Shown in pieces: positions 1 through 64,000 of a stretch of 64,000 bases of DNA. The stretch covers positions 14,904,013-14,968,012 of the forward strand of contig NC_092577.1 in the NCBI RefSeq assembly GCF_037975245.1. The letters are read 5' to 3'. Numbering within the stretch: the first letter of the stretch is position 1; each line of letters starts with the position of its first letter. A model generated the notes under the pieces. The model saw nothing but the letters and a program-made list of their open reading frames with translations, made no database searches and had not been told where the DNA came from. The DNA comes from Apostichopus japonicus (taxonomy: Eukaryota; Echinodermata; Holothuroidea; Aspidochirotida; Stichopodidae). The translations under genes and the position numbers were made by a program.

Positions 1-69
1 GAACAGCCTAGTGTACCTTTCTTATTCACAAAGCTATGTTCCTGTATCTATATTTGCTGTACTGCCCAG

Positions 70-294
70 AGAACGCCCGCGGCAAAGCTTTCGATTGATA
101 CCTTAGGACAGATCCTTGGACAATTAAAATACAATGGGCAAGCACATAGGCAGAAACGGACTCTGAGGCATGTACAGTTTGCACGCGAGAAAAAGAGTAT
201 TACAAACGATTTGGCCAAGACTAATAATGCCCATACAATACAGCCTTCTAGAGGGTGTAATGAGGCTGAGAAAAATAAACTAAAAAAAAAGTAA
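70..294 (+). CDS. Putative 3'-terminal coding exon, product unknown
   Basis: An open frame runs from a likely splice acceptor (TTTGCTGTACTGCCCAG, ending at 69) to a TAA at 292-294. It encodes about 74 residues, rich in Lys, Arg, Asn and Gln, with a basic C-terminus (EKNKLKKK). The composition is more protein-like than the flanking sequence, and the acceptor is preceded by a T-rich stretch. The upstream exons would lie left of the window. I do not recognise the family; a basic C-terminal tail is compatible with a nucleic-acid-binding or ribosome-biogenesis protein, but that is only a guess. It could also be a chance open frame. Confidence 0.35.
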   Translation, partial: RTPAAKLSIDTLGQILGQLKYNGQAHRQKRTLRHVQFAREKKSITNDLAKTNNAHTIQPSRGCNEAEKNKLKKK

Positions 295-502
295 TAGAGT
301 AGGCCTATTCTTGGTACGATTTGGAGAATTGATGTATTTATAAATTGTTGTTAGATTGTATAATCAGTTGGTTAGGCCTCATCCTGAGTTTGCTAGTCAG
401 GCTTGAATTCGTACCTTTCTAAAGACAAGCAAACTTTGAAGAAAGTTCAAAGATATAGGTTAATATAGGTTAATTTACTCACTGAAAGACATTTCACGAG
501 GG

Positions 503-790
503 GCCAGGCGCGTAGCCAAGGGGGGCGAAGGGGACGACGGCCCCCACCCTTGAGCATAGTTTTTGTATTTTTTTATGATATCGCTAGTAATTTCAAAATA
601 AATAATGCTTAGATGCAACTTACCAGGCCTGATAAGTGCCATTTCCAGCGATCTGGGAGGCATTTTCGGGCAAGATTTTCGTGTACGCTTCGCGCCAACT
701 TATAGTGGCGCTATATACGGTTAAGTTGTTGGCCTACAAACTTCGCCTCTCCGGCCTTGGCAAATTCCTCGCTAAGCCCCTGTGAGGGGC
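503..790 (-). mobile_element. 'GCGTAGCCA' interspersed element, reverse orientation copy
   Basis: The stretch begins CCAGGCGCGTAGCCAAGG and runs through G/C tracts, a TATGATATCGCTAGTAATTT core and a GTGGCGCTA segment to a CTTGGCAAATTCCTC end. The same blocks recur at 2165-2850, 4590-4735 and 18823-19124. The best-preserved copy (18823-19124) has inverted ends, so this is probably a short non-autonomous DNA element. No coding capacity is visible; a 62-codon open frame here is incidental. Confidence 0.55.
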
Positions 791-1410
791 TTCGGATTCT
801 CAATCTCACCACCCTGGATGTTAGATGGTTGCGAAGGAATTTATTTCAGGCTTAGTACAAGATTGCACATGCATGGTATTGCTAACTAAACATTTAAAGA
901 CTTGTTTTCAAGTTCTTCGAAGGGTAGTAGGATCACTGCAGGTCAATTGTCTGCACACAGTTTTGAAGTGGATTCAAATGTTCGTATGAGAACTACTGCT
1001 CTTCTCAGAGTGTTGTAAATGATGGCACACTTTGCCTGAGTCGGCGGTTGTCCTAAGTTCCAAAAGTGTTAATGAATTTGGATGGTTATTGAGGCATGAG
1101 GGATCATTACACTTATTGTAATCAGTCAGTATAGCCTATGCTAATATAAATTGCCCCTGATGCAGTACCCTGCAGTTGAAATCAACATATACTGTACCAA
1201 GAGAATCCAAGAGACTGACTTCGGTCAGCTTGAGGGCTTGCGGCTTTGATAAGCCAACTTATGATGGCTTCTTCACGAGTTCCGGATCTAAAATACAAAC
1301 ATACATACATACATATGTAGAAAGAACAAACCCAGTGCCATATATCTGCTTGCCTAGAGCTGTCAAACAAATGTAAAAAAAAATTCAAGCCAACCCCAAA
1401 CCATGTTTGC
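791..1410. other. Intergenic or intronic stretch, nothing recognised
   Basis: I see no coding region, RNA gene or clear repeat. A short (ACAT)n run lies near 1300. Confidence 0.5.
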
Positions 1411-1905
1411 GTGAATACGGACTCTCCTTTGGCGGCTCATTTACAGTAGGCTGCACCAATCCTTTAGTGCTACGCCACCTCAGGCCCCCAGCCCCAGACA
1501 ATATTAAACGGTTCAATTTTGACCGTATAACCGGTTAATTCGTTTATTGTAAACCCATTAATTCTTTGCGTTTGGGTGAATACGGACTCTCCTTTGGCGG
1601 CTCATTTACAGTAGGCTGCACCAATCCTTTAGTGCTACGCCACCTCAGGCCCCCAGCCCCAGATAAAATTAAACGGTTCAATTTTGACCGTTTAACCGGT
1701 TAATTCGTTTATTGTAAACCCATTAATTCTTTGCGTTTGGGTGAATATGGACTCTCCTTTGGCGGCTCATTTACAGTAGGCTGCACCATTCCTTTAGTGC
1801 TACGCCACCTCAGGCCCCCAGCCCCAGACAATATTAAACGGTTCAATTTTGACCGTATAACCGGTTAATTCGTTTATTGTAAACCCATTAATTCTTTGGA
1901 CAGTT
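1411..1905. repeat. Three tandem copies of a ~165-bp unit
   Basis: Copies start at about 1411, 1575 and 1741. Each contains GGACTCTCCTTTGGCGGCTC, then GTAGGCTGCACCA, then a TTTTGACCGTATAACCGGTT segment with ACGGTT/AACCGG words. They are nearly identical, so the array is young. It has no coding potential. Confidence 0.85.
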
Positions 1906-2164
1906 AACCGGCTATTCAGAAACCGATGATTACCTCGCCTCCACCGCCCCCTCCCGCCCGCCCCCGATTTTTTTTTTTTTTTTTCGCCCTAGCATATGAA
2001 GATATCTCAAATTTTGATCATGTACTTATCGTGTATATCGTGTAGCTTATAGTAATACATAGTAAATTACATGGTCATTTCGTCTCCACCCACCCCCCCC
2101 CCTCCCCTCCTCGTGGATCGAATAGTGTCACACCCCTTATATTCGTATTCTATAGCAAACTGCA

Positions 2165-2850
2165 TGCAGGGGCGGCGATTTGTTTCAAATATTGGGGGGG
2201 ACATTTGCTTTGGTGCAGGCGAATTACTATCTAAGCGGAGCGCCACCATTGGTTGGCGCGCAGCGTACAAGAAAATTTTTGGTTTTGATAGCCCCCAGAT
2301 CACCGGAAATGGCACTTCTCGGGCTTGAAAATGACCAACCAGATGTACACTTTTCGCCTGAGAACCAAGCTTTTCCCTATAGTTTTTTTTTCATTCATAA
2401 CCTTTTTCAAGATTGTCACCAGTCACACATCATGTTCGACCTCATCACATCTCCTGTGGATCATTGCTTTTGTAGGTAATTCTACGTAACGCCCCACAAT
2501 ACCCGTCAGCCCCATTTTTCAAGGTTTTAAGCCCATTATTTGTTCAGAATTTGAATCATAAATTCAATTCAAAACATACCCATAATGTTGCACAAATTTT
2601 CATCTATGGACAACCAATATAGAAAAACCCCCTTCAACCCCTAACAGATCGGTAAAAATTGCACGAGTAGAGGGAAGTATGATAAAGAATGTTGGTCAAC
2701 GAATTTTCGAAAATTCAGACACAGTTAATTTACTGGTGTACAATTATTAAAACCTCTTATAACGGCTACTATAAAACTTTGATATCATAAAAAAAATATG
2801 CTCGAGGGGGCGGTCTACACCCTTCGCCCCCCCCCCCCCCCCATCTTGTA
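2165..2850 (+). mobile_element. Degraded copy of the 'GCGTAGCCA' element, interrupted
   Basis: The left part (2165-2330) carries the family's ACTATCTAAGCGGAGCGCCACC, AAGAAAATTTTTGG and GGAAATGGCACTTC blocks. The right part (2780-2850) carries TTTGATATCATAAAAA, ATGCTCGAGGGGGCGG and a C15 tract. About 430 bp of unrelated AT-rich sequence separates them. Open frames of 80-99 codons on both strands follow the repeat and are not genes. Confidence 0.45.
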
Positions 2851-3118
2851 GGAAACAGGCCAAATGGAAACCCAGTGAACCCATAGCGATGTGGATCATA
2901 TATATGATTGTACGTACTTTTACTCATACACAAGAGATGTACAGACATGATAATAATCATGAGTGACAACATGCTATACGGTCACAGGTCACAGAAACGA
3001 CGACGAAGAGTCATTTACCTCATGCAGCATGTGTTGGATGAAGTTTTAGCCACCGCCAAATATGATTTGGATAAATAATCTCACGCATTATTTTCTATTT
3101 ATAGTCACACAAAAACAT

Positions 3119-3363
<245 letters not shown>

Positions 3364-3559
3364 TTCAAAGTATCTCTTTCGAGATCCGGCTTTAGGAATC
3401 ACAAATGATTTTCGAGTTGGATAGCATCATGTTTGATCTCTAGAGTAGGGCAAAATATGTCACCAAAAACAGAACTAGTATTGTTCGATATAGGTGACAA
3501 ACGCCTACAGTGGAATTACGATCTTCCTTACCGGTTTCGAACCTCTGGACATACAATCA

Positions 3560-3631
3560 GCGTCCATAGCCTAGTGGTTAGGGTGTCCGCGTACAGAGCG
3601 GGAGGCCCGTGGTTCGAATCCCGGTGGAGGC
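3560..3631 (+). repeat. tRNA-like sequence, copy 1 (tRNA pseudogene or SINE head)
   Basis: A 72-nt segment with a box A-like TAGCCTAGTGGTTAGGG and a box B GGTTCGAATCC. Folding by eye gives a 7-bp acceptor stem GCGTCCA/TGGAGGC with one G:G mismatch. The anticodon stem is 5 bp, TCCGC/GCGGG, around a seven-base loop GTACAGA (anticodon position ACA). The T-stem needs one bulged base. The bulge, the odd anticodon, the lack of a pol III T-run directly after it and its presence in a tandem cassette favour a tRNA-derived repeat over a working tRNA. Confidence 0.6.
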
Positions 3632-3678
3632 TGAAAGTTTTTTCACTGTTCTTGATTTTCCAACTCATTACGATTTTC

Positions 3679-3716
<38 letters not shown>

Positions 3717-3798
3717 CACCTGTTCGATACAGGTGACAAACGCCTACAGTGGAATTACGATCTCCCTTACCGGTTTCGAACCTCTGGACATACAATCA

Positions 3799-3870
3799 GC
3801 GTCCATAGCCTAGTGGTTAGGGTGTCCGCGTACAGAGCGGAAGGCCCGTGGTTCGAATCCCGGTGGAGGC
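3799..3870 (+). repeat. tRNA-like sequence, copy 2
   Basis: Same 72-nt unit as at 3560. One G-to-A change makes the anticodon stem TCCGC/GCGGA fully Watson-Crick. Boxes A and B are unchanged. Confidence 0.6.
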
Positions 3871-4170
3871 TGAAAGTTTTTTCACTGTTCTTGATTTTCC
3901 AACTCATTACGATTTTCATTTATATATATTCATTTGCCTTTGTCGTTTACCTCCATTGCATTAACATAAAGTCTGTTCAAAGTATCTCTTTCGAGATCCG
4001 GCTTTAGGAATCACAAATGATTTCGAGTTGGTCAGAATCATGTTTGATCTCTAGAGTAAGGCAAAATATGTCACCAAAAACAGAACTAGTATTGTTCGAT
4101 ACAGGTGACAAACGCCTACAGTGGAATTACGATCTCCCTTACCGGTTTCGAACCTCTGGACATACAATCA

Positions 4171-4242
4171 GCGTCCATAGCCTAGTGGTTAGGGTGTCCG
4201 CGTACAGAGCGGAAGGCCCGTGGTTCGAATCCCGGTGGAGGC
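4171..4242 (+). repeat. tRNA-like sequence, copy 3
   Basis: Identical to copy 2 across the 72 nt, as far as can be compared by eye. It is followed about 55 bp downstream by a (TA)n tract of ~50 bp. Confidence 0.6.
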
Positions 4243-4289
4243 TGAAAGTTTTTTCACTGTTCTTGATTTTCCAACTCATTACGATTTTC

Positions 4290-4344
<55 letters not shown>

Positions 4345-4348
<4 letters not shown>

Positions 4349-4452
4349 AATCATGGGGGGCGGGGGGACATGTCCCCCCAATATTTTAGGTGGGGAATAT
4401 ACGGTAGTATCTAATAGTAACTAATATCCCCCCAATATTTGGTGGCATAATT
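4345..4452 (-). repeat. ~100-bp 'CCACCAAATATTGGGGGG' element, copy 2 (inverted)
   Basis: Reverse complement of the block at 3119-3218, including the ACATGTCCCCCC and TTTGGTGGCATAA ends. With that copy it brackets the (AT)n and tRNA-like cassettes. Confidence 0.75.
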
Positions 4453-4589
4453 TTTTTTTTTTTTAAATATGTTTGCTACAGCCCTATTTTCCTCGGCAAA
4501 CCAAATTTCATTACGGATGCGGTCCGTCTAGCTATCCATTTCGCAAAAAAAAAGTAAAAACTACTTTCGGTCATATATGGTAACAAATT

Positions 4590-4735
4590 GTGACACGGTT
4601 AGACAGGCGCCTTGCGAGGGATGTGCCAAGGGAGGGGCGAAGCTTGTAGGCAAACTATCTAAGCGTAGCGCCACCATAAGTTGGCGCGAAGCGCAAAAGA
4701 AAATTTCTAGCGATATCATAAAAAAAATACAAACA
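4590..4735 (+). mobile_element. Partial 'GCGTAGCCA'-family element
   Basis: Contains GACAGGCGCCTTGCGAGGGA, GCAAACTATCTAAGCGTAGC, GCCACCATAAGTTGGCGCG and CTAGCGATATCATAAAAAAA, in the order seen in the longer copies. Both ends are incomplete. Confidence 0.5.
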
Positions 4736-4754
4736 ATATGCTAAAAAAAAAACT

Positions 4755-4850
4755 ATGCCACCAAATATTGGGGGGATATTAGATACTATATCCCCCCACC
4801 TAAAATATTGGGGGGACATGTCCCCCCCCGTCCCCCCCATGATCGCCGCC
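4755..4850 (+). repeat. ~100-bp 'CCACCAAATATTGGGGGG' element, copy 3
   Basis: A third copy of the 3119-3218 block, with a short internal deletion and longer G and C runs. Confidence 0.75.
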
Positions 4851-4859
4851 CATGACTGC

Positions 4860-7800
4860 ATGTATTTGTACCCGGCTTAGTTCTTTCATTCCGCTTTCAT
4901 TCACTGGAATGCGAAGCATGCATACACAATGACTAAGCATTTTTACCTGCAGCAATTTGGCTTACACGAGTAATGGTCACAATGACGAAGTAAATTGCCC
5001 ATCGTTTTAAAAACATAAATTGACTTTGCCAGAGTACAGGAGATACAGTTAGTGCACACATGTGTTCAGAAGCCACAGAACAGAATAAAGCCAAGCTGTT
5101 TAAAGAAGCCACCGGAGATCAGAGTTATTGTGAATGCAACACCTGATTGTTAACGGCATATATCACTTCATTAGGGGTAAGTATTAATTATCTGTTATTG
5201 CTTGCTTACTTATATGCAATACATGTTAGTCATTTCCAATATATAGAAGTTGGTTACTTTGCATACAGCGGCCCTAGCCATACTCAGTCGGATCATGGAG
5301 CTTATAAACGAAACTCCATGCTCTTACTAATACTAGCTATACACATAAGATACCAGGCCTGGAATATTAATTCATACTATCAGGTTTGCAGGAAATTGAT
5401 GTGCAAATACAAAGAAGGAAAAAAAAGGTCATAAACCAGGGTTCCAGCCAGCATTCTTGTTGAACCAGGCAGATCTAAGAATAGATGACTATAAACTCCA
5501 AGCTCGCAGGGTCATCGGCAACCAGGTTTGGTGTCAAGGGACCTGCCTTAGGGCCCTTAGTGGGGTCCAGGAGCAAATCCCCTGGTGGGGGGCCAGGGGC
5601 TCTTTTGGAAGCAGTCAAACCACCTGAAATTCATTCTTTTTTCTTTGAGCACTATTTCATTAATGTTCAAATATTTTGCAATTTACTATACCTACTTAGT
5701 AATATATGGCTACAGTGTAAAGAACAGACAATGAAGGAAAAAATACTTACCATTGGATTCAAGTCAAAGTTACTGTACATGTGGTATTTTGTTATTATGT
5801 GATGAAATTGCAACTGTTACGGTATTAGGCCATGGTGATTGACAAAATTGACCAGCACATATACCATGTAGCCTATGCCTAAAAGTTGGAAATGCATAGT
5901 TTTCATTTATAGTCCAATATAGGGCTTTTCAAACTTCCACTTTGTTGAGTCAAAATCTGATGAACAGTGTTCCAATTGCAAATGGGTGATGAGCAGGATT
6001 ATAACAATTCACCCATATACAGTATGTGAACAAATGATAGGCTGCCATAACCTTACAAATTGTACAAATGTTCTGATTGCTTGTTCACTGATTTCACTAA
6101 TGATAGTAACCAGCTACTGAAGAAAAGGATGAAACCTTGGCCACTTGCATAAAGTTATTGGCTCCTTGTAGAGTATTGTTTTCTTCTTGCAAGGAAATGA
6201 ACATTTAGTTTTTTTATTTTCTCAATATACATACAATGTAGTTGAATATACATGTATGCTATTATACAATAAATATAATTTGAAATGTACAAAGAGAATG
6301 TAAGTGGTTTAAAAGCCCTTAATAGGCTTAACAAGTAGATCCAATCCCCCAAAGGAAATAGAAAGAAAGAAAATAAGTTGACATTAGTGAATTAATACAC
6401 AAGATCAAATGATTTGAAACAGCAAAACTCCATGTAAAGCATTATTAACTTTGTGCAGCCCTATGTAGTTAAGGCCCTATATTGAATTTATACCTGTGAT
6501 GATAGCAAAATCACTGAATGGATCAGCACTTGCCATCTATGTCATGCTGAGTGGCAACAACCACAATCCATGACCGTTGTGTACTGTACATGTTAACCTC
6601 TCATTTTTATCTCCATGACTACACGTAGAGGGGCACATGATAAGTCCGTACATAACAAAAGTTGTCCAGTCACGTGCATATGTGTACTTGAATTGTATTG
6701 CGTCATTGAATAAATTATGTTCATCCCGGAGCAGCCTCTATGTCTATGCTTATTTCATGGCTCTCTAATGATGCAAAAGGGGGGGGGGGGGGGGTTGTAA
6801 TTCTGTGATTAAACACAGAATGACAGACTCATACTGTACAGTATGTTGTTAAATTAAGGGAAGTGAATTGTAATACCACTAGTAGCTTGATTGAATTAGG
6901 AAAAAGGAAATCATGCATGTGTCTACACTTTAGTAATAAACAGAGATTTACTCTTAAGACCTGCTATATGTCAGGGCCCCTGGTATAGGGTGGCTGAGCT
7001 GGCTGGTTGGACACGGCACAAAATAACATTTTTGCGGTAGGCGATTTCAATGCCAGTGCATATTGTAGGGTATAACTTCTTACTCCGTCCCTCACCCTTT
7101 TTCGGGGTCCCTTTCTGGAGGGGCCCTCATCCTTTTCCAGGATGGCCCTCCGATTTACTGTACTCTGCTGGAAGAATGTGGCATATCAGTTTTGCTGAAT
7201 CCCAGTGCTCAGCTGTTATTAATGATGCCACAACCTGCAACTTTGTGCATAGTGTCATTCTATGTCAGTATTTCTTAATCTGTGGTGCATAGCAGGACTC
7301 CAGGGGAGAGGGAGGGGTGTGGGGTAATTGGAGAGCTACAGTACAGTAAAGGCATTTCACAACAAATTCTTGTGCAGAGCATTCACCCACAATGCTGGCA
7401 AGGTTTGTTTCCAAATGTTAAGGGGTGCAAGTAGTAGGAAAGGTGCAAGAATTGCTGGCACAACCTATAGTACAGTAGCTGTGTACAGCTGTTAAGGTGA
7501 TTGTAATATAACACAGCTGTAATATAACACAGATGGTATTCTTGAATGACTAGACAGTTTTCATTCTTGGCGTCAGTCTTTAAATGTGAATGAAAAATTA
7601 CGTAAAGTATACTCTGTTCACATTGTCCAAACCCTCCCCTTCAAAAATATTTATTTTACTTTTACATATACAGTAGCTTTGTAAAGTCTGCATACAAGCA
7701 GACTGCAGTCCACTTAAAATATGACAATAAAATAAGAAAGGAAGGAAAATTGAACAAAACAATAATTTACAGTGCTTCAGTAAACACTGCTCGTTCTTGT

Positions 7801-7880
7801 GCACACTTGTAAACAGTTTGCAGAATTCAATTAATATTTGGGTAATTTTGAAGCATGTACTGTACACACAATGACTAAGC
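4860..7880. other. Non-coding stretch with minor repeats
   Basis: No convincing exon. 5500-5620 is a G/C-rich repeat fragment (GGGTCCAGGAGCAAATCCCC, GGGGGGCCAGGGGC). A G15 run lies at 6779-6794. Several TACTGTA/ACAGTAC words are present. Open frames at 5147-5434 and 5485-5802 have no recognisable protein character. Confidence 0.5.
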
Positions 7881-7886
7881 ATTTTT

Positions 7887-8551
7887 GGTTTTGCTAGAAG
7901 TAAAGGAAACTATACAGTCAGTTTGGCGTAAATGTGTGTGTGTGTGGGTATGTGACACTGTCTCAGATATGGAATGATGTATGTTCGTCATAGTTGCTAT
8001 GAAGATGTATTATAGTTAGGTGTACCCTATCATTATTGGTGCTGACCCTATGAATATTAATGAGGTTATGGTGTCAAACGTAACAATTTTTACATTGCAA
8101 TAAATCTGCAACCTTAAGTTAATTGGATTCAAGCCAAACTTGGTGTACAGTTGTCGGTTGTCGGTAATAGCTGGTACACGTAGGCCATCAGGCCCACAAA
8201 ATTCAGGGCCCACTAATTGGTCTGGTGGGCCTATAACATAATTTTTGGGGGGCAAATATATTTTTGAGTCACTTTGTTTGGGCCAATTATTTTTGGGGGC
8301 AAATATATTTTTGAGCCAGTTTGTTAGGGCCAATTAATTTTGGGACCATTTAGACCTGTGCAAAATTTGATCGAGCCCATTTTAATGGGGGGGGGGTGCT
8401 AAAATTTTAAAATTGCAATAACTCCACATCCTTAAAGCAGATTGGAATACAGTTGTTGGTTAATGGCTGGAACATGTGGGCATAAATAATATGGTATTGG
8501 GTGATGAAATACAACACTTTCATATTCCACTAAGCAAGGAACCGTAGTGCC
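7887..8551 (+). mobile_element. 'GGTTCCTTGCT' family element, degenerate copy
   Basis: The left end TTTTTGGTTTTGCTAGAAGT, followed by AAAGGAAACTATACAGTCAG and a (TG)n run, aligns with the sharper left end at 10292. The right end AAGCAAGGAACC (about 8540-8551) is the inverted counterpart. Internal ATTTTTGGGGGGCAAATATA repeats lie at 8220-8310. It carries no coding sequence. Confidence 0.45.
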
Positions 8552-8559
8552 GATTGGGC

Positions 8560-10290
8560 TCATGTTGATTCCTTGCCTATGACATAAGGGATGTAGCATG
8601 TGATGGTGTGTATATGTCTGAGTGTGCGTGGGTATAGGACGCCCTAGCTCATTTATCATAACTTACCATTTGGACATAGCTTGCATGGAAAGGTCAAAGG
8701 TCGGTTGAGATCACCAGTGGCTAAAAAATATGAAACCTTGTAAGAGGTAATTAGTGAACATAGTGTTGGTGAATGTTATAACTGGTTGCTATGTCTCCAT
8801 CAACTAGACACTTTCAGAGCTGTTTTGTAAGAAGTCAAAGGTCGTTTGAGGTCAGTGAGGAGTAGCATTTGAAATCCTTGTACAGTAAACTAGATAACTC
8901 AATAATTCTACTTAAATTGATGAATCTCATACATTATTGTGTGTACAGTACATACTGTACTGTAGGTGCCACTCAGTAAGTTCTTGGCTACTTTCATTAC
9001 TGAGGAAGCTCAAAGGTCATTTGAGGTCAATACATCTATTTCAAAGTCTGAAATCCTTGTAAACATGATAAATCCAAAAGTAAAGTTGGCATGTGGTTGC
9101 CAAAATATGTCACAGTGCATAAACAATGCTGTAATTTCCATTCCATATAATAACAATTGTTGAAGGTACTGTAATAGGGAATGGTGGCAGAGCGCATTTA
9201 GGTGAAGAAAATGTCCATATGTAGCTACTGCATCTGTGTTACTGTATCTAGCATACAGTGCTATTAAGAAGGCTGTTCTCCCTGGATATGGGAACATCTT
9301 AGCATAAAAATTATTGTGGGAAATCCTCATCATGTGTAGTATCTGTTCACTTTCGAGGGGAATGGTGATGCACACCTGACGATGATCACACAGTCACAGT
9401 CCCAATGCAAGGGGACTACTTGGGTTGAGAGCGTATCAGTCGTTCGGTAGTTTGGTTTTCGTGCCCAGGTTCTTTCTTGGGCGATTTTTCTTAAAAAGTA
9501 TCTCTGATCTTATACTAGGTTCTCACTTAATTCTTGGACAATTCAAATTTGCTCTGAGTCAGCTGGTGGTCGAGTGTTCTACTGTAGATAGTAAAGCAGT
9601 CTAGAAATTTTGCACAGCCTGCTAAGTTATGTAGTAGGGAAATGCTTTCAAAATGCCATCCTATTGTTTGCCCTGGAAACTATTCTGTTTTGTTATGTAA
9701 AATTATCAAGTATCATTGTATTGAGTTAAAGAATAGTGTGTTTCTACAGATAGTTGGTGAGTTGCAACTTGTAAACTGTTCTTCAGAGAGAAAGGTTGAG
9801 TGAGAAATCAGTGTAAGACAGAACACAACATGTAAAAGGACTGAGTAAAAGTTGTCTGTACACTGGGAGGTGAAAGTTGTGGATGGCTGTAAAACTATTT
9901 ACAAAATTGATTTGTTTAATCTTGCAGACAATCTGTCCAGGCATTCAGGACCTCTTTCTGTATATTTCTCTCAACACTTAACACTTGACACAACTATGTA
10001 TAGTAACCATAAACTGTATAAATATTTGCTAGAAATGCTACATTAACATGCTGTCAGTGTTTGAAAAATTAAGGTTAGTAGTACTAGTTACGTGTTCAAT
10101 TGAATTAGAATGTTCATCTATCTTGGAATTAAACTTTTGACAAAATTGTAGTTATAACTGTTCTCTGGGCAGAAGAATTCCAGTATTTCCACTGAATGGA
10201 AATTTATTCCATGAATACAGTACGTTGACAAACATACTGGAATTGCCCCGTTTGGCATTCCATAGTTTACTTCCTATTAACTGATCATCC
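8560..10290. other. Non-coding stretch, AGGTCA-containing repeat debris
   Basis: Scattered AAAGGTC words (8690, 8830, 9010) resemble the array at 10480-12000. A 27-bp word beginning GGTTCTCACTTAATTCTTGG (9519) recurs at 31482. The 121-codon minus-strand open frame at 9010-9375 has no recognisable features. Confidence 0.5.
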
Positions 10291-10291
10291 T

Positions 10292-12226
10292 TTTTTGGTT
10301 CCTTGCTAAAAGCAAAGGAACCTATGTATTCATGTTGGCGTGTGTGTGTGTGTGTGTGTGTGTGTGACGCTTAAGCTTGTATGCACGATAACTCAACAAG
10401 GGATTGACTGATCATGATCAAACTTGGTGGGTGGGTGGCCCATAGTGAGTAGATGAACCCTATTGTTTTTGGTGCCCACAAAGGTCATCAAAGGTCAGTT
10501 ATGGTCCAAAAACCCAAAATACTAAAACTGCAATAACTCCCAGTGCCAATGTGCGACAAGGTTGATATTTTGGGACAAGTTGTGAACTGGTTAGGGAAAC
10601 ATTTTGAAACTTAACGGTCATGTGATCTGAGGTCACCAAAGGTCAATTAATGTTAAAAAACTAGTTTTTTTGCGATCACTTGAGAACGAATTGTCCGTTA
10701 GGGTTGGGAGTTGCTTCAGTGTAATCCAATTGTCAACCCACATCTGGGTGACCCTTGACCTCAATTTGACCTCTGGTGACCTTTTCATGTTTTGGGGATT
10801 TTTACAGTTTCGATGCTATTTTCAGATGTCAAAGGTACCTTTCGATCATAAATATCGATAGGTTGACCCCCGTGTGACCTTTGTGTGCGAACTTATAAGG
10901 GGTCAAAGTTTTCGGTCGGAGTTAGGATGGCTGTACAGACTTATCGTGTTGATTTTTGGAATCAGCAGATCAAACTACATTTGAAACCAAGGTCAAAAGG
11001 TCAAAGGTCACATTAGAAAAAATGTGCTTAGTTTGGGAGAAAACGGGCGAAAAAGAAAATGTTTGGTTTTGATGCTAGATTTGGATATCAAAGGTACCTT
11101 CCGATCAAAAATGTCAATGGGTTGACACCCGGGTGACCTTTGTGTGTAAAGTTATACAAGGTCAAAGTTAATTTTCAGACATTTAATGCAATAACTCCCA
11201 GGGCCAAGGTGTAACAAGGTTGATATTTTGGGACAAGCTGCAAATGGTATAGAGGAATATTTTCAAACTTAATGGTCATGTGATCCGAGGTCATCAAAGG
11301 TCAATTAATGTTAAAAAACTAGTATTTTGGGTGAGAAAATGGGCAAAGAAAAAAATGTTTGAATTTTTACAGTTTTGATGCTATATTCACGTCTCACCAA
11401 TCAAAAATGTCAATAGGTTTACCCCAGGTGACCTTTGTGTGTGAAGTTATATGAGGTCAAAGTAAATTTTCAGGCATTTAGTGCAATAATTCCCAGTTCC
11501 AAGGTGTGACACGGTTGATATTTTGGGACAAGTTGCAAATGGTATAGGGGAATATTTTCAAACTTAACGGTCATGTGATCCGAGGTCACCAAAGGTCAAT
11601 TAATGATAAAATAGTATTTTTGAGATAACTTGAGAACGAATTGTCCGTTAGGGTTGGGAGTTGCTTCAATGCAATCCAATTGTCGACCCGCATCTGGGTG
11701 ACCCTTGACCTCAATTTGACCTATGGTGACCTTTTCATGTTTTGGGGATTTTTACAGTTTCGATGCTATTTTCAGATGTCAAAGGTACCTTCTGATCATA
11801 AATGTCAATGGGTTGACCCCCGTGTGACCTTCGTGTGCGGAGTTATACAAGGTCAAAGTTAATTTTCAGACATTTAATGCAATAACTCTCAGTCCCAAGG
11901 TGTGACACGGTTGATATTTTGGGACAAGTTGCTAATGGTATAGGGGAATATTTTCAAAATTAACGGTCATGTGATCCGAGGTCACCAAAGGTCAATTAAT
12001 GATAAAAAAACTAGTATTTTTGTGATAACTTGAGAACGAACTGTCCGTTAAGGTTGGGAGTTGCTTCAATGTAATCCAGTTGTCGACCCGCAATTGATAT
12101 CAGGGCTTAGCATTACTTTGGCAACAAAAGTTTGTGAGCATAAATTACTGTTGTTGTATTAGGGCTTTGTTTGAAATTTCCCTATGAATGGAACTAATGA
12201 AGAGCAGCAAGGAACCATGAAATGTT
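10292..12226 (+). mobile_element. ~1.9-kb 'GGTTCCTTGCT' element with internal AGGTCA-rich tandem array
   Basis: The left end GGTTCCTTGCT (about 10297) forms a hairpin with the following AGCAAAGGAACC and is followed by a (TG)n run. The right end AGCAAGGAACC (about 12212) is the exact inverse of the left eleven bases. Inside, a 300-400-bp unit recurs. The word GTTGATATTTTGGGACAAG starts at about 10561, 11219, 11513 and 11909, each time followed by GGTCATGTGATC and a DR4-type AGGTCA pair. No transposase is encoded. A short non-autonomous DNA element carrying an expanded satellite is the simplest reading. Confidence 0.6.
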
Positions 12227-12247
12227 TTCATTCTGGTTTTAGTCAGG

Positions 12248-12497
12248 CTCTCCAGTTATACACTGAATAACTCAACATGTTTCTATCTTCCCTCCAACCC
12301 TACTTTAGATCCCTGACAACCAATCTCAACAACCATGTCTTCCAATTCATCCACTCTGAAGATGATCCTCTCCAGTTATGTCACTGAATAACTCAACATA
12401 CTGTATTTCTATCTTCTCTCCAACCCTACTGTAGATCCCTGACAATTAACCAATCTCAACAACCATGTCTTCCAACTCATCCGCTCTGAAGATGATC
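12248..12497 (+). repeat. Tandem duplication (~120 bp x 2) over the first coding exon border of the flavin reductase gene
   Basis: Unit A starts at 12248 and unit B at 12368; both open with CTCTCCAGTTAT. Each carries a pyrimidine tract plus acceptor (CCCTACTTTAG or CCCTACTGTAG), the 5' untranslated stretch CCAATCTCAACAACC, an ATG and the next ten codons. Unit B continues into the real exon. Unit A diverges after codon 12 and stops at 12389-12391. Confidence 0.85.
12335..12391 (+). other. Duplicated start-codon ORF (19 codons with stop), potential upstream ORF
   Basis: This is the upstream copy of the flavin reductase start region. It encodes 12 near-identical residues (MSSNSSTLKMIL), then six unrelated ones and a stop. 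It is out of frame with the main ATG at 12465. It would act as an upstream ORF only if the exon began at the unit A acceptor or earlier. Confidence 0.5.
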
Positions 12498-12597
12498 CTC
12501 TTTCTAGGGACGTACCGAGAGAACCGTGTCGGTATTCGGGTCGCCAACTTCATGAAGAAGCAGATGGAAGCTAGAGGATATGAGGTTTTATTCTTTG
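12465..12597 (+). CDS. Flavin reductase coding exon 1
   Basis: Residues 1-44 plus one base. The ATG at 12465 follows CAACAACC. The exon ends at a GTAATT donor. It carries the first beta strand and the FMN phosphate loop. Confidence 0.85.
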
Positions 12598-14902
12598 GTA
12601 ATTATGTAATTTAAAAACTAATCTGAATTATTAATTTTAATATACAGTATAATCTGGTACGGCATCTGTAGAGAAATTAAGCACTTGGATATGATCAAGA
12701 TGCATGTACCAATTGAAAGATACAGGACATGCAGGGATGTGCTCAGGAATATTTGAGTGCCGGGCAGATTGTGCGGTAGTGTGATCCACACCCTGGGAGA
12801 GGGATCTCATGGGTGGGGTACCCCCTCCCCACTGGACAAATTTGCACATGAAGTATGCTTGGTGGTGCTATTTTTCCTATTCTGTGCCATGTATTCTCCC
12901 AGATTTTGGTTATGGTAAAATTTGTTAAATTATCATCAAAAAAGTGCCGGGCGGAAATGTTTAAAGTATTGTTTGTGCTGGGCGGCATTCAGAACTGCTG
13001 GGAGCAGCCGCCTGGTGCCGCCCAGTGTGAGCACGTCTCTGGACGTGTCAAAAGCAAGAGTATTTTGGACACAGTACAGTACCTTACCATATTTTGTTTA
13101 GTATTTTACAGAAGGCGAAATGTTTAATGAAATGTTAAATCGTACCTGTAATGTGTCATATGTATAAACCATTCCTTGTTTCTCAGACTTCCTCCTATCT
13201 TCAATCAGATGCTGAAAATATGGAGTTCCCAATCCTGAAGAAACCGGTACATTTCTACAAAGATTCCAACGATCTCCCTAAGGATCTAAAGACTGCTGCC
13301 AGTCAGATCAAAGACGCAGATGCGTACGTCATGGTAACCGGAGAATACAACCATTCCATCCCTCCAGGATTGGCCAACATGCTCAACTACTTCCCGGGCT
13401 CTATTTATAGTTATAAACCTTCGGGAATTGTCTGCTACTCTCCAGGTAAATAGCTGTACTGTTTGCATACCGACTCCTCTCATGAATACCTGTCTTAGAT
13501 CAAATAAATGGCATTGTTTTCCCATCACATTCACACCAGTTCAATTGGATTATAGATTCTGTACACTAATAACTGAGCCATTCAGTCCTTAGTTCATGGC
13601 TATTACCTTAAATAACCCTATTGTCACCACAGTACCTTGCATAAACAATGGATAAGGCCCAAGATTCATTATATTAAACCTGAAAAGCAGTAGAGACTGT
13701 TTATCAAGAGAAAGTGGATTTTCTAAATTTCTTTCTGAAAGCAAAAAGGATTCATGAGGGTGGCATGTATATATGTGTATGTTTGTGTATATATGTGTAT
13801 GTTTGTGTACTACTGTATGTATGTATGCTTGTGTATGTTACACCCCATCTTAAACATGACAACTGCAATAGTATAGCTTGGATTCACTTCATACCTACAT
13901 ACAGTACAGTAGTGTATAGAATGACCTTAATAGTGAGTACATGAAGCATGTTGTATTTTGTGGAAATCAAAGGTCAACAGGTCTGAAGACCATGCAAGCA
14001 TGTTAACTGAATTTAACTTTATACGTGGAATGTACAGTAAATCACTTGAAATAGACCGCAAGAACCCTGCTGTTGCTTGTTAGATCTTAATAATCATGTT
14101 ACAGTAGTTCAACAGAGGTCAATGTTTTAAACTTTGTAAACATCACAACTCCATAATTAAATGTTATTAGACAACCGGACAAAATCCATTTATATATAAA
14201 TTAATCACTGTGTTGGTGTGCATGGTAAACTGTGTATTTATGTTGTCCATTTTTTGCAGTATGCATAATAATGTTTGATTTTTAACTCCCTGACTGGAGC
14301 GGTAAGACTATACACTGTTACAAAGCTTTACTCGGGAGAGGTACGTGTGTTGATGATCACTGAACCAAAGTTAACGCAGCAAGCTCTGAACTAGTCTTGA
14401 TGCTGTTAGTTTGATAAGGATGAATACATCTCAGACCAAAATGTGAATTTGTAGCCTCCAGGAGAAATCTTTGAGGGTAGGGGGTTGGGGGGGGATGGGG
14501 GAGGGAGGGAGGTTGGGAATTAATGTGTTTGTATTGAGTCAAGTACAAAGGAGATTGACACTGGCTACCACATTAAACGTCCATTCTGAAATGACCTTTG
14601 ACATCTCACAGTATTGTGTATGGATGATGGACCTGTTCAGTCACACATGCCTTTCCGTTCTATTCTCAGGGATTTACGGCGGGATGCGGGCCGCCATCCA
14701 GCTCCGCTCGCTCACAGCTGAGATCGGTTGCCTCAGCGTCTCAAACATCTTCGGTATCCCCCAAGTTCACAAAGCCATCGACGAGGAGGGGAACCCCATC
14801 GACGATCACATGGAGAAGGGCGCCAAGAAGATGTTGGACCAACTGGAATGGCACGCCACCGCCATGAAGAACCACAGAGCCGCCGTCGGGGTCCCCAAGT
14901 AG
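12465..14902 (+). CDS. NADPH-dependent FMN reductase family protein, complete, three coding exons, 200 aa
   Basis: Joined exons 12465-12597, 13209-13445 and 14670-14902 give a 603-nt frame ending in TAG. The product is a flavodoxin-fold oxidoreductase of the NADPH-dependent FMN reductase family; such proteins bind FMN and reduce it, or quinones, in the cytosol. The FMN phosphate-binding loop after the first strand reads GTYREN at residues 15-20. The family signature GEYNHSIPPG is at 89-98 and SPGIYGGMRAA at 122-132, matching the usual 180-200-residue length. Phase-1 joins at both introns restore conserved residues: Asp45 after the first strand-helix unit and Gly124. Borders are FFG|GTAATT, TCAATCAG|AT, CCAG|GTAAAT and TTCTCAG|GG. 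A likely acceptor just upstream (CCTACTGTAG) implies an untranslated first exon further left. The substrate is not evident. Confidence 0.9.
12732..13041. mobile_element. Short hAT-like non-autonomous element in flavin reductase intron 1
   Basis: The left end CAGGGATGTGCTCA and the inverted right end CAGAGACGTGCTCA match at 12 of 14 bases and begin CAGRG, as hAT ends do. The flanks GACATG and GACGTG are suggestive but do not make a clean 8-bp duplication. Internal GTGCCGGGCGG words recur in inverted form. The element is 310 bp and non-coding. Confidence 0.55.
13209..13445 (+). CDS. Flavin reductase coding exon 2
   Basis: Residues 45-123 plus shared codons. The acceptor at 13208 was preferred over the stronger-looking TTTCTCAG at 13186, because only 13209 keeps the phase-1 frame and yields the expected FFDAENMEFP join. 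Using 13187 would give a stop after nine codons. Confidence 0.85.
14475..14517 (+). other. G-quadruplex-prone tract in flavin reductase intron 2
   Basis: At least five G runs of three or more within about 43 bases on the sense strand, some 150 bp upstream of the exon 3 acceptor. Confidence 0.6.
14670..14902 (+). CDS. Flavin reductase coding exon 3 and stop
   Basis: Residues 124-200, ending VGVPK and TAG. The exon is markedly more G/C-rich than the surrounding introns, as expected of coding sequence here. Confidence 0.88.
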
Positions 14903-15640
14903 ATTCCATACCTGGCCAGTCTTGTGTGTAGAGAACAGTAATCTTATAGTTTTCATTGGGTATCAGTTATTCATCTTTATGTAGTCCAGTAGTCTTCTCA
15001 GGGTGGATTTCCTCTGGGCATCTCATTTATAGAGTATGTCATACATAATATTGGTAGTTTGGTATAAAGTTGTTCTTAGGCATAGTGCCTTTAAGTTAGA
15101 AGTGCCTATCACTGAATCATCTCGAGAAAAGTTGTCAAGGCGCTAGTGGTGGCACTCATAGTTTCAAGCCAATTGTACGCTGATTTGAGGGTTGCCTTTA
15201 TTTAGTCTCCTTTGAAGTCTGGTTCCTTTGGTGTCCACCAACAGTAAGGTTGGATAGTTTACCTCCGAGTTGAAAACCATGGAATTTAGACACCAGCTCA
15301 CACAGGATTGCCTGAAAGGTCGACTGGCCCATTGGTGATTGGTTTCAGGTATAAAATAGAATACCATTGCACCGGTCAATCCATTAAAAGTTCCACTATC
15401 ACACCATCAACTGCCCTGTGTCAAGCTTAAATAGCAAATCTGTATTGTTTCCTAAATTGAAGTTAACCTTTTCTAGAGAACTTGCCAGGTTTATACCAAT
15501 TAAATTGCAAAATGTTGAAGAGAGTTGAAAGTAGAATACAACTTGGTTTGGGGAAACTGCTCTAAGATAAAAAAAAAAAAAACAGCTTAGACAGTTGATA
15601 AAGGAATATCTGAATAAATGGTCCCACGCAGTCTTTCAAA
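14903..15640 (+). other. Flavin reductase 3' untranslated region with poly(A) signal
   Basis: AATAAA at 15613-15618 is the first canonical signal after the stop codon. An ATTAAA variant near 15384 could serve a shorter form. The true end is unknown. Confidence 0.45.
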
Positions 15641-15649
15641 CATTAGCGG

Positions 15650-16420
15650 GTTTATATTTTATGAGAAAGTCGCAAACAGAATCGTTAAGGAAAATTATGA
15701 AGGAATTGTTAATATGCACTTTTTTGGGGGTTCAGTGTTAATGTCAGGGCTACAGTGTACACCTCGCACCTGATGACACCAGCAATGTAAGGTTAGGCTT
15801 TGTTAGGAGACAACTATATTGTTGATTACATTTACGTAGCTTAAAAAAGTATGAAAAACTTGCCTGGCCATTTCTGATTTGCCACGATACAGATTATTAT
15901 GCACCATAACAAGAGACTTAAAAAGAATTAAGGAGACAATATAATAATTTGGTACTTACTATTTGACATGCAAGAGAGTAAAACAAAAATTGATGTGAGG
16001 TTCTGGAGAAAATAATGAAGACTCGTGAAGAAAGACAGATGGATTTGAATAATATCCACACTTGTACATTACTGGTCACTAGATGTATTTTAAACTTGTG
16101 CAATGGCTGAAAAGATTTAGCAGTGGGTTGCTGTCATCAGAAATATTAAAAAGAAGCTTTTATTCTATAAACCTGGCAGGTTAGGATAAATATTGAACAT
16201 GCACACAAGGATGCAACCACGTATACTTCTGGAGGCTTTAGCTCCCCAGGTATGGAATCAGGGGATTCATTAACTCCTACCCCCCCCCCCCTCCCCAACC
16301 TCCCTCCACTGGCAGACGGAATGTATAACATTTATGTCAAGTTACAACCTAAACAGTGGAAAAAATTGTAAAAATGTTTCAGAAGTGCAAAACATTGCAC
16401 CATTTTTGCATCTACTGTAT
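15650..16420. other. Intergenic stretch, nothing recognised
   Basis: AT-rich, with a C11 run at about 16280. No exon-like region on either strand. Confidence 0.5.
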
Positions 16421-16424
16421 GCAC

Positions 16425-16570
16425 CCTCCACATTAAAACCACCTTCCATGGAAGACATAACATCATAGCACCCTCACCTTTAAACCCCCATCCATGGACA
16501 ACTTACATGTTAGCACCCTCACCTTCAACCCCCCCCCCCCCATGGACGACGTAACATCTAAGCACCCTGC
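16425..16570. repeat. Three degenerate tandem copies of a ~60-bp unit
   Basis: Repeated AGCACCCTC..CCATGGA..ACAT blocks: CACCCTCCACATTAAAACC, GCACCCTCACCTTTAAACC and GCACCCTCACCTTCAACC. Confidence 0.65.
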
Positions 16571-16899
16571 CCCAGTAAAGAATCGTGGTTGTTATGGATT
16601 TGGTTTGTTACGATCATGAACTGATTTAAAACTCTAGAATGCAAAAACAAAGATTTCTAATAAAATTTATCCTCCAGGCCATTTTGGCCTGTCAAGAGTG
16701 GAGTAGTGGACGTAAACTTTGTGCCATATATGTTGCCTTACATAAATAACTCATTCTTAGGAAAATCTAAGCAAAGAAAACAACATTGTTGGAACCTCTT
16801 CTTCAAATATAATCCGAGTGAGACTCGATGACCTTCAAAAGGATTACAACGAAAAAAGAAAGATAAAATGTCCCTGGAGGACTGCAAAGAGTACTGTGG

Positions 16900-17100
16900 T
16901 CGTCTTGATGGTTTTATCTAGGCTTTGGGGGGAGGGGGAGAAGAGGGGTGGATAGTTGAAGAGGAGAGGGAGGGGCAGAGGAGACATATATATTCATGTA
17001 TAAACATCATGTAGTATTACCAAATGGATGTGAGTTTTGGGAGTGAGGGATGGGTTGAAGGGGGTGAAGGGGGGAGGTAGAGGGTTGGTTGTTTTGAAGG
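16900..17100. other. G-rich purine tracts
   Basis: Two clusters of G runs (16920-16985 and 17035-17090) on the plus strand, separated by AT-rich sequence. Possible G-quadruplex formers. No gene. Confidence 0.5.
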
Positions 17101-17460
17101 GATCCAAACTTCAGTGATGGTTCTTGTAGCCTTCTACTACGTAGTAAATATCACATTGTAGCTCTATTGTGTTTTATCATTTCATTGATAAGTATAAAGG
17201 TTAATGTACAAAAAGATTTGCTGACAATGTGACATGTGTTTCATAAAAGCATATATAAAGAAAAATGCAAGTTTTTTCTTTGGCCTATGCACAAACACTC
17301 AAACCATATACATTTACCTTGTTAAATCTTATTTATCTCATGTTGCTTTCACAGAAGCTCTGGGTTTACTTTAGCAGAAAGATAGCTTACAAGCCTTGCA
17401 ATTCTTTCCTCCTGAATCAATGAGGACTAGAATTTTTTGATAATAATCATTCACAGTCCT

Positions 17461-17697
17461 GTGTAAGTCTCAACAACCAATAGAGTAATATTAATTAATG
17501 TGATATTTGCAGAGCATTTTGTAATAATAATCATATTTTTGTCTGAGGAGAATTAATTTTGCTCTTTTGTAACAGGACATGTGTAAGTTTCAACAACTAA
17601 TAGAGTAATATTAATGTGATATTTGCAGAGCATTTTGTAATACAATAATTGTATTTTTGTCTGAGGAGAATTAACTTTGCTCTTTTGTAACAGGACA
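17461..17697. repeat. Tandem duplication of a ~118-bp unit
   Basis: Copy 1 (17461-17578) and copy 2 (17579-17697) share GTGTAAGT, CAATAGAGTAATATTAA, TTTGCAGAGCATTTTGTAAT and TTTTGTAACAGGACA. Each carries a donor-like GTGTAAGT at one end and an acceptor-like TTTTGTAACAG at the other. Confidence 0.85.
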
Positions 17698-17811
17698 CTG
17701 AAGAGATCAAATGGAAAGTTAAGTTGAAGTCTTCTCTGAAATGACTTGAATAATTTGTGTGAATTTGAAAACAGAAACAGTGACTTAGCTCACACCAAAG
17801 AATAAATTTGC

Positions 17812-17975
17812 TTGACCATGGTGGTGGGGTCAGGTAAGTGGAACAGTTTGGAATATCTGCTCATAACTTTGCTTGACCATGGGGGTCTGGTAAGTGGAAC
17901 AGTTTGGAATGTTGCTCATAACTTTTCTTGACCATGGGGGTCGAGTAAGTGGAACAGTTTGGCATGTTGCTCTGA
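17812..17975. repeat. Three tandem copies of a ~58-bp unit
   Basis: CTTGACCATGG..GTAAGTGGAACAGTTTGG is repeated at about 17812, 17872 and 17930, each with a GTAAGT word. Confidence 0.8.
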
Positions 17976-18822
17976 AAAGTTAGCAGGACATCAATAAATA
18001 TCCATTCCAGTTTTTCTGTAAGTATCTGGAAAACATAAAGTGTATTCTACCCATGAAATTGTGATGGTAATTTTTTCAACTCTTGGCAAAGAGTTAACAT
18101 TCTTGAATTTTTCAGGTTTACTGCAGTCTTCTTTGATTCTGACATTCAAAATTGTACAAGTTTTCCTTTTATCGCAAAGAAATAAGGGCATTTATTAGAT
18201 GGATTTATAGGGTGAGGGAGGGGATTTGTGCAATGTATTTACATCCTGTCTACACCCATCTCCCTCTCCCCCCCCCCTTCAGTCCCACACACACCAACAC
18301 ACCCTTTTGGTCACCTGCATATGTCCTGCTAACAGTAATGACACCTTCATTGACACACATTTGACCAGCAGTCAAAGTACTACTATAAAGATAAGGTTTA
18401 ACAATTTTGACATGCTCATGTCAACATTTTTGATAAGATTCAGCTTTTTGTTCAGTCATGATATTGCAAGAATAAATTATGTCAAAATTATATGAAAATT
18501 GTGTAAAGTCTGATTTAAAGAGCAATCATCTTCTCATTTTGTGATTTTAATTATATTCATATTTGTGGAAAGAACTCTAGAATTAGTTGCCCTAAGTATT
18601 GGCTAAAGTGCTGTGTAGCATTTTCTCTTACTCATACAAAAGGAAATGCCACCATCATGAATGATGAAAGAGCTACTTCAATGTGATATTAATTTATGGA
18701 AGTTTTGGAAAAGAAGAATATTGAACTCTAATAATACAGTTGGAATGCTTGCTTTTTAAGCTGTTAACCTGTTTGGTATTTAGAGTTACATCAAAATCCA
18801 ACTTTATCTGTAGGGTATGATC

Positions 18823-19124
18823 AGGCGCGTAGCCAGGAATTTGCCAAGGGGGAGGCAAACCTGTAGGCAAACTATCAGAGCCCTAGACTCGGCATGCAAA
18901 CTATCTACGCGAAGCGCCACCATGGTTGGCGAGAGGCGCACAAGAAAATTTTGGCTGAAAATGCCTCTCAGATCGCTGGAAATGGCACTTCCCAGGCCTT
19001 GTAAGTTGCATCTAAGGCTTATTCTAAGCTTGAAATTACTAGCGATATCATAAAAACATACAACAAAAATATGCTCAAGGGGAGGCGGTTGCCCTCTTCG
19101 CCCCCCCCCCTTGGCTATGCGCCT
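18823..19124 (+). mobile_element. 'GCGTAGCCA' element, best-preserved copy, ~300 bp with inverted ends
   Basis: The left end CAGGCGCGTAGCCA and right end TGGCTATGCGCCTG are inverse complements with one mismatch. TATGAT lies next to each end, which hints at a target duplication but is offset by two bases on the right. No transposase is encoded; the 136-codon minus-strand frame across it is incidental. Confidence 0.65.
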
Positions 19125-19129
19125 GGCTA

Positions 19130-20620
19130 TGATTTCCCTGTGAATTACAAATTTCAGCTGAATTCCCTGGATGATGTCATTCACTCTGTTTTTGCCAGAT
19201 GCATTAAAGAACAAAAATACAACTATATTTATATCTTTGTCAAAAAAAATTCTATGAGGATGTATGTGGTTTCGAACAAATGATGCAGATGTTTACAGCC
19301 TGTCTATTCAGCAATCGACTTCAGCTACCGGAATATCGCTATAAATGTCTAAGGAGTCTGGAGTGAACTCGGACTTGTGCTGACTGTTCAATCAGTGTGG
19401 TTCCATGCCTTATTTTCAATGCCAACCTTTTAAGAAAACAAGGGTTGAAGTATTAGAATTTCTTAATCAGGGATTTAATTACAAATGGATGCTCTAATTA
19501 TGAGTCCACTGTATTACAATAAGAAAGTGTCATGGCTTTGATAAATTATTCTCAAATAAAATATTTAGGGGTGACTAAAAAATAAAAGCAATAACATATG
19601 AGTAAAATATATTTGTGTTACTCTTTATTTCTTGTCCTTAAATTATATTCTGTAACAGCACTGAAAATAGCATGAATACAAATGATTTCCCCTACAAACT
19701 GTACTTTGTTTCACCCTTCCCCTCCCACACCCACCATGCAAGATGAAAAAGAAAGCATACCATGTTAAATGCAATCTTGACTGACACTGAAAAGCAACAT
19801 CTCAAATACTGAATATGTTTCTCCAGTCACTGTAACATTAAGTAATATTAAGTGATATTAAGTAAACATTTCAAAGGGTGTGAAGACTCGCGCACAAAGA
19901 AATGTCTCATGCCGGTAATCTGACCTGGTTTCGAATGAGGTGTAACAGAAGTGTTAGATACCACCATCGATCCCAGAAAATACACACACAGCTTGCTACT
20001 GTCGGTAATTAGACACCAGTGTATAGTCAGTACATACAGCTGCGGTCAATACCCACAGCACAGTGTACAAACGATACAGCGATGGACATCTCAGGTCCAG
20101 CTAAAGATAAGGTATCACGTTTCATTACTGTCTGCATTTTGTTGCGACAAAAGGAAAACTTCACTTGTAAGCAATGGAAAGTTAACTTTATCACAGGGCG
20201 GCACACGGTTTGGGGCGAGTCTTCAACGCCTTTAAGTAAACATTTTAAGAACTTTGCTCTGCATTCAGCATTGACTCTGACTGACAGGAGCACAAACACC
20301 ACTTTTTGAGAAACTTTGGTAACATGGAGGAGGATGCTGTTGCTGTGATGCAAAATGGGGGTTTATTTTGCAACTTTTGAGACAATGTTGCAGAATATTT
20401 TGACTGCTTCTAAGGCGGTACTATGCATACAAGCTATAAACTGTACGCTACCTAGTACTTTTTGTAATCTTCTGTCATTGAACTTTCACCAAAGGTCACT
20501 GGCATCAACACTTCTTTCCAATACTCTGAGATTGACTGAGCAAGCAATCAATGCTTTACTGTACATGATATTAATGATCAAGGACTGTAATTGGTACCAG
20601 TATTGTTACACACAGTCTTA
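19130..20620. other. Intergenic stretch, no supported gene
   Basis: AT-rich. At 20082-20111 an ATG is followed by ten sense codons and a GGTATCA donor-like site, so a small first exon on the plus strand is possible but unsupported. Overlapping open frames on both strands at 20019-20353 look like noise. Confidence 0.4.
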
Positions 20621-20629
20621 GTAAGCTTG

Positions 20630-20870
20630 ATGTTCAGTATCCTTGGAGAACGCACAACAAACCTCAATAGCATGATGTACAGTAATGGTATCCCTGGAGA
20701 ACTCACAACATACCTCAATAGCTTGATGTACAATATCCATGGAGAACTCATGACATACCTCTATAGAGCTCTTGATGTACAATGTCCATGGAGAACTCAA
20801 GACATACAGTACCTCAATAGTTTGATGTACAGTACAATATCCATGGAGAACTCACAACATACCTCAAGTT
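20630..20870. repeat. Tandem repeat, ~50-60-bp unit, about five copies
   Basis: TTGATGTACA..ATCCATGGAGAACTCA..CATACCTCAATAG recurs with small indels. It lies downstream of the TMEM60-like gene, beyond its probable 3' end. Confidence 0.8.
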
Positions 20871-21690
20871 AGCTATGTATGCTCCTGGTTTAAAGGCTAT
20901 GTACTCTACTGAGTTGGCTGTAGGCCTATACTCCTCCTGGTGAGCTAACACACTTCTTGTGAGCTGGTTTTGCCTCTGCTGAGCAAGATTTATCACTGCT
21001 GAAATTACTATACACCTCAATTTACTACGTACAGTAGCTATGCTTCTGGTTAGGCTACTACTTTGCTGAACTGGTTGTAAAGTGTAAATCCCTCATGGTG
21101 AAATAATACACCTCTTGTGAGCTGAGTTCGCCTCTGCTGAGCAAGATTTATCACTGCTGAACTTACTACTGTATATACCTCAACTTAGCTATGCTCCAGG
21201 TTTACGTAGCTATATATGTACTCTGCTGAGTTGGCTGTAGGCCTATACTTCTCCTGGTGAGCTAACACACCTCTAGTGAGCTGGTTTTGCCTCTGCTGAG
21301 CAAGATGTATCACTGTATACACCTTAATTTACTAGGTACAGTAGCTACAGTATGCTTCTGGTTAGGCTACAACTCTGCTGAACTGGTTGTAAAGTGTAAA
21401 CCCCTCATTGTGAGCTAATTTAATATACCTCTTGTGAGCTGAGTTTGCCTCTGCTGAGCAATATTTATCACTGTGCACTGCTGAACTTACTATACACCTC
21501 AATTTATTATCGATGCTTCTGGTTAGGCTACAACTCTGCTGAACTGGTTGTAAAACTGGGTAAACCCCTCATGGTTAGCTAATACACAGGTCTTTTGTGA
21601 GCTGAGTTTGCCCCGGCTGAGCAAGATGCAGCCCTGTTGAGCTGGCCATAGTACTGATGAGGTAATTAAATCATCTCTGATGAGTATAGT
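20870..21690. repeat. Tandem repeat, degenerate ~165-bp composite unit, about five copies
   Basis: CTGGTGAGCTAACACAC, TTTGCCTCTGCTGAGCAAGA, TTATCACTGCTGAA and GCTTCTGGTTAGGCTAC recur in order. The array reaches to within 40 bp of the TMEM60-like stop codon, so the 3' untranslated region of that gene is largely made of this repeat. Confidence 0.8.
21503..21508 (-). terminator. Candidate poly(A) signal of the TMEM60-like gene
   Basis: AATAAA on the minus strand, about 218 nt after the stop codon. Confidence 0.35.
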
Positions 21691-21725
21691 ATATGCCTGG
21701 AGCACACTAGTAGCCATGGTAAGCT

Positions 21726-22268
21726 TTAACTGCTGTTGCTACTTCTACTGCCTCTAGGATGTGCACCCACAATGTTACTCACAACTGACGTTGTTGTTGC
21801 TCGCTTTGTACTCTGAGAGGCCCTGTTGGTACTGGAGGCATCATTTGGGTGTTGGTCACGTTTCAGCATGGACATAATTTCCGGTGCCCAAGGGAAGAGT
21901 CTAACCACTGCTATAAGGAGAAGTATCCATAGAGGTATAAAAACATAAAATATGTCCAGCACTATGTCTATATATTGCAGTTTCACACACAGCATCAGCT
22001 CGAATGATATTTTCATGGCTAATCCAAAGATGAAGACGCCTAAATTAAACACCACCGATCTCAGACTCGCGTCCCTGTCTCTGCCGTTTCGGACGTGAGT
22101 GACCAGACGGAAAATGAGTAGAGCTAAAAATATGACATCAAATATCCACATCGGCAGGAAGACGAGAAACCAGTTCCAATCGGTCTTCCTGTCCAGCTTG
22201 ACCGCCAGCATTATGAAGAAGAACAAAGCAAACAAACAAGAACACACAATTCTGTAGCTGAGAGGCAT
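21726..22268 (-). CDS. TMEM60: TMEM60-like four-span membrane protein, complete, 180 aa
   Basis: A single-exon coding region. The protein has four hydrophobic segments at about residues 5-25, 33-57, 68-95 and 100-125. Conserved blocks are KLDRKTDWNWFLVFLPMWIFD (residues 24-44), CVKLQYIDI and YVFIPLWILLL, which match the TMEM60/TMEM185 family of small integral membrane proteins. Vertebrate TMEM60 is about 133 residues. This protein keeps that core and adds a polar Ser/Thr/Asn/Arg-rich tail of about 50 residues (131-180), which I expect to be cytosolic. The molecular function of the family is not established. The start is supported by an in-frame TGA eleven codons upstream and by an acceptor (ATTTCAG) whose exon begins at 22311, showing an intron in the 5' untranslated region. 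It points away from the MFF homologue, so the two are head-to-head. Confidence 0.92.
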   Translation of the reverse strand: MPLSYRIVCSCLFALFFFIMLAVKLDRKTDWNWFLVFLPMWIFDVIFLALLIFRLVTHVRNGRDRDASLRSVVFNLGVFIFGLAMKISFELMLCVKLQYIDIVLDIFYVFIPLWILLLIAVVRLFPWAPEIMSMLKRDQHPNDASSTNRASQSTKRATTTSVVSNIVGAHPRGSRSSNSS

Positions 22269-22311
22269 CTTGGCTGATTGTGAGCGAGAGCTCTGTCACA
22301 TCATGCGGTAC
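22269..22311 (-). other. TMEM60-like 5' untranslated part of the coding exon, with splice acceptor
   Basis: On the minus strand, CCATTTCAG precedes G at 22311. The 43 nt up to the ATG contain an in-frame TGA. The upstream untranslated exon was not located; it should lie between 22.4 and about 24.5 kb. Confidence 0.6.
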
Positions 22312-22939
22312 CTGAAATGGAAATTGAGTAAATTAATGATTCCGCTCTAGGAAAGTATATATAGATATATCTTACTGCAATGTTAGCTTTCATTTTTGTC
22401 ATTGCAACAGAAACGCACCAGTAAGAAAAAGAACATTGAACCAGTAATGCTGTCGTGGCTGTTACAGTGTTAGTTCAATTGTAATAGATTACTTTTTGCT
22501 GTAGACATAGTAAAATTGGTAACTTAATGTTACTCACGCTAGAGGCTAGAGCAAAAATGCTGTTAAGTAGGGGCGGTTTATGAGGATCACTCTGCATTTG
22601 GTCATTGGTTTTGTTATATATACAGTATATGTAAATCATGCTATCAACTACTGTACTGCATTTATTTAATTTGCATACTAGGTAGATGGGAAAGCCACAG
22701 CTAAGGTTTAATGCAGATGATCCTATTGTTAAAGATAATTATACATACTGTATGATACTGGGTAGATAGAAAGTCACAGTCAGTTCTTAACCAGATTGCC
22801 CTATTGTTAATGAAAAGAATACAGTGCACTAGCAGGGATATGTGACTTAAACTACATGAATTATGTCAGTAGAGCATACACTACCATAGTGTGAAGTTGT
22901 GTTTTTCTTGAGTTGTCTCTACAGTTTTTATCTCGGAGT

Positions 22940-23487
22940 AATTATAGAATACAGGGCCACTCGATGATACTATCTGAGCATCCGGATGCGCGGATGCTCA
23001 GTCTCACCCCAGTACGTATGTGAGTAAAAAATGTCAAAGTCCCAGTTCTTTCTTTTTGAGTGGATGCGCGGATGCGTGGATGCGGAGTCAAAAATTTCCT
23101 AAGTCCTTTTAAGAACGACACACTATTGATGTGGAATATCTTCGTACATACGGGACTTTCAGTATTGGAAATACGTGATGGTATATGTCGAAACTTTTCG
23201 ACCCGGGGTGGATGCGCGGATGCCCGGATGCGGAGTCAAAATGAAATACGTGATGGTATATGGGGAAACTTTCGAAAATTATTTAAGTCCATTATGGGGA
23301 AACCTTCGAAAATTATCTAAGTCCTTTCCTTGTACTCCCGGGGTGGATGCGCGGATGCGGAGTCAAAATAAAATACGTAATGGAATTTTAGAGGGCGCCA
23401 TACGTGTACGGACATGTACAGACACACCGCGCATCCGCGCATCCGGATGCTGGGAAGAGTTAATGAATGGCCCTGTATTCTATAATT
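22940..23487. mobile_element. 548-bp TIR element rich in GGATGCGCGGATGC
   Basis: The terminal 20 bases AATTATAGAATACAGGGCCA (22940-22959) are perfectly inverted at 23468-23487. After a short divergent stretch the inverted similarity resumes with AGCATCCGGATGCGCGGATG, so each arm is about 60 bp. Internally, GGATGCGCGGATGC plus GGAGTCAAAAT blocks recur three to four times. There is no transposase, so this is a miniature inverted-repeat element or foldback. Confidence 0.75.
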
Positions 23488-23859
23488 GTACCTTTATCTC
23501 TAGATTACGGGTGATGTCGGCAATGTTTGATAAATTTCTGCCATTTTAAAGTTGAATGTAAGATTTCAAGTCTTTTTTTGAGTTCCATGGGTTACAATAC
23601 TAATACTATATCCAGTCGTCCCAATCTTTATCAAAGAAATAAATACTCCATCCGACATGGAGTAATGGTAATATTATGGTAACAGAAATAGTTTTTTAGT
23701 GTGGGGCATGGACTGGAGTACTTTCCTTTCTTAGATTTACCTTTTTGTGGCAAGTTTACCCATGATAGTCATGTCATGTATTCACTACAGTAGGATGGTG
23801 ACTTCGAAGTTCGCCCACTTAAGACTTAAAACACCCCAAAACTAAATCTTCTGGTATAA

Positions 23860-24298
23860 ATCACCAGAAAATATACTTCATATGGTGGGAGAATTGTGTT
23901 TTAGTACGATACACGGCCAAACTTTCTTTCCTGCAAACTGTTTTCACGTTGTTTTCCAAGAAAATTCTTCGTGATTGTGGAACTGGTATTTCTTGCTAGA
24001 GTATTGCGAATTTCGGCCACGCAACCTACAGTGTGGCGCTGGTAAAAATTGGTGGCGCTGTTGCTTTTTCAGTAATTATAACAGACTTCATAGATCTTTC
24101 GTCATTTTATTGACAAATATGTAAGTAATTTCTTGCACACGGGTCATTTTGGAGAGAAAATAACTGTAGCTTCGTAATTTTTCGTGAAATTGGCTGTTGC
24201 TATAGGTTGTCATGGTGAAATCGTGTGTTTCTTAAGGGTGGCCGATTTTCGCAGTACGGCGAACTTCGCAATACTGACTATACTGTGTGCTAACCAAG
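23860..24298 (+). repeat. Left arm of a large inverted repeat upstream of the MFF homologue
   Basis: The ~440-bp segment is found in reverse complement at 26435-26850. Shared landmarks include ACACGGCCAAACTTTCTTTC, GATTGTGGAACTGGTATTTC, GGTGGCGC, TTCGCAATACTGACTATACT and a short frame MKLAVAIGCH. That frame is present in both arms because the DNA is duplicated, not because it is a gene. Confidence 0.8.
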
Positions 24299-24829
24299 TA
24301 CCTGTAGGCTGTAGTGTAACTAGTCACACTCACACGTACTGTAAGATCTCGACTAGGCCTAATTCAATATCTAGACTTACACTACCAAGCAGCCCAAGTG
24401 ACAGCAGTGATATTACCCGTGCGTAAATAACACGACTTAATGAGGAAAAATGGTATAAATGCCTTACATTTAATACGAAAATCCGGTCAGGGATGCCGCA
24501 GTCACCGTTCTGCCATGTTTTGTGTCACTAGTACCACTCTGTTACACTGGATACACTGTTCGTACAAGATAAGAGATGCACAGCAGCGAACAGGAAAACA
24601 AACCCAAGTACTAAGCAATTGAACTTTGACCTAACGGCAGGTTTCATATTAATCTAACGTATGTGATCAACTCATCTTCTTCGAATCTACAGGTGTTCAT
24701 TTACGATTCAGTACACTGGCAGTATTAAGTACAGTAACATATGAGTTTCTAAAATATTTTGCGTTCTATTTGCTAACTTAAACTCACGTAGGCTACCTTG
24801 GATCCAAGCTGCAGATAACACCAAAACTC

Positions 24830-24910
24830 CAGTAACACTACAGTAACACTAGCCCAACTAGGCTAGGCCTAAGTTAGGCGAGCCTACTGTAGGCCTAGGC
24901 TAGCCCAACC
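24830..24910. other. Cluster of AGGCCTA/TAGGCCT palindromic words
   Basis: Repeated CTAGGCCTA, TAGGCGAGCCTA and TGTAGGCCTAGGCTAGCC words in the space between the divergent TMEM60-like and MFF genes. Could be a promoter-proximal simple repeat. Confidence 0.4.
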
Positions 24911-25636
24911 CTACACTACAGTAGTAGTAAGTTGAGTCTCGTCTATCCGACATGCTCAGTGATTAACCTCCGCCACGTATCACGATCTTGCGCAAGGTAC
25001 ATTGCTTCCTCGAAATTGTTAACGTCCTTAAATTGCTATTTTACCCTACAGTGCAGCCCCCCAAATACTGTAGCCCATACTGTACGCCATAGCAAACCTT
25101 GAGTTTGATGCTACAGCTACGATCTGCTACAGTGACTCTATTCTCTATCTTAGAGTTTGGTCTGAGTTTGTACCAGTTCAGCACCGTTATATGCAAATAT
25201 ACTGCTACGGAAATTGTCCAGTATTACTTTCGATATTTGTCAATTACGTTAGGTTTGTATGCCTGTCGTAGTTGGAGCACACTTTCAGGTTAAGAAACTT
25301 TTAAGTAGATGACTTGAAAACAAAATTGGGTTGAACTTGAAGACACTGCATGCCTTGGTTTAGGAAGCAGTGTTACAGTAGGATATTAGTTATGGAATAA
25401 TGCTAGTAAATATCAATGTGCAGTTTCACAGTAAATATCATTTCTCTGATGAACAAAAACAGTAGTTCACAATCTTACTATACACCAACGTTACATATAT
25501 TGTTACATTCTAGCTTTTGAATGCCCAAAATACATGGCGGGCTTTATTTTGAATGTGTAACAAATGGGTTCCCAGGGGACTGACCGACTGAACTTAGCAA
25601 TCATGTACCCAGGAGCAAATATATGTGCTAGCACAT

Positions 25637-25672
25637 AGCTAATGAAGGGCTCAGCTGAGCCCTTCATTAGCT
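25637..25672. repeat. Perfect 36-bp palindrome without a spacer
   Basis: The half-site AGCTAATGAAGGGCTCAG is followed immediately by its exact reverse complement. Weaker symmetry (GCACAT against CTATGC) extends a few bases outward. It lies about 590 bp upstream of the first MFF coding exon. Confidence 0.95.
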
Positions 25673-26262
25673 CTATGCAGCTATTCTATTCATGATGATC
25701 ATTCATTCTGGCAAATCATCACTTTCTGGTTTAATGCCATGCAAATCAGAAGTCTGTCAGAAGTCACTCTTAGCTAATTAGAGCATTCAAGTATGTGCAT
25801 GCATACCCTCCCTACATGTTTTAATAGGTATGATTTGAACATAGTTCATGTAATGCAAGTCTTCACCCACACAGCCTTAGAGGGAATACATGTTCATATC
25901 TTTGTAATTAGGCAAAAATGATTTCTCTGTTTTTCTGCAAGAAAGGTTACATTCATGAACTAGACGTGCTCAATTTATATCCTCATTGATATGTTGATTG
26001 TTGTGGAAAAGCAAACTCAATTTCACTTTCACTGCAGTTTTCTCTCCATTTATTGTAGAGTTTGCGACTGTATTAACTTTCAATTTACTGCCTTCAATAT
26101 AAGCCTGTTGCTTCAAAACTTTTGTTTTGATTGCAAAAGTTAGACATCTTAAGTTGACCAGTTGAAATTGTGAATATTGGAATGCTTTTCAAGTTTTGTC
26201 AGATTTCTAAAAATAGTCTCATGTCTGTTTCAGCTCCATTTGATGTGTTTATAAGTTGAGTT

Positions 26263-26376
26263 ATGGGAAGTGCAAGTGGACCTTCAATCGTTGACCAACT
26301 ACAACAAGAGATGGATGACATGAACAGGATACAGTACAGTGCAGAGTACAGTGCAGACATCAACAGTAAAATGCAG
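26263..26376 (+). CDS. MFF: MFF coding exon 1
   Basis: Residues 1-38, with the MNRIQY motif that marks the start of the conserved MFF N-terminus. Donor ATGCAG|GTATGT, phase 0. The exon itself begins at 26234. Confidence 0.87.
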
Positions 26377-29300
26377 GTATGTACATGTACAGTGCAAAGT
26401 ATAGTGCTGACAAACAGTAAACTGTAGGTACCTACAGTATAGTCAGTATTGCGAAGTTCGTAACACTGCGAAGTTCGGACACCCCTAAGAAAATACACGA
26501 TTTCACTATGACAACCTATAGCAACAGCTAATTTCACGAAAAACTACAAAGCTACATATACTTTCCCTCCAAAATGACCCGTGTGCAAGTAAATATTTGT
26601 CAATAAAATGACGGAGATCCATGAAGTCTGTTATAATTACTGAAAAACAACTGCGCCACCAATTTTATCACCAGTGCCACACTGCGGGACCAGGTGTCTG
26701 AACTTCGCAATACTCTAGCAAAGAAATACCAGTTCCACAATCACAAAGAATCTTCTTGGAATACAACGTGAAAACAGTTTGCAGGAAAGAAAGTTTGGCC
26801 GTGTATCGTAATATAACACATTTCTCCCACCATAACAAGTATATTTTAGTAGGTACCTACAGTATGTGTACAGGGTGGTGTATAGGACAGACATAAACAG
26901 TAAACTAAAGGTACGTGTACTTTATAAATATATGTATAGTATATGGTACTTTCCTTTATTAAATTTTTTATGTTGAAGGCTGTTATAAACTCTTATTTCT
27001 GCACATTGCATAGATTCTAGAACACTTTAAATTATTGCAATATATGTTCTATTAAACATCTGAGGCTGTTCATTTGAAGCAGCTAGACACACAGACCATT
27101 AGGCCAGTTCCTCATATAGATGCAACGTAAAACTCAATGAAAGAATATAACATTTCGTTACATGGCCTCAAATAACATGGTTACAAACTATTATTCAGCG
27201 ACATTATAATGAATTTGAAAACCAAACCAAGGGTGCTCTATTGTTTATATGACATAAAAAGAACTTTTCATTGCATCAGCACAATTTATAAAACAATGTA
27301 GTAACATTTTACTACATTTAAGGCCTGCACTGAGGATTGAATGTTAAAATTTACATACCTGGCAATGCATGTCTCGGTTACGTTGATCCAAGTTAACACC
27401 CGACTGTACATGAAATGTACTGTAGCTTTATGCAAGTCATGTTTAAAATAAGTCAGAAATGACAAAGTTGAGCATGAGGTTTGATGGGATAACAGTAATT
27501 ACTTGAATGTGTGGGACACAAATATTTCTGTACTGCATTGAAAGCTGAAGACCCCACAAAAAAGCCTGCTGGGTCATTTCATACAAAATCAACCAAATAC
27601 TTGGTAGGTACTGTACCCTCTTTGGTTTGGCTAAAGGCCCGGTCACACTACAGCGATATTTTATTGGAATACGGTCCGATTTTTCCGATTTTAGGCCGAA
27701 GAGTGAGGTTTGTGGTAGTGAATGTAATGAATGCAGTGGAATATTCGAATACCTACTCCAAATCTGAGGGTTTCTGGAACGGACTACATTCTGACGTGAC
27801 GTCACATCGAAAAACGATAAAAATCGGAAGAGAAATCGGATAGCTATCGGATAAAAGGAAACGGAGTCAATATCAAAAGTTAGGAGAGGGCTATTCCACA
27901 TCGGAATAGCTCAACAGATAGCAAATCAGGTCCTTTATCACTGTGGCTACTGTAGAAGACCCGAACGAAAAACTGGCTGTTTCGATTCCTCTGGGAAAAT
28001 CGGATAGTATTCCAATAAAAAATCGGTATAGTGTGACCGGACCTTTATATTATTCATATGTTGATAGCACTATCAAATGTTGATATTAACCACATAAAAC
28101 TTGTAGGTGGAATTTAAAGGATATTAAGACATTTTTGGATGTCACAGTTCATGGCTTATTCAGAGATAGATTACAACCCAACGCAACACGCAGCTTTGTT
28201 AATGCAGTCCAACATTGTCATTTATTTTTAGATGCCATCCAGGCTTAGTTTGGAGCCTGAGCAAGAATCCTACATAGACGATGAGCCACCAGAGGATGAC
28301 CTACACAGAGATATGACAGCCAGTCCTGCTCATGCTATGAATGTACCAGAGAGGATACTGTTAGCTGGTGAGGACTGCTGATATTATTGTAAATGGTATG
28401 GGGGTGGATGTGACAGCCAGTCCTGCTCAAGCTATGAATGTACCCGAGAGGATACTGTTAGCTGGTAAGGACTAGTACTGATATTATTGTAAATGGAAGG
28501 GGGGGTGGATGTGACAGCCAGTCCTGCTCATGCTGTGAATGTACCCGAGAGGATACTGTTAGCTCTGGTAAGGACTAGTACTGATATTATTGTAAATGGT
28601 ATGGGGGGTGGATGTGACAGCCAGTCCTGCTCAAGCTATGAATGTAACCGAGAGGATACTGTTAGCTGGTAAGGACTACTGATATTATTGTAAATGGTAT
28701 GGGGGTGGATGTGACAGCCAGTCCTGCTCATGCTATGAATGTACCCGAGAGGATACTGTTAGCTGGTAAGGACTAGTACTGATGTTATTGTAAATGGTAT
28801 GGGGGGTGGATGTGACAGCCAGTCCTGCTCATGCTATGAATGTAACCGAGAGGATACTGTTAGCTCTGGTAAGGACTAGTACTGATATTATTGTAAATGG
28901 TATGGGGGGTGGATGTGACAGCCAGTCCTGCTCATGCTATGAATGTACCCGAGAGGATACTGTTAGCTGGTAAGGACTACTGATATTATTGTAAATGGTA
29001 TGGGGGTGGATGTGACAGCCAGTCCTGCTCATGCTATGAATGTAACCGAGAGGATACTGTTAGCTGGTGAGGACTGCTGATATTATTGTAAATGGTATGG
29101 GGGTGGATGTGACAGCCAGTCCTGCTCAAGCTATGAATGTACCAGAGAGGATACTGTTAGCTGGTAAGGACTAGTACTGATATTATTGTAAATGGTATGG
29201 GGGGTGGATGTGACAGCCAGTCCTGCTCATGCTGTGAATGTACCCGAGAGGATACTGTTAGCTCTGGTAAGGACTAGTACTGATATTATTGTAAATGGTA

Positions 29301-32300
29301 TGGGGGGTGGATGTGACAGCCAGTCCTGCTCAAGCTATGAATGTAACCAAGAGGATACTGTTAGCTGGTAAGGACTACTGATATTATTGTAAATGGTATG
29401 GGGGTGGATGTGACAGCCAGTCCTGCTCATGCTATGAATGTACCCGAGAGGATACTGTTAGCTGGTAAGGACTAGTACTGATGTTATTGTAAATGGTATG
29501 GGGGGTGGATGTGACAGCCAGTCAGGACTGCTCATGCTATGAATGTACCCGAGAGGATACTGTTAGCTCTGGTAAGGACTAGTACTGATATTATTGTAAA
29601 TGGTATGGGGGGTGGATGTGACAGCCAGTCCTGCTCATGCTATGAATGTACCCGAGAGGATACTGTTAGCTGGTAAGGACTACTGATATTATTGTAAATG
29701 GTATGGGGGTGGATGTGACAGCCAGTCCTGCTCATGCTATGAATGTAACCGAGAGGATACTGTTAGCTGGTAAGGACTACTGATATTATTGTAAATGGTA
29801 TGGGGGTGGATGTGACAGCCAGTCCTGCTCATGCTATGAATGTACCCGAGAAGATACTGTTAGCTGGTAAGGACTGCTGATATTATTGTAAATGGTATGG
29901 GGGTGGATGTGACAGCCAGTCCTGCTCATGCTATGAATGTAACCGAGAGGATACTGTTAGCTGGTAAGGACTGCTGATATTATTGTAAATGGTATGGGGG
30001 TGGATGTGACAGCCAGTCCTGCTTATGCTATGTGAACTGTGCAATGTATATTGCAAGTCAGGGTCACTTGAGTAAAATGTTTACAAAGACTTTGTCATGA
30101 AACACAATCCATTAACATGGAAAGCATGCAACTCCAATTTATTAACGAAATCCTTTTTTTTTTTTTTTTTGTATAGGTTCTGGTTCACATGTTGGTATGC
30201 GAGAAGCTCCCAGAGACTTAGACCTAGGAGACATGTCAAGCTATCCTAGAGGTTAGTAGTTTCACATGTGGTGTTAATGGTAGCATTCTGGGCTGTGGCT
30301 TTCCATGAATGTTACAATTAAAACACAAGTCCAGAGAGTGTTTTTCATATGAATCATAGTCATTCCATATCAAAACAGGAGCATGTTGTAGTTCGACATC
30401 TTTGAAAAATTCCCAATTTTATTGTATGATTGGAACACCATGAAATAAGCATATTCTGAAAATTTCAGTTGCATTGCTTCACAATTGGCCGATTTATCAC
30501 ACTTTGAAATTCCGCATTTTGTCGCCACCGTGGCATTTTGGCATTTTTGTGACCTTTGAGGTCTCATTTCTCAGCAATTAACATCCTACTACCTTTCTAT
30601 AACAGATGCATATAGAGTCTATCCCATACAACAGGAATATAAACAATTAGGCTACAAAAATATTTTCTTGTGGCGTTACGTCAACGTAAAAGTGTCAAAA
30701 TATTCGATTTTTGTACTTTTCATTTAAAAATGTGCTGTTTTTAGTGATGAATTGCTCCTAAGCCATTGCTTCAGGGTACTTGATTCTTTCAGAGGTTATT
30801 ATGTCTAGTACAAACAATACAAAATAAATGATTACAATGCTTTCCTATAATATATTTTGCAAGTTGTGCAAGTCTTAAGTTGCTATTTCATGCTGCGATT
30901 CAGCATGAGGAAGGGGTTTTGATGCCAATTTTTTACGAAAGTAACCATGTTAGAGCTGTCAGAGTTTTATACTGTACCTTAATCATAACTATAAAGTTCT
31001 TACACCTTAACAAATTACAGGGTTCTGGCTTTTTCTCAATATTAATTTATATGAAGTTGTTAAGTTGCTCCGATGTACAAAAGAGGTCGTCTTTGACAGC
31101 CAATACCTCAAAATGCGTCATATTGAAAAAATCTGATAATTTTTTCTGGAAGAGATATAGTACCACACTGTTTGTACAAAAAATTTCAGGAGGGTGTTTT
31201 GCCTTATTTTGAAATGAAAAATCCTCAAAGTTTTGGATTTTTACAAAAAAAAAGGTTTTGTCTGTTTTGATGTTCCACATGTTTTGAGCCTGGGTATTGT
31301 ACTTCAAGGTCATTCAATTTAATACCGTGCAGTTTTTAATTTCATATAAACAAAAACTATTTGCAATGTACTTGTCTGTTTCTGGTTATTAAAAAGACTT
31401 TACTATAGAGCAGTGGATTGAATGGTTGATGCCTACAAGGGAGTGCTACAAATAAAGAGCTGAAAATCTCTGATCTTTTCTGGTTCTCACTTAATTCTTG
31501 GACAGATAGTTACTTGGAACTTTGAGCAAAATTGTATGACAAGGAATCACGAATCAACGAATCACAAAGCCAACTGGCTTTCTGTTTACATTCAAACAAA
31601 AGCATCAAACTTTAGGAACAAGATATTGAAAAGATAATTTCCTCTTCACTCTCACTATAATATCCCATAAAGTTTCAGATTGGTTGCTGCTGGTTATCGA
31701 GTAATTTCGATTTGTTATTTAGCAATCCATATAAACTTTAAAGATAATTGTAACAGAGGGTGGGATTATGTTATGTGGATGATGAATGGATGTACTTTAA
31801 AGGTGCACTATTAATGTCATTGTGTTTCAAAAGCTGTGAGTTTATCATACCAGTGTTGATATGTAAAATATTTCTTTTGATTTCTTTGAAAGTGTGTGAT
31901 GTGTTCCCTTTCTTTTCCTGCTAAGGTGAACAGGCTGTAGGGCTAACTACACCACCAAGGACCCTGACTTTAGATGAATTCCACTTCCCAACAGTCGGTA
32001 CAGAAAGGAAAGATAACAATGCAGCCATGAAGAAGCTTGCAGGGTAAGACACTAATCGTACAAACAAAAAATAGTAAACAAGCTTATATGAAGATAAAAA
32101 AGATTATATGTTAAGCATGCAGGCACAGAAAGAAAAAAACAAACATGAAGAAATATACAAGATTATATGTTAAGCATGCAGGCACAGAAAGAAAGGAACA
32201 AACATGAAGAAATATACAAGATTATATGTTAAGCATGCAGGCACAGAAAGAAAGGAACAAACATGAAGAAATGTACAAGATTATATGTTAAGCATGCAGG

Positions 32301-34430
32301 CACAGAAAGAAAGGAACAAACATGAAGAAATATACAAGATTAGATGTTAAGCATGCAGGCACAGAAAGAAAGGAACAAACATGAAGAAATATACAAGATT
32401 AGATGTTAAGCATGCAGGCACAGAAAGAAAGGAACAAACATGAAGAAATATACAAGATTAGATGTTAAGCATGCAGGCACAGAAAGAAAGGAACAAACAT
32501 GAAGAAATATACAAGATTAGATGTTAAGTATGCAGGCACAGAAAGAAAAACACAAACATAAAGAAATATACAAGATTAGATGTTAAGCATGCAGGCACAG
32601 ACACAAAGAAACAAACATGAAGATATATACAATATTAGAAGTTAAGCATGCAGGCACAGAAGAAACAAACAAACAGACATAAATATATAAACAAGATGAG
32701 ATGCTAAGCATGCAGGCACAGAAAGAAACAAACAAACATGAAGAAATATACAAGATTAGATGTTAAGCATGCAGGCACAGAAAGAAACAAACAAACAGAC
32801 ATAAATATATAAACAAGATGAGATGTTTAGCATGCAGGCACAGAAAGAAACAAACAAATATGAAGAAATATACAAGATTAGATGTTAAGCATGCAGGCAC
32901 AGAAAGAAAGGAACAAACTTGAAGAAATATACAAGATTAGATGTTAAGCATGCAGGCACAGAAAGAAACAAACAAACATGAAGAAATATACAAGATTAGA
33001 TGTTAGCATGCAGGCACAGAAAGAAACAAACAAACAGACATAAATATATAAACAAGATGAGATGTTTAGCATGCAGGCACAGAAAGAAACAAACAAATAT
33101 GAAGAAATATACAAGATTAGATGTTAAGCATGCAGGCACAGAAAGAAACAAACAAATATGAAGAAATATACAAGATTAGATGTTAAGCATGCAGGCACAG
33201 AAAGAAACAAACAAACAGACATAAATATATAAACAAGATTAGATGCTAAGCATGCAGGCACAGAAAGAAACAAACAAACATGAAGAAATATACAAGATGA
33301 GATGTTAAGCATGCAGGCACAGAAAGAAACAAACAAACAGACATAAATATATAAACAAGATGAGATGTTTAGCATGCAGGCACAGAAAGAAACAAACAAA
33401 TATGAAGAAATATACAAGATTAGATGTTAAGCATGCAGGCACAGAAAGAAACAAACAAATATGAAGAAATATACAAGATTAGAAGTTAAGCATGCAGGCT
33501 CAGAAAGAAACAAACAAACATGAAGAAATATACAAGATTAGATGTTAAGCATGCAGGCACAGAAAGAAACAAACAAACAGACATAAATATATAAACAAGA
33601 TGAGATGTTTAGCATGCAGGCACAGAAAGAAACAAACAAACAGACATAAATATATAAACAAGATGAGATGTTTAGCATGCAGGCACAGAAAGAAACAAAC
33701 AAACATACATAAATATATAAACAAGATGAGATGTTTAGCATGCAGGCACAGAAAGAAACAAACAAACATACATAAATATATAAACAAGATGAGATGTTTA
33801 GCATGCAGGCACAGAAAGAAAAAAACAAATATGAAGAAATATACAAGATTAGAAGTTAAGCATGCAGGCGTAGAAAGAAAAAAGTGAACATGAAGAAACA
33901 CAAGATTAGATGTTTGCATGCAGGCACATAACAAACATGAAGCCTGCAGGGTAAGATACATAACAAGCATAAAAATAACAAAGAAAGATGGAGAACTGTT
34001 TTGGATTAGATGATGAACATGTTGACACGTAAACAAACATAATTGTAGCAGCTTTCATGGCCTAGAGACACAGACTAAAGAAGTAACTCAATCAAATGAA
34101 AGTAAACATGGAGAAGTTAGCACGGTAAACTAAAGTAAAAGCAAGTATTTTGAATACTTTTCCCTATATCGTTATTTGTATCGTGATTTGTGTCTTGTTT
34201 GCTTCTGTTTCAGAATCGCAGATGAAAGTGCAATATTGGATAGGACAAACTCATCGTTGGAAGAACCAAACTCATATAACTTACAGAAGCAGATTAGAAT
34301 ACTTTCCAAGAAAGTCGCAGACTTAGAAGAACGACAGAATAACCGTGAATACAGAGAGACCGCCTTCATGGCGGCCGCGGTGGCTTACGTCATCTACAAA
34401 GGGTTCAAGTATTTCTCTAGTCCATACTGA
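26263..34430 (+). CDS. MFF: Mitochondrial fission factor (MFF/Tango11) homologue, five coding exons, 219 aa
   Basis: Joined exons 26263-26376, 28232-28367, 30177-30251, 31926-32043 and 34214-34430 give 660 nt with a TGA stop. MFF is a tail-anchored outer-membrane protein of mitochondria and peroxisomes that recruits the dynamin DRP1 for fission. Family marks: MDDMNRIQYSAEY at residues 17-29, NVPERILLAG at 75-84, LDLGD and the PPRTLTLDEFHFP stretch, then a Leu-heptad coiled coil at about 171-195. A hydrophobic C-terminal anchor at about 198-215 ends in KGFKYFSSPY. Length falls within the range of short MFF forms. An in-frame TGA two codons before the ATG fixes the start; that exon begins after TTTCAG at 26233, so there is an untranslated first exon upstream. 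All splice phases agree (0, 1, 1, 2). Introns 1, 2 and 4 carry repeats related to the ends of the preceding exons. Confidence 0.88.
26388..26427 (+). repeat. Degenerate tandem copy of the MFF exon 1 end and donor
   Basis: TACAGTGC, ACAAACAGTAAACTGTAG|GTACCT mirrors the exon end TACAGTGC, ATCAACAGTAAAATGCAG|GTATGT directly before it. Confidence 0.65.
26435..26850 (-). repeat. Right arm of the large inverted repeat, in MFF intron 1
   Basis: Reverse complement of 23860-24298. It is bordered on both sides by the same 17 bases GTAGGTACCTACAGTAT (at about 26424 and 26849), like a target-site duplication, so this arm looks like the inserted copy. Confidence 0.75.
26868..26920 (+). repeat. Second degenerate copy of the MFF exon 1 end and donor
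   Basis: CAGACATAAACAGTAAACTAAAG|GTACGT resembles the exon end CAGACATCAACAGTAAAATGCAG|GTATGT. It is separated from the first copy by the inserted inverted-repeat arm. Confidence 0.6.
27633..28046. mobile_element. ~414-bp 'GGTCACACTA' inverted-repeat element in MFF intron 1
   Basis: The left end AAAGGCCCGGTCACACTA and inverted right end AAAGGTCCGGTCACACTA match at 17 of 18 bases. Similarity continues into TTTTATTGGAATAC and TCCGATTTT. CGGATAGC/CGATT words fill the interior. A miniature TIR element; its superfamily is uncertain. The open frames on both strands are not genes. Confidence 0.75.
28232..28367 (+). CDS. MFF: MFF coding exon 2
   Basis: Residues 39-83 plus one base, with the NVPERILLAG motif. 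Acceptor ATTTTTAG, donor GCTG|GTGAGG. The last ~60 bases and this donor are the unit expanded in the array that follows. Confidence 0.87.
28368..30040 (+). repeat. ~100-bp minisatellite made of the MFF exon 2 end plus its 5' splice site, ~17 copies
   Basis: Each unit contains GACAGCCAGTCCTGCTCATG (exon sequence), GAGAGGATACTGTTAGC, a donor (mostly TG|GTAAGG), GACTACTGATATTATTGTAA and a GGTATGGGGGTGG linker. The GACAGCCAG word starts at about 28410, 28514, 28616, 28712, 28817, 28918, 29020, 29110, 29211, 29317, 29410, 29512, 29619, 29717, 29815, 29911 and 30008. The last unit is truncated. Units 1-7 and 8-14 repeat the same order of variants about 700 bp apart. Confidence 0.92.
30177..30251 (+). 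CDS. MFF: MFF coding exon 3
   Basis: 75 nt, phase 1 to 1, residues 84-108 plus one base. The acceptor is an unbroken T tract of about 18 bases followed by GTATAG. Confidence 0.85.
30260..31920 (+). other. MFF intron 3, no further feature
   Basis: AT-rich. Contains a 27-bp word (from 31482) also present at 9519. A segment near 31550 has CACAAAGCCAACTGGCT, also found inverted near 51490 next to NXPE. The open frames here do not resemble proteins. Confidence 0.5.
31926..32043 (+). CDS. MFF: MFF coding exon 4
   Basis: Residues 109-147 plus two bases, including PPRTLTLDEFHFP. Acceptor CCTGCTAAG, donor GCAGG|GTAAGA. Confidence 0.85.
32085..33960 (+). repeat. ~60-bp minisatellite in MFF intron 4, about 30 copies
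   Basis: Two subtypes alternate: ~60 bp (AAGATTAGATGTTAAGCATG, CAGGCACAGAAAGAAAGGAA, CAAACATGAAGAAATATAC) and ~63 bp (AAGATGAGATGTTTAGCATG with CAGACATAAATATATAAAC). Unit lengths divisible by three keep frames open on both strands, giving 95-163-codon pseudo-ORFs with no meaning. The final degenerate unit (33915-33960) reads CATGAAGCCTGCAGGGTAAG. Confidence 0.92.
34214..34430 (+). CDS. MFF: MFF coding exon 5 and stop
   Basis: Residues 148-219: the acidic linker, the coiled coil LQKQIRILSKKVADLEERQ and the C-terminal membrane anchor. Acceptor TTCTGTTTCAG; TGA at 34428-34430. Confidence 0.9.
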
Positions 34431-35100
34431 AGGACAAGGAAAGAGAGAGACCTTTGGTAATGTTCGGAGAGGGCTGTACTTTCTACTTTCGGGCAGAATG
34501 GTAATATGTAAAATGGTCCCAAAGAATCTCCTTATGACTGTGATTGTAAATATCAAACTTTCAGCTGACCTTGCCATGCAAAACTCTCCGAATTCTAATA
34601 TTCAAGAAAAGAAAAATGAAACCTCCAAGAAATTGAAACATAAGTCATTTCGCTTGTACAGTAGTTGGGATTATAAGTTTGAAAAAGTTTTTAAAAATTA
34701 TAATTTATAAGTTTTGAAGTCCCTAAATCTCTGCAATGCTGCTTCCTGCTTCTGAGACAATAGTTCTCTGGACAAAACCTACCTGTTTTGGATCAAACAG
34801 ATTAATTAATAATTAAGCTGATCAGGGGCTCGACTACACTGAAAGTCCGAGATGCATTCGACTGGTCTAAACATCACCAAAACATAGCAACTCAAGTCAG
34901 TCAGAGATGAGCTGCTCTCGGGTCTGGTCACATGACGTGATCTACGTGACACAAAGAGAATAGCAGCTGGTACTGAATCAAACTCAAAAGTTACTGTCTG
35001 GTAAAAGTGGCAAATGTAGTGTGCAGTTCCTATGGCTGTTAATAGTGCACTCAGAAAGAAGTATGAACTTAATACACAGGGAGAATTACTGGTGAACAAC
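34431..35100 (+). other. Probable MFF 3' untranslated region and flank
   Basis: AT-rich. No canonical AATAAA was found in the first 600 bases, so the transcript end is not placed. Open frames here are shadows. Confidence 0.35.
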
Positions 35101-35109
35101 GTAGAATGC

Positions 35110-35215
35110 ACGTGCCCAGTCACATTTGTGAATTGTGGTAGAACATCATTTGAATCTGGGTTACCAGGCCAGTGCTCTACCAACAGATATCCAGCCCAGC
35201 ACTCTACCAACTGAG
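35110..35215 (-). repeat. tRNA-like head of a SINE-type repeat
   Basis: Read on the minus strand: GTTGGTAGAGCACTGGCC (box A region), then TGGTAACCCA, then GATTCAAATGATG (box B-like). The order and spacing are those of a tRNA 5' half through T-arm. The adjoining array is built from the box A segment of this same sequence. Confidence 0.6.
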
Positions 35216-36945
35216 ATATCCAGCACTCTACTAACTGAGATATCCAGCCCAGCACTCTACCAACTTAGATATCCAGCCCAGCACTCTACCAACTTAGATA
35301 TCCAGCCCAGCACTCTACCAACTTAGATATCCAGCCCAGCACTCTACCAACTGAGATATCCAGCCCAGTGCTCTACCAACTGAGATATCCAGCCCAGTGC
35401 TCTACCAACTGAGATATCCAGCCAAACACTCTAGCAACTGAAGTATCCAGCCCAGCAGTCTACCAACTGAGATATCCAGCCCAGCAGTCTACCAACTGAG
35501 ATATCCAGCCCCAGCACTCTAGCAACTGAGACATCCAGCCCAGCACTCTACCAACTGAGATATCCAGCCCAGCACTCTACCAACTGAGATATCCAGCCCA
35601 GCACTCTACCAACTGAGATATCCAGCCCAGCACTCTACCAACTGAGATATCCAGCCCAGCACTCTACCAACTGAGATATCCAGCCCCAGCACTCTAGCAA
35701 CTGAGACATCCAGCCCAGCACTCTACCAACTGAGACATCCAGCCCAGCACTCTACCAACTGATATATCCAGCCCAGCACTCTACCAACTGAGATATCCAG
35801 CCCAGCACTCTACCAACTGAGATATCCAGCCCAGCACTCTACCAACTGAGATATCCAACCCAGCACTCTACCAACTGAGATATCCATCCCAGCACTCTAC
35901 CAACTTAGATATCCAGCCCAGCACTCTACCAACTTAGATATCCAGCCCAGCACTCTACCAACTTAGATATCCAGCCAAACACTCTAGCAACTGAGATATC
36001 CAGCCCAGCAGTCTACCAACTGAGATATCCAGCCCAGCACTCTACCAACTGAGATATTCAGCCCAGCACTCTACCAACTGAGATATCCAGCCCAGCACTC
36101 TACCAACTGAGATATCCAACCCAGCACTCTACCAACTGAGATATCCATCCCAGCACTCTACCAACTTAGATATCCAGCCCAGCACTCTACCAACTTAGAT
36201 ATCCAGCCCAGCACTCTACCAACTTAGATATCCAGCCAAACACTCTAGCAACTGAGATATCCAGCCCAGCAGTCTACCAACTGAGATATCCAGCCCAGCA
36301 CTCTACCAACTGAGATATTCAGCCCAGCACTCTACCAACTGAGATATCCAGCCCAGCAGTCTACCAACTGAGATATCCAGCCCAGCAGTCTACCAACTGA
36401 GATATCCAGCCCAGCAGTCTACCAACTGATATATCCAGCCCAGCACTCTACCAACTGAGATATCCAGCCCAGCACTTTACCAACAGATATCCAGCCCAAC
36501 ACTCTAGCAACTGAGATATCCAGCCCAGCAATCTACCAACTGAGATATCCAGCCCAGCACTGTACCAACTGAGATATCCAGCCCAGCACTCTACAAACTG
36601 AGATATCCAGCCCAGCGCTCTACCAACTGAGGTATCCAGCCCAGCACTCTACGAATATATATCCAGCACTCTAGCAACTGAGACATCCAGCCCAGCGCTC
36701 TACCAACTGAGATATCCAGCCCAGCACTCTACCAATAGATATATCCAGCCCAGCACTCTACCAACTGAAATATCCAGCCTAGCACTCTTCCAAGTGAGAT
36801 ATCCAGCCCAGAGCTCTACCAACTGAGGTATCCAGCCCAGAGCTCTACCAACTGAGGTATCCAGCCCAACACTACCAATATATATCCAGCACTCTACCAA
36901 CTGAGATATCCAGCCCAGCGCTCTACCAACTCAGATATCCAACCC
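35170..36945 (-). repeat. 29-bp minisatellite, ~60 copies, tRNA D-arm-derived
   Basis: On the minus strand the unit contains GGATATCTCAGTTGGTAGAG followed by TGCTGGGCT, which is the 5' end and D-arm/box A of a tRNA. Variants (CACTCT/CAGTCT, ACTGAG/ACTTAG) occur in blocks, and a larger segment (about 35860-36060) reappears at about 36100-36300. There are no spacers, so it is not a CRISPR array. Confidence 0.9.
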
Positions 36946-36959
36946 TTAGTTGGTGGCAA

Positions 36960-38230
36960 TCCCTTCATTTAGTGATATAAATTTGTTTGTATCACATTGT
37001 ATAATATTGTTATTTTGTTAAAGAACGTGATGTATCTGGTGGACATTTCAACCAATAATAACAATGACTTTTTGTGTCTTTTGTGAAGAAGATTAAGTGA
37101 ATGTTGGTGCTAACAGTTTACTCATTCTGGAGTTTATTATCAGATGTTCCTTCAAGGGTGGTCAACAGTCAGAAACAAAATTGTAAGGAAATAGATTAAG
37201 TTATGTATAATTAACTGCGTTCTCCCAATAGACCTTAAATATCTCCTTATTGTTTAAAAGAATTTTCTGGTGACTGAAGTTAATTGCTTTGCACAATGGC
37301 TGATAATTTTCGGAATCGTTAAGGCAAAAAACCAGATCATAGTAATGACCATTTGTCTCAAATTATGTAAATCCATCTTGCAATAGCAGAATGGATAATG
37401 TCTTCAAGGCACTTCAGCTGTAGATGTCTTTGTTTTTCTCTGTAATTTGTTGATCATTCATCCACAAAAAAATTCAGAGTTTCATTAACTTTATTCAAGT
37501 GCAGACAAATGTGGCTGCTAAAAAAATATTCCAAGTGTAACATGTTTCAAGAATAAAGCAATAAGAAGATGATAAAAGCCTAAAGTAGATCATTTTACCA
37601 GATGAAATCACAGACCGGTTACTGAGATCGACTTTCTGATGTTGTTGAAGCAGCGAGTTGTAAGTTACAATCAGCCATATCTCATATATTGTGAGGAACA
37701 AGATGCCAGCAAACAGGGTTATTATTTTTTTACTGAAAATTTAAGGTGTTTGAAAGGAGATAGGGATATTGCTAGCAATGTTACTGTTACATTGCAGAGA
37801 ATACAGGCAGTGGACCAAAATACATCATTGGAGAATTGTTGTGTTAGTTGAGAAGTTTGTAGAGCTGCTTGGCGCCTGAATATTTGTGTTTTTCTACTGA
37901 ATTGGCTACTTGGACAACCAAAACGTAAGACCAAGTTGTGGGAGGGGGGGCAATCCGAAAAAAAAGTTCTCCAAAATTTGGCATGCTATCTCTTGGTTTG
38001 GGATGTCGTTTATTCATGTGGAAAGCGAATTTCAGGAGACACACGTGCACCCTACAACCTAAAGTGGCCGATACTAATGTCATCAAACATACAAGGTCAA
38101 GCAAACAAGACAAATTTGAATAGTCGGTTTTTTAAGATTGATTTATGAACATTATTTTATGTGGACACAATATTAAATGGAAATAAATATGTATCATTTT
38201 TGGAACTAATTTTATTTGAATCTCTGTTTG
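36960..38230. other. Non-coding stretch, nothing recognised
   Basis: AT-rich. AATAAA words at about 37552 and 38182 on the plus strand could end a transcript. Overlapping short open frames at 37640-38150 have no family features. Confidence 0.45.
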
Positions 38231-38239
38231 TTTCTCCTC

Positions 38240-38565
38240 TGGCAGAGTAGCCCCTGGGTTGATTAGAGTGCTGGAACTCCCTGTAGCTTCGGGTAGAAGA
38301 TCCTGCCCTCGGGGTTGATGAGAGGGCTTTGACTCCCTATAGCTTCGGGTAGAGGGTACAGATCCTTACTTGGGACTGGACTTCAGGTAGCTTCAAGTAG
38401 AGGGTACAGATCCTGCCATGGGGGTTAATTGCAGGGTTGGACTCCTAGTAGCTTCGAGTAGATGGTACAGATCCTTCCTTGGGGATTGATTAGAAGGCTG
38501 GACTCCCTGTAGCTTCGGGTAGAGGGTACCGATCCAGTCATGGGGGTTGATTACAGGGTTGGACT
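38240..38565. repeat. Tandem repeat, ~60-65-bp unit, about five copies
   Basis: GGGTTGATTAGAG..GGACTCCCTGTAGCTTCGGG..TAGAGGGTACAGATCC recurs. The array is interrupted on its right side by the hAT element at 38566; GGTTGGACT resumes directly after the element. Confidence 0.8.
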
Positions 38566-39373
38566 CAGTGGCGGACTAGCCACGCGGGCATTTGGGCAAT
38601 GCCCGGTGGGCTGGGGAGCCTGGTAAAATTTACAGCCCATTTTCACAGTAGTTAATATATAGAATACAGACGGGTTGTGTAGAACTATTTATTTTAACTG
38701 TGGGAATCAGTCATGTGAAGACTGCCCTCGATCTCTGCTGCAGCTACAAGGTGCTCCTCAAGTTGAATCTTTACACCGATGCTGACAAGAGCATTGAGCT
38801 TGCTTACAAGCTGCTGATAACGCTACCTGTCTCACAAGTGGCATGTGAACGTTCTTTCTCTGCCTTGAAGAGACTCAAAAACCGTTTGAAGAAGTACAAC
38901 GACACAAGAACATCTTGAGGCGTTCATGTTGATGTCTGTGGAAAAAAGGATCTTGGCCAAATTTGACACTAAAAATATCATTGATGGTGTGGCTGCCAGA
39001 AGCAGCGAACTGCGTAGGCTCCTATACTCTCGTAGACATGACATGTGCTCGTGTTATTGAACATATATTTTAGTGGATTGTATTTAGGTTTTAACTTTTC
39101 TTCAGTTTAATCAAGTGTTGCTTTCGGAAATTTTTTTTTTGGGGGTCTTTTATAAAGGATTATTGTAACATACAAAATTGAGAAATATAGCACCATTTTG
39201 CATCTAGGCATTCCTTAACTTCAAAATAATCTCAAAGGGGAGGGGGACACCCCAGGCCTCCCCTTAGACCCCTTCCCCAGGATGGCGATCACTAGTAAGT
39301 AACATATCAATGAACAATGGGCCGGTCTAGGTGAAAAATGCCCGGGCTGGTTTTAAGACCCAGTCCGACCCTG
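38566..39373 (+). mobile_element. Deleted hAT transposon, 808 bp, with 8-bp target duplication
   Basis: The element starts CAGTGGCGGACTAG and ends CAGTCCGACCCTG, so the inverted ends are CAGTGGCGGACTAG and CAGGGTCGGACTGG. GGGCATTT lies within 40 bases of each end. It is flanked on both sides by GTTGGACT (38558-38565 and 39374-39381). An 8-bp duplication and CAG-type ends are hAT hallmarks. It retains only the C-terminal part of a transposase, so it is an internally deleted copy. Confidence 0.85.
38700..39058 (+). pseudogene. hAT transposase C-terminal dimerisation domain, frameshifted
   Basis: The first frame (to 38918) contains LLITLPVSQVACERSFSALK followed by RLKNRLKK, the classic hAT C-terminal dimerisation motif. 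A frame change near 38905 leads into EHLEAFMLMSVEKRILAKFD and continues to a TGA/TAA near 39058. The N-terminal BED finger and catalytic core are absent. It resembles the transposase-derived ZMYM1-type proteins. Not functional. Confidence 0.8.
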
Positions 39374-39384
39374 GTTGGACTGAT

Positions 39385-40780
39385 GAAGAATTTAGATTAT
39401 TTTAAAGCAACAGATTGAATAAGCGGTAAATCGCAACAGTTGTAAAGTGTAAATAAAAGTCAATGCTAGATATCCATCTCAACCCATTTTCAATTCCTGG
39501 ATATAAAACATAATTCAGTCTCTACGTCAATCGTATCTTTGAGGGCGGACTAAATGTGTTCATTGAGGCTTTATTGTATATACCTATGACTCATGACATA
39601 AAAAAAATTATCCTGTTACACACATTTCATTAGATTTCAGTTAGTCATTGATTGTTTATTGTTGCCTAGGCAACATATTGCAGGCGCCTCGTTTTGCAAG
39701 CACGGTAGGCCTAATTCTTTTGTGAATAATAAAGCCCAGTGACCGTTCTTCCATTTCATTAGCTACCTCCTAAATTATACAGTCAACGTAAAATCAACAC
39801 ACACACGCACATGCAAGAAAAGTATTTATTATATATTATGTTATAATGAACTCGGTACGGCGTATGATATATGCAGTTGTATTAACACACAAAACATCTT
39901 TGAACCACCATGTCGATGACACTTGATTACATAACGTTTTGACTCTCCTCGTGTTGACTTTCAGGTGAGCGGAATAATTAAGAGGAATAGCTTGACTAAT
40001 TATATAACGTTAAGTGTGTACCAAGTGTAATAGGTTGGATTGACCGACGATGGTATACTAGAATTATAAGCAGCTCTCAGGTTGTCAATATACCTTCACA
40101 TGAAAATTCACAACACTGGAAAACTCGCTCCAGTCTAAGTTGTCCTATCTTTGTGTTTTGTGTAGTCTATATGTTGATTTCAGTTCCTTATATGATATAT
40201 ATCATTTATTCTGCAATTTACATGCTGCCTTCACTGTGCTCTCTAATTACAATATAATCATTTCATTGATGACTTTGTAGAGTTGGCGTCTGGTTTTATC
40301 TCAGTATGCACTTATCTGCAATTCTGCATGCTCTTAGAAATCTGTGTGGAGTACCGGAGACCATCTTTAGTTGCCCTATCTCACTGTTTTAAATCAATAC
40401 AGTTTCTCACACTAAAGTATGGCAGTGGGACCTTTCAGGAATTAGGTACTACGTTAATTCATGAAACAGCTAGTAATTTGTATTGTATTCACAAATTAAA
40501 TGAGCTCAATGTTCACACTTGTTAGATGGAATAGTATATGTAAAGCTGAAATGAGCACATTATCTGAAGAAGTCCTTAAGTACTCGATAATTAATGCTCT
40601 TGGCAGAATAAAAACTTGGCTAATATCTTAGTTTGCAGTTTGGTGATGAATACATGTAAACAAAACTTTGATGGACATGTCAGAACGGTAGGAAAACGGC
40701 TACAAAACGCAAACAGATGCTTTAATAACAGGTATTTAATTTAAGCTACTGTCTAGCTAATTAGGAAATCGTTTCATGGC
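39385..40780. other. Non-coding stretch, nothing recognised
   Basis: AT-rich. An 80-codon frame at 40283-40525 lacks recognisable features. Confidence 0.45.
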
Positions 40781-40809
40781 GTGATTGTTTTTTTTTTCTT
40801 TCAGAATTG

Positions 40810-41290
40810 ATACAAGCCGTTGCGGAACTGCATACAAATTGTCACAGCCTTTCTACACCAACCTATTATTCACGATTAATCCACTTAATGTCGTTTTCTA
40901 CAAATATGTCTTTCATTTTTTCGACAAAGATCCTTTTTTTATGAGCAAACAGCTATCTGAAAAACAATTGTGTATGACCAAGCCCAGCAGCCGCCAAAAT
41001 TCAAATGTAATGAATGTTATGCACAATGAGTAACAATAGTGGAGGCCACTCATACAAATGTAGCGGAACTGCGAACAAATTTTCACAGCCTTACTACACC
41101 CACCTATTATTCACGATCAACTAAGAATTTCCACTTAATGTTGCTTTCTACAAATATATTTTTTCGACAAAGATCGTTTTTTTTTATATAAGCAAACAGC
41201 TATCTGAAAAACCATTGTGTACGGCGAAACGCAGCAGCCGCCAAAATTCAAATGTAATGAATGGTATGCACAATAAGTAATAATAGTGAA
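40810..41290. repeat. Tandem duplication of a ~245-bp segment
   Basis: Copy 1 begins at GCGGAACTGCATACAAATTG (about 40820) and copy 2 at GCGGAACTGCGAACAAATTT (about 41062). They share CACCTATTATTCACGAT, AACAGCTATCTGAAAAAC and GCAGCCGCCAAAATTCAAAT. Roughly 85-90% identical by eye. Confidence 0.85.
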
Positions 41291-41511
41291 GGTCAGATCT
41301 CCAGCTGTGCGTATATGTGCATAGGATGTAGTACCCTATATATAATATAATAGGTGTTCTAACAAAACACGAAGAGCATATGTACAGTACTGTGAAAATA
41401 ATATCGGCAGGTCAATAACAATGAAACCGTCGAAATCGATAGACTCAGTTCGGTAATTCATTTCAATTCATTTTATTTTATTTGTTTCTTCACAATAAAA
41501 ATACAGAGAAG

Positions 41512-41612
41512 TGTCATATCAACAACAGGGAAAATTTTGAAAGGAAGCACTCCAAAATCCAACACATATCAACAACAGGGAAAATTGTGAAAGGAAGCAC
41601 TCCAAAATCCAG
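41512..41612. repeat. Two tandem copies of a ~53-bp unit
   Basis: ATATCAACAACAGGGAAAAT followed by GAAAGGAAGCACTCCAAAAT occurs twice, almost unchanged. Confidence 0.85.
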
Positions 41613-41732
41613 AGGGCTTGACTAGTAGAGCGCTCACGTGAATGAATAAATAGAGGAGCAATACAAGATAACAGTAACACTTATATCCACACACGCACCA
41701 ACCCAATACGTATAACCCATCCAGCCCACCCC

Positions 41733-41779
41733 CATATATATATATATATGTATACGTATATATTTATATATATCTATCT

Positions 41780-41828
<49 letters not shown>

Positions 41829-41955
41829 ATTGAATACAAAAACACACACGCATATATATTTATATATAAGCATATGCATAAAAAATACATATATATCATA
41901 TATATACATATATGTAACATATATGTATATACATGATATATATATATTATATGCA
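41733..41955. repeat. AT-rich microsatellite cluster
   Basis: Imperfect TATA, TATG and ACAT runs abut the broken end of the Ty3/gypsy fragment on the right. Confidence 0.9.
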
Positions 41956-41959
41956 TATA

Positions 41960-42700
41960 GTGGGCTAGCGATCTTAGAAGAGTCCTTCATGAAGCGTCGA
42001 TAGAACGCTGCCTTACCTAGGAAGCATCTCAGATCTTTGACGGAACTTGTGGTGGGCCAGTTTTGTATGGTAGTATTCCTGGTTCTGTAGCAATTCTTTC
42101 TGCTTAAACAACATGACCGAGATAATGTCCCTTTTCCTGGAGTAAGTACAACTAAATTGGTTTCACCTTCAGTCCATGTTTCTAGAACTTCTCCCAATCG
42201 TTGTATTATTTATAGTGTGATTCAAAGTCCCCCAAGCATAATTATGTCATCACGGTACAGCAGAACCATAATTCTTGTTCGCATTGCAAGCCTACATGAA
42301 ATGCTGACAAGTTCCAGGAGAATTCAAATAGGTCCATAGGAGTTGTGAAGGTTGTTTTTGACGTATCATCTGCCTCCCAATAAACCTGCCAATACCCACT
42401 GACCACATCTTAAGTAGAAAAGAGTTTAGCTTTACCTAGAGCAGTAAGCGGCTCTTCAAGCCTGGGAAGTGGGTATAGGCATCATAACAAGTAACGGTAT
42501 TTGATCGTCTATAGTCGACACATATTCTAATGTTGCTATTGTAGTGATGCAGAATTAAACTCATTATTTACTGTTAAGTTATTCCTTCTGGCCACATAGC
42601 TGTTACTATGTAACCTTCTGGATATGTGTCAGTCACCTGCACAGGTACAGGAAGGTCTCTGCCATTGCCTTAAACCCTTGGCATATTCATAAGAAGAGCA
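41960..42700 (-). pseudogene. Ty3/gypsy reverse transcriptase fragment
   Basis: Minus-strand reading, in several frames: IRICVDYRRSN near 42510-42540, a YPLP-like segment with ..RLEEPLTALG after it, an active-site box that reads YRDD (42246-42257), and NWPTTSSVKDLRCFLGKAAF followed by YRRFMKDSSKIASPLY (about 41965-42080). These are the successive landmarks of a gypsy-type reverse transcriptase. Stops and frame changes separate them. It ends abruptly at the microsatellite; RNase H and integrase are missing. Confidence 0.8.
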
Positions 42701-44930
42701 CTGCTACCCATCATGTTACACGAGTCTTCTTTGCTCTCGGCTCCATATTACCTAACCAAATACTCATCCACAAAGAAATAGGGCTTATAGATTTAGTGAT
42801 TGTGGAAAGGTTTATTCCCAATGGAGTGTTTATTTCTGTTGTTTGTTGTTAAACTGAAATGACAGCTTCATCAGTATAAGTTAACCAACATGCTAGTTGC
42901 TTCTATCATAATTTTAAGTTGGGTATCCTTTCACTTTGTGAGGGGGTTGGCCACTGAACTACTTTAACTCTAAGAGCCATGTGCTTCATCCCTTCACTTA
43001 TCCTTTGTTAGAGAAGACATGGTATTAATTGTTTTGCGAGAGGATGTTCAACCATTTTTGTGAATAAAGAGTTTAATTCAGTGTATATTGGTGAGTTGTT
43101 TCATATTGATAGTTAGTTAAATTTTACTTAATGGCATATGCCGTAAGGACTATTATTGTTAGAGAGAGTGGGATGGGGATATTAATGAGCTTCTCTCAAA
43201 GAGGAATTCAGTTCTGCCATGTGGTGGAGCATTCATACATATTGTTTGGTGACAGTAAGTTAGTAGGGGGTAATTAAGTCAGTGTTATACTTGGGATGGT
43301 TTGGTTTCAAGTATAAAAGGGAGGTTGCATTTCAACTGTTTAAATTTGATATTTGTTTATTACTTATTTACCTGCCAATTTTATATTTGAGTAGCTTCTC
43401 GGTTGTGACATTATGAGAATAATTCTTAGTTACATGGTTGAAGGAGTAGTACTGACTGAGTTGATGTTTCAGCTATGATCATTTATTGTCCTGGATATTA
43501 GTTGAGACAGAGTTAAGTTTTATTACAATGTACTTTAGCAATGTTCAACTGATTGTTGGGTCCTAGGTGTTTTGGATGTAAACATAGGTATTCCATTGGG
43601 ACTGTGTGTATAACTCAAGTATGACGACATTGGTTATTATATTTCTAGCAAATTACTTCAGTTTCAAGTTTGTTTTAATCAAGTGTAATTAAGGGATTAA
43701 AGGTTCATCAACTCCGACATTTTGAAAGTTCAGTTGTACAACAAATTAAAGGGCTGTCCATGAGCACTATGTCGAGTAAAACTATGCAGTATGAAATACC
43801 CCTGCAGTGTATTGCTCTCAAAAGGCAAATGTTGTACCATACTTTTTTTGGCATACTTGGGCAGCTTGTGTATTGGTGCTCCTTGAAAGCATATCTGACT
43901 TTGCCAAGTTATGTCTAGTACTTTAAGTGTTAATATGTAGTTATATGTCATAATTCAATTAAATTAATCTTTGTAAAGCTGTTCCAGGTTTGATATATGG
44001 TTATTTATTAATTTTCTGGTTTAGGTTCTTTGAGCTGAGTCGTGATCCGGTGATGTGAGGATTACTGATCACTGTTGTTAGTTAACTGGGCTGGTAAGTG
44101 ATGCATGATATTTTGCAGGGTTTTCCCTTATTGTCATAACTGTTCATGCGGGGACCAGAGGTTACATATTAGCTGTTTTGTTTACTATTATGTTATGATT
44201 TTATCTGGCCATGAGCGAAAGGATATATATACGCCATACCATTGATTTGCATTCTTCGTCATGTTACTGAAGGTGTTAATTAAAGTTCATACTTCTAGTT
44301 ATGTGCTAGATTGGTACTTCTGAAAATATTATCATATTCTGATATAGTCATTTTTATGGATGACGTTAATATAGTACGCAAAGAGATTCGCTTTTACCCT
44401 CTTCGGGTTTATGTAATATAGATGATCCAATAACTTCATTCTTTTCTTCAATTCATTCTACTCTTACTCAATTATTATCTTGCTATCATCACTAGAGATG
44501 AGCTATTGCAGGTTTGCTATAGTCGTTTGTTCATCGCAAGATTGTCTTTACTAATTAACTGCTGTTTTGTTATTTTCATACAAATGAGGAGTTTCACGTC
44601 AATGGTAGGCTGTTGGGTAATGTATACATGGCTATCTGGACAACTGTTTACTTCTAATTTTCTCTTCTCATTGCAGAGGCTGTTTGTTTTGTTCGATTCC
44701 TTTGTTGGCAATTATTACTTTATTATTTTTGGACTGAATAAATTGGATAAACCAAGTGCTACTCTTCATCATTGTCATTTGCGTGGCATGACTCACAGCT
44801 TCCTCCCCATCCAACTAGATTCTCGAATCGCTTCACTATCTTTTATTCTTTTTTTAGCCATCATTTATTGTCAAATCTTTGCCATAATAACAAACTTATA
44901 TAAAACAGATATATGACACTTAGTTACTTT
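42700..44930. other. Non-coding stretch inside the retroelement cluster
   Basis: Lies between the two gypsy parts, next to the LINE. It may hold LINE 3' sequence, an LTR or older host DNA. I found no inverted or direct long repeat to prove an LTR. The 136-codon plus-strand frame at 44506-44916 has no family features. Confidence 0.35.
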
Positions 44931-44934
44931 TTGA

Positions 44935-46130
44935 TTACAAATATTCAATATTCATAGAGCATAGCACAATTACTAAAAGGGTCTTTAGGAGATTGTATGA
45001 TAGTGGTCCTCGATGTTTACCATGATCTAAATGTTTCTCAAATTGTAACAGAAATTTTAATTTATACAAAAATTCGTTAACGTTGGGAGTGCTCAAATTT
45101 ACTTTCTTCTGGAATATATAGTATTTGATATGAAAAATTAAAAAATTCAACGAATGCTGCAATAATATTGATAGCCGAAAAACATACCCGACTTGGAAAA
45201 TATAAATTGTCTATTAAAAATATGTTGCTCAACATCTAAAACAAAATCAGAAATAATTTTACACTCCCAAAACAAATGATCAATAGTCTCCTCCTTTAGG
45301 CAACAGAAAGTACATCGTGAATTGTTAATTAAACCCATCAAACTCAGAAGATGGTTTGTCCCAAGTATACGATGAAGAAAACGAAATTGAAAGTATTGTA
45401 ATTTTGTCCCCCTTAACCACTTGAAAGGAAATTGTTTACCAAATTTTTTAAGATAATAGGGAAAATACATTTTCCAATAATCCTCAATAGTTTCAGTATA
45501 TCTCTTAACCCATGTACATTTTAAACCATTAATAAAACTGCTTATATGAGTAACGTTTAATCCTTCCTCTGAAATTGAATTAATCATAACAGTACGTTTG
45601 ATTTTATCGGGTTTTCCCGCCAAGATAAAGTTATACAAAACATCATCCACAAGCTTAATAAAATAATTGGGAGGATTTGGCAAGCATTGGAATAGATACA
45701 CCAATTGAGATAAAGCAAACGTTTCACCAAAATTATTTAACCAATAGGAGTAAGGTCTCTACATGACCACAAATTCAATGACTTGGGCATGAAATTTAAC
45801 CGAAAAATTTCATCTCCATCATTGCAGATAACAATACCTAAAACAATTACTGGACCATCAGTCCACCTACAAAAATAATGGTCAATAAAGTGTGGTTTAT
45901 GAGTAATTAAAGGACCTAGTGGAAAAACACTAGACTTATCAAAGTGAATCTTACGCCCAGAAACCAGTTCAAAATCTTTCAGGATAAGAATAACCTTTCT
46001 CAATGACTCATAAGAACCATCAAGGAATAAAATAGTATGATCAGCATACTGGAGGATTTGTAATTCGTTATTTAAAATAGAAATACCTTTAACATTTAAG
46101 CTTTGAACATTTAAACTTTGTTCTTACCAA
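44935..46130 (-). pseudogene. L1/Tx1-like LINE ORF2 3' portion, 5'-truncated
   Basis: The minus-strand frames follow the order of a non-LTR reverse transcriptase. The active-site box reads YADH (46037-46048) in place of YADD. The thumb has LVSGRKIHFDKSSVFPLG. A C-terminal domain has RFLHRILGTNHLL and CTFCCLKEETIDHLFWEC, the Cys-rich reverse-transcriptase zinc-binding motif. A tail in another frame follows. Frame changes at about 45720 and 45150 plus the His substitution show it is dead. The truncation point near 46130 is typical of 5'-truncated insertions. Confidence 0.8.
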
Positions 46131-46189
46131 AACAATGAGAGCCGCCCATGGACTGTGGCTTTCCCTAATTACACGTAATCACACACCAT

Positions 46190-47310
46190 TCTATTTCTTA
46201 CTCGTATTGGGGCATGTTCTCCTGTAAGAACCTGATGTCTAATGGTGGAAGAGCATCATTAGTCATTGTCATCTTGAGAAAATACTTCCTTATGTTCCTG
46301 TAGAAAGTTAGTAAGTGAAATCCTTGTTCGGAACTCAGGTGATTAAAATTGACATTGACTGGAACAGGAAGTTGATTGTGGGGTTTACTAAGAGGATTAT
46401 CATTACTGTTTATATATGTTGTTTGATATCAACCTGAATTTTTGTATCATCTACTAGTCAATACAATACCAGTTATTTCATTTGTAACTTGTAAGCAAAT
46501 CAACACCAAACGATTCAGCTAAGACAGTCCTCTTTCTAAGCAAAATATCTTTGATGCTAACATTCGTACTTCTCACCTGAGTAGTTTAATTTTGTACAGT
46601 TGATAGTGACCTAGCTTCTTTTTGGAGATTGTTAACTTCCACTGGGAGGGGTTCTGTAAGCATTCGACAAACCAGACCACTAACGTAGTCCAACATCCAA
46701 TGGGCGTCTATCACTAAAGAATATATTACTTGGAACAACTAAAGCTATGATAACGATCTGAACACTTGCAATATTAAGATTTAATTCTACACGGCCTGTG
46801 AAGTGATTAGCTCCTTTCAGTTTTAGCCATTGAAAGGGGATCTGACTTAATTACCACACATATAAGCCAAATTAGTGCCGAAATATGCATGCGACAAGGT
46901 AGTTACTTGTGAACCGGTATCAATTATACAACGCACTGGACAGCCTCCAATTAGAATGTTTGTATAATCTGTTATCCCCCGATAAACTCGTCTCGAATCT
47001 CTTGAGATGGAACTGTTGAGCCTAACAGGTACTAGCCTCCACAGTTTGACTCGAAACTGTGGATTTTCTTTGTTTTGATGAGGAGCAGGAAGTTGTTCTG
47101 AAGTGTTGCCAAGTGCGTATTGCTACGGGAGGGGGTATGGAGGGTCCCTCCGACGGCAGTTTCTTCCTATATGACCAGGTATGTAGCATACCCACCATAA
47201 AGGCCTTACATCTTCCGTGAACTGGTCAGTTGGCCTTCGTGGTATTGCAATTGTTTGTTGCAGTTCCATTATTTGTTGCTGCATGGATCTAAAGGCAACT
47301 TCCATCTCTT
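46190..47310 (-). pseudogene. Ty3/gypsy gag zinc knuckle, protease and start of reverse transcriptase
   Basis: On the minus strand: a gag end with VCYIPGHIGRNC (about 47155-47195), where the first Cys of the CCHC knuckle is Trp. Next comes a retropepsin with IIDTGSQVTTLSHAYFGT (DTGS at 46910-46921), then FLQEHKEVFSQDDND (about 46260-46310), the lead-in to gypsy reverse transcriptases. Stops interrupt the frames. The next expected part of the element lies about 3.6 kb away at 42700-41960, beyond the LINE. Confidence 0.75.
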
Positions 47311-49030
47311 TGCGCTCTTACCTATTCTTGTTCATTCCAACAGGTCTGATTGATGTGTCAGACTACAGGGATGGTGCCTTGACGTCCCCCAAGCCTGCTT
47401 CCACTACCCCGTTTGCAGGGTTTGCGGCCGTGTTTGCGTTTAGCTGAAGTGCCTCTTCTTTCAAATTGAGGAAAGAAAGTGGCCTTCAATGTGGACACCC
47501 ATTCATCTAGACATGGGTTATTTTAGTTACATTTGTTCCATTGAAGGTAGAGATCCTATGATCTGTTGGGATGTAAACTGTAGGGACAGGTGAGGTGTAG
47601 TAACCACGAGCAGAGTCTGGACAAGGTGCCATGATTTGATGCATTTTCTTCAGCCATAATAATAACCCTTTAGCCATAATAGAAGCCATATATAACAATA
47701 AAAGATCCTGCTAGGATCGAAACGTCAAGCCAACTTACTTTTACACATAATAATATGCCAACAGATACCAAAGTAGTGCACTTACAATGACCAACAATTC
47801 CCCTAGTAACACAGTTAAAATGGAATATAAGAAATGAAATATATATAAAGGACAGTAGCTCACTGCACTCTGAGTATGTAAAACTGAATTTCCGATATAA
47901 ATTTAACATTAAGTTTGCCCTACTCGATGTACCAAAATGATGTAATGGAAATCAAGAACTGAGGGTTGTTTTTAGCTTCTTACTAACCTTGGACTTTAGA
48001 AACCCTAATGCTCAGGAAGTTTGAATACCAAGCATTATCTAGGAGACACAGAAACAAAATAAACAACACTGGACAACAGAGTGCAAGGGATTGAAGTCAG
48101 ATAGATCCATTCGATAGTTTAGCCACTTCAGTCAACCATAATAATTAACTTCATTAGTGCTTAACTTACTATAAAAGGTCTTCGATAACAGATAATAATT
48201 AAGTGTTATGTAACAAAACATAGTTCGTGTATATAATAAGCTGAATGTATTTCTTGGTTATCTGTTTCGTTCCTGCTTGTGATTGTTGGTGCTGGCTAGG
48301 GGTTCCGTTTGCGCCCAGTACAATATTACATAAGTGTTCCCATCCGGCGGTAAGCAATAATTAAGTAGTTTAGGGACACTTCCTTTATGCAGAATCACAA
48401 ATAAAACACTTCTGGCTTCCTCCAAGTATCACGATGGATAGTAGGAGGAAGTTTCTTCAAAGGAGCAATTATAGAACATCCCGCAACAGCAGTGGCTACA
48501 CCGGCTAGGTTGGACACAAACGCTTGCAGTATTATAATGAGATCCGTTAATCTTCGTTGTACTGTGTGGGCATTGTGTGTACGTGTAACGATGTAGCCAA
48601 CTACACCGTGGACACCGTATTAGCTTTTCTATGGCTTAAAGGTGTTAGGAATATTGATAATGGTGAAACTGGCCTCCAGACAAAGTCTTTTACTTATTAT
48701 ACAGGTTCCTATAGCAGAGTGCTGGAATAATGATCAAAATAGGATTACGCTGTTGACAAGACACACATAATTCTTCTACATTGTAATAAGTGATAAGCTA
48801 CAAAAAGTGAGTCTTCACTGCTTGTCAGGTAGGTGTGCTCTGCTAATAAATTTGACTAACAGGCAGAACCTTCACTACTAAGGGAGGAATTAACAGGTGT
48901 ATAATGTAGTAACCAATCTGCCAAATCAGGAGATGGCAATATCCTGCCTTATCCTAAATATACTCTTGCCACTGGTCAACTGGTACTAATATGTTGGTCA
49001 CTTTACATATTCAGTAGCAAGTAAACTTGT
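47310..49030. other. Non-coding stretch, possibly 5' part of the gypsy element
   Basis: No long open frame. Gag and the 5' LTR should lie here if the element was complete, but I could not identify LTR ends or a primer-binding site. Confidence 0.35.
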
Positions 49031-50090
49031 TGACAGGGCTGTTAATGTTTATGTTAACTAACTTATAAAGCGCACGATATCAACAAAGAAAAAGTGCATT
49101 CAGCGGCGGTGTACACAAATAATAATAGGAATATTAAGTAAATACAGTACAAGAAGTTCAATAAAATGCTTTCTTAAAGAGGTGAGTTTTTATTCACGCT
49201 TCAATCGTTCAAAACTATGAATATTTTGAAGAAAACCAGGTAAGCTATTTCAGGTCATGGTGGCTGCGACTGGAAACGATCTGTCTTTAAATGTTTTACG
49301 TTTAGTTATTGGAATATCAAGGACAATGCCCAACTCAGTAGATGAAGAACGTAAACCTGGACAAGTTTTGCGAAGAGTGATAAGTTCTGTTAAATAAGGA
49401 GGAGCCTTATCATGAAGATATTTGAAGACAAACGTTGCAATTTTATAGTAATTTCGAGCCTTGATTGGGAGCCGATGAAGTGAGCAGAGAGAGAGTCTGA
49501 AGCACTATCAAACTTGCCTTTACCCAGAACCAGCTTTGCATATGTTCTGCACACGTTGCAACTTTTTGATACCAGGAAGATCATCATATAATATATTTCA
49601 ATAGTCAAGGTGAGATAGGACAAGATATGAAGCGAGCGATTTGCGAATGTCTACGATTTAGTACTTACGGATGCTCCTAATTAATTAAGGTTAAAGAGTG
49701 CAGTTTTACATTTAGCCGTTATATGTTCTCGGAAGTATAGTGTTTCATCCCAATATACTCCTAATTATTTGATTGAAGACGATTTTTTTACTAAGCTACC
49801 ACTCACAGCTATGGAATCAGTGTTGCATTTTTGTAGTTGTTGTTTACTTCCGAAAATAAACTCCGTTTTCCGGATTGAGTTTCAATTTGTTTGAGTTCAT
49901 CCAAAGGTGAACTTCAGAATAGCAGCTTTCAAGATTTGAGATCACATCTCCTTCAATAGATTGCTGTGGTATAAATGACTTATTAAGTCCGTGGTCATCT
50001 GCATATCCCATTACGTTGATGGCAAAAGCATCAATGACACTGCCTAAAGGGCTGGCATAAATCGAGTACGAGGCTGTTGATTAACTTAAC
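49030..50090 (-). pseudogene. CR1/Rex-like LINE reverse transcriptase 3' portion, decayed
   Basis: Minus-strand landmarks in order: SIYASPLGSVIDAFAINVMG then YADDHGL (YADD at 49994-50005), WMNSNKLKLNPEN, WDETLYFREHITAKCKTALF, LSHLDY-like and KKLQRVQN-like segments, LHRLPIKAR, and FKYLHDKAPPYLTELI. It finishes with RSFPVAATMTWNSLP-like and LKTHLFKKAFY-like ends. The final Trp-Asn-Ser-Leu-Pro and KTHLF motifs are typical of CR1/L2/Rex-type elements. Many stops and frame changes. 5'-truncated at about 50090. Confidence 0.8.
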
Positions 50091-50169
50091 TGACACAAAA
50101 TAAACAATGGAACGATTGTTTTAGCAACAGATTATAGACGAAACAAAAGCAGCACACCTGCTAAGATAT

Positions 50170-50620
50170 TCTTAATTTAATTAAAATCAGTTTGATGAGA
50201 CTTGGTAGGTATCTTGACATGATTTAGATGGAATGTGCCAGGTCGTCCTGATGTGGGTTCAACTGGACTTGACATGGCTTTTACACATATTTTAAGTGTG
50301 TCACTAAACAGGATTGGTCTTTTTGACATATTTTGAATTGACCTTGCCTTGTCTTTGTGACATTGAATTGAATAAAACTTGACAAGTCTTTTTGACATGT
50401 TTGGAATGAATGTGGCATTGTTTTTGAGATGTGGGTTCGATGGGAATTAGCATGCCTTTGAGAATATTTTAAGGATGTAATTTGACAGGTCTCTTTAAGA
50501 TGGTTTAGATGAGATTTGGTAGGACTGGTCTTTTGGACATGTTTTAAATGGACCTTGCCTTGCTTTATTTGGGATGCTTTGGTGTAACACTTGGAGTACC
50601 TGTGATATTTAGGCACTATG
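50170..50620. repeat. Degenerate ~40-bp repeat array beside the NXPE 3' end
   Basis: Variants of TTTGACATG, TTTTAGATGGA, CCTTGCCTTG and GACAGGTCTTTTTGACAT recur about ten times. It includes the probable NXPE 3' untranslated region. The 73- and 111-codon open frames are repeat translations. Confidence 0.65.
50564..50569 (-). terminator. Candidate poly(A) signal of the NXPE gene
   Basis: AATAAA on the minus strand, about 85 nt after the stop codon. Confidence 0.45.
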
Positions 50621-50653
50621 CATCCCGGCCAACTGGGTGTGGTTATTTACTTG

Positions 50654-51455
50654 TTAACACATCATAGTTAGTAAATGGTTCATTATCTGAATGAGCGTTG
50701 GATCTAACGGGTGAATACTATCCTTTGATTTCTGTACGAGGGTCATGTCCCACACGTCTAAAAATGAAAACCTTCTATCCTGACTGAAAACATCTCTTAA
50801 TGTCTTCTCTCCTTGTAAAGCTATCCAATCACTGGATATAAGGATAAACCCACCGATGGAATGTTCCCTGGTGTTAGCACTTCTGACTATCACCTTAGTC
50901 TCTGGACTTCTCTGCCAAAGTCTACCAACAGCACTTTTAATTGCTTCTAGTCGGTCCCTGTAGAAGGTACCATCTGGAACCCCAAAGTGGGCCCAGATAG
51001 ACAATATAATGAAGACATCAGGCCCACCTTCCAAGTCATCTATTTCTTCTGCTACATACCTCAGTTTTTTGGCATTTAGCTTTCCGCTCCCTCTTATCGG
51101 GGGACCGTGGAATTTATAGCGAAGAGTTGTACCGTTTCCTACGCAGCGTTTTTCCCCAGAAATTTCAATGTTATCGCAGGTTGTACTTTTTTGCAGGTAA
51201 TAATACATTTGCCTTCCGGTGGAATCTCCATAAATGTGAATGGTTTTCTTTGTCATGCATGACTGGATATCATTTGGCTTGAATGATTTGAGACTGCAAT
51301 GGTAAGGTTGCCATGTGTTGTTGTAGTAGAAGCCTCTAGTTTGAACAGATGACGTCACGGGAGCTAGAGTACAGGTCGGCAATGCATCTGGATCAGGCGC
51401 TGCTCCTCTCACATTGATGGATGGTAGTGACAAAGTTTTCAACTTGGTCTTCGTG
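50654..51455 (-). CDS. NXPE last coding exon (esterase domain)
   Basis: 802 nt, entered in phase 2 after a strong acceptor (a long CT/T tract ending TTTTTTTTTCAG). Encodes the PC-esterase-like domain and stops with TAA at 50654-50656. The open frame extends upstream to 51574, but that part is intron. Confidence 0.9.
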
Positions 51456-54400
51456 CTGAAAAAAAAAGAAGAAGAAACCAGAGAGCCAGTTGGCTTTGTG
51501 ATTCCTTGCAATATCATTTGCTCAAAACTCGACATATCTGACTTTTGTAGATCAAGTGAGTTAAATTTGTTCATGATCCAAATTGAATTGTCTGTTCGAA
51601 CTTTTAAAAAAGGTCAACTTCTTTAGGGATTAAGGATTGGGAGGTAATGGGCAATTCCCTCTAATGTATTCATTTAAATATTTTTACAACATGTCTGGAT
51701 TTTAAGTCAATTCTGACAGAGTTGTGATATACAGTGGAAATGTCTTGACGATGTGCAGGTGCATATAATGGCAAACTTTTGAAAGGAACATTTCTACAAT
51801 CATTCTCTTTGCAAGCCTGAGTATATTGGATTTTTTGAAACATTGTCATGAAGGTACCCTCAAAACAGAAGATGACGCGTCTCAACATAATCTCCTACCT
51901 TTTCTTCATGATGAAAAGCGGTAAATCTAACATTTAAGACATTTAATAAGTACCAGCTAGTTTAAGGAAAGTAGAATAGAGAATATACCAAGATTAACGA
52001 GACGTTATTTACGTATTCATGAGATTAACGAGACGTTTTCAATTGTTCATGTTGAATCATTTTCTGGACTAGACACCAATGGCTCTAATTACCCACTTGC
52101 GGGGTAACGAAGAACGTCTCCTTGCCCCGAAGTTACTGACAGTCCCAGGCAGCTTTCCATAAACTACTCTGAACACCCAATTATTATCCATACAGAATTG
52201 AGAGGGCAAAAACTGGCAATAAAATTCTCTGTTAACATTTCCTGCTTTCCGTGTTCTTATCTCAAAGTTAAGTACTTTTCTCTTCATGAGGCCAGTGACA
52301 CAACTCGAGTACACATGTCTGAGGTTAACACTATGTGATCCTTCATATTATGTACTGTACCCTCTGGGGATAAAGCTTATTATGTAGAACATCATCCGTA
52401 AAAAAATATATTGGATACACAAACGAGATAATGCGGTGACAGATTGTAACTAAAGCGATACGTCACACTTCACCCCAGAGTGTACAGTATATATGAAGGA
52501 TCACAAAGTGTTAACCTCAGACATGTGGACTCGAGTTGTGTCACTGGCCTCATGAAGAGAAAATTACTTAACTTTCAGATAAGAACACAGAAAGCAGGAA
52601 ATGTTAACAGAGAATTTTATTACCAGTTTTTGCACTCTCGATTGGTAAAGGAAGCAACTCCAAGATTGATTATGTCCTGATGTTTCAATATATTTAGTGT
52701 TTTGAAAAGAAAACCATTGTAATCACGCGGACCAGAGTAACATGCGTATAAATTTAGGTGTAATGTAAAGTACGAAGAACACTTGGGTAGTATATATTTA
52801 AATGTATCTATAATACTTACTCCTTTTGCAACGTGAGAGGATAATTGATGAATAAGCTCTTACCAAGTGAGTTGACAGTCGATAGGTCCTTCCAGAAATT
52901 TATTTTATTCACATAATCACGAATGTGACTATTTACCTTAATATTGATATTACAGTAGTCGTAATGCTTAATCTCTTAACTGCTTTGATTTAACTAATTA
53001 CCTGCAGTACAACTATATTGTCTGGGAGAATTTCCCCTTGCATGTAAAATATTTGTGTAACAAGATTGTGTGTAAGATGGTTGTGCTTAAGAGGGTTGTG
53101 TGTAAGAGGGTTGTGTGTTTGAAGGTTGTGTAAGAAGTTATGCGTAAAATGTTGTGTGTAAGAAGGTTGTTTAAGAAGTTATGTGTGAAAAGGTTATGTG
53201 TGAGAAGGTTGTGTGTTAGAAGGTTGTGTGTAAGAAGTTTGCGTATTAGAAGGTTGCTTTGTGTAGATTATTTTCATGTTAACAGTCGTGCATCACGATT
53301 CTTATGTAATATACTTTCATTTTGCTCAATTAAAGGATGTTTTTTGTCTTTTGCCTCAGGTATGGTTGTCCTTGTCTCCCGCAAGAACACTCCTGCAACC
53401 CTCGTCGATGACTTACCAGGTAGAGACGCAGAATCTTTAATTCGGAAATATCTCCAACCCCTGCTATATGCGGGTCGCTTCAATAGACAAAATGGTCAGA
53501 TCTAAATCCAACAACATATCATGTGGTTTCAATGATATGAAGCAGAAGAGAGTGGGCGCAGCCCTGAGTAGGAATATTTCCAGTCATTATGTAGCTACGG
53601 CAGATTGGAAAGTGCAAATGTTGTAGAATAGAGAGAAGTACAGTTATGGGATAGGAGCGTAGTAAATCTCAGTGTGAAGTCAATGAAATACTCACCTCTT
53701 GAATGCTGCCAATTCAGCTTTGCTGAGAGTTTTCTGCAGTTTGGCGGAGGATTCTTTCGTGCTCATAAAAACGACAGCCCAATCGTCACAGGAGAGATGC
53801 TCATTGGTAGGTTTTTTGCAGAACCACGGGCCGTGCGTGTGTTTTGCACTGACGTTGCACATTGGAGGCTGTAATGAAAATATCGTTTTACCGTATTTTA
53901 AAAAAAGCTATATGCATATGCTATATATACTGAATAGACTTGTGCTTGCGGTTAACTGTGAAACTTTAGACAGTATACTTGTATCTCCAGTATTGTAAAC
54001 CGTAACTCTAGCCAACAGAAAGACAACAGAAGCCACTTCAAAGTATGCAATATAGGTTAATTATTAATTGCTTACTTGCAATCACAGGCACTTTTCACTT
54101 ATTTATTTCACAGGAAATATATTTTGTTAAAAGTCAGTGATATTCATCCGCACTGTGTTTGTAGCATTAATTTAAAAGTCTTGCAATAGTACGCTCCTGA
54201 ATTGTATATCCTATTGTATTAGACTGTGTACCAGTAGCAATTATGATATAAATACACGTACCTTTAATTTGTTTCGACATAACACACGGCAAATATGATA
54301 TTTGTAACAATCCCAGTTTCTTATCATTTTGTCGTTTAAAAAAAATAAAATTGGAATGTTACTGAATGATCGTCACATTTAGTATTTTTAAACTGGTTGG

Positions 54401-57400
54401 GTCATGTGCAGATCAGGTGTGAATCTTTTTACTATATCATTTGTATTTATAACATATAAAGTGAACATGCCACTCATTTTGTAAGGTTAAGGATTTGCAC
54501 TTATGGCCAGGAAGCAAAGTCTATTTTATGCTACATGCACTTAAAAAAAAATAAAAAATTGTTTCACTATACATCACAATTTTGGCGCATGTGTCAAGGT
54601 CATATTTTGTAAAACGCAAGTGAAATGCTAAATTTTATACAATCCCAGGGTGAGTGGTATTGGTCTCTTATACTAGGAACACTTTATAACACTTACGGAC
54701 TGGTTAAATTTGGCCCCTATAGCTCTTTTTTTCACTGGAAATATGGGGGCAAAAATGGCCCAAGGATATTTCGCAGTGTGACATTTGTTGAGGTCCTATA
54801 CATCCCTTTCACAGTACCTCCAATTATCATTTTGATTTAGACAGCCATTTCATGATTGTAACATGTTTTGTCAAGAACTTACACTGAAAAACATGAGGGA
54901 GAAATGAATACAAAATATTCAATTATGCCGAGTAAAATGCATTTATACTCAGTAACCAACTTAAATACAGTACATGTAGTTACTCCACTGGGTAGACAAG
55001 GGATGGTGAGAAAAAAGAAAGAAACCAACAGGGAAGGGGAGAGGTAGAAGATAAACATCTCCATCCCGTGTCTATTAATCCCCTTACATCTATCCCTTTG
55101 TGTTCACCATGCTCATTAACTTGTCTGTATTATGTGCGTGTACTTTACAATGAATTACAGAGCATAACAGAGAAAACGGGAAATCATATACAAATCATAT
55201 CAATAGTTATAATACTAAGCAAAGAGAAATATCTTAAGAAAAGTTATGTAATACACAAAGAGACTGTTGTAAGGCGTTCAATAAACATTTACACACCCTA
55301 AACTGACAATAAGATCTCTCTTCCGTTTTGTAAATTCCTTGCCAGAACTTCATTTAGGCCCATCTCTGTTCCTGACGTCCTTACGTAAAAAGACATTATT
55401 TTGTAAAGAGCCATGTGTTGAAAATGGCATCACATAGTTGCAAAAGATAGAACGGTAGTAATCTAAGAAAAAATAAAAGCACTACTTTATATACTACCAT
55501 CACTTTCAAGCAAACAACTGATGATATTAATGTGTGATATCAAGATCATGAGACTTAAGTCACATGAAACTTGCCCAATGAGTTAAAACTTGAAAGAACA
55601 CCATGCTTGGTAAATGACGAACTTTTGGTTGCGATGCCGAACCTTGGCAGTCAAGTCTGGGTGTGTAATGTATTTGTGTGTACCATGAGCCTGTGGACAT
55701 GATATCTCAAGAACTACATGTTGGATTGATATCACACTTGATATATGTTGGTCATGGGCAGTAGACGATCCATGTTGTTTTTACGTGCACGCAACATGAA
55801 TATGTGAGGCGGGATTAATGAAAATTTCTTAAAATCGCAATATCTTTGCAACCATCAGCATGATTTGCCTTCAATTGGTTTAAAGATATGACAGTATACA
55901 GATGTAGGAAATGTTATCATCACGTTAATTATTCATGAGTGGTAGCATAGGTGTCTACTTGTGTGTCCCATGAATAGGCGTAATGAACTCGGATTCATGT
56001 AAAAAATGTCACATGTCAGTACTGTACCTTTGTAGCAGAAAGCATGATTTAGCTCATATTAGTTATAAAAGGTTTATAATATTGGTAGAATGAAAGTATT
56101 TATGTTTGTATGGTATTTCAGCTAGAAGAGTGATATTTGTGATACTTGTGGACATGCCCTATTCAGCAGCCAAATCATTGAAGAATTCATCTGGAATCGG
56201 AACCATTGCCAGATTTGTGTCTGGTTTAATATTAGTGAAATCGTACAGCCACACTATCTCAATAATACTATTGACTATATAGAAGGTTAACATTGTTCAA
56301 ATATATAAACCCGAAGTAATATGATGTTTCTTTGTCATAATAGGTAGATATACCCTAGTGTTTATGGTAATGGCCAAAGATTATGGTAGTTCAACAGAAG
56401 TCCACCACTGAATCCTTGTAACTTTATTGTCTATTTGGAATTGATACAAAGTTCAGTCTGCCTGTCCAAGTAGAACTTGTTATTAATTATAACCACAGTT
56501 GACTATGGATTGAAAACATCTTAAGATGTTGCATTAGGTTAATAAGAGTGATCTAGTATATGTGGTGCTCTAGAATGACTACAAAGACAGTTTGCTTTGC
56601 TCTTTGTTGAAGGATTATTTTTGGATTTGAATTTCCAATCTGTAGACGCATCTTGCTTTGTTACGCTAGTGGCCATACCGGTGTGTTTAAATATCATAAT
56701 ATGAGGAATGCATAATTACACACAAAACTGAGGTCTAGTATTGCACTGTGCACTGATGGGTTAAATTGACGTAGCCGCGTACAATGGAAACAATTGCATA
56801 AAGTATGTCGCTATAGGAAACTTTTTGCCATAAGAGTAGTAACAATATACTCAATTGATTGTTCGATTCACGATATATTTAGTTTGGCAAAAGGTTTATG
56901 GCTGTATAGAGTATGTGGTTCCTTGCATGAAATTTCCTTTAGAAGTAGGCTACAGTAGTACAAGTTTAAGTGCTCGACCCTAAATAGTTGGAGTCGCCTA
57001 TATAAGCTTAGATCCAACACTAACAGTGTGTTGGTCTTTCAGATATACTGCACACTTAAGTGATGGGTGAATTGCTGTAGTGTTCAAGTTTGTTACTTCG
57101 CAAGATCGCATTATCATTGCCGACAATCCTACAAGAACGCATTCTGTGAATTCTTGTAGTACATAACACTGTACTATAGCAAGAACATATGTGCTGTTTA
57201 TGTATGACTTAAAGGTAAATAGGGGGAATCTTACAAGTATGTGGTTATTACAGTGTTATATGTTCTTTGTCATTAGAAATACCAGTATCACAATTTCTCG
57301 ATACCACCCAACACTACTGCTGTTCTTTGTATTAGATATTATAAAAACTACACTCAGTGACAGTGTAACTTTACACCTTGTTATTGTTATGTATGATGCA

Positions 57401-60400
57401 TCTAGAGATGATAAGTTATATGTGCCGTTATGATCCTGGGTAAAATGCTATCGAAGGAGGACATAATATGCAAAGAAATTGGAGGCGGCTTGGCAAGATT
57501 TCTTGCAATTTAGTTGTGCATGATAGTAATAGGATGCTCTACGAATATGTGTTGCAAAGTGGATCAACTCTTATAATCACTGATGATATGCAGATGATGC
57601 AGTTTAGTTTATGGGACGTTTTAGATACCAAATTAAAGGGATATCTAGAAATTCGTCAGGCAAATGTTCACAGTTCCTATTATAAAAATTAAATTATAAA
57701 ATTATTGATCTGAAGAAAACTGAAACCAGAATCTACTGGTACAAACTAACTGTTACCATTGTGGAGATATCACATGTCGAAATTTTCAGTTTTCAGTTTC
57801 ACTTCAATATAAACATTAGGATTGATTCATGTAAACACAGTGAGTTGCCTCTCCACATAATCATTTTGGTTCCTTGTTCCAGCAAAGGAACCATATTATT
57901 CATCCCTGCGTGTGGGGGTGGGCGGGGTGGGAATGTACGTCTTTGTGACGATGTATGTTGGATACACTTTAAATCGACAAGAAAATGATGGATCATTGTT
58001 ACGCTTGGTGTGTGGATGGCCGTGTTGCTCATCTCATGAAAAACCCTTTATATACCATTTATATCGTATTAGGTGTTCCCATATAAATGTGAACAAATTA
58101 ACAAAATGCAAGACATTAAAACAAAACATTAGGACAGCAGCGGAGCAGCCTCTTGCTTGGTACTTTCGTATAATCACAAACTGTTCCATATTTTCATGAT
58201 ATTAAACTTATTTGATAAATTGATCTGATATACTGAGTATACACGCTAACAAAGCGATTCGCATGGACAACGGTTGTTGCAAGTTGTTTATGTAACCAGA
58301 CCATAACCTGGTTAATGTTTTGTATAGTTATCATTTTCTTTTATTTTCCACCTTTTGTTTCTATCCATTTAATCATTTCCTTTCATTTTCTTATCTTTGT
58401 TTTTATTCATTTGATCATTTTCTTTTGTTTCTTTGTTTTTATTCATTTGACAATGAATAACCTTTTGTTGGTAGATTTATGAGTTCCCTTAACTTTCACT
58501 TTTATTGCTAACTACTACATGGCAACAGTTTGTGGTCGGGTGGCCCTGTGTGACCTGTCTTTTCTTAAGCTAAGTAATTGTTTTGCGTGGTCCTATTTTC
58601 AAGGAATATATTAGTGGCTCCACTTTTGTTTGGTTAGATAGGAATGTTTTGGTGATAGATGATTATTTTAAATGTACCAAAGGACACCATAAATTAAGTA
58701 ATGTGTCTGGTAAACTATGTATTAAGTATTAATTGACAGCTGGTTGGTCACTGGACCTCAGATACCAGGAAGTGGAGGGCAAGCTGGTCTAGAGTAGGAG
58801 GGGGAAAGTTGAGACAAAGGCCAAATCATGAAGATTCAATGAACCAAGCTTTGTGTTTAATTGGTTTAAGGTGGTCATGTGTGAGTTGCCTTGTACTATT
58901 ATTATGGGATATATTCTTATTATTATGGGATGTATTCTAATTACTATGGGATGGAGTGAATAAGGTAGCATGGTAGGGGGAAAATTAAGAAAAGACACTG
59001 ACGCCGAGTTAAGTTTACAGTAGTTACAGTAGTTAGAGGAGAAGAGGGGAAGGATTGAGTTTGTAATAGTTAGAGGAGAAGGACCAAAAGATTTTTATTT
59101 GAACTACGGAGACATGTAGATGGTTGATGGGGATACAAGAGCCCCTTTGTATAAGAAGGAGAGCCAGTAGTAAGGGCATGGTAAATGATAAGAAGTGCCT
59201 GAAAAATGACTTTCTGCTCTATGGGCAAAAAGTTAAGTCAGGAAAAATTGTGCTTAAATATGTTGGTGTCCAACTATACGTCTAACAGCTGTATTCCTAA
59301 TAAGCTGAAGCTTCAGTAATATGGTTGTGGTAACCGACAAAACAAGGAATTACATTAGTCAATGTTACTCTCAATGAATGCAAGAACAAGCTGTTCTACA
59401 CACTTATTCTTCAGATAAACACGGATTTTACCTGTTACGCAAGTAAAAATATGCAGACTTGATATTTAGAGTTGTCAAAGTGCTCCAAGGATAGCGTGGG
59501 TTAATGAGTTTATGGAGAAAAATGTCACAATCTACAAATTGCAATAATTCTGCAACTGCAAGTTGCATTTGTTTCAAACTGTATATTTGGTTGTTGGTTT
59601 CTGGTAGGTACATTTTGATGTGTGTACAAATTTGACATGCAGATTAATGAGGGGGTGAGGCTTCACATTATATCATTAACGTTATTTCGTACGCTCTACA
59701 CAATAACTCAACACAATAATGATGAATCAGTGTCATACTTGGTGGGTAGATAGCCCATAGTGAGTAGACCCTATTGTCAAAGGTAGGTCAAAACATGAAA
59801 TAACAATAACTTGGCATCAACTTAGCAACATATTTAATGGTAGATGATAACTGAATGATGGTTATTCATCATGGATAGTAGGTAAATAAATCCTATTGAT
59901 TTTCCTGTAAATAACAAAATATCAAAGACCAAAAATATTTAAATATGCAAGGAACCACACACAAAAAGGTGTTCTTGTCTCTATACTTCATTGATTTTCT
60001 TTTTATGTTTTTTGTAATATTTGAACAAAAGTCAACAGTAGCAATTGTTTTGCATGAAGTAGGTTTGTTAAAATTGTGGTATGATACAGTATACATGTCG
60101 ACGTCATCAATGATCCTCATTTAAATAACACAGTGTATCAAATCAGTGACATGACAAGTCAGATAAAATAGATCAGCTCATTTGAATCAATAGTTGAGTG
60201 ACTTTTTTGAAACTCTGATGATATTTAGTTTATTGTCTGTTATTGACAGGATCACCACACTATCTCACCACTTCGTTTCTGGGAAGGTGATAACAGCTGA
60301 GGAAGAGAAGTTTGGCAGATCAGCAGATCTTGCAGCTGGTCTGACTAATCTGTGGCTTCATTTTGGGTGTTTAACCTGTCACACCCAAAATGATCAAAGG

Positions 60401-63132
60401 ACTTTCTATCTATCATAGAAACTGTTTTCCTGAAGATACCTTTAGTGAGGCCCACAAGAGCTCTGAGCAAACTAGTATCTAACATGAAGAGACTGTAAAA
60501 CAGTTTGGCACAATCTTAGATTTGCGACTGACCATGATTTTCCCAACCAGGAAACTGTACCAACAAGTAAAATTCTTGAAATTGTCTTCTTATATCTTGT
60601 GACTGATATTGTGTATAAAAGTGTATGAAAACTCACAGGAGTACTTGCACTTTGGATTTAATAATAGTTTATAAACATTTTCAGATAATAGGCAAAGTCT
60701 TTAGATATTTCTACCTGATTTAGTGATAAGACGAAACTAAAATTTGTGAAGAGAGTGCAAATATTATTAGTTTATTTTTACTTGATTGGCTTTATAACTA
60801 AGACTAATGAAGTGTTTAGCGAGTCTACTTTCTGTTTCATGTAACTCTAGTCTATTTAATTCTCTATACAGGTTGGTTGTCTTTGGTTGATTCTGCTATG
60901 TGACAAATTTATACGGTCTAGACGGAAAAGAGATTTCCCACAGACATTTTGTGGTTTCCAGAACTCAAACTTCAAATCTACAAAATTTAGGAGTTACTGT
61001 AGACCGTTTAGTAAGTGTATTATACACAATAGAAGTCGCAAAGTTTGTCCCTTCCTGCCATTGAGTCATTTGAGAAGAAAAAATTGTAATTATGCGGTTA
61101 TGATAAGAAGAAGAAAAAACATTCAAATAAGGTTTTTTTTACCAAATATGACAGATCCATACCGTCGCCATGATATGTGATATGGATGCGTCTTGTTACC
61201 TGAAGTTGCAACAATTGTGTCCATTTTTACGGAGCAATAAATTTCAGTCCACCAGAATATATCTTTATTATATTTCAGGTAAACTGCCAAGGAGGTGGAC
61301 TTTAACTGCTGACCCTTCAGTTACATACATCTGCCTGTAATTAATGTTGCTTTATCAGCACTGATATAGAAATTTCAGCAGATGTTGAAAACAAAACTCT
61401 GAAGCATATCTTAATTCCTGAAAGGTTGTATGTATGCTTGACGTCCTATAAGGACCCTTCACAAAAACCAAACTGAACTGAATTTTACCAAACAGTATTT
61501 ACAAAATGGAACGAGCTTTACTTTATGAGTTATCATGTTTCAAAGGTTTTCAGGTTTTGACACATGTCGACCTCATATGACATTTGACCCCTTCAACTTT
61601 CAAATGGTTCTTGTACTCACCAAGTTGGATGTACCTACCAAGTATGTCCATTGGTTCCACCTGTGTTTCTTGAGATGTCGTTTTTACAAGCTGTTTTTGA
61701 CGATTACCAATTAAACCCATCCTCGCATAAATCTTAACTGATGTAAAATTGTTGTTTCAAAGACCATGTACTTTCTACGGAGTAACACCACCATATCAAC
61801 TATAAACTAACTCACATACGGTTGAAGAGATATTGACATTTTACGAATTTTATGGTAAGCCCGTCACACACATTAATATTCATGAGGTGAGAACTACAAA
61901 CATAGGGCACATCTATTCAACAGATTGCATCATTCTACTACGTATGACATTTATTAAACTTGTGGTTGTTGATATATCGTGTTTTGAAGCTATTCATCAC
62001 ATCCACACACACACATACCTCCTCCTCGCCCCACCCCCCCCCCATACCCGCACACACATAAAACCGTAAATGCGCACTAGCCAGCACGATCGCAAAGTTT
62101 ACTGAGCTTTTCGGCATCCTAAACAAACGCAAAGTTGCTGAAAATGTGAAACGTTTGACGTACTGAACTCCATAAGTACACACACAGCAATTTAAGTGAG
62201 CTAAACATTTAACTCAATTGTGTCAAAGGGGGGGAGGTGAGGTCGCCGAAGAAGATGGATTCTAAGGTTTCATCTTTATCATCAGGTACATGATCCATTC
62301 TTAAACAAGTGTACCAAATGCCATGATTTGGACAGTCCAAACTATAAAAACCACATTACTGTCGCATGCTTGATTTAGTTTAAATCAACAATATGAATAG
62401 AGCATAGAATTACATTTGCATTATGTGATATATACTGACCTCGGGAATACAAATTTCCCCTGTTCTACAAACAGTCTGATACCAATCTGTTAGCTTACTA
62501 TTGGAGACCCAAACTCTATATCACTTTTAGCATTGTCTGTAACTGTACATAAAGAATGTACAACAAGACGTAAAATCATGAGAGAACGTTTCAATTCGAG
62601 CTTGACTTACCTTGAATGGAGCTACCCCGCAAGTAACGTCCTCAGTATAAACGGTGCCGTTTGGTGCTGTAGTCTGAAACGTCCCATAGAAGGTGAAGAC
62701 TGTGGCTGCGCTACCTTGCTGGGTCCTGTTCAGGATTTGGACAGCCTCACTTGGGTGCACAAGCATCGCATCAACTCGCACAGTTCCAGGCCACCTCAGT
62801 GTAAATAATGCTAAATACGTTCCATTTTCGTAGTCAAAGAAATAATCCGGACCTATGGCAGAATAGGGTTTATCAGTGAAGAGTTTCACTCGAAAGTAAT
62901 CACCGCCATACGTCTTCCACGTGCCTTGTTTGGCTCGTGACTGGATTTTAATTGCCAGGGTGTCACAAACATGGTAATAAACCCGCGGGTTCATAATTTC
63001 GACCACAGACTTTGCGACATCCGTCGTTAAGGAAAGAGATCTTTCTTGGTTTCCACGTATTTCCCCTCTATTATTATCTGGTAAAAGACTGCGGTCTGGT
63101 TTCTTTGCTAAGCAATGGCAGCTGTGAATATC
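50654..63132 (-). CDS. NXPE family protein (neurexophilin + PC-esterase domains), last three exons, 5' end off the window
   Basis: Exons 63132-62611, 53868-53696 and 51455-50654 join in phases 0 and 2 to about 498 codons. NXPE proteins are secretory-pathway proteins with an N-terminal neurexophilin-like, immunoglobulin-type domain and a C-terminal SGNH-fold PC-esterase domain. Here the first exon has CDTLAIKIQSRAKQGTWKTY, DYENGTYLALFTLRWPGTV and LVHPSEAV; the second has WFCKKPTNEHLSCDDW. The third has GFYYNNTWQPYHC, the esterase block I motif IHIYGDSTGRQ (GDST at 51218-51229) and the terminal Asp..His pair DSIHP (50708-50722). The catalytic Ser, Asp and His positions are therefore all present. 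Potential N-glycosylation sites (NGT, NNT) suit a luminal protein. The signal or membrane anchor must lie in an exon right of 63,132. The substrate is unknown. Confidence 0.92.
52194..52643. repeat. Inverted repeat: ~175-bp arms, ~100-bp loop, in an NXPE intron
   Basis: The left arm (52194-52369) and right arm (52471-52643) share, in inverted order, GTGTCACTGGCCTCATGAAG, AAGCAGGAAATGTTAACAGA, GTTAACCTCAGACATGTG and GATCCTTCATAT. Each arm yields a related short frame (CVTGLMKRK...), which is a duplication artefact. No coding function. Confidence 0.88.
53060..53265. repeat. Tandem GTTGTGTGTAAGAAG repeat
   Basis: About a dozen 15-20-base units such as GGTTGTGTGTAAGAGG and AAGGTTGTGTGTAAGAAG, in the NXPE intron. 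The Lys/Arg/Leu-rich open frame across it is a repeat artefact. Confidence 0.85.
53696..53868 (-). CDS. NXPE middle exon
   Basis: 173 nt between TTTTCATTACAG and AAGAG|GTGAGT. Encodes PPMCNVSAKHTHGPWFCKKP, then the LSCDDW signature with its Cys residues, then a Lys/Ala-rich helix-like segment. Phase 0 in, phase 2 out. Confidence 0.9.
53880..57860 (-). other. NXPE large intron, first part
   Basis: AT-rich. 55670-55990 is a degenerate copy of the family with TTGGTCATGGGCAG and GTGCACGCAACATGAATAT words related to the elements at 7887 and 10292. No exon recognised on either strand; the 71-codon frame at 54625-54840 has no family features. Confidence 0.5.
57866..57950 (+). mobile_element. Left end of a 'GGTTCCTTGCT' family element
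   Basis: TTTTGGTTCCTTGTTCCAGC, then AAAGGAACCATATTATTCAT and TGCGTGTGGG, aligns with the left ends at 7887 and 10292, including the short hairpin. Its matching right end may be GCAAGGAACC at 59947-59956. Confidence 0.5.
58330..58460. repeat. T-rich low-complexity repeat
   Basis: TTTTCTTTTATTTTCC and TTTATTCATTTGATCATTTTC units are repeated about three times. Confidence 0.7.
59640..59956 (+). mobile_element. Right part of a 'GGTTCCTTGCT' family element
   Basis: AATAACTCAACACAATAATG, ACTTGGTGGGTAGATAGCCC and ATAGTGAGTAGACCCTATTG match 10385-10465 in order. It ends in GCAAGGAACC. No AGGTCA array is present in this copy beyond one AAAGGTAGGTCA. Confidence 0.5.
59960..62520 (-). other. NXPE large intron, last part
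   Basis: AT-rich. A short stretch at 60250-60360 reads as an exon-like frame on the plus strand (SHHFVSGKVITAEEEKFGRS) after a TTGACAG acceptor-like site, but I recognise no family and no donor fits. The rest shows nothing. Confidence 0.4.
62611..63132 (-). CDS. NXPE neurexophilin-domain exon
   Basis: 522 nt (174 codons), phase 0 on both sides. Acceptor AATTTCTCTAG after an A/T tract; donor TTCAAG|GTAAGT. The frame is open upstream of the first Met at 63006 to the acceptor, so that Met is not the start. Confidence 0.88.
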
Positions 63133-64000
63133 CTAGAGAAATTAAAAAAAAAACATAATTGTTTCATCAGGAATTAAAACAAGCGCAGCAACGGCTCAGC
63201 TTAACTTCTACAAGAGAAATTTGTGTGAAAGATATAAGACATAGGCCGGGTAACATTTTCACCAACTCCTATCTTCCTTTTTTCCTTACCTTATTCTTCT
63301 TCTTAGCAGACATAGTTTGTCACAATGTTAGAAAGTTGTAGGCATTTGTTTTGAAAACATGACATAAAGATAAATGTATATTTTATTATTGAAACAAACA
63401 AAGACAAAAAGTTTAAAACAAATTTGATACGTGAGAGGCAATAATTACAGCTAAGTTGTGTTCTTGAATACTTAAATTGCACTGCTGCATTTTGTAGTAT
63501 CTTTAAAGCAGAATGCAAAACTGTATTGAGGTTTATTGAATGACATAATCGTAACAGAGTATGAGCAAATTTTCCTGAAAGATATTATGAAATTTTTTTG
63601 TTTAAATGACCTCTGCAGATACTATCGACCCTTAATTAATGTATTTTGACAATTCACAAAAATTAGTGCATTTATACTCATAACGACACCTCGTGGAAGT
63701 AGGAGACTTGTCAATGTTACACTTTCTTAGCTATGGTGTCCACAACGTTTTCACACTTAAGCCAGTTAACGTCAAATGACTTTGGCTTTAATAAATATCA
63801 AGGGGTTTGACCAACTCGGAATGGGTAACTTTTAAATGATTCCCTTCTTGAGATATGGTATGAGAGAATTACTTTTTTCCCGGAGAGAGTGATTATAGAG
63901 ATATGGTCTATGTAATTTGGTTGTTTTGTGGAGAGGTGGGTGGGGAGGAGAGGGGAGGTTGGGAATTTAGTGATGGAACCGGTCCCAAAAATAGTAACCG
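63133..64000 (-). other. NXPE upstream intron, G-rich patch at the edge
   Basis: AT-rich intron. 63927-63962 holds several G runs on the plus strand. The missing 5' exon or exons lie beyond the window. Confidence 0.5.

Follow-up and report, generated by a model that had tools for sequence, protein, structure and literature searches.

The window, the whole stretch of 64,000 nucleotides of Apostichopus japonicus DNA that was analysed (contig NC_092577.1), contains an animal-type gene set with matches to MFF, NXPE and TMEM185A. The MFF homologue lies on the + strand and has five coding exons, which once joined give an uninterrupted frame of 219 amino acids; the joined protein matches the Pfam family Miff (PF05644) with 99.9 bits (curated cut-off 23) and an E value of 2.8e-28. 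Coding exon 1 (26263 to 26376) starts with the ATG at 26263 and ends at the donor CAG/GTATGT, coding exon 2 (28232 to 28367, 136 nt) ends at CTG/GTGAGG, coding exon 3 (30177 to 30251) at GAG/GTTAGT and coding exon 4 (31926 to 32043) at AGG/GTAAGA, all placed by frame and junctions and exon 2 additionally by the Miff match. Coding exon 5 (34214 to 34430), placed by tblastn and frame, ends with the stop codon TGA and presumably encodes the coiled-coil region and the C-terminal anchor or tail, judged from alignment to a human MFF sequence. This human sequence matched four of the five exons in tblastn, every match being weak (exon 1, 26311 to 26379, E 0.086; exon 2, 28286 to 28375, E 0.26; exon 4, 31937 to 32008, E 0.78; exon 5, 34209 to 34415, E 0.004), and gave no match of its own to exon 3. 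Additional 5' MFF exons are possible. The original prediction had treated exon 2 as a true exon, and the frame open across the five coding exons and the Miff match (2.8e-28) bear this out.

Exon 2 runs into a tandem repeat, array 1, which is the exon-end minisatellite that had been predicted in MFF. TRF found it as one array at 28310 to 30032 (+ strand; period 97, 17.3 copies, score 2854), starting within exon 2. Cutting the array at GACAGCCAGTC, which gave 18 starts, delimited 17 full units of 97 to 107 bp and a 25-base stub at 30008 to 30032 that has no donor. The repeat unit lies across the exon-intron boundary: unit 1 takes in the final 58 bases of exon 2 (28310 to 28367), the genuine donor and the beginning of intron 2, and is followed by 16 further full units, 88 to 98 % identical to it, each with a donor. 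With unit 1 counted as the true end of the exon, the further copies amount to 16 with a donor and the donorless stub, rather than about 17 as first counted, although the repeated exon end itself had been correctly recognized. The motif GT[AG]AGG is present in all 17 full units, as GTGAGG in units 1 and 8 only and as GTAAGG, the form expected for most copies, in the other 15. The later donors run from 28464 (then 28567) to 29963, with a donor-to-donor spacing of 97 to 107 nt that agrees with the predicted ladder of one donor every ~100 nt. Every unit also has a G-run of 5 to 7 nt, which lies 33 to 41 nt downstream of its donor. Beyond the array lies the unique 3' part of intron 2 (30033 to 30176, + strand), with a pyrimidine tract and the acceptor TATAG at 30176. 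This part had no detectable similarity to the array (90 of 300 shuffles scored as high), and no similarity was found for the other flank just outside the array (54 of 300).

When the units were compared in fixed register (unit 13 has a 4-base insertion), 11 of the 97 columns of the whole unit varied among the 17 units. Pairs of units seven apart were the most alike of the nine lags compared, with a mean identity of 97.1 %, a maximum that is expected from block duplication, and homogenisation or block turnover among units is thus present in array 1. Three of the ten pairs at this lag were identical and the rest were different, which argues for duplication of a block followed by divergence and not for a plain assembly repeat. 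Variation was alike in the exonic part of the unit (6 of 53 columns) and in the intronic part (5 of 44), and a 2-base, frame-breaking insertion was present in 4 of the 17 units, so the copies do not appear to be maintained as coding sequence. The same insertion, together with the in-frame stop right past the donor, ruled out that the copies serve as extra coding repeats. That they are cassette mini-exons was also ruled out: by a crude pyrimidine count none of the 60 YAGs in 28370 to 30032 had a pyrimidine-rich lead (best 0.47; 0.71 to 0.94 for the four real MFF acceptors), so that no acceptor-like site was found among them and the copies do not resemble exons.

U1 duplex energies, computed without the modified bases of U1, were −8.6 kcal/mol for GTGAGG and −8.5 kcal/mol for GTAAGG in context, and −8.4 to −9.7 kcal/mol for the remaining three MFF donors. 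Approximately 2.1 % of the 3930 GT sites on the + strand, array donors included, reached −8 kcal/mol or lower. The array donors had been described as equal to or better than the genuine donor; by U1 energy they are equal, and the word better applies solely to position +3, where they have A for G. The GT and the U1-pairing core are intact in all 17 donors of array 1, which counts against regarding the array as a by-product. Selection on the donor words gave no signal. Conservation of these words beyond the overall repeat identity had been set in advance as a test, and none was detected, one of nine donor columns being variable compared to 11 of 97 in the unit (hypergeometric P = 0.73, with low power from nine columns); the donor word is therefore conserved just as much as the unit.

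Translation past the exon 2 donor reads ...PERILLAG-EDC-stop, the in-frame TGA being at 28379 to 28381 (+ strand), three codons beyond the donor and thus within the few codons that had been predicted. As this TGA precedes exon 5 (34214 to 34430), the expected truncation before the coiled coil and anchor would follow from use of any later donor. The 16 later donors lie 83 to 1582 nt past the TGA. For nonsense-mediated decay (NMD), the EJC rule needs a distance of 50 to 55 nt between stop and junction, and with at least 83 nt the products of all later donors would be NMD-prone. Use of the later donors would lengthen exon 2 from 136 nt to between 233 and 1732 nt, a lengthening that exon definition disfavours.

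A second minisatellite, array 2 (32100 to 33928, + strand; 59-bp unit, 30.5 copies by TRF), starts 57 nt past the exon 4 donor, and its unit appears related to the sequence around this donor, from the end of the exon into the start of intron 4. Just beyond the array, at 33939 to 33985 (+ strand), local alignment located the end of exon 4 a second time together with its donor (GAAGCCTGCAGG/GTAAGA), here called the distal copy. Six local-alignment/shuffle comparisons were made for arrays 1 and 2 together. The exon 4 exon-intron junction (32032 to 32081) aligned with the distal copy at a score of 38 and with array 2 units at a score of 36, and in both cases none of 300 shuffles scored as high (best shuffle 35). 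The coding part of exon 4 alone matched array 2 weakly (7 of 300 shuffles as high), and for the distal flank of array 2 against the array 4 of 300 shuffles were as high. Since the stretches are A-rich and the shuffle margins small, array 2 likely but not certainly descends from the end of exon 4. The word GCAGG occurs 33 times in 32021 to 33990, a count that leaves out array 2 units in which the word has changed; GTAAGA comes right after the word in the two edge copies, and none of the 31 internal words is followed by GT. Reading through the exon 4 donor gives an immediate TAA. Exon-end repeats thus seem to have expanded on two occasions in the MFF gene, the donors being kept in one array and lost in the other. 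For two of the four MFF donors the 5' edge of a TRF array is at most 60 nt away (binomial P ~0.006, from a pool of 17 TRF arrays of period at least 25), a value that is just a guide because the 60-nt cut was picked after the arrays had been seen.

Several other repeats and elements are found in the window. At 17460 to 17972 a 118-bp repeat of two copies, the unit of which ends in the acceptor-like TTTTGTAACAG/GACA, precedes a 55-bp repeat of 2.7 copies with the donor-like words CAGGTAAGT at 17831, GGTAAGT at 17889 and GAGTAAGT at 17943; this may be a further exon of which both edges are repeated. A minisatellite of 62 copies of a 29-bp unit (35164 to 36945) lies past the MFF coding region, on its downstream side, and part of the unit, CTCTACCAACTGAGATAT, seems to resemble the reverse complement of the D-arm region of tRNA. 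Three tRNA-like stretches above the Rfam cut-off (3560 to 3632, 3799 to 3871 and 4171 to 4243) occur in 3433 to 4349, in repeated sequence adjoining AT runs. A 165-bp unit is present three times at 1405 to 1898 (97 % matches), and an ORF with a zf-RVT match at 45147 to 45704 is likely a retroelement remnant.

Array 1 is probably a minisatellite of the 'mirage' type described from amphioxus, the copies of which are removed with intron 2 and have no function. A segment with the exon 2 end, its donor and the intron 2 start would have been duplicated in tandem, the copies would have multiplied by unequal exchange or replication slippage, and a block of seven units would later have been duplicated. 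Splicing most likely still proceeds from 28367 to the acceptor at 30176, as the proximal donor ends an exon of normal length (136 nt) and is transcribed first, and the copies would leave with the intron. An occasional mRNA from a later donor would carry the early stop and would likely be a target of nonsense-mediated decay, and such occasional use would therefore cost little. The similar layout of array 2 behind the exon 4 donor also counts in favour of the mirage reading.

The original prediction had further suggested that copy number could tune the amount of productive mRNA. The array donors would then compete with the exon 2 donor, the PTC-bearing mRNA from later donors would be lost to NMD and the number of copies would set MFF output. 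Seventeen donors of near-equal U1 energy, and a stop followed by 16 later donors in NMD geometry under the EJC rule, are consistent with this proposal, and use of some array donors is possible by the precedent of human IFI6, in which array donors are used (text excerpt of PMC4526556). The suggestion is nevertheless without support and quite unlikely, the array donors being neither conserved beyond the unit nor stronger, array 2 of the same gene being free of internal donors in the tested register, and other mirages, those of amphioxus, being reported as normally spliced in the excerpts of PMC3087553 and PMC3902484. A wider version, in which the 17 near-equal donors act as a length-variable switch that turns a share of the MFF pre-mRNA, dependent on copy number, into truncated transcripts prone to NMD, by which germline or somatic array length would set the capacity for mitochondrial fission while array 2 would have been neutralised by loss of its internal donors, appears just as unlikely.

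G-runs can have a role in splicing. It might be that U1 or hnRNP H is drawn to the array by its repeated U1 sites and G-runs, which in this way would strengthen the first donor or shield intron 2 from premature polyadenylation. Each of the 17 units does provide both a U1-pairing donor and a G-run, but the donor has no conservation signal and array 2 has no internal donors, and this role as decoy or enhancer is very unlikely. Inflation of the copy number of array 1, or its misassembly, is most unlikely. The mirage of a draft amphioxus globin gene has been reported as aberrantly assembled (excerpt of PMC3087553) and the identical pairs among the units seven apart would fit such an error, but the remaining seven of the ten pairs differ, and a simple repeated piece of contig is therefore no explanation; the copy number is given as assembled.

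Exon-end minisatellites pose the question of how the spliceosome selects a single donor when many are equivalent. MFF contains two such arrays as a natural pair: the donors are all intact in one, and the internal units of the other are donorless. With both in one gene, MFF is well suited to testing whether the choice of donor depends on nothing but position, through exon definition and through being transcribed first.

Amphioxus 'mirages' are tandem repeats over exon-intron boundaries, which PMC3087553 describes for the globin genes BflGb6 and BflGb9, with Adh3 cited. According to that text, Adh3 data and globin RT-PCR suggest that regular splicing is undisturbed by mirages, the repeated signals could serve as cryptic sites, mirage haplotypes differ in length and the Adh3 mirage is somatically unstable. 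PGBD5, itself scarcely supported by transcripts, has two mirage arrays, at exons 3 and 4, and the Adh and troponin C mirages are stated to generate no aberrant mRNAs (excerpt of PMC3902484). Units of 10 to 160 bp and homogenisation within clusters are given in the excerpts of PMC3087553 and PMC3902484. Array 1 matches the amphioxus mirages in three anatomical features, the boundary-spanning unit, the repeated splice signals and the homogenisation, and the occurrence of two arrays in one gene, as in MFF, is shared with PGBD5 as excerpted. The gene is different (MFF), there are 17 donor-bearing units compared to the 2 to 7 units given in the excerpts for BflGb6 and PGBD5, and array 2, with donors at its edges only, would be a degenerate case.

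In the human IFI6 minisatellite two downstream repeat units act as donors, giving three mRNA species (excerpt of PMC4526556, which cites by title Turri 1995 on IFI6, also 6-16 or G1P3, as a minisatellite with multiple splice donors). The likeness to array 1 lies in a minisatellite that supplies multiple splice donors. The IFI6 units are reportedly short, of 12 nt, and add codons in frame, whereas the units here are of ~100 nt and any later donor would truncate the protein. The Rogers model, as cited in the excerpt of PMC3087553, holds that introns are gained when AG/GT proto-splice sites are duplicated; it has in common with array 1 the tandem duplication of a splice-site-bearing segment, but here there is no new intron and the copies lie within an existing one, without an acceptor-like site. 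An MFF array is not named in literature titles among the matches listed, which are mostly titles and starts of abstracts. By its anatomy, array 1 is likely a new example of an already published kind.
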